This document shows positions 1 through 64,000 of a DNA stretch of 64,000 nucleotides, in pieces. The translations under genes were made by a program, and so were the position numbers. The notes beneath the pieces are model-generated. The model was given only the letters and a program-made list of their open reading frames with translations. It had not been told where the DNA came from and ran no database searches. Numbering within the stretch: position 1 is the first letter of the stretch; every line of letters begins with the position of its first letter. The DNA comes from Agromyces sp. CF514 (GTDB lineage: Bacteria; Actinomycetota; Actinomycetes; Actinomycetales; Microbacteriaceae): the NCBI RefSeq assembly GCF_900113185.1, contig NZ_FOZD01000001.1, positions 1 to 64,000 on the forward strand, in the 5' to 3' direction.

Positions 1-30
1 ACGCTGTTGAGTTCTCAAGAACCAGACGCC
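1..30 (-). promoter_or_regulatory. rRNA operon leader (antitermination-type box) entering the left edge
   Basis: Read on the minus strand, positions 18-7 give TTGAGAACTCAA followed by CAGCGT, the conserved leader element found just upstream of 16S rRNA in many actinobacteria. A 16S rRNA gene should therefore lie just left of position 1 and be transcribed leftwards. The match is seen directly; the rRNA gene itself is outside the window and inferred. Confidence 0.7.
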
Positions 31-258
31 ACAAAACCAGACACCCACAACCCGTGGACCTGCAATTCAGGGCAACCTGCCAACCATACCACCACCCAGC
101 ACACCCAAACCGGAAACCAGCTGAGAACACCAAGAGGAGAAAGGTTCAATCCTAGACTTGAAATCACCGAGTCGCATTCCTGCGCCTTCGAGGTTATTTG
201 GCTAGAACCGCACCCGACCATCCGGCCCGAAGACCCGACCGCCGCGGCGACATGGATA

Positions 259-288
259 AACATACGCACCCCCACCCCGACCACACAA
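259..288 (-). promoter_or_regulatory. candidate promoter of the rRNA operon
   Basis: On the minus strand TTGTGT (288-283) and TATGTT (264-259) are separated by 18 bases, an acceptable -35/-10 pair pointing toward the leader box at 18-7. A second possible -10, TAGGAT, lies near 150-155 on the same strand without a good -35. The whole 1-410 stretch has no convincing protein gene and is best read as the promoter and leader region of the leftward rRNA operon. Confidence 0.4.
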
Positions 289-410
289 ATCCAACACACA
301 CCCCGGGCGTGTCGCACGCATGCCGGGGCACCCGGTGCGCTGGACGCGACATCCGCTCGCCTCTGGTCACCCGCCGCCGTTAGCATTCAGCGAACCCGAC
401 GAGGAGCCCG

Positions 411-1079
411 ATGACGAACGAACTCGCCCACTCCGCACCCGCCGCATCACCCGCCGGCTGGTACCCCGATCCGAGCGGAGCGCCGACGCTCCGCTGGTGG
501 GACGGCCTCCGTTGGACCGAGCACACCACGGCCGGCGCGGCCGGCGCATCGGGCGCGCCCGTGCTGCGACCCTACGGCGAGCATCTCGTCCACACGCAGG
601 TGCCGGCGGGGACCCCGACCTCGACGCCGTGGATCTGGCTGATGATCGCGCTCCCGCTGCTCGGCGTGATCCCCCTGTTCGGCTTCGACATGACCGGCTA
701 CATGGTCGATTCGATCACCGACCCGATGGCGCAGTTCCGCATGTACCTCGACCCCTGGTACCTCAGCGCACTCGTCCTCGGCTGGACCGCCTACGGGCTC
801 GGGGTCTGGTTCGCCGCCCTCGACCGCGCCGAGCTGCGACGTCGGGGCTTCGGCCGGCAGTTCCACTGGGCCTGGACGTTCCTGTCGAGCCTCGTCTACG
901 TGATCGGCCGGTCAGTGGTGGTCAAGCGACAGGCCGGGCGCGGCACCGCACCCATGCACGTCGCGATCTGGACGACCGTCGCGACGTTCATCGGCACCAT
1001 GATCTGGGTGATCGTCATGACGGCGCAATTGGTGCAGGCGACCATGGAGTACTCCGGCGCGTACGCCGGGGCGCTGTAG
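411..1079 (+). CDS. DUF2510 domain membrane protein
   Basis: A 222-residue protein. Residues 16-36 carry the DUF2510 signature (GWYPDP followed by RWWDG and W-T-E-H), a short tryptophan-rich module common at the N terminus of actinobacterial membrane and secreted proteins. Four hydrophobic helices follow at about 72-92, 116-136, 151-171 and 182-204. The start is the ATG preceded by GAGGAG at 401-406. The gene stands alone, diverging from the leftward rRNA promoter region. Function is unknown beyond a membrane location. Confidence 0.85.
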   Translation: MTNELAHSAPAASPAGWYPDPSGAPTLRWWDGLRWTEHTTAGAAGASGAPVLRPYGEHLVHTQVPAGTPTSTPWIWLMIALPLLGVIPLFGFDMTGYMVDSITDPMAQFRMYLDPWYLSALVLGWTAYGLGVWFAALDRAELRRRGFGRQFHWAWTFLSSLVYVIGRSVVVKRQAGRGTAPMHVAIWTTVATFIGTMIWVIVMTAQLVQATMEYSGAYAGAL

Positions 1080-1135
1080 CAGCGGCATCCGCTGGTCTCG
1101 GGACGGCACCGCGGAGGCGCCTGACCGGTCGCGGG

Positions 1136-2185
1136 TCAGGGCTGCAGCATCACCTTGACCGCGCGGCGCTCGTCCATCGCGGCGTACGCCTCGGCCGCGT
1201 CGGCGAGCGACAGCTTCAGGTCGAAGACGAGTCCGGGCTCGATCGCGCCCGAGAGCACGTCGGGCAGCAGTTCCTCGATGTAGCCGCGCACGGGTGCGAC
1301 GCCCCCGTTGACGCCGACGTTGCGATTGAAGAGCGGGCGAACGGGCAGCTCGGGCCCGCCGTTCGGCGCGCCGACGTAGCCGACCATGCCGCCCGGTCGG
1401 GTCGAACGGATCGCCTGGTCCATCGACTCCTTGGTGCCCACGCACTCGAGCACGCGATCGGCGCCGATGCCGCCGGTGAGCGCCTGCACCGCGGCCACGC
1501 CCTCGTCGCCGCGCTCCTCGACGATGTGGGTCGCTCCGAACGTGCGCGCGAGCGCCTGCCGGTCGGCGTGCCGCGACATCGCGATGATCGTCGTGGCGCC
1601 GAGGCGCTTCGCGGCGATGATCGCGCAGAGGCCGACGGCACCGTCGCCCACGACCGCGACCGAGTCGCCGGGCCCGACGCCCGCCGAGACGGCCGCGTGA
1701 TGGCCGGTGCCCATGACGTCGCTCAGGGTCAGGAGTCCGGGCACGAGATCGGCGGTGACCTCTTCGCGGACCGGCACGAGCGTGCCGTCGGCGAGGGGAA
1801 CGCGCACGCGCTCGCCCTGCCCGCCGTCGGCGAAGCCGCCGAGCCGGTCGCCGCCGCCCCACCATCCGCCGTTCAGGCACGAGGTGCTGACGCCGTTGCG
1901 GCAGTTCGCGCAGATGTTGTCGCACACGTAGAAGGGTGCGATCACGAAGTCCCCGACGTCGATGAGCGTCACGTCGTCACCCACAGCCTCGACGACGCCC
2001 ACGAACTCGTGCCCGATGCGGTGGGGCTCGTGCGTCGGGGTCACGCCGCGATACGGCCAGAGGTCGGACCCGCAGACGCAGGCCGCCACGACGCGCACGA
2101 CGGCGTCGCCGCCGGTCGAGAGCACGGGGTCGGGAACGGTCTCGACGCGGATGTCGCGGGCGGCGTGGATCACGGTGGCGAGCAT
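1136..2185 (-). CDS. zinc-dependent alcohol dehydrogenase family protein
   Basis: A 349-residue medium-chain dehydrogenase. It has the catalytic zinc region near residue 38 (VCGSD), the GHE motif near residue 60, a four-cysteine structural-zinc lobe around residues 90-106, and a Rossmann fold with GDGAVG for NAD(P) binding near residue 170. Length is normal. These enzymes oxidise alcohols or polyols to carbonyls; the substrate is not readable. The esterase gene lies upstream on the same strand, about 115 bases away, and could be co-transcribed, though a repeat-like segment lies between them. Confidence 0.85.
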   Translation of the reverse strand: MLATVIHAARDIRVETVPDPVLSTGGDAVVRVVAACVCGSDLWPYRGVTPTHEPHRIGHEFVGVVEAVGDDVTLIDVGDFVIAPFYVCDNICANCRNGVSTSCLNGGWWGGGDRLGGFADGGQGERVRVPLADGTLVPVREEVTADLVPGLLTLSDVMGTGHHAAVSAGVGPGDSVAVVGDGAVGLCAIIAAKRLGATTIIAMSRHADRQALARTFGATHIVEERGDEGVAAVQALTGGIGADRVLECVGTKESMDQAIRSTRPGGMVGYVGAPNGGPELPVRPLFNRNVGVNGGVAPVRGYIEELLPDVLSGAIEPGLVFDLKLSLADAAEAYAAMDERRAVKVMLQP

Positions 2186-2224
2186 GGTTCGAGCCTACGC
2201 GCGGAGACCGCCGCGGAGTAGGGC

Positions 2225-2290
2225 GGAGGGGAGCAGGGGCGCGGGCCTCGATACGGCGCAGGGCGCCTGCTCGACCGGCGAGCGGCTGGG
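2225..2290. repeat. REP-like intergenic repeat
   Basis: This GC-rich spacer contains CTCGATACGGCGCAGGGCGC followed by CTGCTCGACC. The arrangement 'CTCGATACG - hairpin - CTCGACC' resembles dispersed palindromic repeats I associate with Microbacteriaceae intergenic regions. GGCGC/GCGCC arms can pair. Whether it recurs in this genome cannot be tested here; a looser tract of the GTCGAGCC type occurs at 41221-41290. Confidence 0.35.
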
Positions 2291-2299
2291 CGCTGCGGA

Positions 2300-3856
2300 T
2301 CAGACGTGCGGGACGAACTCCTGCCAGGCGATCCGCTTCTCGCGGCGCGGGTCGACCGCGACCCGGTCGACCGCGTCGAAGACGAGGGTGCGCCGCATCC
2401 GCTCGTCGTAGCGGGGCCAGCCCTCGCAGGGCGCGCCGGAGGCCGCGAACGACACCCAGTGCGCCTGCATCCGTCGTCCGACCCCGCGGTAGAGGCGTCG
2501 CCCGCCGAGCAGGGTGAGCCCGGCACCGGTGAGCGTGTCGAACTTCTCGAACAGGGCGAACAGCTCGAGGCCGTGCGTCGCGTCGAGGCCCAAGAGGCGG
2601 GGCATCCGAGGGGCTGCGTCGAAGCGGTAGAACCAGACCGGCTCGTACCGCGAGTGCCGCTCGGCGACCTTCACGGTCGGGAACCAGAACGTGAAGTCCC
2701 CGGCGAAGTCGGCCGCCGGGCGACGTTCGGGCAGGCCGGGGTACTGGCGCTTGATGGCCTTGCGCGACTTCTTGCGCGTGTTCGCGAAGATCGCGCGGAT
2801 GCGCGGCTTCGTGGTCGGGAGGATGTCGATGCGCCCGGCGAACAGCGACCCCTCGCGGTCGTTCGTGCCGATCAGCAGCGGTATGCGGTGCGCCGTGCCG
2901 TCGCGGAACGCGTCGAGCGGACGCTCCGGCAGGAACTCGCCGTCGATCACGGGCGCGAGGCTGATCGTGCCGGGGCTCTCGTCGGGCGTGCGCTGCGCCA
3001 GCCTGGTCGTCGCGTCGGCGAGCACGCGGGGGCTCGCCGCCAGGAGCATCGCGGCCGCGTCCTCGCCCGACTCGCTCTCGAGGTCGTCGTCGTCGACCAG
3101 GCGGCTGAGCGTGCCGACGTACTCGGCGGCCCACCGCGCGGCGACCTCGGGCAGGTAGACCGCGTTCGCGGGCGAGCTCTGCGCGATCGCCCGCGAGAAG
3201 AGGCCCTCGGCCGCGGGCACCGCCATGAGGGTCGTGACCGAGTTCGCGCCCGACGACTCCCCGAACAGGGTGACCCGGTCGGGGTCGCCGCCGAAGGCCG
3301 CGATGTTGCGGCGCACCCATTCGAGCGCGGCGACCTGGTCGCGGAGCCCGACATTGGCCTCGAACGGATGCCGCGGGCCGGCGTAGGCCCGGAAGTCCAG
3401 CCACCCGAGCGCTCCGAGCCGGTAGTTCAGGCTCACGTAGACGACGCCGTGCCGGCGCACGAGTCCCTCGCCCTGCCGCGGATACTCGTCGGAGGATCCG
3501 ACGCTGTACGCGCCGCCGTGCACGAACACCATGACGGGCCGCAGCGGGCCGCCCGCGGCATCCGGTGCCGTCACGTTCACGCGCAGGCAGTCCTCGCTTC
3601 GGGGCAGCCGCGGGTGGGCGCCGATGAACTGGCCCCGTCGGTTCTGCGGCGCGACCGGCCCGAACTCGGCGGCGTCGAGCACGTCGCCCCAGCCGGCGCG
3701 CGGGGCCGGAGCGCGGAAGCGGCCCTCGCCCTCGGTCGAGGCCGCATACGGGATGCCGCGCCACATGCGCAGGCCGCGCCGGCGGACGCCGCGAACGGCT
3801 CCGCGGTCGGTGTCGACGACGAGGTCGTCGGTGCGGATGCCACCCCCCACGAGCAT
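2300..3856 (-). CDS. type B carboxylesterase/lipase
   Basis: A 518-residue alpha/beta hydrolase of the carboxylesterase type B family. It shows the SEDCLRVNV motif, the oxyanion-hole HGGAYSVG, and the nucleophile elbow GESSGAN (serine near residue 205). The esterase hydrolyses carboxylic esters in the cytoplasm; no signal peptide is visible. I place the start at the ATG ending at 3856; the open frame extends to 3952 but the extra 32 residues are basic and unlike the family. It diverges from the MFS gene. Confidence 0.85.
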   Translation of the reverse strand: MLVGGGIRTDDLVVDTDRGAVRGVRRRGLRMWRGIPYAASTEGEGRFRAPAPRAGWGDVLDAAEFGPVAPQNRRGQFIGAHPRLPRSEDCLRVNVTAPDAAGGPLRPVMVFVHGGAYSVGSSDEYPRQGEGLVRRHGVVYVSLNYRLGALGWLDFRAYAGPRHPFEANVGLRDQVAALEWVRRNIAAFGGDPDRVTLFGESSGANSVTTLMAVPAAEGLFSRAIAQSSPANAVYLPEVAARWAAEYVGTLSRLVDDDDLESESGEDAAAMLLAASPRVLADATTRLAQRTPDESPGTISLAPVIDGEFLPERPLDAFRDGTAHRIPLLIGTNDREGSLFAGRIDILPTTKPRIRAIFANTRKKSRKAIKRQYPGLPERRPAADFAGDFTFWFPTVKVAERHSRYEPVWFYRFDAAPRMPRLLGLDATHGLELFALFEKFDTLTGAGLTLLGGRRLYRGVGRRMQAHWVSFAASGAPCEGWPRYDERMRRTLVFDAVDRVAVDPRREKRIAWQEFVPHV

Positions 3857-3954
3857 GCGGGGAGCATACCCGCCGCCGGTGAACGCAAGGGGCTGGGACC
3901 GCGATGAACGTGCGAGGCGACGCGGATGTCCGTGGGATGCGACAGGATGCACGG

Positions 3955-5223
3955 GTGAACGGAATCCGCGGCTTCTGGCGAGCCCTGCCCACCGAGGGGC
4001 GGTGGCTCCTGTCGACCGTCGCGATCCAGACGCTCGGGCGCGGACTCACGCTGCCGTTCACGATCATCTACCTGCACGAGGTGCGGGGGTTCGACCTCGC
4101 GCTCTCGGGCACGCTCATGGGCCTCATCGCCGTCGTCGGGCTCATCGTGACCGGGCCGGGCGGCAGCCTCATCGACCGGTACGGCGCCCGTCGCATCCTG
4201 ATCGTCGGCCTGATCGCCATGCTCCTCGGCAACGTGCTGCTCGCGTTCGCGACCCACCCCGCCGTGGCCGCGGTCGGGCTCGTGCTCATCGGCGTGAACT
4301 TCGGCGTCTCGTGGCCCGGGTTCAATGCGCTCATCGCGAGCGTCGTCACGGGCGACCTGAGGCAGCAGTACTTCGGCATCAACTTCGCGCTCGTGAACCT
4401 CGGCATCGGCGTCGGCGGCATCATCGGCGGGTTCTACGTGAACGTCGAGGCGCCCGAGACGTTCGTCACGATCTTCCTCGTCGACGCGGCCAGCGCGCTC
4501 ATTCCCATGGCCCTGCTGCTCGGGCCGCTGCGGCACGTGCGCACGCAGGCCGACGCGCCCGCCGACGGCGAGGCCGCAGAAGGGGGCGGGTACCTGCAGA
4601 TCATCCGCCGGCCGGCCGTGATCTGGGTGACCCTGCTCACCTTCGTCGCGATGTTCGTCGGATACGGGCAGATGGAGGCCGGCTTCCCCGCGTTCGCCCG
4701 GCAGGTCGCCGAGGTGCCGACCAGCACGATCGGCTTCGCGTTCGCCGCGAACACGCTCGTGATCGTGCTGCTGCAGTTCGCGGTGCTGAAGCGGATCTCC
4801 GGCAGGCGGCGCACGCGCGTCATGTGGGTCATGGCGCTCGTCTGGGCCGTCTCCTGGCTGCTGCTCGGCGCGACCGGACTCGTGCCCGGCACCTTCGCCG
4901 CCACGATCGGCGTCATCGCCTTCATGGCCGTCTTCGCGTTCGGCGAGACACTGCTGCAGCCGACGGTTCCGGCCGTGTACAACGACCTCGCTTCCGACCA
5001 CAACCGCGGTCGCTACAACGCCGTCAACTCCGCCGCGTTCCAGGGCGGCGCGATCGCCGGGCCGATCGCCGCGGGATTCCTGCTCGACCACGGCCTGCAC
5101 GGCGTGTTCATCGGCATCATGGTCGTCTGCTGCCTCGGCATCGGCGTCATGGCCCTCGCGCTCGAGCGCCGCATCACGCCCGCCGTGAACGGCGTCGTCG
5201 AGCCGCAGCCGGTGGTCGACTGA
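3955..5223 (+). CDS. MFS transporter
   Basis: About 422 residues with twelve predicted helices and the MFS loop motif GSLIDRYGARR after helix 2. It resembles drug and sugar efflux members of the family. I chose the GTG at 3955 because AGGA at 3944-3947 is well placed; an ATG at 3904 in the same frame would add 17 hydrophilic residues. The substrate is unknown. Divergent from the carboxylesterase; the two share a short promoter region. Confidence 0.85.
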   Translation: MNGIRGFWRALPTEGRWLLSTVAIQTLGRGLTLPFTIIYLHEVRGFDLALSGTLMGLIAVVGLIVTGPGGSLIDRYGARRILIVGLIAMLLGNVLLAFATHPAVAAVGLVLIGVNFGVSWPGFNALIASVVTGDLRQQYFGINFALVNLGIGVGGIIGGFYVNVEAPETFVTIFLVDAASALIPMALLLGPLRHVRTQADAPADGEAAEGGGYLQIIRRPAVIWVTLLTFVAMFVGYGQMEAGFPAFARQVAEVPTSTIGFAFAANTLVIVLLQFAVLKRISGRRRTRVMWVMALVWAVSWLLLGATGLVPGTFAATIGVIAFMAVFAFGETLLQPTVPAVYNDLASDHNRGRYNAVNSAAFQGGAIAGPIAAGFLLDHGLHGVFIGIMVVCCLGIGVMALALERRITPAVNGVVEPQPVVD

Positions 5224-5289
5224 CGGTCGGCCCCTCGGCAGACCGGCGCACCTCCGGCTGAAGCCCGGCCGCCGGAATGACGGGGCGAG

Positions 5290-5760
5290 CTACCCGGCGG
5301 TCTTGGGCAATGGCGGCACGATCGTGCGCAGCGACCACCCGAACAGCACGAACATCGCGCCGACCGCACCGGCGAACAGCGCAACGCCGAACGCGACGAC
5401 CGACGTGAACAGCGACGCCCTCAGGAACGAGGCGTTCATGACCGTCGTGCGCACCGGGTCGTCCTGGTCGAGCTCGGCGTAGGTCTTGCCCCCGCCGATC
5501 TCCTCGGCGTGCATGGCGATGACCCCGGCCTGGACGAACGCGTCGATCGGGCCGTTGACGGTCTGCCCCGCGAGGATCGGAGCGTCGTCGGGGATCACGA
5601 TCTTCTCGGCGGCCAACTGGTTCGACACCGACGCCCACGCCACGATCGCGACGACGATGAGCAGGATGCCGCCGATGATGCCGGCGAGCCCCGTCAACCG
5701 CACCACGTTCACCTGCGTGCGGTTGAGCACCGCGCCACCTGTCTCGAAATTCTCAGTCAT
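5290..5760 (-). CDS. small two-helix membrane protein (family often mislabelled LigA)
   Basis: A 156-residue protein with hydrophobic helices near residues 24-46 and 118-143 and an extracytoplasmic segment containing ILAGQTVNGP and GGKTYAELDQDDPVRTTV. I recognise the pattern as an actinobacterial family frequently labelled 'aromatic ring-opening dioxygenase LigA'; nothing here supports dioxygenase activity. Start is the ATG at 5760, preceded by a G-rich stretch (GGGGGGAT). A longer frame runs upstream but overlaps the sigma-factor gene and is not credible. Confidence 0.75.
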   Translation of the reverse strand: MTENFETGGAVLNRTQVNVVRLTGLAGIIGGILLIVVAIVAWASVSNQLAAEKIVIPDDAPILAGQTVNGPIDAFVQAGVIAMHAEEIGGGKTYAELDQDDPVRTTVMNASFLRASLFTSVVAFGVALFAGAVGAMFVLFGWSLRTIVPPLPKTAG

Positions 5761-5864
5761 CGCATCCCCCCGAAAGCCGACGTGTGACTCCACCGTATCG
5801 GTCGCAGGACTCCCCGAACAGGCGGAAAGCGCCCGGCGTGGCGTGGCGCCGCGCGGATGCGTCG

Positions 5865-7193
5865 CTACAGCCTCGCGGCCTTCGCGCGCAGGCTGTCGCG
5901 CTCCCGCTCGTTGCCGGTGAGGCGGGCCGCGGCCTCGAGCTCGGACCTCGCCTCGTCGGTACGGCCGAGTCGGGCGAGCAGTTCGCCGCGCACCGCCGGG
6001 AGCCCGGCGTAGCCGGCCAGCCGTCCGCCGGCGACGAGTTCGTCGACCAGCAGCAGTGCCGACCCGGGGCCGGTGGCCATCGCGACGGCCACCGCCCGGT
6101 TCAGGTCGACCACGGGCGAGGGGGCGATGCGGCCCAGCGCCTCGTAGAGCACGACGATGTGCGCCCAGTCGGTGTCGTCGAAGGTCGGGGCGACCGCATG
6201 GCACTCGGCGATCGCCGCCTGCAGTCCGTAGGCGGCCCGACCACGGCCGATGCCGTCGGCCTTCGCCAACGCCGCTCGGCCGCGGACGATCTGGGCGCGA
6301 TCCCAGCGCACGCGTTCCTGCTGGTCGAGCGGGATCGCCGACCCGTCGGGCGCCGTGCGCGCGGGGAAGCGCGCCGCGGTGAACTCCATGAGCGCCACCA
6401 GCGACCACGCCTCGGGTTCTCGCGGCATGAGGCCCGCGACCACCCGGGCGAGACGCAGGGCCTCGTTCGAGACATCCGCCCGCATCCATTCCGCCCCGGA
6501 CGCCGGGACGTGCCCCTCGTTGAACACGAGGTAGAGCACCTGCAGCACCGAAGCGAGGCGGGCCGGATACTCGTTCGGCTCGGGCACCTCGAACGGCACG
6601 TTCGCGGCCGCGAGGGTCTTCTTGGCCCGCACGATGCGCTGCTGCACGGTCGCGGTCGGCACGAGGAACGCGCGTGCGATCTCCTCGGTCGTGAGGCCGC
6701 CCACGATGCGCAGGGTGAGCGCGATCTGCGCCTCGCGCGAGAGCACGGGGTGGCACGACACGAAGATGAGCCGCAGCACGTCGTCGTCGATCGTGTCGGG
6801 GTCCCAGAAGACCTCGGATGCCGCGCCGCCGCGCTCCTCGAGGTCGCGCGCCATGGCGGCGTAGCGCTCGTCGAGCCGTTCGCGGCGGCGCCATCCGTCG
6901 ATCGCACGACGCTTGGCGACCGTCGTCAGCCACGCACCCGGATTGGCGGGGACGCCCTCGGCCGGCCACTGTCTGAGCGCCTCGACGAGCGCCTCCTGCG
7001 CGAGGTCCTCGGCCTGCCCGACGTCGCCGACGAACCGGGCCAGGGTCGCGACGATGCGCGCGGACTCGATGCGCCAGACGGCGGCGACGGCGCGGCGGGC
7101 GCGCTCGTCGGCCGTGCGGTCCGCCTCGACGGCGGCCGCCGGGGCGGCCTCACCGGCCGACCCGGCCGCGCCCGCGGCATCCGTTGCTCCCAT
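5865..7193 (-). CDS. RNA polymerase ECF sigma factor (ECF42 type, DUF6596)
   Basis: A 442-residue protein with sigma-70 region 2 (GDVGQAEDLAQEALVEALRQ), region 4 with its helix-turn-helix (GGLTTEEIARAFLVPTATVQ) and a C-terminal extension of about 200 residues rich in helical repeats, the layout of ECF42 sigma factors. No anti-sigma gene is adjacent; in this group the extension is thought to control activity. The ATG at 7193 was chosen. It follows the YCII-type gene by 19 bases on the same strand, the usual genetic partner for this group. Confidence 0.9.
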   Translation of the reverse strand: MGATDAAGAAGSAGEAAPAAAVEADRTADERARRAVAAVWRIESARIVATLARFVGDVGQAEDLAQEALVEALRQWPAEGVPANPGAWLTTVAKRRAIDGWRRRERLDERYAAMARDLEERGGAASEVFWDPDTIDDDVLRLIFVSCHPVLSREAQIALTLRIVGGLTTEEIARAFLVPTATVQQRIVRAKKTLAAANVPFEVPEPNEYPARLASVLQVLYLVFNEGHVPASGAEWMRADVSNEALRLARVVAGLMPREPEAWSLVALMEFTAARFPARTAPDGSAIPLDQQERVRWDRAQIVRGRAALAKADGIGRGRAAYGLQAAIAECHAVAPTFDDTDWAHIVVLYEALGRIAPSPVVDLNRAVAVAMATGPGSALLLVDELVAGGRLAGYAGLPAVRGELLARLGRTDEARSELEAAARLTGNERERDSLRAKAARL

Positions 7194-7212
7194 GTTGACG
7201 ACCGGTCGCCGC

Positions 7213-7671
7213 TCAGTCGGCGCGACGCTCGGCTGCGGCCGCTGCCGATGCCCTGATGACGGCATCGGAGTCTGCGCGCCAGCCGGCCTCCTTCTGGATC
7301 CACTCGTTGTCCTGGGGGAAGTCCTCGAGCTCGTTCACGCGCCGCACCTCGAGCTTCGCGCCAGGTCCGAGGGGGCACCGCTTGGCCCACTCGGCGGCCT
7401 CTTCGGCACTCGACGCCTGGATGATCCAGAAGCCGTTGAACAGCTCCTTCGTCTCGCCGTAGGGGCCGTCGGTGACGACCGGAGGCGTCGTGTCGAAGTC
7501 GACGACGAAGCCCTCCTTCGCGTCGGTCAGCCCCTCGCCGCCGAGCAGGACGCCGGCCTTGATGAGCGACTCGTTGTAGGCGCCCATGGCGGCGATGACC
7601 TCGTTGAAGTCGAGCTGCTCGTAGGCCTCGACGGCCGCATCGTTCGAGCGCATGATCAGCATGTACTTCAC
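7213..7671 (-). CDS. YCII-related (DGPF domain) protein
   Basis: A 152-residue protein starting at GTG 7671, preceded by a strong GAGGAG ribosome site. It contains YMLIMRSND at the N terminus and the DGPYGETKELFNGFWII motif (usual form DGPFAETKE) near residues 68-84. Members form ferredoxin-like dimers of unsettled function and typically lie next to ECF42 sigma genes, as here. The two genes probably form one stress-responsive operon. Confidence 0.85.
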   Translation of the reverse strand: MKYMLIMRSNDAAVEAYEQLDFNEVIAAMGAYNESLIKAGVLLGGEGLTDAKEGFVVDFDTTPPVVTDGPYGETKELFNGFWIIQASSAEEAAEWAKRCPLGPGAKLEVRRVNELEDFPQDNEWIQKEAGWRADSDAVIRASAAAAAERRAD

Positions 7672-7788
7672 GGTGTTCTCCTCGTTTCGTGTGGCCGGAC
7701 GGCCGGTTCGGGAAGCGCCGAAGGGCCGCCTCACTCATGCGTCGAACGAGCGGATGCCGGATCGACACGTTCGCGGAACTTTTTCGGC

Positions 7789-7818
7789 GGCCGCCCGGAC
7801 GCAAGGATCCGGGCGGCC
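7789..7818 (-). terminator. hairpin terminator downstream of clpB
   Basis: GGCCGCCCGGA (7789-7799) pairs perfectly with TCCGGGCGGCC (7808-7818) around an 8-base loop, 15 bases past the clpB stop. There is no U-tract in the clpB direction, as is common in high-GC actinobacteria. Confidence 0.6.
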
Positions 7819-7833
7819 GGAACCGCGTCGCTC

Positions 7834-10002
<2,169 letters not shown>

Positions 10003-10024
10003 TCAGAACTCCCTTCGTCTCAAA

Positions 10025-10045
10025 CTTGAGTGTACTTAACTCAAC
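10025..10045. promoter_or_regulatory. HAIR box (HspR operator) of clpB
   Basis: CTTGAGT-N7-ACTCAAC, one mismatch from the HspR-associated inverted repeat CTTGAGT-N7-ACTCAAG. It ends 23 bases from the clpB start codon. The matching regulator gene and perfect boxes occur in the dnaK operon of this window. Confidence 0.9.
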
Positions 10046-10126
10046 TTTGCGAAGTGGGTCGATATTCCGGCATTCGCACGCAATCGCCCCCCGGTTCACG
10101 GTAGACGGATGCCGCGGCGAGCGCTA

Positions 10127-10621
10127 TCACCCTGCAGGCGAAGGTATCGAGTCGCCCAGCAGCAGGACGAGCAGGCGACGCAGCTCGACCTGCTCGTCGG
10201 CATCGAGCCGCGCGAGCAGCACGCCCTGCGCCCCGTCGACCGCGACGTCGAGATCGACGAGACGAGCCCGGCCCGCTTTCGTGATCTCGACGCTGTTGCG
10301 CCGACGGTCCCGCTCGTCGGGGGAACGCGCGATGAGGTCGGATGCCTCGAGTTCACCGAGCACGGCGTGCAGGTCGCTGCGGTCGAGGCCGAGCCTGCGG
10401 CCGAGCTCCGCCTGGCTCACCGAGCCGCCCTCGGCCAGGGCGTGCAGCACGGAGAAGTGATGCCTGCGCATGCCGTGCGCGCCGAGCGCAGCCCCGACCG
10501 CACCTGCGCCGACCGCCGCCGCCCGGCTCAGGAGCCAGCTGGGCAGGCCAACCAGGCGGCTCGGCGGCGCCGGCTGCACGTGCGCCATGCCCGAGTCGCG
10601 CTCATCGGATGGCGCGCTCAT
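10127..10621 (-). CDS. MarR family transcriptional regulator
   Basis: A 164-residue winged-helix regulator. The recognition helix region (VSQAELGRRLGLDRSDLHAVL) lies at about 67-87 and the wing carries the classic PDERDRRRNSVEIT. The ATG at 10621 overlaps the stop of the upstream SnoaL-like gene (ATGA), so translation is coupled; the open frame extends further upstream, but only as a shadow of that gene. It probably controls its own operon through the overlapping palindromes at 11216-11247. Confidence 0.85.
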   Translation of the reverse strand: MSAPSDERDSGMAHVQPAPPSRLVGLPSWLLSRAAAVGAGAVGAALGAHGMRRHHFSVLHALAEGGSVSQAELGRRLGLDRSDLHAVLGELEASDLIARSPDERDRRRNSVEITKAGRARLVDLDVAVDGAQGVLLARLDADEQVELRRLLVLLLGDSIPSPAG

Positions 10622-11199
10622 GCGGCAGCGGGCGCCGGTGCGGGCGCGGGTGCGGCCAGGGGCGCGGCAGCGGCGGAGCCGGACGCCGGTTCCACGACGG
10701 GCGCCGGCGTCGGGCCCGCGCCGCCGGTCCGCCAGGTCGGCGTGACCCGCAGTCCGGCGATGCGCCATCCTGCAGGCGTCTCGCGGACGCCGAACCGGTA
10801 GACCGCGCCGATCACCTGCACCGGCACTCCATCGGCGTGGGCGAAGTGGGCGATCAGGTTGGCGCGGACCTCGGCGGTACGAACGCGGGGCGTCGGCGAC
10901 GAGCCCTCGTCGACGATCACATTCGTCATCACGTGGTGCAGGCGTTCGAAGCCGACGTGGTTGCGGGTCGCCTGGGCGATCACCGCGTCGCGGCCCTCGG
11001 CGGTGCCGCCCGGGGTGGTCGCCGTCGCATCGTCTGTGAAGAGCTCTCGGAGCACGTCGAAGCGATGCTCGTCGAGCGCCGCGCCCAGGCGGGCGACGAG
11101 CTCGGCGAGGTGCACGCGATCCCGATCGGTGATCAGGTCGACACCTGCATCGGTGTTCGAGGCGGCTATGGCAGCGGCAGTGCTCATGATCTCGCTCAT
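10618..11199 (-). CDS. SnoaL-like (NTF2-fold) protein
   Basis: A 193-residue protein with an NTF2/SnoaL-like fold: VHLAELVARLGAALDEHRFDVLRELFTDDATATTPGG, an internal HHVMTNV segment, and a closing WRIAGLRVTPTWRTG strand. A low-complexity Ala/Pro tail of about 30 residues follows. Such proteins act as small isomerases, cyclases or binding proteins; function cannot be given. ATG 11199 is the first of two close candidates (the other at 11187). It overlaps the MarR gene by 4 bases. Confidence 0.75.
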   Translation of the reverse strand: MSEIMSTAAAIAASNTDAGVDLITDRDRVHLAELVARLGAALDEHRFDVLRELFTDDATATTPGGTAEGRDAVIAQATRNHVGFERLHHVMTNVIVDEGSSPTPRVRTAEVRANLIAHFAHADGVPVQVIGAVYRFGVRETPAGWRIAGLRVTPTWRTGGAGPTPAPVVEPASGSAAAAPLAAPAPAPAPAAA

Positions 11200-11215
11200 C
11201 TCGTCGAGGGATTGA

Positions 11216-11247
11216 ACGTTGGAATGACCAACGTTGGTGCTACCAAC
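11216..11247. promoter_or_regulatory. two overlapping palindromes, candidate MarR operator
   Basis: ACGTTGG-N5-CCAACGT (11216-11234) overlaps GTTGGT-N3-ACCAAC (11233-11247), sharing two bases. They sit just upstream of the SnoaL-marR operon start. Autoregulatory MarR binding is the natural reading but is inferred. Confidence 0.55.
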
Positions 11248-11288
11248 ATTAGCGAGACAAGTCGAGAAGGCAAGGCCCGAGAGCGAAG

Positions 11289-11341
11289 CTATACAGACGT
11301 GTTCGGTTTGTGATATCCATATCCCGTACAAACATGTACGG
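11289..11341. promoter_or_regulatory. two candidate TetR-type operator motifs before the 11365 gene
   Basis: CTATACAGACGTGTTCGG (11289-11306) and the inverted repeat CCGTAC-N6-GTACGG (11324-11341). Both have relatives upstream of the MFS gene at 12431-12484, with almost the same spacing, implying one shared regulator. Confidence 0.5.
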
Positions 11342-11364
11342 ATTCTGGAGAAGCAGGAGTGATC

Positions 11365-11748
11365 ATGTCGACACCGTTCATCTTCATCACCACCCTCGGC
11401 GTGCCGGCCGAGCACTGGGGCGCGGCGCGCGAGTCCGTCGCGCGGTATTCCGCCTTCATCGCCGAGCGCGAGCCCCGGATGCTCGCGTTCAGCGCAGCCT
11501 TCGACGCGGCCCGCCGTGAGGTCGCGCTCGTGCACGTGCTCGCCGACGCGGAGTCGGCCGATGCGCACCTGCCCATCGCCCACGAGCACATCGGCGCCGG
11601 ACTTCGACTCGCCGAGACGCGTCGCATCGAGGTCTTCGGGGAGCCCGGACCCGGGATCGAGGGCCTGCTCCGGGTCAACGCCGCCCAGGGGGTCGACGTG
11701 CAAGGGTCCGAGGACCTCGTCGGAGGCTTCGTTCGCCACGCGGCATGA
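11365..11748 (+). CDS. small dimeric alpha-beta barrel-like protein
   Basis: A 127-residue soluble protein. The arrangement of a long first helix (SVARYSAFIAEREPRMLAF), a strand, then VLADAESADAHLPIAHEHI resembles antibiotic-biosynthesis-monooxygenase-like barrels, which often take part in quinone or reactive-species chemistry; this is fold-level similarity only. The ATG at 11365 follows AGGAG at 11355-11359. Regulatory motifs shared with the nearby MFS gene suggest it belongs to the same TetR-controlled response. Confidence 0.7.
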   Translation: MSTPFIFITTLGVPAEHWGAARESVARYSAFIAEREPRMLAFSAAFDAARREVALVHVLADAESADAHLPIAHEHIGAGLRLAETRRIEVFGEPGPGIEGLLRVNAAQGVDVQGSEDLVGGFVRHAA

Positions 11749-11752
11749 ACGC

Positions 11753-11782
11753 GCGGGTCCGGGCCGTCAGACCCGGACCCGC
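11753..11782. terminator. bidirectional hairpin terminator
   Basis: GCGGGTCCGGG and CCCGGACCCGC form an 11-bp stem with an 8-base loop between the convergent 11365 and tetR genes. Confidence 0.65.
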
Positions 11783-11829
11783 ATGTTCCGACGCGGCGTG
11801 ACGCCCGGTCGGTCGACGCGAGGCCGCGC

Positions 11830-12411
11830 TCAGCCCACCCGCAGGAGCGAACGGATCGTCGACCGGATGAGGCCGCCTGCCGCCGCCTCGTCGAGGCGGC
11901 CCGCATCGACCTCGGCTGCGGCGGCATGGAGGATCGAGAGGAAGCACGCGACCTGCCAATCGAGCGGTTGGTCGGCACGCATCACCTCGGCCTGGCGTCC
12001 GCGAGCCAGCAAGGCTCGAACCCGCCGCATCGGCTGGTCGTGCATCGCACGCACGGCCTCGGGGCCCAACTCGAGTTCGGCGGCGGCGAGGACCCCCCGT
12101 GAGGCGTCGACGATCCGCCAGGACGAGTCGACGAGCCGCTCGAGCGCGGTCCACGCATCGACTTCGAGGTCGAGGCGGGCGAGCTCAGCCTCAGCGAGTG
12201 CGAGCGCGCGCTCGAACGTCGCGCCGACGAGTTCGGCGCGCGAGGCGAAATGCGCGTAGAGCGTCACACGCCCGACCCCGGCAGCTGCGGCGACCTGCGC
12301 CATGTTGGCGCGCGGGTCGGCCACCAGCAGCCGACTGGCCGACTCGAGGATCGCATCGCGGTTGCGTCGGGCGTCAGCCCTGGTGGCGCGCTCCCTGGTG
12401 TCATCCGGCAC
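11830..12411 (-). CDS. TetR/AcrR family regulator
   Basis: A 193-residue repressor-type protein. The N-terminal HTH reads RDAILESASRLLVADPRANMAQVAAAAGVGRVTLYAHF; the rest is a helical ligand domain. I chose GTG 12411, with AAAGGGG about 7 bases upstream, over the ATG at 12438, because that ATG lies inside the candidate operator 12431-12448. It diverges from an MFS pump, the usual drug-efflux regulator/pump arrangement. Confidence 0.85.
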   Translation of the reverse strand: MPDDTRERATRADARRNRDAILESASRLLVADPRANMAQVAAAAGVGRVTLYAHFASRAELVGATFERALALAEAELARLDLEVDAWTALERLVDSSWRIVDASRGVLAAAELELGPEAVRAMHDQPMRRVRALLARGRQAEVMRADQPLDWQVACFLSILHAAAAEVDAGRLDEAAAGGLIRSTIRSLLRVG

Positions 12412-12430
12412 GACGGCCCCTTTCGCTATT

Positions 12431-12484
12431 CCGAACAACAGTGTATAGATTAATTGCGCTATTAACTCGTACAGTCATGTTCAG
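12431..12484. promoter_or_regulatory. candidate TetR operators in the tetR/MFS divergent promoter
   Basis: Positions 12448-12431 (minus strand) read CTATACACTGTTGTTCGG, 14 of 18 identical to 11289-11306. Positions 12468-12484 read CGTACAGTCATGTTCAG, 13 of 17 identical to 11325-11341. Confidence 0.5.
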
Positions 12485-12500
12485 TTTAGGAGAATGACGG

Positions 12501-13772
12501 ATGTCACATCAGATGCCGACCCCGGAACACGTGCACCACGCTCCCGGCGCGATCCCCACTCCGCCGTCCTGCGAACGCCGGGGCCTCCTCGCCCTCGTGC
12601 TGCTCTGCCTCGCCCAGTTCATGCTCGTGCTCGACGTGACGATCGTGAACATCGCGATCCCGGATCTCAGCCGGGATCTCGGCCTCGACCCGACTTCGGC
12701 GGCGTGGCCGATCGCGGCCTATGCCGTGCCGTACGCCGCGCTCCTGCTCGTCGGCGGCTCACTCGCCGACCGATTCGGAGCTCGTCGCCTCGTGCTCCTC
12801 GGACTCGCCGTCTTCACGTTCGCCTCGCTCGCCGCGGGGCTCTCGGCGACCCCTGAGACGCTCATCGCGGCCCGCGCTGCACAGGGGATCGGCGCGGCGA
12901 TGCTCTCGCCGGCAGCACTCGCGGCCCTGGTCGGGCGCTTCTCCGGCCCCGCGCGACACCGCGCGCTCGCGGCCTGGGCCGCCGTCGGAGGCGCCGGGGG
13001 CGCGATCGGCGTGCTCCTCGGCGGACTGCTCACCGCCGGCCCGGGGTGGCGATGGATCTTCCTCGTCAACGTTCCGGTCGGGGTGCTCGTGTTCACCCTG
13101 GTGCCGTTGGCGGTCGCCGCGGGTGCGCGCAGCACGCGCCGCCCGATGGACCTCGGCATCTTCAGGATCCCTGCGATGCGGTTCGGCGCCTCGAGCATGC
13201 TCGTCGCGAGCGGCCTGCTCATCGGCAGCTCCTTCCTGCTCTCGTTCGCGCTGCAGGCATCGCACGGATGGTCCGCCCTTGCGACGGGCTTCGCGTTCCT
13301 GCCCGTGGCACTCGGCACGGTGCTCGGCGCGCACTCGGCGGGCCGGCTGACCGGGCGCGTCGGACCCCGGACGGTCGCGATGATCGCATTCGGCACGACG
13401 ACCTCTGGCTTCGGTGCAGCTGCAATCGGCAGCACCGTGCCTGCCGTGCTGATCACCGCAATCGCCGTCGCGGCGACCGGGCTCGGAGCGGCGTTCGTCG
13501 CGGCGACCACGACGGCACTCCCCGCGGTCGAACAGGCGCACGTCGGGTTCGCATCGGGAGTCATGAACGTCGCGCACGAACTCGGAGGCGCAGTCGGGGT
13601 GGCGTCGTTCGCCTCGCTCGCCGCGGTGAGCCTCGCATCTTCGAGCGATTCCTCGGGTTTCGCGATCGCGTTCGCAGTCGCTTCAGCGCTGTCCGTCGCC
13701 ACCGTCTTCGGTGCGCGGCGATTCGCACCGAGGGGAATCCCCGATGCCGCTGCACCGCGGTTCGTGCACTGA
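12501..13772 (+). CDS. MFS transporter of DHA2 type with a shortened centre
   Basis: A 423-residue pump. The N half is typical of 14-helix drug:H+ antiporters (LDVTIVNIAIPDLSRDL; GGSLADRFGARR; GPGWRWIFLVNVPVG). Immediately after helix 6 the sequence jumps from AAGARSTRRPMDLG to IFRIPAMRFG, omitting the stretch of about 60 residues with two helices that normally follows. The frame is intact, so about twelve helices remain. AGGAG at 12488-12492 precedes the ATG. Divergent from and probably repressed by the TetR gene. Confidence 0.85.
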   Translation: MSHQMPTPEHVHHAPGAIPTPPSCERRGLLALVLLCLAQFMLVLDVTIVNIAIPDLSRDLGLDPTSAAWPIAAYAVPYAALLLVGGSLADRFGARRLVLLGLAVFTFASLAAGLSATPETLIAARAAQGIGAAMLSPAALAALVGRFSGPARHRALAAWAAVGGAGGAIGVLLGGLLTAGPGWRWIFLVNVPVGVLVFTLVPLAVAAGARSTRRPMDLGIFRIPAMRFGASSMLVASGLLIGSSFLLSFALQASHGWSALATGFAFLPVALGTVLGAHSAGRLTGRVGPRTVAMIAFGTTTSGFGAAAIGSTVPAVLITAIAVAATGLGAAFVAATTTALPAVEQAHVGFASGVMNVAHELGGAVGVASFASLAAVSLASSSDSSGFAIAFAVASALSVATVFGARRFAPRGIPDAAAPRFVH

Positions 13773-13865
13773 CGCAGCCGCCGACCCTCGAGCCGGATGC
13801 GGTCCCGCGGGTCGGCGACATCCATGCGATGGAATGCACTCGGAGCGATCGGCGTTGCCTCAGGC

Positions 13866-14894
13866 ATGCAACGCTTCGGAACGCTCTCGTTCGGCCACTA
13901 CGGACACCTCGGCGGCGGGCGGGAACTGTCGGCCGGCGACTCCCTGCTGCAGGCCATCGACCTCGCGCAGGGCATGGACGAGCTCGGCGTCAACGGCGCG
14001 TACTTCCGCGTGCACCACTTCGCACGCCAGCAGGCTTCGCCCATGCCGCTGCTCGCCGCCATCGCGGCGCGCACGACGGGCATCGAGGTCGGCACGGGCG
14101 TCATCGACATGCGGTACGAGAACCCGCTGCACCTCGCCGAGGAGGCTGCGGCCGTCGACCTCATCTCTGGCGGGCGCCTCGCGCTCGGCGTGAGCCGCGG
14201 ATCACCCGAGTCCGTCGTGCGCGGCTACGAGGCGTTCGGATACACGGGTTCGCAGGACCCGCGTGGAGCCGACCTCGCACGCGAGCACTTCGCCCGGTTC
14301 CTGCAGGCGATCGAGGGGCAGGGCCTCGCAGAGCGCGACGCCGCCTCGCCGTTCGGCGGCGGGCACGGGCTGCAGCGCGTCGAGCCCTACTCGCCCGGCC
14401 TGCGGTCTCGCATCTGGTGGGGCGCCGGCAACCGCGACTCGGCCGAATGGGCCGGCCGCGTCGGCGTCAACCTCATGTCGTCGACGCTGCTCACGGAGGA
14501 CCGCGGGATCCCGTTCGACGAGCTGCAGGCGCAGCAGATCCGGGCATTCCGCGACGCCTGGCGCGAGGCCGGGCACCCGGGCGAGCCGCGGACCTCGGTG
14601 AGTCGGTCGATCTTCCCGATCACCACGGCTGAGGACGAGCTCTACTTCGGCGGCCGCCAGGACGGCGACGGCGTCGGCATGATCGACGGCATCCGCTCGA
14701 CGTTCGGCAAGACCTACGCGGGCACGCCGGACAAGCTCGTCGAACAGCTGCAGAAGGATGCCGCGATCCGCGAGGCCGACACGCTCATGCTCACGATCCC
14801 GAGCCAGCTCGGCGTGGAGTTCAACCTCCGGCTGATCACCGCCTTCGCGAAGCACGTGGCGCCGAGCCTCGGATGGGAACCGGCGCGCAGCTGA
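13866..14894 (+). CDS. LLM class flavin-dependent oxidoreductase
   Basis: A 342-residue bacterial luciferase-like TIM-barrel monooxygenase. Recognisable parts are the N-terminal RFGTLSFGHYGHLGGG, the VDLISGGRLALGVSRGSPESVVRGY segment near residue 110, and WWGAGNRDSAEWAGRVGVNLM. Members use FMNH2 (sometimes F420H2) to oxidise small substrates; the substrate is unknown. The ATG at 13866 fits the family start better than the 13797 extension. Confidence 0.85.
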   Translation: MQRFGTLSFGHYGHLGGGRELSAGDSLLQAIDLAQGMDELGVNGAYFRVHHFARQQASPMPLLAAIAARTTGIEVGTGVIDMRYENPLHLAEEAAAVDLISGGRLALGVSRGSPESVVRGYEAFGYTGSQDPRGADLAREHFARFLQAIEGQGLAERDAASPFGGGHGLQRVEPYSPGLRSRIWWGAGNRDSAEWAGRVGVNLMSSTLLTEDRGIPFDELQAQQIRAFRDAWREAGHPGEPRTSVSRSIFPITTAEDELYFGGRQDGDGVGMIDGIRSTFGKTYAGTPDKLVEQLQKDAAIREADTLMLTIPSQLGVEFNLRLITAFAKHVAPSLGWEPARS

Positions 14895-14958
14895 CGATGA
14901 GGTCCGACTTCGGCACGCCCCTCTCGCGATTCGGCAACGACAGGAGCAGACTCGAAGC

Positions 14959-15381
14959 ATGGACGAGGAACTCGACGAACGCCCTCCGACCCGTCACCTG
15001 ACGGAGGCGGAGTGCTGGCAGCGCATCATCGAAGCCCCGTACGGCCGCATCGCCGCGGCCGCGGGCGGCGATGTCGACATCTTCCCGGTGAACCACGTCG
15101 TCGCGCACGATCGCACGATCGTCTTCCGCACCTCTCCGGGCACGAAACTGCTCGAGCTCACGATCCACCACCACGTCGCATTCGAGGTCGACGGCGCCGA
15201 CGACCACGAGGCGTTCAGCGTCGTCGTGAAGGGAGACGCCGTCGAGTTCGACCGCCAGTCCGAGGTCGCCGAGGCCGAACGGCTCGGGGTGGAGCCTTGG
15301 GCCCCCGAGACGAAGGACCGGTGGGTGCGCATCACGCCCACCGAGGTGCACGGCCGGCAGTTCGAGCGTCCGCGACCCTAG
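14959..15381 (+). CDS. pyridoxamine 5'-phosphate oxidase-like flavin/F420 split-barrel protein
   Basis: A 140-residue protein of the split beta-barrel superfamily. The pattern RIIEAPYGRIAAAAGGDVDIFPVNHVVAHDRTIVFRTSPGTKL is typical of small actinobacterial PNPOx-like proteins that bind FMN or F420. The true substrate is unknown. It lies 64 bases downstream of the LLM oxidoreductase on the same strand and may be co-expressed. Confidence 0.8.
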   Translation: MDEELDERPPTRHLTEAECWQRIIEAPYGRIAAAAGGDVDIFPVNHVVAHDRTIVFRTSPGTKLLELTIHHHVAFEVDGADDHEAFSVVVKGDAVEFDRQSEVAEAERLGVEPWAPETKDRWVRITPTEVHGRQFERPRP

Positions 15382-15405
15382 CGCGGGCTGCGGCCGGAAA
15401 TGGTC

Positions 15406-15440
15406 CGCGCCTCCCCGCCGGGTCACGGCGAGGAGGCGCG
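15406..15440. terminator. hairpin between convergent genes
   Basis: CGCGCCTCC (15406-15414) pairs with GGAGGCGCG (15432-15440), with a further CCGCCG/CGGCG inner stem. It can end both the rightward PNPOx-like gene and the leftward permease operon. Confidence 0.6.
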
Positions 15441-15481
15441 GGGTCTTGGGCCAGGCGCTCGACGGCCGAGCACCCGGCGAT

Positions 15482-16930
15482 CTAGCCGACGCCCTCGAGC
15501 GCGTCGGTCTCGGTGTTGCCGATGTTCGCGAGCACCTCGGGGCGACGCTTGGCGAGGTGCAGGTACCAGGCCAGCGCGGCGATCATCGTGGCCAGGAACA
15601 GGTACGGGATGACGTTCAGCGGCCAGGCGGGCACGGGCCAGACGTTCGCGAAGAACACGTAGGCCATCGAGACGACGGCGATCACTGCGCACACCCAGAC
15701 GAGGCCGTTGCGCATGCCCTCGCGTCGCGTGTAGACGACGCAGGCGATCGCGACGAGCGCGTAGGCGACCATGTAGCCGTAGGTGCCGTAGGTGTCGACC
15801 CAGACGACGATCTCCATCGGGTCGGCTCCCATGACGAGCAGCACGAGGTCGAGCACGATCGCGGCCGGGCCGGCGACGAGCAGCACGCGGTGCGGGGTCA
15901 GGTGGCGATCGTGGGTGCGGCCGAAGCGCTCGGCGACGACGCCCTCCTTGCCCATGACGTAGATGATGCGGCCGACCACGTTGAGCGGCGCGACGACGAC
16001 GGCGAAGAACGAGGCGCCGACGCCGAACGTGAGGATCGGGGCGAACCACGTCGGCATGCCGATCTGCGTGGCGATCGCCTCGAGCGGGCTCGCGGCCGTC
16101 GCCAGGTCTTCGCCGAGGATCGCGATCTGGGTGTAGGCGGCGAAGACGTAGAGGATGCCGACGGTCACGGCGCTCCACATGATCGCGCGGGGGATGGCGG
16201 TGTACGGGTTCTTCGCCTCGCGGCCCAGCGCGTCGGCCGACGAGAAGCCGACGAAGCCGAGGATGCCGAGCACCATGCCGGCGGCGACGCCCTGGAACGG
16301 CACGCCCTCGAGCGAGAACTGCGCCGGGTCCCACGCGTTCGGGCCGGCCCAGACGAGCGCCAGCACGAGCAGGATCAGGATGATCGTCACCGAGACGAGC
16401 TCGAGCACGAGCGAGACACGGGCCGAGAGGCGGATGCCCCGGATCGTGAAGAGCGTCGCCAAGCCGCCGAGCACGATCGCGAGCGCCATCGACCAGCCGA
16501 GCCCCTCGGCGGGGATGCCGATGAGCACGAGGAACTGGTTCATGTACGACACGGCGCCGCCGAGGGATCCGGCGGCGATGCCCCAGCAGCCCACGAGCAG
16601 GGCGACGCCGGCGAGGTATGCGCCGAACGGGCCGAGGCCCTTCGCGACGTAGGTGTAGAGCGAGCCGGCCGAGGCGTGCCGCTTGGCGAAGACGGCGACG
16701 CAATAGCCGACCGCGAGGATCACGATCGTCGCGAGCACGAACGAGAGCATGGTGCCGTTGCCGGCCCCGATGTAGATGCCCGCCGCGGTGAAGGCGATGA
16801 CCGCGCTCGGGGCGATGTTGGCGATGGCCTGGGCGGCGAGCTCGGGCCCGCTCATGACGCCGCGGCGGAGGCCGGCGTCGGTGGGGGCGTCGGCCCGAGG
16901 GGCCGGCGCCTGCGTGGTGGGGGTGGTCAT
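15482..16930 (-). CDS. APC family amino-acid/amine permease
   Basis: A 482-residue membrane protein with about twelve helices. It has the APC N-terminal helix pattern (GPELAAQAIANIAPSAVIAFTAAGIYIGAGNGTM) and a short charged N-terminal tail. Family members import amino acids, amines or similar cations by proton symport. The ATG at 16930 has GGAG upstream. It is the second gene of an operon with the Zn dehydrogenase (32-base gap), suggesting uptake followed by oxidation of an alcohol- or amine-like nutrient. Confidence 0.88.
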   Translation of the reverse strand: MTTPTTQAPAPRADAPTDAGLRRGVMSGPELAAQAIANIAPSAVIAFTAAGIYIGAGNGTMLSFVLATIVILAVGYCVAVFAKRHASAGSLYTYVAKGLGPFGAYLAGVALLVGCWGIAAGSLGGAVSYMNQFLVLIGIPAEGLGWSMALAIVLGGLATLFTIRGIRLSARVSLVLELVSVTIILILLVLALVWAGPNAWDPAQFSLEGVPFQGVAAGMVLGILGFVGFSSADALGREAKNPYTAIPRAIMWSAVTVGILYVFAAYTQIAILGEDLATAASPLEAIATQIGMPTWFAPILTFGVGASFFAVVVAPLNVVGRIIYVMGKEGVVAERFGRTHDRHLTPHRVLLVAGPAAIVLDLVLLVMGADPMEIVVWVDTYGTYGYMVAYALVAIACVVYTRREGMRNGLVWVCAVIAVVSMAYVFFANVWPVPAWPLNVIPYLFLATMIAALAWYLHLAKRRPEVLANIGNTETDALEGVG

Positions 16931-16962
16931 GCGAACTCTCCAGTGAGTCGGGTGGGGCGCGG

Positions 16963-18060
16963 TCAGGGGATGAGGAGCGTGCGGAGCGCTTCGCCGGATT
17001 CGAGGTCGTCGAACGCCTCGGCCGCCTCGGCGAGCGGTCGGCGCGACGAGATCAGCGGGTCGAGCTTGAGCTGGCCGTCCATGTAGCGGTCGACGAGCGC
17101 GGGGATGTCGATGGAGGGGCGCACCGAGCCGTAGTTCGAGCCGAGGATGCGCTGGTCGGCCTCGGCGAGCACGAGCGGCTCGAACGACGCCTTGGCGCCG
17201 GTCGGGGGCAGGCCGACGATGACCGCCGCGCCGCCGAGGCCGAGCATGCGGATCGCCTGCTCGGTCGTCGAGGTGCGCCCGATCGCGTCGAAGGCGTAGT
17301 CGACGCCGTCGGGGATGAGGTCGAAGAGCGCCTCGACCGCGTCGACCTGCGACGCGTCGATCTGGTCGGTGGCGCCGAACTGCACGGCGAGCGCGGTCTT
17401 GTCGGCGCGCACGTCGATCGCCACGATGCGCTCGGCACCGGCGAGGCGGGCGCCCTGGACGACGTTGAGGCCCACGCCGCCGCAGCCGATCACGACGACC
17501 GTGGAGCCGGGCTCGACGGCCGCGGTGTTCAGCACCGCTCCGACGCCCGTGGCGACCGCGCAGCCGACGACCGCGACGATGTCGAGGGGGGCGTCGTCGC
17601 GCACCTTGACCGCGCCGGACGCGGGCACGACGACCTCTTCGGCGAACGACGAGACGCCGAGGTAGTGGTGCAGCGGCTCCTCGTCCTGCGAGAGGCGGGA
17701 GGTCCCGTCGAAGAGCACGCCCTTCGGTGCGACGACGGTCGCGACCTTCTGGCAGCGCGCCTCGTGGCCCGAGCGGCAGTAGCGGCATTCGCCGCACGGC
17801 GGCACCCACGAGAGCACCACGTGGTCGCCGACGGCGAGCGACGTGACGCCCTCGCCGAGCTCGACGACCACGCCGGACCCCTCATGACCCATGACGAGCG
17901 GAGCCGGGGCGTCCCATTCCCCTCGCTTCACGTGCAGGTCGGAGTGGCAGACGCCCGCCGCCGCGATCTTGACGCGCACTTCGCCGGCCTTGGGCGCGGC
18001 GAGTTCGACGTCGGCGACCTCGATCGGCGTCTCCGGTGCGCGGAAGACGATGGCTTTCAT
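16963..18060 (-). CDS. zinc-dependent alcohol dehydrogenase (class III-like MDR)
   Basis: A 365-residue medium-chain dehydrogenase. Ligands for catalytic zinc are the cysteine in GVCHSDL (near 37), GHEGSG (near 60) and a cysteine after VVGC (near 167); the structural-zinc lobe is CGECRYCRSGHEARC (about 88-102). NAD binding is at GCGGVGLNVV (about 193-202). The PPCGECRYCRSG layout and length place it near class III or aryl/alkyl alcohol dehydrogenases. It leads an operon with the APC permease and faces a PucR regulator. Confidence 0.88.
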   Translation of the reverse strand: MKAIVFRAPETPIEVADVELAAPKAGEVRVKIAAAGVCHSDLHVKRGEWDAPAPLVMGHEGSGVVVELGEGVTSLAVGDHVVLSWVPPCGECRYCRSGHEARCQKVATVVAPKGVLFDGTSRLSQDEEPLHHYLGVSSFAEEVVVPASGAVKVRDDAPLDIVAVVGCAVATGVGAVLNTAAVEPGSTVVVIGCGGVGLNVVQGARLAGAERIVAIDVRADKTALAVQFGATDQIDASQVDAVEALFDLIPDGVDYAFDAIGRTSTTEQAIRMLGLGGAAVIVGLPPTGAKASFEPLVLAEADQRILGSNYGSVRPSIDIPALVDRYMDGQLKLDPLISSRRPLAEAAEAFDDLESGEALRTLLIP

Positions 18061-18133
18061 TGATGCTCCCTTGGATCTGGTGCTGGGGTACGCAAGATGC
18101 TAGGCAGACTCGACCCAACGCGTCACTGTGAAG

Positions 18134-18174
18134 AATGTCGAATCAGAATCGGATGCCGCGACATTCCGTACACT
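18134..18174 (+). promoter_or_regulatory. inverted repeat and leaderless promoter of pucR-like gene
   Basis: AATGTCG (18134-18140) and CGACATT (18159-18165) form a 7-bp inverted repeat with an 18-base spacer between the divergent dehydrogenase and PucR genes. TACACT at 18169-18174 is a good -10 lying 7 bases before ATG 18182, so the transcript would begin at the start codon. Confidence 0.5.
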
Positions 18175-18181
18175 CGATCGC

Positions 18182-19618
18182 ATGGCCCGTGACGTGCTCT
18201 CCATCGCCCGCGTGCTCGGCGGCGAGCTCGTCGGCGCGGGCCTCGACGCCGCGACGCCGGTCGACTCGGCGATCCGGCTCGAGGAGTTCAGCGTCATCGG
18301 CCACCCGTCGTTCGCGACCCTCGTGGTGGCCGCCGCCGAGCCGCTCGCAGCCGCCCTCGCGGCCGGCGGGCCACGTGCCGAGGCGCTGCGCGGCACCGTG
18401 CTCGTGAGCCATGGAGCGACCCGCGCCCTCAGGCGCGCCGTCGATCTCGCCGGGGTCACGGCGATCGTCGGCACCGACGCAGGAGACGCCGTGCTGCATC
18501 CCCTGCTGGTCGCCCTGCTCGCGACCGACCAGGCCGCAGAGGACCGGCTCGTGACGACCGGCACGAAGGTGCTCACCCAGGTCGCACGGCGCGGCGGCGT
18601 CGGCGCGGTGGTCGCCGAACTCGCCAGGCGCATCGACGGCTGGGCGGTGCTGCTCGATCCGCACGGCCAGGTGATCTCGACCGCGGGCGCCGGCGGGCTG
18701 CACGTGCAGGACGCCGTCGCGGTGGCCTTCAGCAGACCCGTGCGCGTGCGGCATCCGGGCCTCCAGGTGCACCGGGTCGGCTCGGGCGAGGATCTCAGCG
18801 CCTACCTCGTGATCTCGTCGCGCGAGGCGTCGATGAGCCGGGGCCGCGACCTCGCCTCGCAGGCGGCCGCGCTGCTCGACCTCATGCTCCGCACGCACGA
18901 CCGAACGACGACCGAACGGCTCGGGCGTGAGCTGATGATGGGCACGCTCCTCGACGGCGGCCCGTCAGCTGCCGCACTCCTGCGGCGGTGGGGCGTGCAC
19001 GAGGGCTCCCTGACCGGGTTCGCGATCACGGCGCGCTCGAAATCGGTCGACCTCGAACGCCTCGTCACGCGGTGGCTCGACGAGTTCGGCAGCGTGCACC
19101 TCGTCGTCGAGGAGCCCGGCCGCCTGCTCGGATTCCTCCGCGACGACCGCATCGACGACCTGGTCCGACGGGTCGAGGATGTCGCGGCCGACGCGCGCGT
19201 GCCCCTGCGACTGGGAATCGGCTCGCCCGCGGCATCCGACGCCCTCGCACGCACCGCAGCCGAGGCGCGCCAGGCGCTCGACCTCGCCGTCACGGACGGC
19301 CGCACGGTCGCGCACTATCGCGCCCTGCCCACCGTCGCCCTCGTGCTCGATCGGCTCGACGCCGGCGACGGCGCGCGTCTCGCCGAGGTGCTCGACCCGT
19401 TGCGCGAGGCGTCGGGCGAACACGGCGAGCTCACCCGCACCCTGCGCGTCTACCTCGCCGAACACGGCTCGTGGGGGGTCGCCGCCGAGACGCTCGGCGT
19501 GCACCGCCAGACCCTCGCGAACCGCATCCACCGCATCGAGGCGTCGACGGGCCTCTCGATGGGCAGTCCCGACGACCGCACGGCGGCGTGGCTCGCCCTC
19601 CGCGCCCTCGAGCGGTGA
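18182..19618 (+). CDS. PucR family transcriptional regulator
   Basis: A 478-residue regulator with an N-terminal PucR-type domain (ARVLGGELVGAGLD to about 120), a central sensor region, and a C-terminal HTH_30 domain (LRVYLAEHGSWGVAAETLGVHRQTLANRIHRIE, about 430-462). PucR-type proteins activate purine, polyamine or amino-acid catabolic operons. The divergent dehydrogenase/permease operon is the obvious target. I prefer ATG 18182 because a -10 box lies 7 bases upstream; a GTG at 18128 in frame would place that promoter inside the gene. Confidence 0.85.
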   Translation: MARDVLSIARVLGGELVGAGLDAATPVDSAIRLEEFSVIGHPSFATLVVAAAEPLAAALAAGGPRAEALRGTVLVSHGATRALRRAVDLAGVTAIVGTDAGDAVLHPLLVALLATDQAAEDRLVTTGTKVLTQVARRGGVGAVVAELARRIDGWAVLLDPHGQVISTAGAGGLHVQDAVAVAFSRPVRVRHPGLQVHRVGSGEDLSAYLVISSREASMSRGRDLASQAAALLDLMLRTHDRTTTERLGRELMMGTLLDGGPSAAALLRRWGVHEGSLTGFAITARSKSVDLERLVTRWLDEFGSVHLVVEEPGRLLGFLRDDRIDDLVRRVEDVAADARVPLRLGIGSPAASDALARTAAEARQALDLAVTDGRTVAHYRALPTVALVLDRLDAGDGARLAEVLDPLREASGEHGELTRTLRVYLAEHGSWGVAAETLGVHRQTLANRIHRIEASTGLSMGSPDDRTAAWLALRALER

Positions 19619-19640
19619 GGCGGTCGACCCCGACGCGCCG

Positions 19641-20201
19641 CTAGCCGACCGCGGGCGGTGTGACGTCGATCGCGGTGACCGTCGTGCGTGCGAGGCCCGT
19701 GGGCGTCGGGACCTCGTACCGCACGGGCATGCCCGGGTAGGCGAGTGCGAACCAGAACCGGGTGACCTGCACGTCGTCGCCGACGCCGTGCCGCACCTCG
19801 TAGCGCAGGCAGTCGAGTGCGACGGCCTCGCCGCCGAGCACCAGCTCGAGCGTCACGCCGGACCTCGTCGTGTGCTCGGCGGGGAACGCCGCATGCTCCT
19901 GCAGGTCGCGCCACGTCACGCGTCCGCTCGCCACGTCGCCGTCGACGTCGCCGGCCGCGTCGAGCCGCCATTGCTCGAGCGTCGCCCCCTCGGCGTCGCA
20001 GTCGACGAAGCGGTTGACCCGCTCGAAGCGCTCGCCTGAAGGAAGCTCCACGACCAGCCCGATGGTCTTGCCGGCGCCGCTCGCCGCTCGGATCTCGTCT
20101 GCCGTGAACGGCGTGGGCAACAGCCCGGGGCCGAGCACGTGCGGGTCGGGCCCGGCCGCCGCCGAGCCGGCTTCATCGCTCATGGCGCCAGTCTGCGACA
20201 T
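19641..20201 (-). CDS. conserved hypothetical protein
   Basis: A 186-residue soluble protein with no signal peptide or membrane segment. Readable features are HVLGPGLLPTPFTADEIRAA near the start, GERFERVNRFVDCD, and a strand-rich C-terminal half ending RYEVPTPTGLARTTVTAIDV; a lipocalin- or YceI-like all-beta structure is possible. I do not recognise the family. Two starts are possible (ATG 20201 and ATG 20183), neither with a clear ribosome site. It converges on the pucR-like gene with a 22-base gap. Confidence 0.6.
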   Translation of the reverse strand: MSQTGAMSDEAGSAAAGPDPHVLGPGLLPTPFTADEIRAASGAGKTIGLVVELPSGERFERVNRFVDCDAEGATLEQWRLDAAGDVDGDVASGRVTWRDLQEHAAFPAEHTTRSGVTLELVLGGEAVALDCLRYEVRHGVGDDVQVTRFWFALAYPGMPVRYEVPTPTGLARTTVTAIDVTPPAVG

Positions 20202-20374
20202 CCGTCGTCATCGCGGAAGCCTCGAACGCCCGGGCGCCCTACCGCATGGGCCTCCCCGGTGGAACCCGTTCCGCACTCTCATGGCGAATTCAATGCGTTC
20301 TCATACGAAGTTCCGTCATGCTCGAGATCCGAGCACGACGACCATGCCACACGACGAACCCCCGGGGGCCCGCC

Positions 20375-21079
20375 ATGCAGAAGCGCACGAAGATCATCAC
20401 CGCCTCGATCGTCACGGGAGTGCTCCTGCTCGGCGCGACCGCCGCCATCGCGGGCCCGATCGTCTACCGCGACCTCATCGTCGGCCCGGCCGCCGAGGCG
20501 CCGACCGTCACCGTGACGCCGAATCCGAGCGCCGACCCGGGCGACACCGGGGCATCCGACCTCACCGGCTCGTGGACCGTCGCCGACGGCTCGTTCGCGG
20601 GCTACCGCGTCGACGAGGTGCTGAACGGCACGGATGTCACGGTCGTCGGCCGCACCGAGCAGGTCACCGGCACGCTCGCCGTCGACGGCACGACCCTCGA
20701 CTCGGCCGAGATCACGGTCGACGTCGCCTCGATCGCGACCGACAGCTCGAACCGCGACGACTACTTCCGGCAGAACGCGATGGACGTCGCCGCGAACCCG
20801 ACGGCGACGTTCGTGCTCACCGACGCGGTCGTGAGCGACGGCACGCCGACCGTGGGCGCCGTGCAGACGATCCAGGCGACCGGAGAGCTCACGCTCGCCG
20901 GCGTCACCCGGACGGTGACCGTCGAACTCGAGGCCGTGCTGAACGGCGAGACCGGGCAGGTCGCCGGCAGCATTCCGATCACGTTCGCCGACTACGGCGT
21001 CGAGGCGCCGAACCTCGGGTTCGTCTCGGTCGAGCCCGACGGGTACGTCGAGTTCTCGCTCGAGATCGCGCGGGCCTGA
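20375..21079 (+). CDS. membrane-anchored YceI-like protein
   Basis: A 234-residue protein. An N-terminal hydrophobic segment (about 9-30) anchors or exports it; the rest matches the YceI lipocalin-like fold (SWTVADGSFAGYRVDEVL, TVDVASIATDSSNRDDYFRQN, GELTLAGVTRTVTVELE, YGVEAPNLGFVSVEPDGYVEFSLE). YceI proteins carry polyisoprenoids or other amphiphiles outside the membrane. ATG 20375 is chosen; upstream residues in the frame are not protein-like. Confidence 0.85.
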   Translation: MQKRTKIITASIVTGVLLLGATAAIAGPIVYRDLIVGPAAEAPTVTVTPNPSADPGDTGASDLTGSWTVADGSFAGYRVDEVLNGTDVTVVGRTEQVTGTLAVDGTTLDSAEITVDVASIATDSSNRDDYFRQNAMDVAANPTATFVLTDAVVSDGTPTVGAVQTIQATGELTLAGVTRTVTVELEAVLNGETGQVAGSIPITFADYGVEAPNLGFVSVEPDGYVEFSLEIARA

Positions 21080-21176
21080 GCCGGCGCCGAAGCGCTCCGC
21101 CCGCCCCTTCGTGACGATCGGACCCCCCACCGGTTAGCGTGGAGTCGACTGGGGAAGTCGATTCGGGGGGATCTTC

Positions 21177-24100
21177 ATGCAGCGACGACGGGCGACGGCA
21201 CGCACCAGGCATCGACTGGGGCAGGTGCTCGCCAGCCTCGGCCTGGTCGCCCTCGTGGCCGCCGGCGCCGTGGCCGTGCCGCAGACCGCGCACGCCGCCG
21301 GGACGGCGACCCTCTCGCTGTTCAAGCGGGTCGAGAACCTCGATACGGGTGCGAGCTTCGGCGATCGCGGCGCCTGGGACGTGCAGGCCGTGAACGTCGA
21401 CACCGGGGAGGTGATCCGCGGGCAGGGGCTCAACGGCGTGCAGAGCGTCGTCGTGCCGGCGGGCTCGTACGTCATCTCCGAGATCGAGACCGCCGCCAGC
21501 CCGCCCGGCTACCGCTTCGAGCAGTGGGAGTGCGGCGGACAGGTCACCACCGAGCCCACACGCACCATCACGCTCGCCGAGGGCGCGTCGCTCACCTGCA
21601 CCGTCGAGAACGTGGCGATCAAGCCGAACCTCACGCTCGAGAAGATCGTCGACGGCGGCGGTGCAGATCCGGCGCTCTGGACGCTCACCGCGCAGGGCCC
21701 GAGCAGCATCTCGGGGCCGACCGGCGTCACGGGCGACGTGCGGATCGGGCGGTACACGCTCTCGGAATCGGGCGGCCCGACCGGCTACACGGCCGGACCG
21801 TGGTCGTGCGTCGACGAGACGACCGGCGAGGGCGTGCCCGTCGACGGCAACGGCTCGCTCCAGGTCGACCTCGGGCGGAGCATCCGCTGCACGATCACGA
21901 ACACCGGGTCCCTGCCGCAGCTGACGCTCGTCAAGGAGGTCGACGGGCCGGCGGGGCGCCCCCTCGACCCGGCGACCGACTGGACGCTGAGCGCCACGGG
22001 CCCTTCGACGATCTCGGGCGCGACAGGATCGACCGCGGTGTCGCACGCGAGCGTGGACGCGGGCGACTACGTGCTCGACGAGACGGGTCCGAGCGGCTAC
22101 TCGGCGGGTGCGTGGTCGTGCGTCGACGAGACGACCGGGCAGGCGGTGCCGGCGCCCGGTGGAGCCGTCACGATCACCGACACGTCCGACCTCGAGTGCA
22201 CGATCGTGAACACCTTCGACGGCGCGTGGCTCACGCTCGTGAAGACGGTCGACGGAGACCAGCCCCCCGAGGACTGGCAACTCGTCGCGACGGGCGCCGA
22301 CGAGCAACTGAGCGGTCCGGCCGGCTCGGCCGAGGTCACCGACGCGGTCGTCGCCGCCGGGAGCTTCGACCTCGCCGAGTCGGGCCCGACGACCGGCTAC
22401 CGCACTGACGGATGGCAGTGCTCGAACGCCGACGGATTCGTCACGAGCGTGACGCTCGCCCCGGGCGACGACGTGACGTGCACGATCCTGAACGTCGCCG
22501 TCGCCTCGAAGCTCACCCTCGCGAAGGAGGTCGTCAACCGCGGCGGCGGAACCCTCGGGGCTGGGGATTGGACGCTCACGGCCGCGAGCGCGAGCGAGAC
22601 CGTCTCGGGGCCGGCTGGCAGCGCCGACGTGCGCTTCGCCACCGTCGGGAGCGGCACCTACGACCTGAGCGAGTCCAGCACCGCACCCGAAGCCGGCCTC
22701 TACACGGCGAGCGCGTGGGTGTGCGTCGACGACGCGACCGGCGAGCCGTACGCCGACTCGACCGGAGAGACGGTCACCTTCACGGATGCCGAGTCCTCCG
22801 TCACCTGCACGATCACGAACACGTGGACGCAGTCGGAGCTCACGCTCGTCAAGCGGGTCGTCGCGCCCGTCGGGACGCCGCCGCCCGCGACCTCGTGGCA
22901 GCTCACCGGCACCTCGGGCGGCACGAGCATCACGGGCGCGAGCGGAGACGCCGAGATCACGGACGCCCCGGTTCCGGCCGACTCCACGTGGGACCTCTCC
23001 GAGGCGGGGCCCGACGGCTTCACGTCACTCGGGTGGACGTGCCTCGGCGTCTCCATGGACGACGCCGACTCCGTGACGATCCCCGGCGGGCGCTCCATCC
23101 GCTGCGAGGTGACGAACGTCGGCATCATGCCGTCGATCACCCTCGTGAAGGACCTCGTCGACGGTGCGGGCGGCACAGCGACCGTCGACGACTTCACGCT
23201 CAAGACCCGCGGCCCCGGCAACGCCGCGTTCGCCGGTGTCTCGGGAAGCGAGGACGTGACCGACCGCCTGACCCCGAACGGCGAGTACGTCTTCAGCGAG
23301 GACGGTCCGGCGGGCTACGACGTGACGTGGTCGTGCACCGGCGCGGACTTCGACGAATCGACCGAGACGGCCACGCTCGACTACGGCGACGAGGCCGTGT
23401 GCACGGCCACGAACACGCCGATCCCGCCGACGCTCACGCTCGAGAAGTCGGTGGCCGGCGGCAGCGCCGACCCGTCGGACTGGACCCTCATCGCGACCGG
23501 CCCCACGACGATCACCGGCAACGGCGCCGTCGGCCCCGAGACGGTCGACGCCGGTGTCTACGAGCTCACGGAATCGAGTACCGCGACCGGCAGCCCCGAC
23601 TACGTGCCGGACTTCTGGGTCTGCTCGGGCGAGAACTACGACTCCTCCTGGCTCGTGCAGACCGGCGAGGGTGCTGCGGAGCTGACCCTGCCGCTCGCCG
23701 CCGACGTCACCTGCACGCTCGTGAACGCGTACACCCCGCCGACCCTCACGCTCGTCAAGGCCGTCGACGACGGGCCCGACGGTCCCGGAGGGACCCCCGG
23801 CGACTGGGTGCTCACCGCGACCGGCTCCGGGACCGCGAACGGCACGGTCGTGACGGGCCCCGGCGGCGGCCCCGACATCGTGTCGCAGGTCGTGACGACC
23901 GGAGACTACGCGCTCTCCGAGGCTCCGAACCCCGCATCGCCGCCGCCGTCGCCCGACTACGGCGCGAGCGCCTGGTCGTGCACCGGCGCGGGCTTCGAGC
24001 CCGCGGACCTCGTCGGCGCGACCCTGACCCTCGCCGCAGGCGACGACGTGGCGTGCACGATCACGAACGTCTTCGACCCGCCCCGCCTGACGCTCGTCAA

Positions 24101-24575
24101 GGAGGTCGTCGGCGGTGCACTGATGACCGCCGACTGGACGCTCAGCTGGACCGAGGTCGACGACCCGACGCGCACGGGCTCGGGCGCGACGGGCGACGCG
24201 GCCATCACGGACGCCCCGGTGCAGGACGGCACGTTCCGGCTCGCCGAGGCCTCGACCGTCGACCTCGCCGCGTCGTACACCGCCTCGGCCTGGCGTTGCA
24301 CGGGCGGCGAGTTCGCCGCACCCGACACGATCACGCTCGTCGCGGCGGACGTCTCGGTGACGTGCACGATCACGAACACGTTCTCGGGCGGACCCGGGTC
24401 GACGCCGCCGCCCTCGGAATCGCCCGCGCCTCCCGCCGGAGGAGGCACGACGGCCGGCGGCATGGCCTCCACCGGTACGGACGCCGCTGGCTGGCTCGCC
24501 GCAGCGGGAGCACTGCTGCTCGCGGGGGCGGCCGCGCTCATCTCGACCTCGCGAACCCGTCGCACGGTACGCTGA
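21177..24575 (+). CDS. cell-wall anchored protein of ten SpaA/prealbumin-like repeats
   Basis: An 1132-residue surface protein. An N-terminal signal peptide ends near TAHAAG (about 41). Ten tandem domains of about 95-110 residues follow; each opens with a variant of [10 protein letters not shown], then DWTLTATGP, an AG-Y-LSESGP segment, W-C, and closes with CTITNT. One pair of cysteines recurs per repeat. The C terminus has a Pro/Gly-rich spacer, MASTG (an LAXTG-like sortase motif), a hydrophobic helix and RTRRTVR. The repeats resemble SpaA/Cna-B stalk domains. It probably forms a long stalk on the cell surface. Preceded by GGGGGGATC. Confidence 0.85.
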
Positions 24576-24613
24576 CCACTCGCCGCCGCCGCGGCACGAC
24601 CGAAGGAGCATCC

Positions 24614-25054
24614 ATGCCACTCGAAGGCGAATACGCGCCGAGCACCTCGGGTTGGGCCCGCAAGCAGGCCGAGGCCTACGAGGCCAGCGACGGCGCCGAC
24701 GCGAACACGCTGCGCGGCAAGCCCGTGATCGTGCTCACGACGGTCGGCGCGAAGAGCGGCCTCCTGCGCAAGACGGCGCTCATGCGGGTCGAGCACGAGG
24801 GCGAGTACGCCGTGGTGGCCTCGCTCGGCGGCGCTGCGAAGCATCCCGTCTGGTACTGGAACCTGCTCGCGCACCCGCACGTCGAACTGCAGGACGGCGC
24901 CGAGAAGCACGACTACACCGCGCGCGAGCTCGAGGGCGATGAACGCGAGATCTGGTGGGCCCGTGCGGTCGCGGCGTGGCCCGACTACGCGAAGTACCAG
25001 ACGAAGACCGAGCGGACGATCCCGGTGTTCGCGCTCACCCGCATCGTGCTCTGA
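24614..25054 (+). CDS. nitroreductase/deazaflavin-dependent oxidoreductase (DDN family)
   Basis: A 146-residue F420-binding split-barrel protein. Family marks are [58 protein letters not shown]. Members use F420H2 to reduce quinones, nitroaromatics or other electrophiles. AAGGAG at 24603-24608 precedes the ATG. It converges with the type III PKS operon with only 3 bases between stops, and its quinone-reducing relatives make a functional link conceivable. Confidence 0.88.
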
Positions 25055-25057
25055 CCG

Positions 25058-26227
25058 TCACAGCCAGCGCATCGTGAACGCCCTGGCGAGCACGGCCCGC
25101 ATCGGCGGGACTGCGAGCGCCCGCACGGCCGCGTTGCGCACGCGCAGCCTCGCGCCCGCGGCGGGCGCGCCCATGCGCATGTTGAACGCCGCCTGCCGGA
25201 TCGCCCGCGCCGCCGACGCGCGGCGCGAGCGGTCGTAGCGCTCGAAGGCGTCGTACGGTGCGCCCGTGTCGAGCGCGTGGGCGAGCTGCCGGTCGAGGGC
25301 GATCGCATCGAGCCAACCGAGGTTCATGCCCTGCCCGCCGATGGGGCTGATCTCGTGCGCGGCGTCGCCGACGAGCACGACGCGCCCCTCGTGCAACCGC
25401 TCGGCGAGGTGCTGGCGCGCCTCGAACCAGCTCGGCCCGCTCGCCACCCCGTCCTGCGCGTCGAATCGGGCGCCGCCGACGCGCGATTCCACGATCGTGG
25501 CGAGCTGCTCGGCCCCCAGCCCCTGCGGCGGTCTGCGCACCCAGGCCACCCATCGCCGCCTCCCGCCCGGCATCGGGAACGATTCCACGACCCCGGCCGG
25601 CTCGAAGTTCAGCAGCGCCGTCGCCGGTTCGCCCGTGTCGTCGCGCGTGTCGCCCATCACGTAGTGGGCCCGGCCCGGCCTGGCCGTCCACCCGATGCCG
25701 ACCAGGTTCCGGATGCCGCTGCGCACGCCGTCGGCCCCGACCACGTAGCGGGCGAGCACCGTCGCGTCGTGCGGCACCGAGCCGCTGTCCTGCTGAGCCT
25801 CGACGTCGACCTCGACGTGCGTGCCCCGGTCGCGCAGGGCCCGAACCGCGACCCCGGCGCGGAGCGCGCCGGGCGCGAGCTCCTCGAGCCGGCGCTGCAG
25901 CATCGCCTCGGTCTCGAGCTGCGGCAGCGACCACACCGAGCCCGCACGCGAGAACGACATGGCGCCGAGCACCCGGCCCTCGCACAGGACCCGCCCGTCG
26001 CGGATCTCGACCGCGGCCGCGCGCACCTCGTCGTCGAGCCCGACCCGCGCGAGCGCCCGCAGGCCGGGAGGGTGGATCCCGATGGCCCGGGACCCGCCCG
26101 ACCGCTGCGTGCGTCGCTCGAGCACCACGACGTCGCAGCCGCGCCTGGCGAGGAGGCAGGCCAGCAGCAGCCCGACCGGCCCGCCGCCGACGACGGCGAC
26201 CTCGTGCATGACGGCCGGCTCAGGCAT
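25058..26227 (-). CDS. FAD-dependent aromatic hydroxylase of the PKS operon
   Basis: A 389-residue class A flavoprotein monooxygenase. FAD binding is at EVAVVGGGPVGLLLACLLARRG (GxGxxG, about 8-28), with VVGADGVRSGIR near 160 and VLVGDAAHEISPIGGQGMNLGWLDA near 280. Such enzymes hydroxylate phenolic rings with NAD(P)H and O2. As third gene after a type III PKS and a methyltransferase it most likely hydroxylates the alkylresorcinol product, as SrsC does in Streptomyces griseus (inference). ATG 26227 overlaps the methyltransferase stop by 8 bases. Confidence 0.88.
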   Translation of the reverse strand: MPEPAVMHEVAVVGGGPVGLLLACLLARRGCDVVVLERRTQRSGGSRAIGIHPPGLRALARVGLDDEVRAAAVEIRDGRVLCEGRVLGAMSFSRAGSVWSLPQLETEAMLQRRLEELAPGALRAGVAVRALRDRGTHVEVDVEAQQDSGSVPHDATVLARYVVGADGVRSGIRNLVGIGWTARPGRAHYVMGDTRDDTGEPATALLNFEPAGVVESFPMPGGRRRWVAWVRRPPQGLGAEQLATIVESRVGGARFDAQDGVASGPSWFEARQHLAERLHEGRVVLVGDAAHEISPIGGQGMNLGWLDAIALDRQLAHALDTGAPYDAFERYDRSRRASAARAIRQAAFNMRMGAPAAGARLRVRNAAVRALAVPPMRAVLARAFTMRWL

Positions 26228-26948
26228 CCGCTCGCCTGACGACCTCGAGGCGTGAGGGGATCGCGCGTCGCACCGCCCACCCGTCGGGCAGCACGCGTGC
26301 GAGCTCGGCCGCGGTGTGGCTGCGCCGGATCGACGTGAGCCCGTCGGGTCGGATGTAGGAGCCGGCGAGCAGGTTCCCGGCGAACGGCAGCGTTCCGAGC
26401 CAGAACCCCGCATAACCGAGCCGCGAGCGTTCGATGTCGCCGTGCACCGCGAGGCCGCCCGGAGCGAGCAGCGCCTCGGTGTCGCGCAGCAGCGCGCCCA
26501 GCTCGTGGCCGTCGAGGTGGTGCAACACGTGGTTCGAGAGCACGACCTCGAACCGTTCGCCGGCCGCGACGAGGTCGCCGCTCATGGCACGGCGCAGCTC
26601 GAGCCCGGGGGTCGGCGGGCGGGCGCTCGCCCACTCCATCGCGCGCATGTCGGGATCGATCGCGGTGATCTCGAGCCGAAGCCCGTCGCGCGTCGCCCAG
26701 CGCAGCAGCCGACGCGGCAGGTCGGCGCTGCCGGACCCGATGTCGAGCACGCGCGTGCGGTGCACCGGCGACAGGCGCGGACGCAGCCATCGGCGGTACA
26801 CCGCCCGCTCGCCCGAGACCACGGCGTTCACCAGTCGGAACCGCTCATACGTCTTGGCGAGCATCGCCGGGTCGGCGTCGGCCGCGTCCATGAGCTCGGT
26901 CACGCGATCGTCGCGCTGCGAGAGCCCGACGGACCGCGATCGGCTCAC
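26220..26948 (-). CDS. class I SAM-dependent methyltransferase of the PKS operon
   Basis: A 242-residue methyltransferase. Motif I is VLDIGSGSADLPRRLL (about 68-83), the acidic motif AIDPDM follows near 96, and the post-motif segment LSNHVLHHLDGHEL lies near 138. No membrane helix is present, unlike the ICMT-like SrsB enzyme of Streptomyces. It probably O-methylates the polyketide phenol. The GTG start lies 4 bases after the PKS stop, indicating translational coupling. Confidence 0.85.
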   Translation of the reverse strand: MSRSRSVGLSQRDDRVTELMDAADADPAMLAKTYERFRLVNAVVSGERAVYRRWLRPRLSPVHRTRVLDIGSGSADLPRRLLRWATRDGLRLEITAIDPDMRAMEWASARPPTPGLELRRAMSGDLVAAGERFEVVLSNHVLHHLDGHELGALLRDTEALLAPGGLAVHGDIERSRLGYAGFWLGTLPFAGNLLAGSYIRPDGLTSIRRSHTAAELARVLPDGWAVRRAIPSRLEVVRRADA

Positions 26949-26952
26949 ACGA

Positions 26953-28092
26953 TCACCCGCGGACCGTCAGGAGCGCCGACTCGACCGTGAGACCGGGGCC
27001 GAAGGCCATGGCCGCGACCCGGTCGCCGGCGGCGGCATCCGACTCGAGGATGTTCGCGAGCACGAAGAGCACGGTCGCGCTCGACATGTTGCCGTAGTCG
27101 CGCAGCGTCTCGCGGGCCGGCACGAGCTGCTCCTCGGTGAGCGCGAGCCGCGCCTCCACCTTGTCGAGGATGCTGCGCCCGCCGGGGTGGATCGCCCAGT
27201 GCTCGATCGCCTCGCTCGACGTGTCGTTCGCGAGCGCCTCGGCGAGCGCCGCGTCGGGTGCGAACAGCGGTTCGAGCGCCCCGGTGATGTGCGCGTCGAT
27301 GATCGCCGGCACGGCGTTGGAGAGCACCATCTCGAAGCCGTGGTCGCCGATCTTCCACGCCATGTCGCCCTCGCCGACGGGCGTGATGCGCGTGGCGAAC
27401 CGGTCGAGCTCGAAGGCGCGCTCGCCCGGCTCGGGGTCGCGGGTGCTGACGATGCCCGAGCCCGCGCCGTCGGAGAAGAGCGACGACGCGACGATGGTGT
27501 CGGGGTCGTTCGACGAGCGCAGGTGCAGCGTGCAGAGCTCGACGCTGATCACGAGCACGACCGCCGCGGCATCCGCCTCGCAGAGCTGCCGGGCGAGACG
27601 GAGGGCGGGGATCGAGGCGTAGCACCCCATGAATCCGAGGTGGTAGCGCTCGACGCCCGCGTTCAGGCCGAGGTCGCGGGCGACCATGAAGTCGGGGCCC
27701 GGCGCGTAGAAGCCCGTGCACGACACCGTGATGACATGCGTGACATCGGATGCCTCGACGCCTGGCGTCGCCTCGATCGCGGCCCGACCGGCCTCGACGT
27801 AGAGCCGGGTCGCCTCGCGCGCGTAGATCTCGTTGCGCGCCTTGGTGCCCGGAAGCAGCAGCTCGCCGGTCTTCTGGTCGAAGAACACCGGCGCCTCGTC
27901 GCGCGGCTCGAGCGTGAGCTCCTCGAGCACGGAGTGCCGACGCTCGATGCCCGAGACGTTGAACGACGTCGTCACGATGCGCTGCGCGAGCCGGTTCAGC
28001 CCCGGCTGGGCGGCGAACACGTCCCGCACGGCGTCCTGCACGAGCACGGTGGCCGGAACCACCGTCGAGATCCCCCTGAGCGAGATGGCCAT
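26953..28092 (-). CDS. type III polyketide synthase
   Basis: A 379-residue ketosynthase of the chalcone synthase superfamily. The catalytic triad is complete: Cys157 in GFMGCYAS, His302 in AIHPGGRSIL, Asn335 in YGNMSSAT. Bacterial members of this length with the GCYA pocket usually extend a fatty acyl starter with malonyl-CoA to alkylresorcinols or alkylpyrones. AAGGTGG lies just before ATG 28092. First gene of a three-gene operon (PKS, methyltransferase, FAD hydroxylase). Confidence 0.92.
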   Translation of the reverse strand: MAISLRGISTVVPATVLVQDAVRDVFAAQPGLNRLAQRIVTTSFNVSGIERRHSVLEELTLEPRDEAPVFFDQKTGELLLPGTKARNEIYAREATRLYVEAGRAAIEATPGVEASDVTHVITVSCTGFYAPGPDFMVARDLGLNAGVERYHLGFMGCYASIPALRLARQLCEADAAAVVLVISVELCTLHLRSSNDPDTIVASSLFSDGAGSGIVSTRDPEPGERAFELDRFATRITPVGEGDMAWKIGDHGFEMVLSNAVPAIIDAHITGALEPLFAPDAALAEALANDTSSEAIEHWAIHPGGRSILDKVEARLALTEEQLVPARETLRDYGNMSSATVLFVLANILESDAAAGDRVAAMAFGPGLTVESALLTVRG

Positions 28093-28160
28093 GCCCCACC
28101 TTAGGCACGGGAGCGGATGTCGCGACAGGGGTTGCCCCGCCTGTTCATCCCGCGCACGAC

Positions 28161-28193
28161 GAAGCGCCGGCGACCCGAGGTCGCCGGCGCTTC
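28161..28193 (-). terminator. strong hairpin terminator
   Basis: GAAGCGCCGGCGACC and GGTCGCCGGCGCTTC form a perfect 15-bp stem with a 3-base loop, just past the stop of the SHOCT gene and upstream of the PKS gene, insulating the two minus-strand operons. Confidence 0.75.
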
Positions 28194-28221
28194 GCGGGTG
28201 CGTGTCGCGCGGTTCGCGGAC

Positions 28222-28593
28222 TCAGCCGAGCAGCTTGGCCTTCGCCGCCGCGAACTCCGCGTCGCTCAGGATGCCCTGCTCCTTCAGCGCGCCGAGCTTC
28301 TGCAGCTCGGCGACGATGTCGACGGCCGGTGCCGCGGCGGGCGGTGCGGCCGCGGCAGCCTGCTGCTGCGCGTACTGCTGCTGCGCGAACGCCTGCTGCG
28401 CGGCCTGCTGGGCCGCAGCATCCATCTGCGCCTGCTGTTGCTGCTGCTCGTACGCGTCGGCCTGCGCCTGCTGCTGGTACTTCTCCTGCTGGTGGCGCTG
28501 CACGCTGCCGCTGACCGCGGTCGCGGTGCCCGCCACGACGGCCGTGCGGGCGGCCATGCCGATGAGGCCGGGACGGCCCATTCGCCTGATCAT
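28222..28593 (-). CDS. SHOCT domain protein with Gln/Ala-rich linker
   Basis: A 123-residue protein. A hydrophobic N-terminal segment (GLIGMAARTAVVAGTATAVSG) is followed by about 60 residues almost entirely Gln, Ala and Tyr, then a C-terminal SHOCT motif (IVAELQKLGALKEQGILSDAEFAAAKAKLLG). SHOCT modules mediate oligomerisation. AAGGAG precedes the ATG, which overlaps the DUF6325 stop (ATGA), so the two are co-translated. Confidence 0.8.
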   Translation of the reverse strand: MIRRMGRPGLIGMAARTAVVAGTATAVSGSVQRHQQEKYQQQAQADAYEQQQQQAQMDAAAQQAAQQAFAQQQYAQQQAAAAAPPAAAPAVDIVAELQKLGALKEQGILSDAEFAAAKAKLLG

Positions 28594-29021
28594 GCTTCTG
28601 CTCCTTCTGCCTCGGCCAGCACCGCGTTCACGACGGGTGCGGGGATGCGCTCGGCCTGGATGACCTCGGCACCCGATGCGGCGAACTTCGAGGCCAGCCG
28701 CTTGGCCCACACGAGCTCCATCGCCACCAGCGCCGCAGACGTGCCGGCGGGGATGAGCGCGGAGAGCTCCTCGACGTCTTCATCGCCCACGAGCCCGGCT
28801 TCGAGCACCTCGATGTCGATCTCGAGCTCGCCGCCCAGATCCTCGAACTCGACGACCGTGATCTCGTCGTCGTGACTGCGCGAGACGAGCAGGAAGTCGA
28901 GGATTCGGATCTCGCCGCTCCCGACCAGCTCGCTGAGCGCGTCCATCGTGCCCTGATCAGGGCTTTCGCCCGTGAACCCGACGAGATACAGGTCGACCGG
29001 ACCGTACTCGAACTCCGCCAT
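28590..29021 (-). CDS. DUF6325/DUF1269-like protein
   Basis: A 143-residue protein: EYGPVDLYLVGFTGESPDQGTMDALSELVGSGEIRILDFLLV, an acidic mid-region, and SAALVAMELVWAKRLASKFAASGAEVIQAERIPAPVVN. Actinobacterial proteins of this type are regularly paired with a SHOCT protein and thought to be membrane-stress related; no activity is known. A strong GGAGGGGG ribosome site precedes the ATG. First gene of a two-gene operon. Confidence 0.78.
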   Translation of the reverse strand: MAEFEYGPVDLYLVGFTGESPDQGTMDALSELVGSGEIRILDFLLVSRSHDDEITVVEFEDLGGELEIDIEVLEAGLVGDEDVEELSALIPAGTSAALVAMELVWAKRLASKFAASGAEVIQAERIPAPVVNAVLAEAEGAEA

Positions 29022-29053
29022 TGGATCCCCCTCCGTGGTGTTGTGATGCGAGA

Positions 29054-30166
29054 CTATCCCCGCGCGCCTCCCGCTGTCACCGGCTCCTCGAAGGAATCTC
29101 CCGAGAGTCGCCTGAGCGTCGTCGCCCGTTCATCGGGCTCGAGGAAGAGGGCGCGCACGAGCAGCGTGAGCGGGATCGAGAGGATGGCCCCGATCGGCCC
29201 GATCACGAGGGTCCAGAACACGACCGAGACGAACGAGAGCGTGAGGCTCAGCGACACCGCGTCGCTCACGAACTTCGGCTGCACGAGCACCTGCAGCGTC
29301 ACGTTGACGACGCAGTAGGCCAGCACGACGACGAGCGCGAGCGGCCATCCGCCGACCACGAGTGCGAGCACCGCCGGGGGGATCAGGCCGATCACGAACC
29401 CGATGTTCGGGATGAAGTTCGTCACGAACGCGAGGATCGCCCAGACGAGCGGCACCGGGATGCCGAGCCACCACAGGATGAGGCCGTCGATGACGGCGAC
29501 GACGAGTCCGAACGTCGCATTGACGACGTAGTACCGGCGCACGCCCGAGAAGTACCGGCCGCCGATCACGTCGCCCGCTGCGGTGCCGAACACCGGGCGG
29601 GCACGCGCGAAGCGCGCAGCATCCGCCGACATGAAGATCACGTACGCGAGCACGAAGAAGAACGCGGTCGCGAGGCCCAGCAACGCGTTCGCGAGGCCGC
29701 CCGCGAACCCGATGAGCTGTGCGGGGTCGAGCATCGACGAGAGGCTCGCCGTGGCGTCCGTCGTCACGCCGGTGCTCTCGACCCAGGAGACCGCCGCGGC
29801 GACCGTCTGCTCGAGCTCGTCGAGGTAGTCGGGCAGCATCGACACGAACTGCGCGGACGCCACGATGAGCAGCAGTGCGAGCGCCGCGAGGATCGCCCAC
29901 GCCACCGCGACGACCGCGCTCGTGGCCAGCCATTTCGGCCAGCCGCGGCGTTCGAGCGGGAAGCGCACCGGATGCGCGATCGTGACGACGACGGCCGCGA
30001 CCGCGAGGGGGCCCAGCACGTCGCGCGCGAGCCACACACCGCCGAGTGCGACGACCGCTGCGGCGAGCGCGATCACCCTTCGGTGGCCGAGCGTGAATCC
30101 CTGACCGGCGCTCGGCCGGTCGACCGGCACGGGGTCTGCGGCGTGCTCGGATGCGGTGTCCGCCAT
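29054..30166 (-). CDS. AI-2E family transporter
   Basis: A 370-residue polytopic membrane protein with about eight helices. The conserved C-terminal signature is VPLVWAILAFVTNFIPNIGFVIGLIPPAVLALV and FWTLVIGPIGAILSIPLTLLVRALFLE. The family was named for autoinducer-2 export but includes Na+/H+ antiporters and unknowns. GGGAGG precedes ATG 30166. It shares strand with the DUF6325 operon and could be its first gene (32-base gap). Confidence 0.87.
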   Translation of the reverse strand: MADTASEHAADPVPVDRPSAGQGFTLGHRRVIALAAAVVALGGVWLARDVLGPLAVAAVVVTIAHPVRFPLERRGWPKWLATSAVVAVAWAILAALALLLIVASAQFVSMLPDYLDELEQTVAAAVSWVESTGVTTDATASLSSMLDPAQLIGFAGGLANALLGLATAFFFVLAYVIFMSADAARFARARPVFGTAAGDVIGGRYFSGVRRYYVVNATFGLVVAVIDGLILWWLGIPVPLVWAILAFVTNFIPNIGFVIGLIPPAVLALVVGGWPLALVVVLAYCVVNVTLQVLVQPKFVSDAVSLSLTLSFVSVVFWTLVIGPIGAILSIPLTLLVRALFLEPDERATTLRRLSGDSFEEPVTAGGARG

Positions 30167-30316
30167 GGTGGCCTCCCACGAGTCACCATACCGACGGACT
30201 CCGGGCCGACCCTCCCGACGCCCGCGCGTTCGCTGGACTCGATCGGCGCAACGGCGCTACATTCGGCTCAGGCGCTCGAATCTGGGGGGCGCGATACTCG
30301 AGAACGGATTACGTAC

Positions 30317-30712
30317 ATGGACTTCTGGTCAAACTTCTGGGACATCATCTGGTGGTTCCTGTGGATCTTCGTCTTCGTCGCCTACCTGATGATCCTCTTC
30401 TCGATCATCGGCGACCTGTTCCGCGACCAGAAGCTCAACGGTTGGTGGAAGGCCATCTGGATCATCTTCCTGATCTTCGTGCCGTTCCTCACGGCGCTGA
30501 TCTACCTGATCGCCCGCGGTCAGGGCATGGCCGAGCGCTCGCAGAAGGAGGCGCGCCAGGTGCAGGCGGCGACCGACGACTACATCCGTCAGACGGCAGG
30601 CTCGTCGAGCCCGTCCGACGAGATCGCCAAGGCCAAGGGCCTGCTCGACTCCGGTGCGATCAGCGCCGAGGAGTTCGCGCACCTCAAGGCGCAGGCGCTG
30701 TCGAAGGCCTGA
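30317..30712 (+). CDS. PLDc_N/SHOCT domain membrane protein
   Basis: A 131-residue protein with two tryptophan-rich helices (WDIIWWFLWIFVFVAYLMILFSIIGDLF and WWKAIWIIFLIFVPFLTALIYLI, the PLDc N-terminal type) and a C-terminal SHOCT segment (EIAKAKGLLDSGAISAEEFAHLKAQAL). Common in actinobacteria; probably a membrane stress protein. Divergent from the AI-2E gene. It ends 18 bases before a strong terminator. Confidence 0.85.
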   Translation: MDFWSNFWDIIWWFLWIFVFVAYLMILFSIIGDLFRDQKLNGWWKAIWIIFLIFVPFLTALIYLIARGQGMAERSQKEARQVQAATDDYIRQTAGSSSPSDEIAKAKGLLDSGAISAEEFAHLKAQALSKA

Positions 30713-30730
30713 TCGCCGCGCGCTGACACG

Positions 30731-30760
30731 AGAGGGCCGGATGCATGCATCCGGCCCTCT
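30731..30760 (+). terminator. perfect palindrome terminator
   Basis: AGAGGGCCGGATGCA is followed directly by its exact reverse complement, giving a 15-bp stem, with CTTCGTG after it. It follows the 30317 gene and precedes the leftward 30846 gene end, so it can act on both strands. It embeds the GGATGC/GCATCC hexamer. Confidence 0.7.
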
Positions 30761-30845
30761 CTTCGTGTGCGCTGCGCGGCCTTCGAGGCCGCTACCCGGC
30801 CGGTGGGCCGCTGCTCGGCGGGGCGGCCGCTAGTCCGGTGGGCCG

Positions 30846-31997
30846 CTACTCGGCGGCGGCCGCGGCCTGATCGGCCTGCTCTGCGGCATCCGCTTCGGCC
30901 GCGCCCGACGCACCGGCCGTGCGGAGGAACACGATGATCCAGCTGAAGATCAGGCACGCCGCGACGAGCTCGACCGCCGTGAGGTTGTAGTAGCCGATCG
31001 CGAAGAACACGGCGACCACGGCGATCACGAGCAGGTAGGCGTAGCCCAGCAGCACGAACACGCGCGGCACCGAGTGCACGAGCCACGGCAGCCGGATCAC
31101 GATGATCGCGAAGCAGATGGCCATGCCCGTGGCCACGGAGTTGTGCACCCAGAAGAACTCGTCGACCTTGAAGATGCCCACGCACGCGAGGAAGATGCCG
31201 ACGAGGATCAGCAGCAGGCGCACGGTGTCGCGGCCCTTCCGCTCGGCCGGATCCGTCGTGGGCAGCGACCCGGTCGCGTACCGCGCCACGATCGTGACGA
31301 TCGCCCCCGCGATGATGAGCGTGACGTTGAACGCCAGGGCCGAGACGTCATCGGTCATGCCGAGCGCCGAGAGGTTCTCCTTCCACCAGTGATCGTCGCT
31401 GGCCGAGAGCATGCTCGCGAGCACGCCGACGACGAGGAACACCGCGAGCACGAGCGAGAGCAGCATCGGCGTCATGCGCACCGACGAGAGGAAGCTCACG
31501 TACGCCGAGAGCGCGAGCGTGACCCCGCCGAGGGCTGCGGCCGGCACCGAGAAGACGACCGCGTCGCGGAAGCAGAGTTCGAGCACGGTCGCCAGCGCGG
31601 TCCAGCCGAGCAGCGCGATGACGCCGTGCGCGATCGACAGCGAGGCGACGTCGAACCAGTGCAGCCGCGCGTCGGGGTTCGAGAGGCCCTTGCCGATCTC
31701 GCGCTGCAGCGCGGGGTTCGGCGTGCGATCGGCCACGTAGCGTCCGGCGATGAAGGCGAGCAGCGCGGCGACGGCGCCGCCGATGGCCGCGTACTCGCCG
31801 AGCGACCCCTGGCCGGAGATCGGCAGGTCCTGGCCCCAGAAGAGGATCAGGGCGACGAGCCCGCCGAGCACGAAGAAGGCGCTGCCGACCAGGAGCGCCG
31901 CCGACTCCACCGTGGCGACGTCTGCGCCCGGGTACTTCAGCACCCGCCTGATCGACCTGTGCTCGGTCCGTTCCTTCGTCGACGCTGCTCCCGACAC
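30846..31997 (-). CDS. DUF998-like multi-pass membrane protein
   Basis: About 383 residues with roughly ten helices and an Ala-rich charged tail. Readable segments are SAALLVGSAFFVLGGLVALILFWGQDLP, the DDHWWKENLSALGMT loop, and FKVDEFFWVHNSVATGMAICFAIIVIRLPW; the loop 'WW-E-LS-LG' and FWVHN resemble DUF998-type proteins of unknown role. I chose GTG 31997 (GGGGAG upstream) over the 32045 start. Confidence 0.75.
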   Translation of the reverse strand: MSGAASTKERTEHRSIRRVLKYPGADVATVESAALLVGSAFFVLGGLVALILFWGQDLPISGQGSLGEYAAIGGAVAALLAFIAGRYVADRTPNPALQREIGKGLSNPDARLHWFDVASLSIAHGVIALLGWTALATVLELCFRDAVVFSVPAAALGGVTLALSAYVSFLSSVRMTPMLLSLVLAVFLVVGVLASMLSASDDHWWKENLSALGMTDDVSALAFNVTLIIAGAIVTIVARYATGSLPTTDPAERKGRDTVRLLLILVGIFLACVGIFKVDEFFWVHNSVATGMAICFAIIVIRLPWLVHSVPRVFVLLGYAYLLVIAVVAVFFAIGYYNLTAVELVAACLIFSWIIVFLRTAGASGAAEADAAEQADQAAAAAE

Positions 31998-32151
31998 GTG
32001 CGCTCCCCACCCCTTGCGCCCCCGCGCGCCTCGAGTCGGCGACACGGCGAGACGAGATCAGCATGGCACCGCACGACGCGACGAGTCCACAGGCGGAGCG
32101 GATGCCGCGGCATCCGCTCGTACGCGCGTGTCGCGCGATCGCGCGACGGCG

Positions 32152-32643
32152 TCAGGACGAGATGGGGTCGAGCACCTCGAGCATCGACCCCTGCACGAAC
32201 CCGGCCCACTCGTAGGCGGCCCGCAGGTAGTCGTCGCGGGTCTCGTCGGACTCGGACTCGCCCTCCTCGACCACGCCGACGCGCTCGGCCAGGATCAGGC
32301 GCAGGTCGGTGAGGAACGTGAGCCAGCCCCACGCCTCCGACTCGTCAAGCTCGATCTGCACGACGCCCTCGCCCTCGTGCGCGGCGGTCGCGTCGCGCAC
32401 GCGCTGCGCGGCCTGGCGCTTGCCGTCGACGAGACTGTCGCGGGTGTACCGCTCGAACTCGTGCGCGGCGGCGTGGTCGTCGGGATACGCGCTCGGCAGC
32501 AGCCGCCCGAGCGCCGGGTCGTCGACCTCGCCGAGCAGCAGCACCGAGTCGACCTGGTCGGCGAGCTCGGAGAGCAGCATCGCCTCCTCGGTCTCGAGTA
32601 CGAGACGCACCCCCTCGCCGTCGCTGCGCCCCGCGACGATCAC
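32152..32643 (-). CDS. DUF2017 family protein
   Basis: A 163-residue soluble acidic protein of a family found almost only next to clpS in actinobacteria. Segments include [55 protein letters not shown] and [18 protein letters not shown]. The GTG start overlaps the clpS stop (GTGA), so the proteins are made together. It may act with the N-end-rule adaptor; no function is established. Confidence 0.85.
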
Positions 32644-32930
32644 GGCTCGGCCCTCGCCACCGTGGCCTGCAGGCCGTAGCCGTGCATGGCCTGCACGTGC
32701 CGCTCCATCGCCTCGCGGTTGCCCGTCGCGACGACCGCGCGACCCTCGTTGTGCACGCAGAGCATGAGGCGCTCGGCCTCGTCTCGCGCGAACCCGAAGT
32801 AGCTGCGGAACACGTAGCTCACGTACGTCATGAGGTTGACCGGGTCGTCCCACACGACGGTCTGCCACGGCACGTCGGCCGCGACACGCGTGATGGTGTC
32901 GCGGTCGAGTTCTTCGAGCGTGGAGGTCAC
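32640..32930 (-). CDS. clpS: ATP-dependent Clp protease adaptor ClpS
   Basis: A 96-residue N-degron adaptor that delivers proteins with destabilising N-terminal residues to ClpC/ClpP. The core [21 protein letters not shown] at about 21-41 carries the DDPVN loop; the pocket-lining [28 protein letters not shown] follows. GTG start. Forms an overlapping operon with DUF2017. Confidence 0.93.
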
Positions 32931-32997
32931 GTATCAAGACTGACACGAGCGGGCGGATGACGCGAGTGGGCGTCGGTCGGCCGACCCGGCGGTCCCG

Positions 32998-34134
32998 TCA
33001 GCGGGCGCGACGCGAGGCCGTGACCGTGAACTTCGGGTCGCGCGCGACCTGGCGCGTCGGACCCACGATGCGCTCGAGGGCGGGTCGGTAGCGCAGGTGC
33101 GAGTTCCAGACGCACCACAGCTCGCCGCCCGGCGCGAGCACGCGTGCGGCGTCGGCGAACAGGTGCTCGGCGATGCCCGTGTGCAGCGCGGCATCCGAGT
33201 GGAACGGCGGGTTCAGCACCACGAGCCGCTCGCTCGCCGCGGGCAGCAGCTCGAGGCCGTCGGCCTGCGTCACGTGCACGCGGTCGGCCACGCCGTTCGC
33301 CGCCGCGGTCGCACGGGCGGATGCCGCGGCCGACGCCGAGCGGTCGGTCGCCGTCACCCGGAGATCCGGCCGGGCCCGCGCGAGCCACGCGGCGATCACG
33401 CCCGTGCCGCACGCGAGGTCGACGGCCGTCGCGGCATCCGGGACCGCGCCTTCGAGCGTGCCGAGGAGCAGGCGCGTGCCGATGTCGACCGAACTGCCCG
33501 CGAACACGCCGCCGTGGGCCGCGACCTCGAGGCCGAGCGACTCCTCGCGCTGCACGCGCGGCCAGGCCGGCGCGGGCGGCCGACGCTGCGCGCGGGGCGC
33601 GCTCGCGGTCAGCACCCGCGACTTCTGCCTGGCGTGCGAGACGTCGACGCGGTCGAACCACGCCGCGAGCACGTCGTTCATCGCGAGCGACATGTGCTTC
33701 AGGCGACCGCCGGCGACGATGCGGACGTCGGATGCCGCGTGCCCGGCCACGAGACCCGCGAGCTCGTCGAGCCGATCGAGCGAGCGCGGCAGCCGCATGA
33801 GCACCACGCGGGCGCCCCGCACGAGTTCGGGCGAGAGCGGGAGCGACAGCGGCACCCGCTCGCCCGTGAAGCCGAGCCGCACGGCGTTGCGCGTCAGCGC
33901 GCGCTCACCGGTCGCGAGGTCCTGGTGCACGCGCACGCCCGTCGCGCCGAGGGCCGCGGCCCCGAGGGCGAGTGCCCCGTAGGCGTCGTCGAGCACGACC
34001 ACCTCGCCCGACCCCGCCGCGGCGATCGCCTCGGCCGCCTCGTCGAGGATCAGCCGGTCGGCGGCATCGGACGCCTCGAGCCCGTGACCCTCGACGTCGG
34101 GCGCGCGGCGCAGCAGTTCGAAGTCCAGGCTCAC
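32998..34134 (-). CDS. RlmG/RsmC-like rRNA methyltransferase
   Basis: A 378-residue two-domain methyltransferase. The N-terminal half is a degenerate MTase-like domain; the C-terminal half has VDLACGTGVIAAWLARARPDLRVTATDRS (about 238-266) and the NPPFH motif (about 309-313), the signature of guanine-N2 or adenine-N6 methyltransferases. Domain duplication and NPPFH point to a 23S or 16S rRNA guanine methyltransferase. GTG start. No operon partner is evident. Confidence 0.82.
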   Translation of the reverse strand: MSLDFELLRRAPDVEGHGLEASDAADRLILDEAAEAIAAAGSGEVVVLDDAYGALALGAAALGATGVRVHQDLATGERALTRNAVRLGFTGERVPLSLPLSPELVRGARVVLMRLPRSLDRLDELAGLVAGHAASDVRIVAGGRLKHMSLAMNDVLAAWFDRVDVSHARQKSRVLTASAPRAQRRPPAPAWPRVQREESLGLEVAAHGGVFAGSSVDIGTRLLLGTLEGAVPDAATAVDLACGTGVIAAWLARARPDLRVTATDRSASAAASARATAAANGVADRVHVTQADGLELLPAASERLVVLNPPFHSDAALHTGIAEHLFADAARVLAPGGELWCVWNSHLRYRPALERIVGPTRQVARDPKFTVTASRRAR

Positions 34135-34188
34135 CCGCCAAGGCTACGCGGCGCTTCCTCCCTGAGTGCGGAACGCAGACACGTTTGC

Positions 34189-34194
34189 TACTCT
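34189..34194 (+). promoter_or_regulatory. -10 box of a leaderless gene
   Basis: TACTCT with an upstream TG (TGCTACTCT) lies 9 bases before ATG 34204; no ribosome site fits between. The transcript probably starts at or next to the start codon. Confidence 0.45.
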
Positions 34195-34203
34195 CGGGCC
34201 CGC

Positions 34204-34914
34204 ATGGGGAACGCACAGACGACTGGGGAGCGCAGGGCGGCACGGCAGGCAGCCGAGTCGCGCGTCAGGCGAACCCCGGGGCGGCGACCACGCGGCATCC
34301 GACCGCTCGCGGCGTTCTCGACGCTCGCCGTGCTGGGCATCGTCGCGACCCTTTCGCTCGTGCCGGCGGCGCCGATCCCGACCGCGCTCGCCGGCGGCAC
34401 CGACTCCGTCGAAGACGCGCAGACCATCGAGGTCGCCGACGGCGTCGAGGCGCAGCAGGTCTCGCACGAGTCGTACACCGCGGCGACCGGCGCGCAGACG
34501 CTCGTCGCCGGCGGCACCAACGTCGACTGGGCCAAGCTCGTGCTCATCGACGGCGATTGGCCCGTCACCGAAGAGAACATCACGTTCATGATGCGCTGGA
34601 CCCGTCAAGAGAACGGCGCCGACAACTGGTGGAACCGCAACAACCCGCTGAACAACGGTCAGGGGTCGGGCGGCGGATCAGGCCTCGGCAGCTACGTCGA
34701 CCTCGTCGAGGCCGCGTACTACGCGGCGGAGAACATCAAGTCGGGGCGCTACCCCGAGGTCGACGCTGCGCTGCAGCGCGGCGATTCGGCGGATGCCACG
34801 GCGCAGGCGATCTGGGCGTCGCCGTGGGCGTCGAGCCACTACGGCTACGGCACGCACTGGAGCTCGCGCCCCTACGAGGTCGTCGAGGCCCCGGCAGAGG
34901 CCTGGGGGCGCTGA
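34204..34914 (+). CDS. exported lysozyme-like protein
   Basis: A 236-residue protein. A basic N terminus is followed by a hydrophobic export/anchor segment (about 31-53). From about 145 the sequence FMMRWTRQENGADNWWNRNNPLNNGQG, then DLVEAAYYAAENIKSGRYPEVDAALQRGD and AIWASPWASSHYG, matches the pattern of lysozyme-like domains in phage endolysins and tape-measure proteins, where the glutamate after the first helix is catalytic. Probably acts on peptidoglycan. No catalytic test is possible from sequence. Confidence 0.65.
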   Translation: MGNAQTTGERRAARQAAESRVRRTPGRRPRGIRPLAAFSTLAVLGIVATLSLVPAAPIPTALAGGTDSVEDAQTIEVADGVEAQQVSHESYTAATGAQTLVAGGTNVDWAKLVLIDGDWPVTEENITFMMRWTRQENGADNWWNRNNPLNNGQGSGGGSGLGSYVDLVEAAYYAAENIKSGRYPEVDAALQRGDSADATAQAIWASPWASSHYGYGTHWSSRPYEVVEAPAEAWGR

Positions 34915-34927
34915 GCCGACCGGCACC

Positions 34928-35350
34928 TCACTCGCGGTCGAGCGGGCGCCAGACGACCATCGCGGTCTCGCGGCGCACGCGCGTGCCAGCCCGAAGCGTG
35001 ACGACCTCGCCCTGCGTGCCGGCCGCGAAGACGCGGCGGCCCGGGCGGTTCAGCATCTCGTCGGCGAGCGTCGCCTCGAGTTCGCGCACCCGTGCCCGGA
35101 GCGTGGTCACCTCGTCTTCGAGGCCGAGCACGCGGCGGATGCCCTCGAGGCTCACGCCCTCGCTCGAGAGCTGGGCGATCTCGCGCAGGCGCACGACGTC
35201 GCGCATCGAGTAACGCCGTGAGCCGCCCGAGGTCCGCGTCGGCGAGACCAGGCCCATGCGGTCGTACTGGCGCAGGGTCTGCGGATGCATGCCGGCCAGC
35301 TCCGCCGCCACCGAGATGACGAAGATCGGGCTGGACTCGTCGATGCTCAT
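34928..35350 (-). CDS. hspR: heat-shock repressor HspR (MerR family)
   Basis: A 140-residue MerR-type regulator. The winged helix FVISVAAELAGMHPQTLRQYDRMGLVSPTRTSGGSRRYSMRDV spans about 10-52, followed by a coiled coil (EDEVTTLRARVRELEATLAD). HspR binds HAIR boxes, with DnaK as co-repressor, and represses dnaK, clpB and related genes. Last gene of the dnaK operon, 7 bases after dnaJ; HAIR boxes at 39012, 39075 and 10025 are its expected targets. Confidence 0.93.
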   Translation of the reverse strand: MSIDESSPIFVISVAAELAGMHPQTLRQYDRMGLVSPTRTSGGSRRYSMRDVVRLREIAQLSSEGVSLEGIRRVLGLEDEVTTLRARVRELEATLADEMLNRPGRRVFAAGTQGEVVTLRAGTRVRRETAMVVWRPLDRE

Positions 35351-35357
35351 GGCCGGC

Positions 35358-36359
35358 TCAGCCGCGCGCCCGTGCGATGAGGTCGTCGCGCGGGTTCTCG
35401 TCGGGCAGTTCGGCCGCGAACTCCTCGAGCTTCTGCTCGGCCGCCTTCGACAGGTGTGATGGGACGACGACCTGCACGACCGCGAGCAGGTCGCCCGTGG
35501 CCTTCTTGGTCTCGACGCCGCGGCCCTTGACGCGCAGCACGCGCCCGCTGGGCGTTCCGGGCGCGACCCGGAGCTTCACGGGGTCGCCGCCGAGCGTCGG
35601 CACCTGGATGGTGGCCCCGAGCGCGGCCTCGGTGAACGTCACGGGCACGGTGACCCGCAGGTTCAGGCCGTCGCGCTCGAACACCGGGTGCTTGCGCACC
35701 GTGACGGAGAGCACGAGGTCGCCGGGCGCTCCGCCGTCGGGCGAGGGCTGCCCCTTGCCCGCCACGCGGATCTTCTGGCCGTCGGCCACGCCCGCCGGGA
35801 TGCGCACGGTGATGTTGCGGCCCTCGCCGGTCTGGAGCGTGAGCTGGTCGCCCTTGGTCGCGGTGATGAAGTCGAGCGTGGTGCTCGCGGTGACGTCGCG
35901 GCCCTTCGTCGGGCCGCCCGCCCCGCGGAACCCGCCGGTCGACTGGCCGAACCGGCCGCCGCCGAACAGCCCGCCGAGAAGATCGTCGTAGTCGCCGCCC
36001 TGCTGGTAGGTGTACTGCTGGCGACCGCCACGACCGCCCGCGCCGCCGCCGAACATGCCGCCGAAGACGTCGTCGAAGCCGCCGTTGCCGCCGCCCGCGC
36101 CGGGCGCGGTGAATCGTGCGCCGGTGCCCATGGCACGCACGGCGTCGTACTCCTTGCGCTGCTCGGGGTCGGAGAGCACCGAGTGCGCCTCGCTGATCTC
36201 CTTGAACTTCGCCTCGGCCTTCGCATCACCCGCGTTCGAATCGGGGTGGTACTGGCGGGCGAGCTTGCGGTACGTCTTCTTGAGCTCGGCGTCGCTCACG
36301 TCTTTCGAGACGCCGAGCACCTTGTAGAAGTCCTTGTCGAACCAGTCCTGACTGGCCAT
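35358..36359 (-). CDS. dnaJ: DnaJ-family co-chaperone without zinc finger
   Basis: A 333-residue Hsp40. The J domain (about 9-73) contains the HPD tripeptide in YHPDSNAGD; a long Gly/Phe-rich region (about 85-145) includes GGFDDVFGGMFGGGAGG; the two C-terminal beta domains follow. The four CXXCXGXG zinc motifs of classical DnaJ are missing and the protein has no cysteine at all, as in CbpA-type (class B) co-chaperones. ATG 36359 has GAGG upstream. Third gene of dnaK-grpE-dnaJ-hspR. Confidence 0.92.
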   Translation of the reverse strand: MASQDWFDKDFYKVLGVSKDVSDAELKKTYRKLARQYHPDSNAGDAKAEAKFKEISEAHSVLSDPEQRKEYDAVRAMGTGARFTAPGAGGGNGGFDDVFGGMFGGGAGGRGGRQQYTYQQGGDYDDLLGGLFGGGRFGQSTGGFRGAGGPTKGRDVTASTTLDFITATKGDQLTLQTGEGRNITVRIPAGVADGQKIRVAGKGQPSPDGGAPGDLVLSVTVRKHPVFERDGLNLRVTVPVTFTEAALGATIQVPTLGGDPVKLRVAPGTPSGRVLRVKGRGVETKKATGDLLAVVQVVVPSHLSKAAEQKLEEFAAELPDENPRDDLIARARG

Positions 36360-36397
36360 CGACACCTCGTCTCTCGAAGTCTGGTGGAAAGGGTACG

Positions 36398-36428
36398 CCG
36401 GTCGGGGAGCTGTGCGCTCCCCGACCGG
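36398..36428 (-). other. intercistronic hairpin between grpE and dnaJ
   Basis: CCGGTCGGGGAGC and GCTCCCCGACCGG form a perfect 13-bp stem with a 5-base loop in the 85-base gap between grpE and dnaJ. No U-tract follows. It may attenuate transcription, mark an mRNA processing site or stabilise the dnaK-grpE message. Confidence 0.65.
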
Positions 36429-36444
36429 CTCCCGGATCGAATGG

Positions 36445-37029
36445 TTACGCGGGCGTCTTCACGACGACCTTCGCAGCGCGAAGCTGCGTGCCGCCCAGCG
36501 TGTAGCCCGTCTCGACGACGTCGGCGACCGTGTCGATCTCGACGTCGGGCGAGGGCTGCTGGAAGATCGCCTCGTGCTTCTGCGGGTCGAACGCCTCGCC
36601 GGGCTCGCCGAACTTCGAGAGCCCGAGACGCTCGACCGACGTGCGCAGCTTCGCCGCGATCGTCGCGAACGCCGACTCGCCCTCGAGGTCTCCGTGCTTC
36701 TCGGCACGGTCGAGGTCGTCGAGCACGGGCAGCAGCACCGAGACGGCCGCACCGATCGCGCGCTCCTTCTCGAGCTCGCGGTTGGCCTCGGTGCGCCGAC
36801 GGTAGTTGGCGTACTCGGCCGTGACCCGCTTGAGGTCGGCGAGGTGCTCGTCGGTGGGGTCCTCGACCTCGGCGTTCGCCGCGTTCAGGATGTCCTCGAC
36901 CGTGAGCTCGCGCTCGTCGGCCTCGACCGCGTCGGCGAGCTCCTCGGGGGAGACGGATGCCGCGGCATCCGTCGCCCCGTCGGCGGCGTCGGGCTCGGGA
37001 ACCTGGGGGTTCTCGTTCTCGTCAGCCAT
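36445..37029 (-). CDS. grpE: nucleotide exchange factor GrpE
   Basis: A 194-residue exchange factor for DnaK. An acidic disordered N terminus (about 1-45) precedes the coiled-coil (DEHLADLKRVTAEYANYRRRTEANRELEKERA) and the C-terminal beta domain with FDPQKHEAIFQQPSPDVEIDTVADVVETGYTLGGTQLRAAKVVV. Lies 9 bases after dnaK. Confidence 0.95.
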   Translation of the reverse strand: MADENENPQVPEPDAADGATDAAASVSPEELADAVEADERELTVEDILNAANAEVEDPTDEHLADLKRVTAEYANYRRRTEANRELEKERAIGAAVSVLLPVLDDLDRAEKHGDLEGESAFATIAAKLRTSVERLGLSKFGEPGEAFDPQKHEAIFQQPSPDVEIDTVADVVETGYTLGGTQLRAAKVVVKTPA

Positions 37030-37038
37030 GCTCGCGCC

Positions 37039-38907
37039 CTACTTCTTCTCGTCTTCGTCGTCGATGACCTCGGCGTCGACCACGTCTTCGTCGGACGAGT
37101 CCGCCTGCGGCTCACCGTCGGCGGCAGCGTCACCGGCCGCCGAGGCATCCTGTGCCTGCGACTGCGCGTAGATCGCCTCGCCGAGCTTGCCCTGCGACTG
37201 CGACAGCTTGTCGAAGGCCGACTTCACGGCCTCGTCGTCGTCGCCCGCGAGGGCCGACTTCAGCGCGTCGACGTCGCCCTGCACCTCGGACTTGACGTCG
37301 GCGGGGAGCTTGTCGTCGTTCTCCTTGATGAGCTTCTCGGTCGAGTAGGCGAGCTGCTCGGCGGAGTTGCGGGTCTCGGCGAACTCGCGACGCTTCTTGT
37401 CTTCTGCGGCGTGCTCCTCGGCCTCGCGCACCATGCGCTCGATGTCGTCCTTCGGGAGGCTCGAGCCGCCCGAGATCGTCATCGACTGCTCCTTGCCGGT
37501 GCCCTTGTCCTTGGCGGACACGTGCACGATGCCGTTCGCGTCGATGTCGAAGGTGACCTCGACCTGCGGGATGCCGCGGGGGGCCGGGGCGATGCCGGTC
37601 AGCTCGAAGGTGCCGAGCGGCTTGTTGTCGCGAGTGAACTCGCGCTCGCCCTGGAAGACCTGGATCGCGACCGACGGCTGGTTGTCGTCGGCGGTCGTGA
37701 AGGTCTCGCTGCGCTTGGTCGGGATGGCCGTGTTGCGCTCGATGAGCTTGGTCATGATGCCGCCCTTGGTCTCGATGCCGAGGCTCAGGGGGGTGACGTC
37801 GATGAGCAGGACGTCCTTGCGCTCGCCCTTCAGCACGCCCGCCTGGAGCGCGGCGCCGACGGCGACGACCTCATCGGGGTTGACGCCCTTGTTGGCGTCC
37901 TTGCCGGTCTCCTTCTTGACGAGCTCGGCGACCGCGGGCATGCGGGTCGAGCCGCCGACGAGCACGACGTGCGCGATGTCGGCGAGCTTGATGCCGGCCT
38001 CGCGGATGACGTCTTCGAAGGGCTTCTTCGTGCGGTCGAGCAGGTCGGAGGTCATGTTCTCGAACTGCGCGCGCGTGAGGGTCTCGTCGAGGTTGGCCGG
38101 GCCGTTCTCGGTGAGCGAGAGGTAGGGGAGCTGGATGCTCGTGCTCATCGAGGAGCTGAGCTCCTTCTTGGCCTGCTCGGCGGCCTCCTTGAGGCGCTGC
38201 TTGGCGATCTTGTCGTTCGAGACGTCGACACCGGTCGACTCCTTGAAGCGCTTGATGAGCCACTCGACGATGCGCTGGTCCCAGTCGTCGCCGCCGAGGC
38301 GGTTGTCGCCGGCCGTCGCGCGGACCTGGATGGTCGAGAAGTCGTCGTCCTTGCCCACTTCGAGCAGCGAGACGTCGAACGTGCCGCCGCCGAGGTCGAA
38401 GACGAGGATGAGCTCGTCCTCCTTGCCCTTGTCGAGGCCGTAGGCCAGGGCGGCCGCGGTGGGCTCGTTGATGATGCGGAGCACGTTGAGGCCCGCGATC
38501 TCGCCGGCCTCCTTGGTGGCCTGGCGCTCGGCGTCGTTGAAGTACGCCGGAACCGTGATGACGGCGTCGGTGACGGTGTCGCCGAGGTACTGCTCGGCGT
38601 CGCGCTTGAGCTTCTGGAGGATGCGCGCCGAGATCTCCTGCGGCGTGTACTTCTTGCCGTCGATCTCGTCGGTCTTCCAGTCGGTGCCGACGTGGCGCTT
38701 GACCGATGCGATGGTGCGGTCGACGTTGGTGACGGCCTGGCGCTTCGCGGTCTCGCCGACGAGCACCTCGCCGTCCTTGGTGAAGGCCACCACCGACGGG
38801 GTGGTGCGGAAGCCCTCGGCGTTCGCGATGACGGTGGGCTCGCCACCCTCGAGCACGGACACGACCGAGTTGGTGGTTCCGAGGTCGATTCCTACTGCAC
38901 GTGACAT
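37039..38907 (-). CDS. dnaK: molecular chaperone DnaK (Hsp70)
   Basis: A 622-residue Hsp70. Signatures: [11 protein letters not shown] at the N terminus, [16 protein letters not shown] near 170, [17 protein letters not shown] near 308; a substrate-binding domain and an acidic C-terminal tail ending [15 protein letters not shown]-driven folding chaperone and, in actinobacteria, co-repressor with HspR. First gene of the operon; its promoter is bracketed by two HAIR boxes. Confidence 0.97.
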
Positions 38908-39011
38908 GTGTGTCTCCTCTTTCTGCCAGGGGTTCGCGTGCGGATGCCGCAGGCACCCGCTGGCTGTCGATTCGGCCGTTCCGGCCCGCGATCGAAGTTC
39001 TTGCTTCGGAA

Positions 39012-39032
39012 CTTGAGTCCCGATGACTCAAG
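39012..39032. promoter_or_regulatory. perfect HAIR box, dnaK promoter
   Basis: CTTGAGT-CCCGATG-ACTCAAG is an exact HspR-associated inverted repeat, overlapping the predicted -10 region of dnaK. Confidence 0.95.
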
Positions 39033-39059
39033 CTTTTCAGGGCCGTTTCGACGTGTCAA
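39031..39059 (-). promoter_or_regulatory. dnaK promoter
   Basis: On the minus strand TTGACA (39059-39054) is a consensus -35; 17 bases downstream is AAAGCT (39036-39031), a weak -10. The pair sits exactly between the two HAIR boxes. Confidence 0.55.
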
Positions 39060-39074
39060 GTCGAGTCGGCGAAA

Positions 39075-39095
39075 CTTGAGTGCACTTGACTCAAC
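39075..39095. promoter_or_regulatory. second HAIR box
   Basis: CTTGAGT-GCACTTG-ACTCAAC has one mismatch. It lies just upstream of the dnaK -35 and 81 bases before the divergent alarmone-synthetase-like gene, which it could also affect. Confidence 0.88.
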
Positions 39096-39176
39096 TCACA
39101 GCGCGCGCTCAGTATTCCAAGCGGCCGCCCGCCTTGCTCGCGCACGCACCCGCCGCCACGCACTAGCCTGCCGGGT

Positions 39177-40340
39177 GTGGACGCACGCGAGCACGACGAA
39201 GACCTCGTCGCCGCAGAACTCGCCAGGTACGACCGGGAGCTGCGGCGCTACCGTCGGCTGCGCGGCCAGATCGAGGCCGACTTCGCGCGTCGGCTCGAGG
39301 CGGCGGGATACAAGTACTTCCACGTGTCGGCCCGCGTGAAGTCCCGCGACTCGTTCGAGCGCAAGGTTCGACGCGCTCCCGACCGCGAGGTGCTCGACAT
39401 CCTCGGCGTCCGCGTGGTGGCCAACTTCGAGGGCGACCTCCCCGGCATGGAGCAGGTCGTGCGCGAGGCGCTCATCGTCGACGACGACTCGTGGGTCGAC
39501 AAGTCGGCACTCCTGCCCCTCGACGCGTTCGGGTACCGCTCGGTGCAGTTCGTCGGACGGATGCCGGGGCCCGGCCAGGATCCCGACGGCGCCGACGACC
39601 CGGCCGACGCCACGCAGCTCGAGGTGCAGCTGCGAACCGCGCTCTCGGACACCTGGTCGGAGCTCGAGCACGACTTCAGGTACAAGTCCGCCAGGCAGCT
39701 GCCGCGCGAGGTCGACCGGCTCTTCGCGCTCTCGGCGGCACTGCTCGAGCAGGCGGACGACAACCTCGACCTCATCCGCCGGCAGGTCGAGGAGGCGCGC
39801 GTGCCCGTCCCGGGCGACGGTGGCGGCGAGCGCGGCTACATCGGGCGGTTCATCCAGTACGACGGCGACTCGAGGTCGCTCGACCAGATCATCACCGCCG
39901 CCCTCGACGTGCCGTTCGGCGCCGTGACGGGCTCGGGACGCGAGTTGCGCAGCGTCGTGCGGGCTGCCGGATGGCTGCAGTACGAGGCTCTCGCCGACGG
40001 CTTCGCCGAGTACTCCGAACTCGGCCGGCGCCTCGCGATCGCGTGCGCGAGCAGCACCAACGACATCCTGCTCACCGATGCCGAGCCCCAGCGGCCTCCG
40101 CGATCCTTCCGCGGCATCGGCGTCTACTGGACCGCCATGGCGGCCTCGCTCGTCACCGGCGCCTCGCTGCGCGAGAGCCGCGTGCCGCAGGGGCGGCTCG
40201 CCGAGTACCGCGTGGTCGCCACGCACCTCTTCCGCAACCCGGATGCCTCGGCGCTCGCCACGCGCAGCCGCTACGAACGGCTCGCCGCCCCGGCCGGCAC
40301 GCTCGACGACGCGGTGTTCCGCCCGATCGACCTCGGCTGA
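39177..40340 (+). CDS. RelA/SpoT-domain (p)ppGpp synthetase-like protein with C-terminal extension
   Basis: A 387-residue protein. The synthetase fold spans about 20-190: KSRDSFERKV, DILGVRVVANF, GYRSVQFVG and EVQLRTALSDTWSELEHDFRYK, covering the usual Arg/Lys, Asp, Tyr and Glu/His positions. There is no HD hydrolase domain and no TGS/ACT region. About 170 C-terminal residues (from ERGYIGRFIQYDG) match nothing I recognise; typical small alarmone synthetases end near 220-250. GTG 39177 lies 7 bases after TAGCCT, suggesting leaderless transcription. Divergent from dnaK. Confidence 0.82.
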   Translation: MDAREHDEDLVAAELARYDRELRRYRRLRGQIEADFARRLEAAGYKYFHVSARVKSRDSFERKVRRAPDREVLDILGVRVVANFEGDLPGMEQVVREALIVDDDSWVDKSALLPLDAFGYRSVQFVGRMPGPGQDPDGADDPADATQLEVQLRTALSDTWSELEHDFRYKSARQLPREVDRLFALSAALLEQADDNLDLIRRQVEEARVPVPGDGGGERGYIGRFIQYDGDSRSLDQIITAALDVPFGAVTGSGRELRSVVRAAGWLQYEALADGFAEYSELGRRLAIACASSTNDILLTDAEPQRPPRSFRGIGVYWTAMAASLVTGASLRESRVPQGRLAEYRVVATHLFRNPDASALATRSRYERLAAPAGTLDDAVFRPIDLG

Positions 40341-40345
40341 GCCAG

Positions 40346-40367
40346 CTCGGCCGGCCGGCCGGCCGAG
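40346..40367. terminator. 22-bp GC palindrome, probable terminator
   Basis: CTCGGCCGGCC followed by GGCCGGCCGAG, a perfect palindrome 6 bases after the stop of the RelA/SpoT-like gene. Confidence 0.5.
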
Positions 40368-40460
40368 GGCGTTCATGTCGCGTTCCGAGTCGCCCGCGGC
40401 ATCCGGCACCTCCCGCGCCTGATTGAATCGACGGATGCCGACGACCGAGCCCAGCACGCG

Positions 40461-41219
40461 ATGAACCCACTGGAGTTCCTGCTGCTCGTGGCCGGCGGCG
40501 CGGTGGCCGGCTCGATCAACGCGGTCGTAGGATCGGGCTCGCTCGTGACGTTCCCGCTGCTGATCGCGTTCGGGTACCCGCCCGTGCTGGCGAACGTCAC
40601 GAACAACGTCGGCGTGCTGCCCGCGTCGCTCGCGGCGACGCACGCGAACCGGCACGAGTTCGCCGGCGAATGGCGGAGGCTGGGCTCCCTCCTGTGCTTC
40701 TCGGCCGCGGGGGGCGTCACGGGCGCGCTGCTGCTGCTGCGCCTGCCGAGCGAGGCCTTCGACGCGATCGTGCCCGCGCTGATCGCACTCGCGCTGCTGC
40801 TCGTCGTGTCCGGGCCGTGGATCAAGCGTTGGACCACCCGCCTGCACGGAGAGGCCGGACACCGCGACCACCCGGGCGCGACCGCGGCCGTCGCCGGGCT
40901 CACGGCGATCTACGGCGGCTACTTCGGAGCCGCGCAGGGCGTGCTGCTGCTCGCGCTCCTCTCGATCACGATGGCGGGATCGCTCGCGAGGGCGAACGCC
41001 TACAAGAACGCCATGGCGGGCGTCGCGAACCTCGCCGCCGCGATCGTGTTCGTCGTGACGACCGACGTCGCCTGGCCGGCCGCGGCGGCCATCGCGATCG
41101 GATCGTTCGTCGGCGGCTCGCTCGGCGCGCGCTACGGGCGCCGGATCCCGCAGACCGCGTACCGCGTCGTGATCGTGACGGTCGGCCTCGCGGCGCTCGC
41201 GTACTTCGTGCTCACCTGA
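40461..41219 (+). CDS. TSUP (TauE/SafE) family membrane transporter
   Basis: A 252-residue protein with about eight helices and the two-repeat layout of TauE/SafE exporters: GGAVAGSINAVVGSGSLVTFPLLIAFGYPPVLANVTNNVG in the first half and GLTAIYGGYFGAAQGVLLLALLSI in the second. Members move sulfite, sulfonates or organic anions across the membrane. Substrate unknown; isolated gene. Confidence 0.88.
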   Translation: MNPLEFLLLVAGGAVAGSINAVVGSGSLVTFPLLIAFGYPPVLANVTNNVGVLPASLAATHANRHEFAGEWRRLGSLLCFSAAGGVTGALLLLRLPSEAFDAIVPALIALALLLVVSGPWIKRWTTRLHGEAGHRDHPGATAAVAGLTAIYGGYFGAAQGVLLLALLSITMAGSLARANAYKNAMAGVANLAAAIVFVVTTDVAWPAAAAIAIGSFVGGSLGARYGRRIPQTAYRVVIVTVGLAALAYFVLT

Positions 41220-41220
41220 T

Positions 41221-41290
41221 CCGCCCGGTCGAGCCGCCCGGTCGAGCCGGGCAGTCGAGCCGGGCAGCCGGGCCACTCGGTCGAGCCGTT
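41221..41290. repeat. short direct-repeat tract
   Basis: Seventy bases made of imperfect copies of CGGTCGAGCCG / GGCAGTCGAGCCGG between two convergent genes. Can form alternative hairpins and may serve as terminator; related to GTCGAG-type intergenic repeats. Confidence 0.45.
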
Positions 41291-42873
41291 CAGCCGAGCA
41301 TCGACCCCTCGGCCGACGAGTTCGGCGCGGGATCGGGGAGCCGCCGCATCCGGAACCCGTTCAGGATGCCGAGCACTCCCGCGAGGATCGGCACGAGCAG
41401 CGCGACCTGCAGGGCGATGAACCGGGAGTCCGTGTTGATGCGCAGGACCTCCTCCTGCACCGCGGGCGTCTCGTCGGCGAGGAGCTGCTCGAGGCCCGTG
41501 TTGGTCATGATCTCGGCGTCCTCCTCGAGCACCGTGGCGACCTGCTCCTGCTGGTCAGTGCTCAGCACGGTGCTCGCCGAGGCGCTCGCGGTGAAGGTGA
41601 ACGCGAGCGTCGCGAGCATGATCGCGCCCGCGAACGCGAGGCCGAACGACAGGCCGAACGAGCCCGCCGCCGAGTTCACGCCGGCCGCCTCGCTCACCCG
41701 CTCGTCGGAGATCGGCGAGAGCGTGTAGTTGTTCAACTGCGAGACGAGCAGGCCGAGACCGCAGCCGGCGATGATGAGCGGCACGGCGAGATACCAGCCG
41801 CTGTCGGCGATCGGCACGATCGGCACGATCACGGCGACGCCGACCACGACCAGCACGAACCCCCAGAGGATGATGTTCGCCGGTCGCTGCTTGAGCCCGC
41901 GGCCGGCGAGCAGCGCCACGACGAACATGCTGAGCGACAACGGCGCGATCGAGAGGCCGGCCTGCAGGGCGTTGTACTCGAAGACCATCTGCAGGTAGAT
42001 CGGCAGCACGATCATGGTGCCGCCGAGCGCGATCTGCTGCAGCAGCTGGCCGCTCGCCCCGGTGCGGAACGGCTTCGAATCGAACAGCGTCGGGTCGAGC
42101 AGCGTCGGCTTGCCGCGCCGCTTGCGACTGCGCAGCCAGAACACGAGCGAACCGAGCCCGAGCAGGCCGATGCCGATCAGCAGGCCGACGTAGCCGCCGC
42201 CCTCCTGCCAGACGAGGATGCCGGTCACGACGCCGCCCATGCCGACGATCGACAGCACCGCGCCGACGAGGTCGATCGACCGCTCACCGTGGTACGGCAC
42301 GTCCTTCACGAGCCCGATGCCGATGAGCACGACGGCGATGATCACCGCCTCGAGCGCGAACCCGACCCGCCACGAGAGAAAGGTGGTGATGAACCCGCCG
42401 AGCAGCGGCCCGACGGCCGCAGCGATCGCCGCGGACGCCCCGACGAGCGCGTACACGCGCTTCTGGTGCGCGCCCTCGAAGTTGCCGTGGATGAGCGACT
42501 GCATCGCCGGCAGCAGCAGCGAGGCGCCGATGCCGCCGATGATCGCCCAGAAGACGATGATCGCCGTGAGGTCCTGCGCGAAGACCATCGCGATCGCGCC
42601 GGTCGCGTACGCGAGCAGGCCGAGGACGTACGCCAGCTTGCGACCGATGAGATCGCCGGTCTTGCCGCCGATGAGGATGAATGCCGCCGACACGAGCGCC
42701 TCGAGCGCGATCGCCCCCTGCACCCCGCTCACCGTGGTGTCGAGGTCGTGGACGACCGCGGAGATCGACACGTTCATCAGCGACGTGTCGACGACGAGCA
42801 CGAACATCGCCATCGCCAGGAGCAACGCGAGGCGGAAGTTGAACGGCGCCGCCGCGCCCGGTCCCCCACTCAT
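41290..42873 (-). CDS. MFS transporter, DHA2 family (14 helices)
   Basis: A 527-residue drug:H+ antiporter-like protein. Helix 1 carries VDTSLMNVSISAVVHDL, the loop motif is GGKTGDLIGRKLAYV, and motif C-like SAAIAAAVGPLLGGFI follows. An extracytoplasmic loop of about 60 residues lies before the last helix (STDQQEQVATVLEEDAEIMTNTG). Full 14-helix architecture, in contrast to the shortened pump at 12501. ATG 42873 chosen. Substrate unknown. Confidence 0.88.
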   Translation of the reverse strand: MSGGPGAAAPFNFRLALLLAMAMFVLVVDTSLMNVSISAVVHDLDTTVSGVQGAIALEALVSAAFILIGGKTGDLIGRKLAYVLGLLAYATGAIAMVFAQDLTAIIVFWAIIGGIGASLLLPAMQSLIHGNFEGAHQKRVYALVGASAAIAAAVGPLLGGFITTFLSWRVGFALEAVIIAVVLIGIGLVKDVPYHGERSIDLVGAVLSIVGMGGVVTGILVWQEGGGYVGLLIGIGLLGLGSLVFWLRSRKRRGKPTLLDPTLFDSKPFRTGASGQLLQQIALGGTMIVLPIYLQMVFEYNALQAGLSIAPLSLSMFVVALLAGRGLKQRPANIILWGFVLVVVGVAVIVPIVPIADSGWYLAVPLIIAGCGLGLLVSQLNNYTLSPISDERVSEAAGVNSAAGSFGLSFGLAFAGAIMLATLAFTFTASASASTVLSTDQQEQVATVLEEDAEIMTNTGLEQLLADETPAVQEEVLRINTDSRFIALQVALLVPILAGVLGILNGFRMRRLPDPAPNSSAEGSMLG

Positions 42874-43024
42874 ATCCGCATGCAACCACACCGGCCGCCC
42901 GGAGTGGAAGAGGATCGCTCATGTTCGTCCGCGTGCCGGGTGCTGGACAGTCGGCGCCGCAGCGCGTATCGTTTCGCGAGCCGCTGTCCGCGGCATCCGC
43001 CTCGCCGAGTGAAAGGAGCGAGTC

Positions 43025-43087
43025 ATGACCGACGCCTTCGTCGCGCGTTTCGCAGACCCCCTTTCCCGCGAGGCCTCCAGCCTGTAG
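43025..43087 (+). CDS. 20-residue leader-peptide-like ORF before RIO kinase
   Basis: ATG 43025 to TAG 43087 encodes MTDAFVARFADPLSREASSL. It has a near-ideal AAAGGAG ribosome site 7 bases upstream. It ends 59 bases before the RIO kinase start; a CCGGG/CCCGG hairpin (43104-43117) lies in that gap. It may be a regulatory leader peptide or a real micro-protein. Function unknown. Confidence 0.5.
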   Translation: MTDAFVARFADPLSREASSL

Positions 43088-43146
43088 TCGAACCAGTCGT
43101 TCGGCCGGGCGCACCCGGTGGCCTCCATCTCATTCGGAGCATCACC

Positions 43147-44022
43147 GTGACCTTCCTCTCGTCTCTCGACGACACCGCCGCACCTTCGATCGCGGCATCC
43201 TCACCGTCCACCCTCGCCTTCCAGACCGCTGAGCCCGGCGAGGGCCAACGCTGGTCCACCTGGCCGGCGACCACCCCCAGCGAGCGCGGCCCCATGCCGC
43301 GACCCGACTGGCTCGTCACCTCGGCTGCGGCGATCGACACCGAACTCGGCGTCGTGAAGACCGGCAAGGAGGGCGACGTGTTCCTCATCGAGCGGGCGAT
43401 CCCGGATGCCGCGGCCGACGTGCCGGGCAACTCCGTCGTGCTCGCGGCGAAGCGCTACCGCTCGAGCGAGCACTCCGACTTCCATCGTTCGAGCATCTAT
43501 ACCGAGGGCCGCGGCCTCAGGCGCACGCGCGACGTGCGCGCCGTGGCTAAGGGCACCTCGTTCGGTCGCGCCGTCGCCCGCGTGCAGTGGGCGAACGCCG
43601 AGTTCGAGGCGCTGTGCCGCCTCACCGAGCTCGGCGCGGCCGTGCCGTACCCCGTGCAGGTCGGCGAGACCGAGGTGCTCATGGAGTTCATCGGCGACGG
43701 CCGCGTCGCCGCGCCCCGCCTCGCCCAGGTCCGGGCCGCGCCCGACGAGCTCCGCGACCTGTTCCACCAGGTCGTCGAGTTCATGCACGTGCTCGCCTCG
43801 AACGGGCTCGCCCACGGCGACCTCTCGCCGTACAACCTGCTCGTGCACCACGGCCGCGTCGTCGCGATCGACCTGCCCCAGGTGGTCGACCTCGTCTCGA
43901 ACCCGCAGGGGCTCGACCTGCTGCACCGCGACTGCGTGAACGTCTGCGACTGGTTCACCAGGCAGCGCCTCGAGTGCGACGCCGAGCAGTTGTTCGGCGA
44001 GCTGGTCGCGGTGATCTGGTGA
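43147..44022 (+). CDS. RIO1-family serine kinase
   Basis: A 291-residue RIO-type kinase. ATP-binding Lys102 lies in VLAAKRY, the catalytic loop is HGDLSPYNLLVH (Asp225, Asn230) and the metal-binding Asp242 is in AIDLPQ; activation-loop and APE segments are absent, as in all RIO kinases. RIO1 acts in ribosome maturation in eukaryotes and archaea; bacterial relatives are poorly understood. GTG 43147 has GGAG 7 bases upstream. Confidence 0.88.
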   Translation: MTFLSSLDDTAAPSIAASSPSTLAFQTAEPGEGQRWSTWPATTPSERGPMPRPDWLVTSAAAIDTELGVVKTGKEGDVFLIERAIPDAAADVPGNSVVLAAKRYRSSEHSDFHRSSIYTEGRGLRRTRDVRAVAKGTSFGRAVARVQWANAEFEALCRLTELGAAVPYPVQVGETEVLMEFIGDGRVAAPRLAQVRAAPDELRDLFHQVVEFMHVLASNGLAHGDLSPYNLLVHHGRVVAIDLPQVVDLVSNPQGLDLLHRDCVNVCDWFTRQRLECDAEQLFGELVAVIW

Positions 44023-44125
44023 GGGGTGCGGGTCGCGGAAGCCGCAGGCGGATGTCGCGAACCCCGGGTCGCACGACCGGTCGGAGTCAGGGTCAGCCCT
44101 CTGGTCGAGTGCCGGTGGCGGCCAA

Positions 44126-44131
44126 TACACT
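44126..44131 (+). promoter_or_regulatory. -10 box of a leaderless lipoprotein gene
   Basis: TACACT ends 7 bases before ATG 44139, the same arrangement as at 18169-18182; no ribosome site is present. Confidence 0.5.
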
Positions 44132-44138
44132 GCGGCGC

Positions 44139-44735
44139 ATGAGACTCTCACGCGACGGCCTCCGGCCTGCGGCCGCGGCCGCTTCGACCCTCGGATTGCT
44201 CGCGCTCGGCGCCGCGCTGCTCACCGGCTGCAGCGCCGGCGCGCCCGCACCGGCCGGCCCCGCGACGTCCGAACCGCCTGCGGTCTCCGCGTCGCCGTCG
44301 GATTCCGTCGCGGAGCCGGCGACCGGCACCGGCACCGAGGCAGCCGCGGCGACGTGCGAGTCCGTGCTCTCGGCCGACGCGAACGCGCAGCTGGCCGCCG
44401 ACGGGCTCGACCAGGTCGACGTCGGGCAGTCGACGTTCTACGCGATCGCCGACGACCTCATCGCTGCCGGGGGTCTCGCGTGCAAGTGGGGACGCCCGTC
44501 GTCCGACGTCGCGTTCACGGTCGTGCAGCTCGCGGGCCTCGACGTTCCGGCATCCGAATGGCCCGCGGCACTCGCCGAGGCCGGCTATACGCTCACCGAT
44601 GATCCCGTGCCCGGCACCTACACCGGGCCCGCCGATCCCGGCACGGGCGTTCCCTCGGTCGTGGTCGTGGGGGCCGACCGCCTCACCTTCGTGAGCGTTC
44701 CGCTGCACGCCGTCGACCTGGCCGAGGCGAGCTGA
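44139..44735 (+). CDS. putative lipoprotein
   Basis: A 198-residue exported protein. The signal peptide ends in a lipobox (ALLTGC, Cys near residue 30), followed by a Pro/Ser/Thr-rich linker and a globular domain starting at TCESVLSADANAQLAADGL. Two further cysteines could form a disulfide (ATCESV and LACKWG). Anchored to the outer face of the membrane; function unknown. Confidence 0.8.
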   Translation: MRLSRDGLRPAAAAASTLGLLALGAALLTGCSAGAPAPAGPATSEPPAVSASPSDSVAEPATGTGTEAAAATCESVLSADANAQLAADGLDQVDVGQSTFYAIADDLIAAGGLACKWGRPSSDVAFTVVQLAGLDVPASEWPAALAEAGYTLTDDPVPGTYTGPADPGTGVPSVVVVGADRLTFVSVPLHAVDLAEAS

Positions 44736-44757
44736 TCGGCGCCCGCCGCCGTCAGCC

Positions 44758-46104
44758 CTACGCCGCGCCGTAGCCGCGCAGGAACAGCGCGAGGCTCAAG
44801 GCGAGATGCTCGATCTCCGAGGGGTCGACGCTCTCGTTCGGCGCATGGATGAGCGCGAGCGGCTCCTCGACCCCGAGCAGCACGATCTCGGCGTCCGGAT
44901 AGGTGTCGGCGAAGACGTTGCACAGCGGGATCGACCCTCCCTGGCCGAGCGTCGTCATGGGCACGCCGTACGCCTCGTGCATCGCTTCGCCGAGCGCACG
45001 GAACCCGGGTCCGTCGACCGACGCCTCGAACGGCTCCCCCACGGCCTCGGTCGCCACGTCGACGTGCACGCCCCAGGGCGCGTCGGCACGAAGCTGCGCC
45101 GCGAGGGCGTCGTGCGCGACCTGCGCATCGGTTCCGGGCGGCACGCGCAGGTTGAGCCGTGCGGCGGCCTTCGGCACGATCGCGGCGGTCGAACCGGTCA
45201 CGGGCGGGCAGTCGATGCCGAGCACGGTCAGCGCGGGCCTGGCCCACAGCATGTCCGAGACCGTGCCGTCGCCGAGCAGCGCGACGCCCTCGAGCACGCC
45301 CGCATCCGTGCGGAACTGCTCGGGGGGATACGGCTCGCCGTGCCAGGCACGGGTGGCGTCGAGGCCTTCGATCGTCGTGTTGCCCTCGCTGTCACGCAGG
45401 CCCGCGAGCATCTCGATGAGGGCCGCGAGCGCGTCGGGGGCGGCGCCGCCGAACATGCCGGAGTGCACCTCGGACGCGAGCGCCTCGACCGTGACCACGA
45501 CGTTCGCCATGCCCCTCAGGCTCACGGTCGCCGCCGGGCGCCCGACCGCCGCATTGCCGGTGTCGCACACCAGGATCACGTCGGCCCGCAGCACGTCGGG
45601 GTTCGCGGCCGCATACGCCTCGAGTCCGCCCGTTCCCTGCTCCTCGGATCCCTCGACGACGACCTTCAGGTTCACCGGGATGTCGTCGCCGAGCGCCCGC
45701 AGGGCGAGCAGGTGCGTCACGATGTTGCCCTTGCAGTCCGCTGCGCCCCGCCCGTGCCAGCGGCCATCGACCTCGGTGAGCTCGAACGGCGGCGTGCTCC
45801 AGGCGGACTCGTCGAGCGGCGGCTGCACGTCGTAGTGCGAGTAGAGCAGCACCGTCGGGGCATCCGGAACCGTCGTCGCCCTCGACCCGACGACCGCGTG
45901 GCTGCCGTCGGGCGTGAGCTCGAGCCTGGCGTCGGCGAACCCGAGCTCGGCGAACCGGCCGCGCACCCACTCGGCCGCCCTCGCGCACTCCTCGGGCGGG
46001 AACTGGCGCGGGTCGGCGACGGATCGGATCGCCACGAGTTCGGCCAGCTCGGGGCGGACCCCGTCCATCAGGTCGTGGACGCGCGACCGGAGGTCGTCGC
46101 TCAT
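44758..46104 (-). CDS. M20 family dipeptidase
   Basis: A 448-residue metallopeptidase. Zinc ligands and catalytic acids are visible: SHYDVQPP (His and catalytic Asp), GRGAADCKGN (bridging Asp), EGSEEQGTGG (Glu pair), VCDTGN and the C-terminal HAPNES (His). This pattern fits the dipeptidase/CNDP-like branch. Probably hydrolyses dipeptides in the cytoplasm. Third gene of an operon in which each start overlaps the previous stop (ATGA), after an amino-acid permease and a small membrane protein. Confidence 0.9.
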   Translation of the reverse strand: MSDDLRSRVHDLMDGVRPELAELVAIRSVADPRQFPPEECARAAEWVRGRFAELGFADARLELTPDGSHAVVGSRATTVPDAPTVLLYSHYDVQPPLDESAWSTPPFELTEVDGRWHGRGAADCKGNIVTHLLALRALGDDIPVNLKVVVEGSEEQGTGGLEAYAAANPDVLRADVILVCDTGNAAVGRPAATVSLRGMANVVVTVEALASEVHSGMFGGAAPDALAALIEMLAGLRDSEGNTTIEGLDATRAWHGEPYPPEQFRTDAGVLEGVALLGDGTVSDMLWARPALTVLGIDCPPVTGSTAAIVPKAAARLNLRVPPGTDAQVAHDALAAQLRADAPWGVHVDVATEAVGEPFEASVDGPGFRALGEAMHEAYGVPMTTLGQGGSIPLCNVFADTYPDAEIVLLGVEEPLALIHAPNESVDPSEIEHLALSLALFLRGYGAA

Positions 46105-46547
46105 CCGTTCGCCGAATCGGTCGTCTGCAGGTCGTCGACGAACTGCTGGAAGTCCTCGAGCTCGTCCGGGCAGTACACCTGGATGATCGCCAACTGGCCC
46201 TTCAGCACGTCGTTGTCGACGATCACCGGTCGCTCACCCGGCGCGCCGGGGTTCGTCGTCAGCATGCCGTACAGCGTCGCTCGGCTCAGCGCCTCGTTCG
46301 GCGCAGCGCACACCGCGCCGCCGTCATCGCCGAGCACCCGGGCGATGACCGCGGTCGCAGGCGGCGACGCGCCGGCGTCCTCGAGCACCTGGGAGAGCTC
46401 GGCCGCCTTCTCGTCGGCCTGCTTGGTCTCGCGCGCCTGGCCGAAGGCGATCACCGCCCACACGCCCAGCAGCACGAGCACGATGACGACGACCACGTAG
46501 AGCGTCGAGCGGTGCCGCGGCTCCGACTGCTCGAGTTCGGTGCTCAT
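46101..46547 (-). CDS. small membrane-anchored protein of unknown function
   Basis: A 148-residue protein with one helix (TLYVVVVIVLVLLGVWAVIAF, about 15-35) and an outward domain with two cysteines (GAVCAAP and VYCPDEL). I do not recognise the family. ATGA overlaps on both sides tie it to the permease and the dipeptidase, so equal production of the three is likely. Confidence 0.75.
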   Translation of the reverse strand: MSTELEQSEPRHRSTLYVVVVIVLVLLGVWAVIAFGQARETKQADEKAAELSQVLEDAGASPPATAVIARVLGDDGGAVCAAPNEALSRATLYGMLTTNPGAPGERPVIVDNDVLKGQLAIIQVYCPDELEDFQQFVDDLQTTDSANG

Positions 46548-48037
46548 CTCGTCGCCTCCTCGGAATCGGCGGAGCCGTCGGCCCCGTCTGCGCCATCGGC
46601 GTCACCGGCGTCACCGGATCCGTCGCCCGAATCGGCCGCCTTCCACGACGGCTTGCGGAACCGGTAGAAGAGGAACGGCACGAGCAGGCCGAGACCCAGG
46701 GCGCCGCCGCCGACGATCAGGAAGTACACCCACGGGTCGCCGCCGCCGAACTGCGACGGAGGAACGAATCCGACGAGCAGGGCTGCGAGCGACGCGGCGA
46801 ACCCGACACCGCACAGGAGCACGAGCATGGGAGCCCGGAACCCACGTGGATGGTCGGGGTGGTTCCGTCGCAGGCGCACCGCGGCGACGAACATGAGCAG
46901 GTACATGATGAGGTACACCTGCGTCGTGATCACCGAGAAGATCCAGTACGCGCTCGACACGTTCGGAATGAGCGCGTAGCCGAGGGCGATGACGGTCGTG
47001 ATGACCCCCTGGGTCACCAGGAGGTTCTGCTGCACGCCGTGCTTGTTGAGCTTCTGCAGGAACGGCGGCAGGTAGCCCTCCTGCCGCGAGATGAGCAGCA
47101 GGCCCTTCGACGGCCCCGCGAGCCAGGTCAGCATGCCTGCCAGCGACGCCGACACGAGCGCGATGCCGATGATCGGCGTCAGCCACTGCGAGTCGAAGAC
47201 CGCGAGCACCGCGTCGAACGCCTGCATGACACCGGCCGTGAGCGAGAGTTGGTCGGCCGGCACGATCCAGCTGATGGCGAGCGCCGGGAGGATGAAGATC
47301 AGCAGCACGAGACCCGACGCCAGGAAGATCGCCCTCGGGAACTCCTTGGCGGGCCTGCGCAGCGACGACACGTGCACCGCGTTCATCTCCATGCCGCTGT
47401 ACGAGAGGAAGTTGTTCACGATGAGCACGAGGCTCGCGAGCCCCGCCCACTGCGGCAGCAGGTTCTCTGCCGTCATGGGGGCGGCCGACGGGTTGCCCTG
47501 CCCGAGGAACGCCGCGCCCAGCACGATCAGCAGCGCGCCGGGGATCAGCGTGCCGATGATGAGCCCCGCGCTCGCGAGGCCGGCGACGCCCTTGGTGCCG
47601 CGGGACGAGATGAACACGCCCGACCAGTAGCAGACCACGATCACGAGCGCCGTCCAGACGCCGTTGCTGGCGAGCGCCGGGTTGATCACGTAGGCGAGCG
47701 TCGACGCCACGAACCCGAGCAGCGTCGGATAGTAGAAGATCGTCATCGCGAACTGGCACCAGACGGCCAGGAACCCCATCGGCTTCGAGATGCCGGTGGC
47801 CACCCAGTTGTAGACGCCGCCCTTCCACCCCGACGCCAGCTCGGCCGAGACGAGCGAGGTCGGCAGCAGGAAGATGAGCGCCGGCACGAGGTAGAGGAAC
47901 ACGCACGCGAGTCCGTAGACCGCCATCGTCGGCGCGGGCCGCAGGCTCGCGACCGAGGCCGTCGTCATGAGCGCGAGCGCGACCCACGAGATGTAGGCGG
48001 TGCGCGGCGCCTTGGTCGCGACGGCATCCGCGCTCAT
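46544..48037 (-). CDS. APC superfamily amino-acid permease
   Basis: A 497-residue transporter with about twelve helices. Segments such as SWVALALMTTASVASLRPAPTMAVYGL, FLLPTSLVSAELASGWKGGVYNWVATGISKPMGFLAVW and NFLSYSGMEMNAVHVSSLRRPAKEFPRAIF resemble glutamate:GABA antiporter-like members. The tail is Asp/Gly/Ala-rich. First gene of a tightly overlapping operon with a small membrane protein and an M20 dipeptidase. Confidence 0.88.
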   Translation of the reverse strand: MSADAVATKAPRTAYISWVALALMTTASVASLRPAPTMAVYGLACVFLYLVPALIFLLPTSLVSAELASGWKGGVYNWVATGISKPMGFLAVWCQFAMTIFYYPTLLGFVASTLAYVINPALASNGVWTALVIVVCYWSGVFISSRGTKGVAGLASAGLIIGTLIPGALLIVLGAAFLGQGNPSAAPMTAENLLPQWAGLASLVLIVNNFLSYSGMEMNAVHVSSLRRPAKEFPRAIFLASGLVLLIFILPALAISWIVPADQLSLTAGVMQAFDAVLAVFDSQWLTPIIGIALVSASLAGMLTWLAGPSKGLLLISRQEGYLPPFLQKLNKHGVQQNLLVTQGVITTVIALGYALIPNVSSAYWIFSVITTQVYLIMYLLMFVAAVRLRRNHPDHPRGFRAPMLVLLCGVGFAASLAALLVGFVPPSQFGGGDPWVYFLIVGGGALGLGLLVPFLFYRFRKPSWKAADSGDGSGDAGDADGADGADGSADSEEATR

Positions 48038-48264
48038 CGCACCCACCGCCCCGCGAGCGAGGAGCGAACCTGCGCCCCGAGACCTGACCAGACCAGATGC
48101 TTCAACGCAACCACCCCCGGATGGGCGCATCTGCGCTCCCGCGACCGTCGCCCCAGGACGGTCCCACGCATCGCGATGCGAGTATGGGTTCAGAATGCTC
48201 TCAGGATCGAGCCCGCGTCAAGACCTCCGCGCGCCCGATACGACGGCCTGGGCCCGTACGGCGT

Positions 48265-49818
48265 TCAGCTGCGGACGGCGCGACTCCTGCGGGTGCGAGC
48301 GGCGATGAGCAGCAGGGCGGCTGCCATCAGGAACGCCGAGCCGATCACCGCTCCGGGCACCGGGTCGACACCCGTCGCGGGCAGGCAGTCCGTGGCTCCC
48401 GGCGGGCAGGGCGTCGTGCCCCCCGAGGGGGCCGACGTCGGGGTGGGCGTCGGCGTCGGCGTCGGCGTGACCGTCAACAGCATCGGATCGCCGAGCACGG
48501 GGTCGAAGAGCGCGCTGGTGGCGACGAGGCGCACGAGCAGGCCGGAGTTCTCGAGGGTTCCGTCGACCGTGAGCGACTCGCCGGTCTCGCCGGCGATGTC
48601 GACCCAGGTGGTGCCGCCATCGACGCTCGACTGCCACCGGATCTGCTGCCAGAAGTCGGCGGCGATGGCCGTGAACGTCGCAGCGGTGCCTTCGTCGACG
48701 GTGAGGTCTCCGCTGCCCGTGATCGCGGGCTTCGTGAAGACGAGCAGCTCGTCGGTGCCGCCGCTCGTCGCGTAGAGCCGATCGGCGTCGGTGCCGGTCG
48801 CGCTGTACGCGTCGACCGATTCGACGTTCGCGCCGATGTCGACCCGAGCGCCGACCGGCGTGCCGCTCTCGTAGTCGATCGCGACGATGCCGCCGGTGAG
48901 GCAGGCGACGTACACCCGGTCGCCATTCGGAGTCGAGTCGAGCAGTCGTGGACCGCAGTCGACCGGATCCGTCACGACGGGGTCGGCGGAGCCCGGAGTG
49001 AACGCGGAGATCGACGTGGGCGTGCCGGAGTTCGAGCTCAGCACCCGGTCGACGTTCTCGACGTACGCGGTGTCCCACGGCAGGTCGCCCGTCGGGGTGA
49101 GCGTGCCGAGCGAGAGCGAGCCGTCGCCGGCGACGTCGACCGCCTGCACGCCGCCGGCCGGCGCGGCCGCGAACGACGTGAAGTACGCCTGGGTGTCGTC
49201 GGTGCGCACCGAGACGCCGCGGGAGCCGTTCGGCACGGAGATGGTGCGAGGAGCGGCCGTCGGATCGGCGGTCGAGAACTGGTACTGCGGATTGAAGAGG
49301 GTCGCGGCGTAGATGTACGTGCCCGACGTGTCGGCCTCGAGGTCGACGAAGCCGCCGCCGGCGGTGATCACGGTAGGCGTCGGGGTGCCGCCCGCCTCGA
49401 GATCCGCGGCCGGGTAGACGAGGATCTGGCCCGGGTTGTAGAACGCGACCCACACCTGCGAGCCGTCGGGCGAGACCTGCACCGAGGTCGGGTTGAAGTC
49501 GGCGCCGGGTCCGAAGGTCACGGCACCGACCTGCGCGAAGCTCGTCGTGTCGTAGACCCGCAGGTCGGCGACGCCGCCGTCGCCGCGCGAGATGACGAAC
49601 ACGTGGGCGCCGTCGGGCGTGGCGTCGACGTCGATCGGGTACCGCCCGGAGGGAACGGCCACGTAGGTCATCTCGGGATCGGCGGATGCCGCGGGCGACG
49701 CGACGAGTGCGGTCGCCGATGCGGCGAGCAGCGCCAAGGCGACCGCGGCGACCGCCGAGACCCGGCGGCGGCGGCGCCGAGCGCCTCGGGCGAGCGGGCC
49801 TCCGTCGTTGGCGAACAT
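48265..49818 (-). CDS. LPXTG-anchored YncE-like beta-propeller protein
   Basis: A 517-residue surface protein. A basic signal peptide ends near SPAASA (about 45). Repeated blades (VDATPDGAHVFVISRG, VQVSPDGSQVWVAFYNPG, DSTPNGDRVYVACL) build a YncE/YVTN-type propeller over about 50-370, then an Ig-like segment (TVDEGTAATFTAIAADFWQQIRWQSSVDGG). A Thr-Pro tract precedes LPATG, a hydrophobic helix and RTRRSRAVRS: a canonical sortase signal. Likely a wall-bound adhesion or recognition protein. Confidence 0.88.
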   Translation of the reverse strand: MFANDGGPLARGARRRRRRVSAVAAVALALLAASATALVASPAASADPEMTYVAVPSGRYPIDVDATPDGAHVFVISRGDGGVADLRVYDTTSFAQVGAVTFGPGADFNPTSVQVSPDGSQVWVAFYNPGQILVYPAADLEAGGTPTPTVITAGGGFVDLEADTSGTYIYAATLFNPQYQFSTADPTAAPRTISVPNGSRGVSVRTDDTQAYFTSFAAAPAGGVQAVDVAGDGSLSLGTLTPTGDLPWDTAYVENVDRVLSSNSGTPTSISAFTPGSADPVVTDPVDCGPRLLDSTPNGDRVYVACLTGGIVAIDYESGTPVGARVDIGANVESVDAYSATGTDADRLYATSGGTDELLVFTKPAITGSGDLTVDEGTAATFTAIAADFWQQIRWQSSVDGGTTWVDIAGETGESLTVDGTLENSGLLVRLVATSALFDPVLGDPMLLTVTPTPTPTPTPTSAPSGGTTPCPPGATDCLPATGVDPVPGAVIGSAFLMAAALLLIAARTRRSRAVRS

Positions 49819-50006
49819 TCATCGAGTCTCGCATCCGACGCGCCGGTGCGCCAGACCTTCGGCATCGACGCACCGGACGGCGCGCGGGTAGTGTTCGTGC
49901 AGATCGCCGACGATCAGACGCCTGCCCAGCCGGCGGCACCGGTCGACGGGCGCCGCCCTGCGGCATCCGTCACCGGCCGTTCACCCGACCGAATGAGACT
50001 GCTCGC

Positions 50007-51413
50007 ATGACCACTCCCCCCGAGCCCCCCGCAGACGCACCGCGCAACTTCCCGCCGACGCACCTCACTCCAGCCGACGGGGCGGCGGCCACCATCGGCG
50101 TGACGACCGAGCAGGTCGAGGCCGTGACGGATGCCGGTGCGCGGAAGGGACGCATCCTCGCGTGGGGCCTGTGGGACTGGGGATCGGCCGCGTTCAACGC
50201 GGTCGTGACGACCTTCGTGTTCACCGTGTACCTGACGAGCGAGTCGTTCGGGCCGAGCGGCACCGTCGAGGCGCAGCTCGGATGGGCGCTGGCGATCGCC
50301 GGGCTGCTGATCGCCCTGCTGGCGCCCATCACCGGCCAGCGATCCGACACGAGCGGGCGACGCAAGCTCTGGCTCGCCGTGAACACCTACATCGTCGTGG
50401 CCATCACCCTCGCGATGTTCTTCGTGCTGCCCGCGCCCGAGTACCTCATGCTGGGCCTCTTCCTCGTCGCGGCGGGCAACGTGTTCTTCGAGTTCGCGGG
50501 CGTCAACTACAACGCCATGCTGGTGCAGGTCTCGACGCCGCGCTCGATCGGCAAGGTCTCGGGCTTCGGCTGGGGCATGGGCTACGTCGGCGGCATCGTG
50601 CTGCTGCTCATCGTGTACTTCGGCTTCATCCAGCCCGAGGTCGGGCTGTTCGGAGTGACCGGCGACAACGGCCTCGACGTGCGCGTGACCATGCTCGTCT
50701 CAGCGATCTGGTTCGGCCTGTTCGCGCTGCCCGTGCTGCTCGCGGTGCCCGAGTACCGCAATCCCGCTGCCGTCGACCGCGGCAAGGTGGGGTTCTTCGC
50801 CTCGTATGCGCGCCTCGGCCGCGACGTGCAGCGGCTCTGGAAGGAGCAGCGCAACACGGTCTGGTTCCTGCTCGCCAGCGCGGTGTTCCGCGACGGCCTC
50901 GCGGGCGTCTTCACCTTCGGCGGCGTGCTCGCAGCCTCGGTCTTCGGGTTCTCGGCCGGCGAGGTCATCATCTTCGCGATCGCCGCCAACGTCGTCGCGG
51001 GCATCTCGACGATCGCCGTCGGCGCACTCGACGACCGGTTGGGCGCGAAACCGGTCATCATGACGGCGCTCATCGGTCTCGTGATCAGCGGCCTGCTCAT
51101 CTTCGTGCTGCACGACGGGGGCCAGATCGTGTTCTGGACGGCGGGCCTCGCGCTCTGCCTCTTCGTCGGCCCGGCGCAGTCGGCGAGCCGCACGTTCCTC
51201 GCGCGTCTCATCCCGGCCGGGCGCGAGGGCGAGGTGTTCGGCCTCTACGCGACGACCGGTCGCGCGGTGAGCTTCCTGGCTCCGACCGCATTCGCCCTCT
51301 TCGTCACGATCGGCGGGGCGCCCTACTTCGGCATCCTCGGCATCGTGCTCGTGATCGCGCTGGGGCTCGCGCTGCTCATCCCGGTGAAGGCGACGAAGGC
51401 GCCCGCCGCCTAG
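50007..51413 (+). CDS. MFS transporter, UMF1/Atg22-like family
   Basis: A 468-residue protein with twelve predicted helices. The family opening WGLWDWGSAAFNAVVTTFVFTVYLTSESFG is clear, as is the loop APITGQRSDTSGRRKLWLAV after helix 2. Fungal Atg22 exports amino acids from vacuoles; bacterial substrates are unknown. The frame is open from 49686 but the protein-like sequence starts at ATG 50007. Confidence 0.88.
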   Translation: MTTPPEPPADAPRNFPPTHLTPADGAAATIGVTTEQVEAVTDAGARKGRILAWGLWDWGSAAFNAVVTTFVFTVYLTSESFGPSGTVEAQLGWALAIAGLLIALLAPITGQRSDTSGRRKLWLAVNTYIVVAITLAMFFVLPAPEYLMLGLFLVAAGNVFFEFAGVNYNAMLVQVSTPRSIGKVSGFGWGMGYVGGIVLLLIVYFGFIQPEVGLFGVTGDNGLDVRVTMLVSAIWFGLFALPVLLAVPEYRNPAAVDRGKVGFFASYARLGRDVQRLWKEQRNTVWFLLASAVFRDGLAGVFTFGGVLAASVFGFSAGEVIIFAIAANVVAGISTIAVGALDDRLGAKPVIMTALIGLVISGLLIFVLHDGGQIVFWTAGLALCLFVGPAQSASRTFLARLIPAGREGEVFGLYATTGRAVSFLAPTAFALFVTIGGAPYFGILGIVLVIALGLALLIPVKATKAPAA

Positions 51414-51467
51414 GAACTCGGACTCCCCGGGCCGGCATCCCACCGGCCCCCGGCCTGTCGCGCGACG

Positions 51468-51501
51468 CAAGTCATTGCTATAGTCAACACAATTGACTTG
51501 C
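51468..51501 (+). promoter_or_regulatory. operator/promoter A: TATAGTCAA with TTGACT inverted repeat
   Basis: AGTCAA-N5-TTGACT (51482-51498) is a perfect 6-bp inverted repeat whose left arm is fused to a -10 box TATAGT (51479-51484). An outer CAAGTCA/TGACTTG pair surrounds it. It lies 26 bases before the hydrolase start and is related to sites at 54372 and 56354. Confidence 0.7.
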
Positions 51502-51524
51502 GATGTTGCTAGAGAGGCGGCGCC

Positions 51525-52409
51525 GTGCGAACCACCGATCCGGGGTCACCGATCACCGTCGACGTCGGCGATGTGCGGATCGCCGCCGACGTCTCCGGAA
51601 CCGGCACCCCCGTGCTGCTCCTGCACGGGTACCCCGAGACGAGGGCGATGTGGCGCGAGGTCGCGGCCGAGCTCGCGACGCGCCACACCGTCGTCGCCGC
51701 CGACCTGCGCGGCTACGGCGACTCGACGAAGCCGGCCGGTGACCGCTACTCCAAGCGCGAGATGGCCGCCGACCAGGTCGGGCTCATGCGCGCGCTCGGG
51801 CACGACCGGTTCGCGGTCGTCGGCCACGACCGCGGCGGTCGGGTCGGCCACCGGCTCGCCCTCGACCACCCCGAGGCCGTGGCCGCGCTCGCGGTGCTCG
51901 ACATCGTGCCCACGCTGCACATGTTCGAGCACGTCGACCGCGACATGGCGACGAGCTACTTCCACTGGTTCTTCCTCGCACGCGACGACGGACTGCCGGA
52001 GCGACTCATCTCCGCAGCCCCGCGCGAGTGGCTCGAAAGCCGGTTCCGCGGCCGCGCCGTGCGCGAGGGCGCGATCTCGGCCGAGGCATTCGCCGAATAC
52101 CTCCGATGCTTCGACGAGGACACCGTCCGGGCGAGCTGCGCCGACTACCGCGCCGCTGCGACCGTCGACCTCGAGCACGATCGCGACGATCGCGACGCCG
52201 GCGTGCGGGTCGCCGCACCGCTCCTCGCGCTCTGGGGCGCGCACAGCTACGTCGGGCGCTCGTTCGACGTCGTCGAGGTCTGGCGCGACTTCGCCGACGC
52301 GGCATCCGGAGCCCCGATCGACGCCGACCACTACCTCGCGGAGGAGGCGCCCGCCGAGACGGCCACCGCACTCTCCGCCTTCCTCGACGACGGGACCGTG
52401 CAATGGTGA
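51525..52409 (+). CDS. haloacetate (fluoroacetate) dehalogenase-like alpha/beta hydrolase
   Basis: A 294-residue hydrolase. All marker residues of fluoroacetate dehalogenases are present: nucleophile Asp102 with Arg103 and Arg106 in GHDRGGRVGHR, acid Asp126 in VLDIVPT, halide-pocket His147-Trp148 in YFHWFF and Tyr208 in CADYRAAATVD, catalytic His269. These enzymes split the C-F or C-Cl bond of haloacetates; related epoxide hydrolases share part of the set. GTG start after AGAGAGG. It overlaps the M20 gene by 7 bases and is preceded by operator A. Confidence 0.85.
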   Translation: MRTTDPGSPITVDVGDVRIAADVSGTGTPVLLLHGYPETRAMWREVAAELATRHTVVAADLRGYGDSTKPAGDRYSKREMAADQVGLMRALGHDRFAVVGHDRGGRVGHRLALDHPEAVAALAVLDIVPTLHMFEHVDRDMATSYFHWFFLARDDGLPERLISAAPREWLESRFRGRAVREGAISAEAFAEYLRCFDEDTVRASCADYRAAATVDLEHDRDDRDAGVRVAAPLLALWGAHSYVGRSFDVVEVWRDFADAASGAPIDADHYLAEEAPAETATALSAFLDDGTVQW

Positions 52410-53521
52410 CCACGACGTTCGACCGCGACCGCGTGATCAGCCGGCTCGACGCGCTCGTGTCGACCGAGACGCCGACGGGCGATCGCGACGGCATGGCCGA
52501 GGCGCACCGCCTCGTGCGGTCGTGGCTCGACCCCCTGCTCGGCGACGGCGAACCCGTGGTGGTCGACGGCGTGACGCACCTGCTCTGGCGCGGCGGCGAC
52601 GCACCCCGCGTGCTGCTGCTCGGGCACCTCGACACCGTCTGGCCCCTCGGGACCATCCGCGAGCGGCCGTTCACGATCGACGGCGATCGCATCACCGGCC
52701 CCGGCACCTTCGACATGAAGGCGGGCGTCGTCATCATGGCCGAGGCGCTCCGCAGCGTCGTCGACACGGGCGACGTCGCCGTGCTCCTCACCAGTGACGA
52801 GGAGATCGGATCGCTGACCTCACGCGCACTGCTCGAACGCGAGGCCGCGCGCGCCGGAGCGGTGCTCGTGCTCGAGCCCAGCCTCGACGGCGCCGTGAAG
52901 ATCGCCAGGCGCGGCGGCAGCATCTACCGCCTCGAGGTGCACGGTCGGGCCGCCCATGCCGGGCTCGAGCCCGAACTCGGGCGCAGCGCGCTGGCCGAGC
53001 TCGCCCACCAGGTGCTCGCCCTGCCGAGGCTCGCCGACGACCGGTTGGGCACCACCGTCAGCCCCACGGTCGCGCACGCCGGAACCGTGACGAACGCGAT
53101 CCCCGACCGGGCCGAGATGCAGATCGACGTGCGCGCGTGGACCATGGGCGAACTCGAGCGCGTGCACGCGGCGTTCTCGTCGCTGCCGACGCACACCCCC
53201 GACGTGCGCGTGGACGTGAGCGGGGGCATCAACCGACCGCCGATGGAGGATGCCACGTCGCGCGACCTCCTCGCGCTCGCCCGCGCGGTCGCCGAACGCC
53301 TCGGGCACGGGCCCGTCGAGGCGGTCTCGGTCGGCGGCGCCTCGGACGGCAACTTCACGGCGGCCATCGGGGCGGCGACGCTCGACGGCCTCGGCCCGCG
53401 CGGCGGCGGCGCCCATGCGATCGACGAGTGGGTCTCACTGGCCTCGATCGAGGAGCGGATCGCCCTCATCACGGGCATCATCGACGGCATCGGCGGGTCG
53501 GCCGGCACCGGACCGGCCTGA
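52403..53521 (+). CDS. M20 family amidohydrolase (CPG2/ArgE-like)
   Basis: A 372-residue zinc peptidase. Ligands are visible in LLGHLDTVWP (His, Asp), PGTFDMKAG (bridging Asp), TSDEEIGS (Glu pair), VLEPS and GGGAHAIDEW (His). A dimerisation domain (GRAAHAGLEPELGRSALAEL) is present. It resembles glutamate carboxypeptidase and releases an amino acid from an amide bond. ATG 52403 overlaps the hydrolase stop, so the pair is translationally coupled. Confidence 0.9.
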   Translation: MVTTTFDRDRVISRLDALVSTETPTGDRDGMAEAHRLVRSWLDPLLGDGEPVVVDGVTHLLWRGGDAPRVLLLGHLDTVWPLGTIRERPFTIDGDRITGPGTFDMKAGVVIMAEALRSVVDTGDVAVLLTSDEEIGSLTSRALLEREAARAGAVLVLEPSLDGAVKIARRGGSIYRLEVHGRAAHAGLEPELGRSALAELAHQVLALPRLADDRLGTTVSPTVAHAGTVTNAIPDRAEMQIDVRAWTMGELERVHAAFSSLPTHTPDVRVDVSGGINRPPMEDATSRDLLALARAVAERLGHGPVEAVSVGGASDGNFTAAIGAATLDGLGPRGGGAHAIDEWVSLASIEERIALITGIIDGIGGSAGTGPA

Positions 53522-53537
53522 GCACGCTCGCCGCGCG

Positions 53538-54236
53538 TCAGGCCCCTTCGGCGGCGTTGCGCGGCGCGCGGCGCTCGATGCTCTCGAGCAGCAGTTCGAG
53601 CGCGGTCTCCCACGCGCGGGGGTCGCGGATGCCGGGCAGGTTCTCGCCCACCCACGCGATGTTCGGGTACTCGGCGAGGTCGAGCCGGCGGTAGTCCATC
53701 TGCCAGGTCAGCTCGTCGGCGTCGCGGACCTCGTCGGGCAGCGCCTCGAGCGCGGCCTGGATCGAGGTCGCCGATCGGATCAGCTGGCCGAGCGCCCTGG
53801 CGTAGAGCGCGGATTCCTCGGGCCCGTACCCGCCGCGACGCAGCGCGCCGATCGAGAACTCCATCGACTTGAAGTCGGTCGGGCGGCGAAGGGCCATCTG
53901 CAGCGCGAACTCGGGATAGCGCATGTAGTGGTCGTGGATCAGGTGGGCCTGCGCACGCAGGTCCGCCATCCAGTCGTCGGTCGCGATCATCGCGCCCGCG
54001 TACGATCTGGCGCGCAACGTGTCGATGAGCTCGAGGAGCAGTTCGTCCTTGTCGCGGAAGTGGCGGTAGATCGACGTGGGGTGGGCGTCGAGCTCCTCGC
54101 CGATGGCCTGGAACGTGAGGCGGTCGAGGCCGTCCCGTTGCACCACGGCCTCGGCAGCCGCCACGATGATCTCCCTGCTCAGCGAGTCCCTCGCACGCCG
54201 CGGCCGGCTCTGCTTCACGGTCTTCGTGGTCGCCAT
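53538..54236 (-). CDS. TetR family regulator of the import cluster
   Basis: A 232-residue repressor-type protein. The HTH (EIIVAAAEAVVQRDGLDRLTFQAIGEELDAHPTSIYRHFRDKDELL) occupies about 22-67; a TetR_C-like ligand domain follows. It lies between the hydrolase/M20 pair and the divergent S9 peptidase. Sites of the AGTCAA type at its own promoter and at three neighbouring promoters make it the likely regulator of the cluster. Confidence 0.87.
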   Translation of the reverse strand: MATTKTVKQSRPRRARDSLSREIIVAAAEAVVQRDGLDRLTFQAIGEELDAHPTSIYRHFRDKDELLLELIDTLRARSYAGAMIATDDWMADLRAQAHLIHDHYMRYPEFALQMALRRPTDFKSMEFSIGALRRGGYGPEESALYARALGQLIRSATSIQAALEALPDEVRDADELTWQMDYRRLDLAEYPNIAWVGENLPGIRDPRAWETALELLLESIERRAPRNAAEGA

Positions 54237-54319
54237 CGCGCCTCTCCCCTCGAACCGGTCGCCATCGACGCGCGATGCGGCCGGATTGCACCCACCGTAC
54301 CCTAAGGGAGCAGCCTCGT

Positions 54320-54336
54320 AGTCAATGACGATGATC
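54320..54336 (-). promoter_or_regulatory. operator-like half-site at the tetR promoter
   Basis: AGTCAA (54320-54325) followed by TGACG and ATGATC is a degenerate copy of the AGTCAA-N5-TTGACT site. Read on the minus strand the arm is TTGACT, a good -35 for tetR; the -10 is unclear. Confidence 0.4.
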
Positions 54337-54357
54337 AGCTCCCGGGCCCCCATCCGA

Positions 54358-54394
54358 TCACTAGTCAGTGTTATAGTCAACACGCCTGACCAGT
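54358..54394 (+). promoter_or_regulatory. operator/promoter B before the S9 peptidase
   Basis: TATAGT (54372-54377) is a -10 box fused to AGTCAA-CACGC-CTGACC (54375-54391), an imperfect copy of operator A. Flanking ACTAGTCAGT (54360-54369) and TGACCAGT (54387-54394) resemble the palindrome TTACTGGTCAGTAA at 63987, so a second regulator may bind here too. Confidence 0.6.
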
Positions 54395-54410
54395 GAAGCG
54401 AGGAGCAGTC

Positions 54411-56285
54411 GTGACGAACGTACGCCACCCGGACAGCCGGCCCGACCACCTGACGGCGCGCTTCGCGACGCCCGTGCTCCTCACCGCCCGCCCGGTGGTC
54501 GGCACGAGCGACCTGGCTCTCCTCATCGAGGACCAGCCCGAGGGCTCGCGCGCCAGGCTCTGGCGCGCAGGCGAGGCGCCCGGCGAACTGCTGCCCTTCC
54601 CGGTCGGCGTCGGCGCGGTGCTCACGAACGACGGCCGCTGGGTCGTCGACCTCGACGACGACGGGGGGTCGGAGGTCGGCGCCCTCGTCGCGATCGCCGT
54701 CGACGGGTCCGAGACGGTGGCGCTCACGCCCGGGCGCGAGCCGTACGTGCTGCGCGGCATCGAGCCGAGCCACGACGGGCGTTCCATCGTCGCCACGGTC
54801 GTCGACGAGCAGGGGTTCCACGTGCTGCGGATCCCCGCGGCGCCATGGGGCGAACCGCAGGTCGTCTACTCGTCGCCCGTCGAGGCCTGGTACGGGCAGG
54901 TCTCCGCCGACTCCGCGCTCGTGTCCGTCGACACGACCGACCACAATCCCGGCATCCGCCGAGCCCGCGTCACCGTGGTCGACTCGCGCGACGGCTCGAC
55001 CGTCGGCGTGCTCGACGACCTGCCCGCGGGGCCGGTGCGCGGCGTTCGCTTCGCCGGCATCGCCGGCGACCCGCGTCTGCTCGCCAACACCGAGCGCACC
55101 GGCTTCGCGCGGCCCGTGATCTGGGACCCGACGACGAACGAACGCGTCGACTTCGAACTGCCCGAGCTGCGCGGCGAGGTGATCCCGCTCGACTGGCACG
55201 CCGAGTCCGGCCGCATCCTCGCGCTCCACGTCGAGGACGGGCTGCACCGCCTGCTCGAGATCGACGAGTCGACCGGCGCGGCGCGCGTCGTCATGGACGG
55301 CGCGAGCTTCGCCGACCCCGACGTCGCCGACCTGCATCCGTTCCAGTGGGCGTCGTACTTCGCGCCCGACGGCACGATCCGCGCGGTGCGCTCGCGGTGG
55401 CACGAGCCGCGGCACGTCATCGGCATCGATCGCGACGGGGCATCCGAGGTGCTGATCGCACCGGCACCGGTGCCGGAGGGCGTGCCGTTCACCTCCACCA
55501 TGATCGAGAGCGCAGACGGCACCCGCGTGCAGCTGTGGCTCGGCAGGCCGACCGATCGCGAACCGATCGGCACCGTGCTCGAGGTGCACGGCGGCCCCAA
55601 CCTCGTCATGGTCGACGCGTACAACCCGTCGGCGCAGGCCTGGATCGAGGCGGGGTTCGCCTACGCCACCCTGAACTACCGGGGCTCGGTCACGTTCGGC
55701 CGGGACTTCCGCGAGGGCTTCTGGGGCGTCGGCGGCGATCGCGAGATCGAGGACGTCGACGCCGCGATCGCGTTCCTGCGCAGTCAGGGCCTCGGCGACC
55801 CGGCGACCACCTTCATCACCGGCGCCTCCTACGGCGGGCACCTCACCCTGCTCAGCGTCGGCCGGCTGCCCGACCGCTTCCGCGGCGGCCTCGCGCACGT
55901 CGCCGTGGCCGACTGGTCCGCCGCGATCGCGGCGATGAACCCCGCGGTGCGCAGCGTGTGGAGCAGCTGGGTGCCGCCCGAGATGGTCGAGCACTTCTCG
56001 GCCGTCAGCTACCTCGACGACGTCACGGCCTCGGTGTGGATCAACCAGGGGTCGGTCGACACGCGGACCCCGATCATCGGCGTGCAGAGCTACGTCGATC
56101 GCCTCGGCGCACGCGGCGGCGACGTCGTGCTCGACATCTTCACGGGCGGCCACGAGCCGACCGGGCTCGCCATGCTCGAGCACGACCAGCGCAGGATGAC
56201 CGACCTCGCCCTGCGCGCGATCGCGGGGCGGCGATGGTCGGAGGATGCCGCAGCGGGCCCGTCCGAGGCATCCGTCGCCCACTGA
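54411..56285 (+). CDS. S9 family serine peptidase (prolyl oligopeptidase/acylaminoacyl type)
   Basis: A 624-residue peptidase: an N-terminal seven-bladed propeller (about 20-370) gates a C-terminal alpha/beta-hydrolase. The triad is Ser473 in GASYGGH, Asp550 in GSVDTRTP and His581 in GGHEPTG. No signal peptide, so it cleaves imported short or N-blocked peptides in the cytoplasm. GTG 54411 has AGGAG 5 bases upstream; an in-frame GTG at 54393 is less suitable. Controlled by promoter B and followed by the peptide importer. Confidence 0.9.
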   Translation: MTNVRHPDSRPDHLTARFATPVLLTARPVVGTSDLALLIEDQPEGSRARLWRAGEAPGELLPFPVGVGAVLTNDGRWVVDLDDDGGSEVGALVAIAVDGSETVALTPGREPYVLRGIEPSHDGRSIVATVVDEQGFHVLRIPAAPWGEPQVVYSSPVEAWYGQVSADSALVSVDTTDHNPGIRRARVTVVDSRDGSTVGVLDDLPAGPVRGVRFAGIAGDPRLLANTERTGFARPVIWDPTTNERVDFELPELRGEVIPLDWHAESGRILALHVEDGLHRLLEIDESTGAARVVMDGASFADPDVADLHPFQWASYFAPDGTIRAVRSRWHEPRHVIGIDRDGASEVLIAPAPVPEGVPFTSTMIESADGTRVQLWLGRPTDREPIGTVLEVHGGPNLVMVDAYNPSAQAWIEAGFAYATLNYRGSVTFGRDFREGFWGVGGDREIEDVDAAIAFLRSQGLGDPATTFITGASYGGHLTLLSVGRLPDRFRGGLAHVAVADWSAAIAAMNPAVRSVWSSWVPPEMVEHFSAVSYLDDVTASVWINQGSVDTRTPIIGVQSYVDRLGARGGDVVLDIFTGGHEPTGLAMLEHDQRRMTDLALRAIAGRRWSEDAAAGPSEASVAH

Positions 56286-56306
56286 CCATCGCGTCGGAGA
56301 ACCGAT

Positions 56307-56323
56307 AATCAATCGCATTGACT
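56307..56323. promoter_or_regulatory. operator C1: AATCAA-N5-TTGACT
   Basis: An inverted repeat with one mismatch between the S9 peptidase and the binding-protein gene, 22 bases after the peptidase stop. Confidence 0.6.
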
Positions 56324-56330
56324 ATAACGC

Positions 56331-56362
56331 TTGCTAAACCCTCGGAGCGGGCCTATAGTCAA
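56331..56362 (+). promoter_or_regulatory. promoter C2 with TATAGTCAA
   Basis: TTGCTA (56331-56336), a 17-base spacer and TATAGT (56354-56359) make a good sigma-A-type promoter for the ABC importer. AGTCAA (56357-56362) overlaps the -10 exactly as in promoters A and B. Confidence 0.7.
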
Positions 56363-56413
56363 ACCACTCAGCAGGTTGCACCGTACGTCCCCCACGATCA
56401 CGGAGTCCCGTCA

Positions 56414-58114
56414 ATGTCGAAATCACAGCCCGCCACCACTCCCCGTCGCGCGAAGACGATCGCCCTCGCGTCGCTGCTCTCGCTCACGCTCGTGGCTTCG
56501 CTCGCCGCCTGCACCGGAGGCAGCGCCGAGTCCGCGCCCGCGCCCGACGTCGCCGTGCAGGACGGAGGCGAGATCGTGATCGGCGCAGAGCAGGAGCCCG
56601 ACTGCGTCGACTGGATCGCCACGTGCGCCGGCTCGATCTGGGGCACCTACATCATGCAGATCCCCACGATCCCGGCCGTGTTCGACACCCGCAAGGTCGA
56701 CGGCGAGTGGGCCCCCGTGGCCTCCGACCTCGTCACCGCCGAGCCCGTCGCCGAGATGGTCGGCGACACCCAGGTCATCACGTACTCGATCAACCCCGAC
56801 GCGGTCTGGTCCGACGGCGAGCCGATCACGTCTGCCGACTTCGCCTACACGGCACTGCAGATCCGCGACGGCGACGACATCTTCGACAAGACGGGCTACG
56901 ACAAGATCCTCGACGTCGACGCGACCGACCCCTCCACCGCGGTCGTCACCCTCGGCTCCACGTACGCGGGGTGGCGCACGCTGTTCAGCGTCTACGGCGT
57001 GCTGCCGTCGCACCTGCTCGAGGGCAAGGACCGCGCTGCCGAGATGGCCGACGGCTACGACTTCAGCGGCGGCCCGTGGAAGATCGAGTCATGGGATCGC
57101 GGCACCTCCGCGACGCTCGTGCCGAACGAGAACTACTGGGGCGAGAAGCCGCACCTCGACAAGGTGACCTTCATGTTCCTGCCCGACACGACGGCCGCCT
57201 TCCAAGCCCTCAAGAGCGGCCAGGTCGACGCGCTCTACCCGTCGCCCCAGCTCGACGCGATCAACCAGATCGACGCGGGCCTGCCGGGCATCAACTCCCA
57301 GATCGACGCGAAGAGCGGCAACCTCGAGGCCGTGTGGCTGAACAACGAGGCGTTCCCGTTCGACTCGGTGGCCGTGCGCCAGGCCCTCGCCTACTCGATC
57401 GACCGCAAGGCGATCGTGTCGCGCCTGTTCGGCAGCCTCGGCGTCGAGGAGCCGCAGCAGAGCTTCAACAGCCCCATCGTCGGGGCCTTCGCGGCCGACG
57501 ACTTCTCGACCTACACGACCGACCTCGACCAGGTCGAGTCGCTGATGGAGGGCGACGGCTGGAAGAAGGACGGCGACGGCGTCTGGGCGAAGGACGGCAA
57601 GACCGCGACCTTCACGATGCTGACGCTCGCGGGCAACAAGCGCCGCGACCTCACCACCCAGGTGCTGCAGTCGCAGCTCGCCGACGCCGGCTTCGAGATG
57701 AAGATCAGCGCCGTCACCCCGGCGGACCTGTTCGGCACCCTGGCTCCCGAGGGCGACTTCCAGGCCGGGCTCTGGGCGCTCGTCGACACGTTCGCCGACC
57801 CCACGCTGAGCTCGACGTTCTCGTCGGTGAACATCCCGAGCGAGGCCAACGGCTACTCCGGCATCAACTTCTACCGCACCTCGATCCCCGAGCTCGACCC
57901 GCTGCTCGCGCAGGTCGACAGCGAGCTCGACACCGACGCCCGCATCGCCGCCTCGAAGGAGGCCGACGCGATCATCGCCGAGAACGTGCCCTCGCTGCCG
58001 CTGGACACCGTGCCGAACGTGCTCCTCTGGAGCGAGAAGGTCGGCGGCCCGCTCGAGATCAACCCCGTGCAGGGACCGTTCTGGAACCTCGCGGCGTGGG
58101 GCCTCGCAGGCTGA
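56414..58114 (+). CDS. ABC transporter substrate-binding lipoprotein (SBP_bac_5)
   Basis: A 566-residue lipoprotein. The signal peptide ends in LVASLAAC (lipobox), and the mature part is a family 5 oligopeptide-type binding protein (GGEIVIGAEQEPDCVDWI; AVWSDGEPITSADFAYT; NENYWGEKPHLDKVTF; VRQALAYSIDRKAIV). Ligands of this family are peptides, opines, nickel or other small amides. ATG 56414 has GGAG upstream. First gene of the importer operon. Confidence 0.92.
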   Translation: MSKSQPATTPRRAKTIALASLLSLTLVASLAACTGGSAESAPAPDVAVQDGGEIVIGAEQEPDCVDWIATCAGSIWGTYIMQIPTIPAVFDTRKVDGEWAPVASDLVTAEPVAEMVGDTQVITYSINPDAVWSDGEPITSADFAYTALQIRDGDDIFDKTGYDKILDVDATDPSTAVVTLGSTYAGWRTLFSVYGVLPSHLLEGKDRAAEMADGYDFSGGPWKIESWDRGTSATLVPNENYWGEKPHLDKVTFMFLPDTTAAFQALKSGQVDALYPSPQLDAINQIDAGLPGINSQIDAKSGNLEAVWLNNEAFPFDSVAVRQALAYSIDRKAIVSRLFGSLGVEEPQQSFNSPIVGAFAADDFSTYTTDLDQVESLMEGDGWKKDGDGVWAKDGKTATFTMLTLAGNKRRDLTTQVLQSQLADAGFEMKISAVTPADLFGTLAPEGDFQAGLWALVDTFADPTLSSTFSSVNIPSEANGYSGINFYRTSIPELDPLLAQVDSELDTDARIAASKEADAIIAENVPSLPLDTVPNVLLWSEKVGGPLEINPVQGPFWNLAAWGLAG

Positions 58115-58204
58115 TCGCCTGACGGACGCCCCTGAACGCACCGCCCGGACGCACCGCCCGAACGCCCGACCAGAACCACCCGACCGACCGGCCCAGGAGA
58201 GATC

Positions 58205-59170
58205 GTGATCACCTTCATCACACGGCGAGTGCTCGTCTCGCTTCCGGTGATCCTCGTGGCATCGTTCATCCTCTTCTGGGCCGTGCGGTCGACGTTCGAC
58301 CCGCTCGCGAAGCTCCGGCTCGCGCAGGACCCGACCGCACTCGCGCGCGAGGTCGAGCGGCTCGGCCTCGACCGCTCGATCTTCGAGCAGTACCTCCTCT
58401 GGCTGAAGTCCTTCGTCACCGGCGACTGGGGCGTGAGCTCGCGCACCGGCACCCCGGTGCTGCCGCTCATCGGCGAGGCCCTCTGGCCGACGCTGCAACT
58501 CGCGTTCTGGGGCCTCCTGATCGCGATCGTCGTCGCCGGGTCGATCAGCGTCTACTCCGCGGTGCGGCAGTACTCCCCCGGCGACCATGTGCTCACGGCG
58601 GCGTCGTACATCGGCATCGCGATGCCGGCCTTCTGGTTCGGGCTCATCCTCATCCAGACGTTCGCCGTCTGGCCCAAGCAGACGTTCGGACTCGAGGAAC
58701 CCCCGCTCTACTTCATCGGCCTGCACTCGCCGGGCGACTCGGGCGTGGTCGACTACATCCGCCACCTCGTGCTGCCGGTCGCCGCGCTCATGATCGCGCT
58801 GGTCGCGTCGTGGAGCCGATTCGGGCGAGCCGCCGTGCTCGACGCACTGTCGAGCGACTACGTGCGCACCGCGAGGGCGAAAGGCGTGCCCCGGCGCCAG
58901 GTCATCTGGCGGCATGCGGTGCGCAACTCGCTCGCCCCCTTCGTCACGGTCGTCGCGCTCGACGCGGCCATCCTCATCGGCGGCCTCGTCGTCACCGAGC
59001 AGATCTTCGCGATCCCCGGCATGGGGCGCCTGTTCCTGCAGTCGCTCGTCGCGGGCGACGTCTTCGTGCTGTTGCCGTGGATGATCGTCGTCGCGATCGC
59101 CGTCGTGCTCTGCAACCTCGCGGCCGACATCGGCTACGCGTTGCTCGACCCGAGAGTGAGGCTCCGATGA
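58205..59170 (+). CDS. ABC transporter permease (DppB type)
   Basis: A 321-residue inner-membrane permease with six helices. The EAA loop is YVRTARAKGVPRRQVIWRHAVRNSLAP (about 219-245), which contacts the ATPases. AGGAGAG precedes GTG 58205. Its stop overlaps the next permease start (ATGA). Confidence 0.92.
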   Translation: MITFITRRVLVSLPVILVASFILFWAVRSTFDPLAKLRLAQDPTALAREVERLGLDRSIFEQYLLWLKSFVTGDWGVSSRTGTPVLPLIGEALWPTLQLAFWGLLIAIVVAGSISVYSAVRQYSPGDHVLTAASYIGIAMPAFWFGLILIQTFAVWPKQTFGLEEPPLYFIGLHSPGDSGVVDYIRHLVLPVAALMIALVASWSRFGRAAVLDALSSDYVRTARAKGVPRRQVIWRHAVRNSLAPFVTVVALDAAILIGGLVVTEQIFAIPGMGRLFLQSLVAGDVFVLLPWMIVVAIAVVLCNLAADIGYALLDPRVRLR

Positions 59171-60069
59171 GCGGTGCAGGACTGGCCGGCCCCGAGGAGA
59201 TCCTCGCGGAGCAGCCGGTGCAGAAGGGCTCGACGAGGCAGCTCGTCGATCGCTTCGCGCACCACCGGCTCGCCCTCGCGAGCCTGATCGTGCTGGGCGT
59301 GCTGCTCGTCGTCTGCTTCGGCGCCGCGTGGATCGCCCCGTTCCCGCAGGGGCAGCAGGACCTGCTGCTCGGCCCGACCTCGCCGTCGGCGGAGCACTGG
59401 CTCGGCACCGACGAGCTGGGGCGCGACTACCTCAGCGAGATCCTCTACGCCGGGCAGATCTCGCTCGCCATCGGCCTGGCCGTCGCGTTCTTCTCGACCG
59501 TGGTCGGCACGGCCCTCGGCGCGATCGCCGGCTTCGCGGGCGGATGGGTCGGCGAGCTGATCATGCGCATCACCGACCTCTTCCTCATCGTGCCGGCGAT
59601 CGCCCTGCTCGCGGTGATCCTGCAGGGCCTCGGCCCCTCGCCCGTGACGATCGTGTTCGCGCTCACGGCGCTCGGCTGGACCTACATCGCCCGCGTCGTG
59701 CGCGCCCAGGTGCTCTCGCTCCGCGAGAAGGACTTCATCGAGGCGGCACGGGGCATCGGCGCGTCCAATGCGCGCATCATCCTGTCGCACCTGCTCCCGA
59801 ACCTCGCGGGCGTCATCGCCGTGGGCATGAGCCTCGCGGTCGCCTCGGCGATCATCGCGGAGTCCACGCTGAGCTTCCTGGGCTTCGGCGTGCAGTCCCC
59901 GCAGACGAGCTGGGGCTCGATGCTCAGCCAGGCGGCCGGCTACGTCGGCACCTCGCAGGTCTACCTCCTCTACTTCCCCGGCCTGTTCATCCTCATCACG
60001 GTGCTCTGCGTCAACTTCATCGGCGACGGCCTCCGCGACGCCCTCGACCCCCAGGGGAAGAACCTGTGA
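59167..60069 (+). CDS. ABC transporter permease (DppC type)
   Basis: A 300-residue permease with the N-terminal OppC-type segment (DRFAHHRLALASLIVLGVLLVVCFGAAWIAPF), the HWLGTDELGRDYLSEILYAGQISLAIGL region typical of DppC, and the EAA loop FIEAARGIGASNARIILSHLLPN. Translationally coupled on both sides (ATGA upstream, GTGA downstream). Confidence 0.93.
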   Translation: MSGAGLAGPEEILAEQPVQKGSTRQLVDRFAHHRLALASLIVLGVLLVVCFGAAWIAPFPQGQQDLLLGPTSPSAEHWLGTDELGRDYLSEILYAGQISLAIGLAVAFFSTVVGTALGAIAGFAGGWVGELIMRITDLFLIVPAIALLAVILQGLGPSPVTIVFALTALGWTYIARVVRAQVLSLREKDFIEAARGIGASNARIILSHLLPNLAGVIAVGMSLAVASAIIAESTLSFLGFGVQSPQTSWGSMLSQAAGYVGTSQVYLLYFPGLFILITVLCVNFIGDGLRDALDPQGKNL

Positions 60070-61064
60070 CCAGCGACATCCTGCTCGAGGTCGAGGACCT
60101 CTCGATCAGCTTCCCGTCGGATGCCGGCACCGCGCGCGCCGTGGAGGGCGTCTCGTTCGTGCTGCACGAGGGCGAGACCACCGGCATCGTGGGCGAGTCC
60201 GGATCGGGCAAGTCGATGACGGCGATGGCGATCATGGGCATCCTGCCGAAGAACGCGATCGTGACGGGGTCGATCCGCCTGCGCGGGCGCGAGCTGGTCG
60301 GGCTCACCGACGAGCAGCTCCGGGAGATCCGCGGCAAGGACGTCGCGATCGTGTTCCAGGACGCCCTCACCGCGCTCAACCCGGTGATGACCGTCGGCGA
60401 CCAGCTCATCGAGGCCGTGCGCGTGCACCGCCCCGACACGACCGCCGCGCAGCGCCGCGCTCGCGCGATCGAGCTGCTCGACCTCGTCGGCATCCCGGCT
60501 CCCGAGAAGCGCATCGCCCGCTACCCGCACGAGTTCTCGGGCGGCATGCGCCAGCGCGTCATGATCGCGATGAGCATCGCGAACGAGCCCGACCTGCTCA
60601 TCGCCGACGAGCCGACGACCGCGCTCGACGTCACCGTGCAGGCGCAGGTGCTCGACGTGCTGCGCGAGGTGCAGCGGCGCACGGGCACGACGATTCTGCT
60701 CATCACCCATGACCTCGGCGTCGTCGCGGGCGTCGCGGATCGCGTCATCGTCATGTACGCGGGTGGCGTCGTCGAGTCCGCCGACGTCGAGCCGCTCTTC
60801 TACGAGACCGCGCACCCGTACACGGCCGGACTGCTCGCCTCCATGCCGCGCATGGATCGGCGGTCGCGCGACGAACGGCTCTACCAGATCCCCGGCCAGC
60901 CGCCGGCTTCGACGGCCTGGCCGAAGGGATGCCGGTTCGCACCGCGCTGCGCCCACGCCGTCGCCGGCCGCTGCGACGTGGCCGTGCCCGAGCCGGTCGC
61001 GGTCGGCACGGGGCACACGGCCAGTTGCGTCCGCGTCGGCGAATGGCAGGAGGAGGCACGATGA
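60066..61064 (+). CDS. ABC transporter ATP-binding protein (DppD type)
   Basis: A 332-residue ATPase: Walker [10 protein letters not shown]-loop in [15 protein letters not shown], signature FSGGMRQRV, Walker [14 protein letters not shown], and the C-terminal oligopeptide-transporter domain with cysteines in [17 protein letters not shown], likely an iron-sulfur or zinc motif of this family. GTG start overlaps the permease stop. Confidence 0.93.
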
Positions 61065-62044
61065 GCACGGGCTTGAGCGTCGAGAACCTCGTCAAGGAGT
61101 ACCGCGTCGGTGGCGGCTTCCTCGGCGGCGCCCGCGAGGTCGTGCAGGCCGTCTCCGACGTGAGCTTCTCGATCGGGGGCGGCGAGACGTTCGGGCTCGT
61201 CGGCGAGTCCGGCTGCGGCAAGTCCTCGCTCGGCCGCAGCGTCGCCCGGCTGCAGTCCTCGGACTCCGGGCTGATCCGGCTGGGCGACGACGACATCTCG
61301 AAGGTGGGCGGGTCACGGCTGCGCGCGCTGCGCCGGCGGGTGCAGTTCGTCTTCCAGGACCCGTACGCCTCGCTCAACCCGCGCAAGTCCGTGCGAGCGA
61401 CCCTGTCCGAGCCGCTCGCGATCCACGGCCTGCACCGCCGTGACGAGCAGCGGCGCGTCGCCGAACTGCTCGACCAGGTCGGCCTCAACCCCGAGCACGC
61501 CGACCGGTTCCCGCACGAGTTCTCGGGCGGCCAGCGGCAGCGCATCGGCATCGCCCGCGCGCTCGCGGTCGAGCCCGAGGTGATCGTGCTCGACGAGCCA
61601 GTCAGCGCGCTCGACGTCAGCGTGCAGGCCGGCGTGCTGAACCTCCTCGACGACCTGCAGCGCGACCTCGGCCTCACGTACCTCTTCATCGCGCACGACC
61701 TCTCCGTCGTGAGGCACCTGAGCGACCGGGTGGGCGTCATGTACCTCGGCCGCCTCATCGAGGAGGCACCGGTCGACCTGCTCTACGAGCACCCGAAGCA
61801 TCCGTACACCCAGGCCCTGCTCTCGGCGATCCCCGTGCCCGACCCCCGCGTCGAGCGCGCACGGCAGCGCATCGTGCTCACGGGCGACGTGCCGAGCCCC
61901 GTCGATCCGCCGAGCGGATGCCGCTTCCGCACGCGCTGCTGGAAGGCCACCGACCGCTGCGCGACCGAGGTGCCCGAGCTCACCGATCTGGGCGGCGGCC
62001 AACGCGTCGCCTGCCACTACCCCGAGGAGCGCGCCGTCGTCTGA
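61061..62044 (+). CDS. ABC transporter ATP-binding protein (DppF type)
   Basis: A 327-residue second ATPase: Walker [26 protein letters not shown], signature [15 protein letters not shown], Walker [15 protein letters not shown], and the C-terminal [15 protein letters not shown] motif. Starts with ATGA overlap and completes the importer. Confidence 0.93.
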
Positions 62045-62091
62045 CGCGCCGGACTCTCCCGCCGCCCCTTCGCCACAGTGAGGAACCCCGC

Positions 62092-63177
62092 ATGACCACC
62101 ACCCACCGCATCGCGGTCATCGCCGGCGACGGCATCGGCACCGAGGTGATGCCAGAGGGCATCCGGGTGCTCGAGGCCGCGGCGGCGCGCTTCGACCTCC
62201 GCCTCGAGTTCACGCACTTCGACTTCGCGAGCGCCGACTACTGGTTGCGGCACGGCAAGATGCTGCCAGACGACTGGTTCGACACGCTCTCGGGGTTCGA
62301 CGCGATCTACTTCGGCGCGGTCGGCTGGCCCGAGGTCGTGCCCGACCACGTGAGCCTGTGGGGGAGCCTCCTCCAGTTCCGGCGCGCGTTCGACCAGTAC
62401 GTCAACCTGCGGCCGTGCCGGCTGATGCCGGGAGTCGTGAGCCCGCTCTCGGGCCGCGAGCCCGGCGACATCGACTTCTACGTCGTGCGCGAGAACACCG
62501 AGGGCGAGTACTCGTCGATCGGCGGACGCATGTTCGAGGGCACCGAGCGCGAGTTCGTCGTGCAGGAGACGGTCATGACGCGCACCGGCGTCGACCGCGT
62601 GCTGAAGTACGCGTTCGAGCTCGCCGAACGCAGACCGGCCAAGCACCTCACGTCCGCGACGAAGAGCAACGGCATCTCGATCTCGATGCCCTACTGGGAC
62701 GAGCGGGTCGCCGCCGTCGGCGCCGAGCACCCCGACGTGCGGCGCGACCAGTTCCACATCGACATCCTGACGGCGAACTTCGTGCTGCATCCCGACTGGT
62801 TCGACGTGGTCGTGGCGAGCAACCTCTTCGGCGACATCCTCTCCGACCTGGGTCCGGCGTGCACGGGTACCATCGGCATCGCGCCGAGCGCGAACATCAA
62901 CCCCGAAGGGGCGTTCCCGAGCCTGTTCGAGCCGGTGCACGGCTCGGCTCCCGACATCGCCGGCCGCGGCATCGCGAACCCGATCGGCCAGATCTGGTGC
63001 GGCGCGATGATGCTCGAGCACCTGGGCCACGCCGATGCCGGCGCGGCCGTGCTCGCGTCGATCGAGGACGTGCTCGCCCGTGGCGCGGCATCCGCCCCCT
63101 TCACCCCCGACCTCGGCGGCACCGCGACGACCGTCGAGCTGGGCGCGGCGATCGCCGAGGCGGTTCGGGCGGGCTGA
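62092..63177 (+). CDS. tartrate/D-malate-type dehydrogenase (isocitrate/isopropylmalate family)
   Basis: A 361-residue NAD-dependent beta-decarboxylating dehydrogenase. Motifs: IAVIAGDGIGTEVMPEG, RPCRLMPG (substrate arginines), YVVRENTEGEYSSIGGRMFEG, the catalytic lysine near ATKSNGI, DILTANFV and NLFGDILSDLGPACTGTIGIAPSANINP, and EPVHGSAPDIAG for NAD. The YSSIGG form is closer to tartrate/D-malate dehydrogenase than to LeuB. It could process a hydroxy-diacid released from the imported compound (inference). 47 bases after the importer. Confidence 0.87.
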   Translation: MTTTHRIAVIAGDGIGTEVMPEGIRVLEAAAARFDLRLEFTHFDFASADYWLRHGKMLPDDWFDTLSGFDAIYFGAVGWPEVVPDHVSLWGSLLQFRRAFDQYVNLRPCRLMPGVVSPLSGREPGDIDFYVVRENTEGEYSSIGGRMFEGTEREFVVQETVMTRTGVDRVLKYAFELAERRPAKHLTSATKSNGISISMPYWDERVAAVGAEHPDVRRDQFHIDILTANFVLHPDWFDVVVASNLFGDILSDLGPACTGTIGIAPSANINPEGAFPSLFEPVHGSAPDIAGRGIANPIGQIWCGAMMLEHLGHADAGAAVLASIEDVLARGAASAPFTPDLGGTATTVELGAAIAEAVRAG

Positions 63178-63180
63178 CGC

Positions 63181-63834
63181 CTACTCGACCGGTGCGGCGG
63201 CCTCGGAGCGCAGCCGCTCGACGATCTCGTCGACCGTGCGGCCGACGACCCGGGGCATGTCGATCGCGTCAGGGTCGAGCAGCCACTGCACCTGCAGGCC
63301 GTCCATGATCGCGATGAGCGACGACGCCGAGTCGCGCAGCTCCTGCGCGTCGGTGTTGCCGGACACCTCGCCGAGCACGCCGGCGATCTTCGTGCGCAGC
63401 CCCTCGGTGCGGCCCTGGAAGTAGTCGTGCGCCGGATGCCCGTCGGTCACCGATTCGCCGGCGAGCACCGAGTAGGCCTGCACGACGCCTCGTCGGTGCG
63501 TGTTCTCCTCGACGGTGTCGACGAGGTGCTGCAGGAACGCCGGGCCCTCGACCTGCGCACGTTCGGGGATGCCGGCGACCTCCTCGCCGTCGCGGTACTT
63601 GAGCATCGCGACGAGCAGGCCCTCCTTCGACCCGAAGTGGTGCAGCACGCCCGCATGCGTCATGCCGGCCTGCTCGGCGACTTCGACGAGGGCGCCCTTG
63701 TTGTAGCCGCGTGCACCGAACACGTTCATGGCGGCCTTCAGCACCGCCTCGCGACGCTCGGTCGTGCGCGCCTGGGGGCGCTGCACGCGCTCGGCCGCGG
63801 GCTTCGGGGCCCCGGCTCGCGTTGTCTCCACCAC
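63181..63834 (-). CDS. TetR family regulator
   Basis: A 217-residue regulator. The HTH (REAVLKAAMNVFGARGYNKGALVEVAEQAGMTHAGVLHHFGSKEGLL) spans about 28-74. GTG 63834 follows AAGGAA. Its stop is 3 bases from that of the dehydrogenase (convergent). The palindrome at 63987-64000 is its probable operator and probably also controls a divergent gene beyond the window. Confidence 0.87.
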   Translation of the reverse strand: MVETTRAGAPKPAAERVQRPQARTTERREAVLKAAMNVFGARGYNKGALVEVAEQAGMTHAGVLHHFGSKEGLLVAMLKYRDGEEVAGIPERAQVEGPAFLQHLVDTVEENTHRRGVVQAYSVLAGESVTDGHPAHDYFQGRTEGLRTKIAGVLGEVSGNTDAQELRDSASSLIAIMDGLQVQWLLDPDAIDMPRVVGRTVDEIVERLRSEAAAPVE

Positions 63835-63986
63835 GGGTGTTTCCTTCCTCGTGCAGCGCCGGCTCGCGGCATCCGCTCCTGTGCAGGATGCCGCCTGAGG
63901 GGCCGCATGTCGAGTGCAGCACTCGATTCTCGGGTCTTCGGGGTGCCACCGTCCGCCGTTACCGAACCGTGACACTATTCACTTAC

Positions 63987-64000
63987 TTACTGGTCAGTAA
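63987..64000. promoter_or_regulatory. TetR-type palindromic operator at right edge
   Basis: TTACTG-GT-CAGTAA is a perfect palindrome, preceded by TTAC so the symmetry may continue past the window. A relative, ACTAGTCAGT, lies at 54360-54369. Confidence 0.6.

Follow-up and report, generated by a model that had tools for sequence, protein, structure and literature searches.

Genes of the cluster

The stretch of DNA analysed here, called the window in the following, comprises the first 64,000 nucleotides of contig NZ_FOZD01000001.1 of Agromyces sp. CF514. It carries a cluster of genes for an alpha/beta hydrolase (abh), two peptidases, a TetR-family regulator (tetR), an ABC importer and a tartrate/D-malate-type dehydrogenase, together with four predicted operators (Table 1). 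It had originally been predicted from the letters of the window that shared promoter-operator sites precede the hydrolase/M20 pair, the S9 peptidase and the peptide-type ABC importer, with a TetR gene in the middle, and this arrangement was recovered. The regulon is larger than had been stated, since the tartrate-type dehydrogenase also belongs to it, as probably does tetR itself.

Table 1. Genes, promoters and predicted operators of the cluster, with positions in the window
Feature	Position	Strand	Remarks
Predicted operator O1, abh-M20 promoter	51469..51499	+	Half-sites AAGTCAT 51469-51475, TAGTCAA 51481-51487, TTGACTT 51493-51499; conserved palindrome
O1 extended -10	51476-51484	+	TGCTATAGT
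abh, alpha/beta hydrolase, fluoroacetate-dehalogenase type	51525..52409	+	Abhydrolase_1 5.2e-31; GHDRGGR motif
M20 peptidase	52403..53521	+	Nearest in PDB: carboxypeptidase G2
tetR, TetR-family regulator, proposed repressor at four sites	53538..54236	-	TetR_N 3.5e-11
Predicted operator O2, degenerate, lacking the third half-site	54319..54337	.	3 mismatches; between O3 and tetR
Predicted operator O3, S9 promoter	54362..54392	+	Half-sites TAGTCAG 54362-54368, TAGTCAA 54374-54380, CTGACCA 54386-54392; 19-mer 54374-54392 with 2 mismatches
O3 extended -10	54369-54377	+	TGTTATAGT
S9 peptidase (start codon chosen by eye)	54411..56285	+	Peptidase_S9 1.9e-28; nearest in PDB: acylamino-acid-releasing enzymes
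Predicted operator O4, importer promoter	56306..56336	-	Palindrome 56306-56324; third position 56330-56336
Importer promoter	56331..56362	+	-35 TTGCTA 56331-56336; 17-bp spacer; -10 TATAGT 56354-56359
SBP, family 5 solute-binding protein of the ABC importer	56414..58114	+	SBP_bac_5 1.9e-62
ABC importer permease (B)	58205..59170	+	BPD_transp_1 5.9e-38
ABC importer permease (C)	59167..60069	+	BPD_transp_1 3.1e-33; OppC_N 2.3e-09
ABC importer ATPase (D)	60066..61064	+	ABC_tran 6e-30; oligo_HPY 2.5e-18
ABC importer ATPase (F)	61061..62044	+	ABC_tran 1.4e-31; oligo_HPY 1.6e-18
Tartrate/D-malate-type dehydrogenase, last gene of the importer operon	62095..63177	+	Iso_dh 3.5e-83; TIGR02089
Second TetR_N gene, just beyond the dehydrogenase	63181-63975	-	

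The importer combines an SBP_bac_5 protein, two BPD_transp_1 permeases and two oligo_HPY ATPases in one operon, the composition of a family 5 peptide/nickel importer of the Dpp/Opp/Nik type, but its SBP and permease B score below all listed NCBIfam cut-offs. The dehydrogenase reached 555 bits against the equivalog cut-off of 470.4 for TIGR02089, and the four relatives scanned (4/4) also lay above this cut-off. With 43.2 bits against PF00440 (gathering score 24), the TetR protein has the TetR_N helix-turn-helix, and palindromes are present near its own gene and its neighbours.

The closest PDB match of abh was Alr0039 (1e-84), and the fluoroacetate dehalogenase 9c9f matched at 7.9e-77. Judged by sequence, abh carries the motif set of fluoroacetate dehalogenases (PDB 9c9f, 1y37, 3r3u): GHDRGGR with its two arginines, an HW pair and a late histidine. 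The aspartate within GHDRGGR is the nucleophile in that enzyme type; D102, R103, R106, H147, W148 and H269 are kept in all 36 aligned rows (the window and 35 relatives). Unlike those dehalogenases, abh sits in a peptide-import regulon together with a tartrate-type dehydrogenase.

Half-sites and promoters in the window and the genome

Four copies of the nine-mer TATAGTCAA were found within 4.9 kb of the window, at 51479, 54372 and 56354 on the plus strand and at 56318 on the minus strand, against a mean of 0.01 in dinucleotide shuffles. The original prediction had named the first three; it thus understated the repetition and missed the reverse copy. Across the genome (4,298,469 bases on 4 contigs) only one further copy exists, on contig C2 between genes named by reading as PadR-like and monooxygenase-like. 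The full palindrome AGTCAA-N5-TTGACT at 51482 and its near copy at 56307 were also found as predicted, the latter with 1 mismatch. At up to 1 mismatch this pattern has 3 places in the genome, 2 of them in the window, and the reversed control has 2; by eye, the third place appears to lie inside a coding stretch. The longer form TAGTCAA-N5-TTGACTA occurs at up to 2 mismatches in 3 places genome-wide, all of them in the window (51481, 54374 and 56306). The rarity of both motifs elsewhere in the genome (4 of 5 nine-mers and 3 of 3 such 19-mers lie here) speaks for a local regulon and against a motif common at unrelated promoters.

The bare nine-mer is found in 35 of 60 Agromyces genomes, this one included, and nearly always once; the exceptions are G017 with 7 copies (as many as its control) and G057 with 3. 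The nine bases alone are therefore unspecific, and it is their clustering that is specific. At exactly 3 mismatches the 19-mer has 18 further genomic places, 54319 among them, while its reversed control has 28 places at up to 3 mismatches. This level is thus background, and we rejected it as support for O2, which is not significant on its own. The degenerate site predicted at 54320 exists at this level, but the operator of the S9 promoter is a different one, at 54374-54392; the site at 54319-54337 is a separate weak site between it and tetR.

Both O1 and O3 consist of three half-sites in the order forward, forward and inverted, set in steps of 12 bp; the middle half-site and an extended -10 box (TGnTATAGT) are fused and share bases. 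Such three-part elements occur in the window only at O1 and O3, and none was present in six simple shuffles of it. For the abh and S9 promoters no good -35 was found, and both are absent from the promoter scan, which lists the importer promoter. In the latter, the O4 palindrome precedes the -35 rather than overlapping the -10 box; the position of the third half-site of O4 coincides with the -35, with 3 mismatches to the half-site, and a half-site runs on past the -10 to 56362. The proposal that polymerase and repressor would compete for the same bases consequently suits the abh and S9 promoters with their fused elements, but has to be amended for the importer promoter, where it is the -35 that is overlapped instead.

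Conservation among relatives and the third half-site

The comparison drew on the best 80 of 167 confirmed TetR relatives from one scan of named genomes. These were 19 close loci (L039-L057; 17 Microbacterium, one Microbacteriaceae MAG and one Agromyces) with a TetR 77-90% identical, 27 distant loci (L058-L084; nearly all actinobacteria and one bacterial bin) with a TetR 46-59% identical, and 34 remaining loci (L085-L118). As controls, 119 permuted half-sites were applied to the same loci, which addresses composition and not descent; the loci are related, so the counts below are not independent. Cluster genes surround tetR in all 46 close and distant loci, with differences in their order and number.

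At up to 1 mismatch, the palindrome gave 41 matches in 19/19 close loci (control mean 0.0, maximum 1), 24 matches in 18/27 distant loci (mean 0.1, maximum 1) and 8 matches in 8/34 remaining loci (mean 0.1, maximum 1). In the 260 bp that precede tetR, a site at up to 2 mismatches was present in 16/19 close, 20/27 distant and 10/34 remaining loci, against a control mean of 0.1 and control maxima of 1, 4 and 3, respectively. Among the close loci, all 19 have a palindrome with no more than 2 mismatches ahead of abh, and the exact TATAGTCAA is retained before abh in 17 and before S9 in 16. At the importer -10 the exact nine-mer occurs in none of the 19, while TA[TG]AGTC occurs in every one of them; a loose -35/-10 pattern, counted without a control, was seen upstream of the SBP gene in 19/19 close and 19/27 distant readable loci. 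The interval of O2 holds a second site at up to 2 mismatches in 3 of the 19 close loci (L039, L041 and L055). Within the genus, a close tetR turned up only in this genome and G033 (78% identity), the next best match being 31%. The regulon is thus patchy in its distribution, and it probably moves or is lost often.

The third half-site was sought in an orientation fixed beforehand, as a TAGTCAA-like element at up to 2 mismatches and at offsets of 7 to 30. For the tetR-proximal sites the set comprised the 28 of 36 loci L058-L093 with a testable site, and for S9 the 16 of 19 close loci whose palindrome passes at 2 mismatches. Exactly 12 bp before the middle half-site, such an element was found at 21/28 tetR-proximal sites, 16/19 close abh sites and 16/16 close S9 sites, while any other offset reached at most 2/28, 1/19 and 1/16. 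The operator would be symmetric with a fourth half-site 12 bp downstream, but this was not found at these sites (1/28, 3/19 and 0/16). The half-site resembles its own reverse complement (TnGnCnA), and two overlapping dimer registers 12 bp apart are therefore possible. The upstream half-site could instead be a promoter element, but standard sigma contacts are not expected at its position, and it is also present at 6 of 7 tetR homologues without the cluster (L092 lacks it).

Proposed regulation and possible substrate

From the sites themselves, from the way they cluster and are conserved, and from their linkage to tetR, we infer that the TetR protein would bind all four operators through their TAGTCAA/TTGACTA half-sites and would repress three transcription units until a ligand releases it, a reading that we consider very likely. 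The units would be abh-M20, S9, and the run of genes from SBP through the permeases and ATPases to the tartrate dehydrogenase, and TetR probably represses itself as well, through O2 or the interval shared by tetR and S9. At abh and S9 it would cover and occlude the extended -10 box; at the importer it would sit immediately before the TTGCTA -35, in line with it, and occlude that element. A small molecule, presumably the imported compound or one of its breakdown products, would release TetR, and the genes would be switched on together.

The TetR family usually acts by repression. It is nevertheless conceivable, if unlikely, that TetR represses abh and S9 and activates the importer promoter: the O4 palindrome precedes the -35, an arrangement that can be read in the close loci. 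The position of the third half-site on the -35 suits occlusion, however, and the usual mode of the family points the same way.

The product of the second TetR_N gene beyond the dehydrogenase, or a global regulator, could instead bind the sites and leave the middle tetR a mere neighbour, and the further TATAGTCAA on contig C2 would fit such a regulator; we regard this as quite improbable. The sites are not spread over the genome, and they recur upstream of tetR in seven loci (L086, L087 and L089-L093) with no other cluster gene in the fetched flank, some of these flanks being short and the site of L089 lying 513 bp from tetR. Hence, the site goes with TetR proteins of this type and not with the cluster alone, and this TetR is probably a ligand-released repressor. 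That the nine-mer is merely a good -10 box recurring by chance or local duplication has a probability close to nil: TATAGT would make a plausible -10, and many genomes of the genus hold the bare nine-mer about once, but the expectation for the window is 0.01, the conserved block extends past the -10 into N5-TTGACT and the upstream half-site, the block is conserved across genera, and genome counts and permuted-motif controls reject simple recurrence. Conservation across genera and the sites at tetR genes outside the cluster thus strongly support the core of the original prediction, namely a shared operator, a local regulon and its control by the middle TetR.

Variation of the site among relatives speaks in part against this reading. 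In seven of the 27 distant loci (L066, L072, L074-L076, L078 and L079), the 260 bp next to tetR hold no canonical site; these loci are all Streptomyces, have kept tetR and the importer, and have in common a different inverted repeat of the form TAGGCAATGC-N4-GCATAGTTA, which reads T[AG]GGCAA[TG]GC-N4-GCATAGTTA in six of them and TAGTCAATTC-N4-ACATAGTTA in L066. By eye, the helix-turn-helix changes L40F, G46A and I56L are common to nine loci, these seven and two Embleya loci with an altered half-site; the TetR of L055 has I56L alone and canonical sites. A covariation of the helix-turn-helix with the operator is suggestive only, since the loci may simply be related. Among the 34 remaining loci, 24 have no site in the 260-bp tetR interval, and the TetR of most of these is only 33-37% identical.

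TetR regulators with palindromic operators are textbook knowledge. Such operators are likewise stated in a passage of PMC9723621, and the proposed repressor would be of a known kind; what appears unusual is its three-half-site operator. With the tetracycline repressor and its relatives it shares the TetR_N domain, PDB matches to classes A, D and G, and palindromes at neighbouring promoters. It differs in scoring 27.7 bits against NF010319, below the equivalog cut-off of 265, in the third, directly repeated half-site at 12 bp, and in its targets, an importer and enzymes. Direct repeats are on record in the family: the site of the TetR-family repressor MtrR is described in an excerpt of PMC6755732 as a 27-bp pseudo-direct repeat, and ComA, also of the TetR family, is said in PMC9723621, as far as the excerpt goes, to bind inverted and direct repeats. 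Here, in contrast, one predicted site unites a direct with an inverted repeat at the same 12-bp step. Prediction of operators from conservation is an established method, but it can fail: Snowprint returned a significant match to the known operator in 67 of 147 benchmark cases, according to an extract of PMC10858194. In the open-licence literature we found no prior description of this regulator, operator or regulon, no paper linking the TetR family, tartrate dehydrogenase, an ABC transporter and M20, and none linking epoxysuccinate with tartrate dehydrogenase; for TAGTCAA/TTGACTA with a repressor, none was relevant by title among the matches listed. The present data offer a concrete putative operator, and a putative regulator to go with it, for a regulon of import and catabolism that is conserved in actinobacteria; an operator of three half-sites could also reveal in what way a symmetric TetR dimer reads an odd number of them.

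The enzymes allow a guess at the substrate. A hydrolase that opens alpha-substituted acids next to a tartrate/malate enzyme suggests an epoxy- or halo-succinate intermediate, and we speculate that the regulon serves the catabolism of peptides carrying such a group. It is a more specific and doubtful idea that TetR with its three-half-site operator controls the import and dismantling of electrophile-armed pseudopeptides, for example epoxysuccinyl (E-64-like) peptides. The S9 and M20 peptidases would then release the acid, abh would open it, with tartrate or malate as the product, which the tartrate-type dehydrogenase would oxidise. E-64 is composed of trans-epoxysuccinate, leucine and agmatine, and its pathway is widely conserved in fungi, as given in an excerpt of PMC12568646; of the cis-epoxysuccinate hydrolases, one type is close to L-2-haloacid dehalogenase and the other has a TIM-barrel fold, according to a portion of PMC6429283. 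If the idea is true, the regulon would be a route by which fungal cysteine-protease inhibitors are dismantled in soil.

In a hand-built table of 23 distant loci (L075, L079, L081 and L084 were left out), abh and the dehydrogenase are both near in 15, the dehydrogenase alone in 1 (L071) and neither in 7 (L062, L066, L068, L072, L073, L074 and L078), where absence of abh refers to the flank only. Fisher's test gave p = 3e-5, or 9e-5 without L072, for rows that are not independent; in L072 there is a match about 3.7 kb past the flank, provided that it is on the same contig. Of the close loci, 18 of 19 were covered (all but L049). In 17 of these, L052 not being counted, the best dehydrogenase match is no more than about 3.5 kb from the end of the locus, on the importer side, with contig identity deduced from coordinates.

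Streptomyces loci with a different repeat

The TetR-family gene (tetR) and the importer were retained in seven Streptomyces loci (L066, L072, L074, L075, L076, L078 and L079), where the interval nevertheless carried a conserved inverted repeat of another kind, suggesting that the regulator and its putative operator were altered in concert.

Motif and regulator in other records

Within the genus Agromyces, another genome, G057, held three copies of TATAGTCAA, the nine-base -10/half-site motif, spread over three contigs, and no close tetR was found there. Importer genes were also present in L115, a MAG record under the name Bifidobacterium breve, which is possibly a misbinned contig; its tetR was incomplete, being cut off at the locus end.

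Additional features of the Agromyces genome

The fifth genomic TATAGTCAA was flanked by divergent genes, identified by reading as monooxygenase-like and PadR-like regulator genes, and no TTGACT was found by eye at N5 from this copy. The second TetR_N gene was convergent with the importer operon end, and its BetI-type C-terminal match fell narrowly under the cut-off (26.9 vs 27).

Coordinates of additional features (O1, putative operator at the abh-M20 promoter)
Feature	Genome position	Locus position	Strand	Remark
Second TetR_N gene	window 63181-63975	L129 3182-3976	minus	TetR_N domain
Fifth TATAGTCAA of genome	G000:C2:673906-673914 (own genome, contig 2)	L005 1501-1509		divergent intergenic interval
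MFS/Atg22-like transporter gene	window 50004-51413		plus	directly upstream of O1
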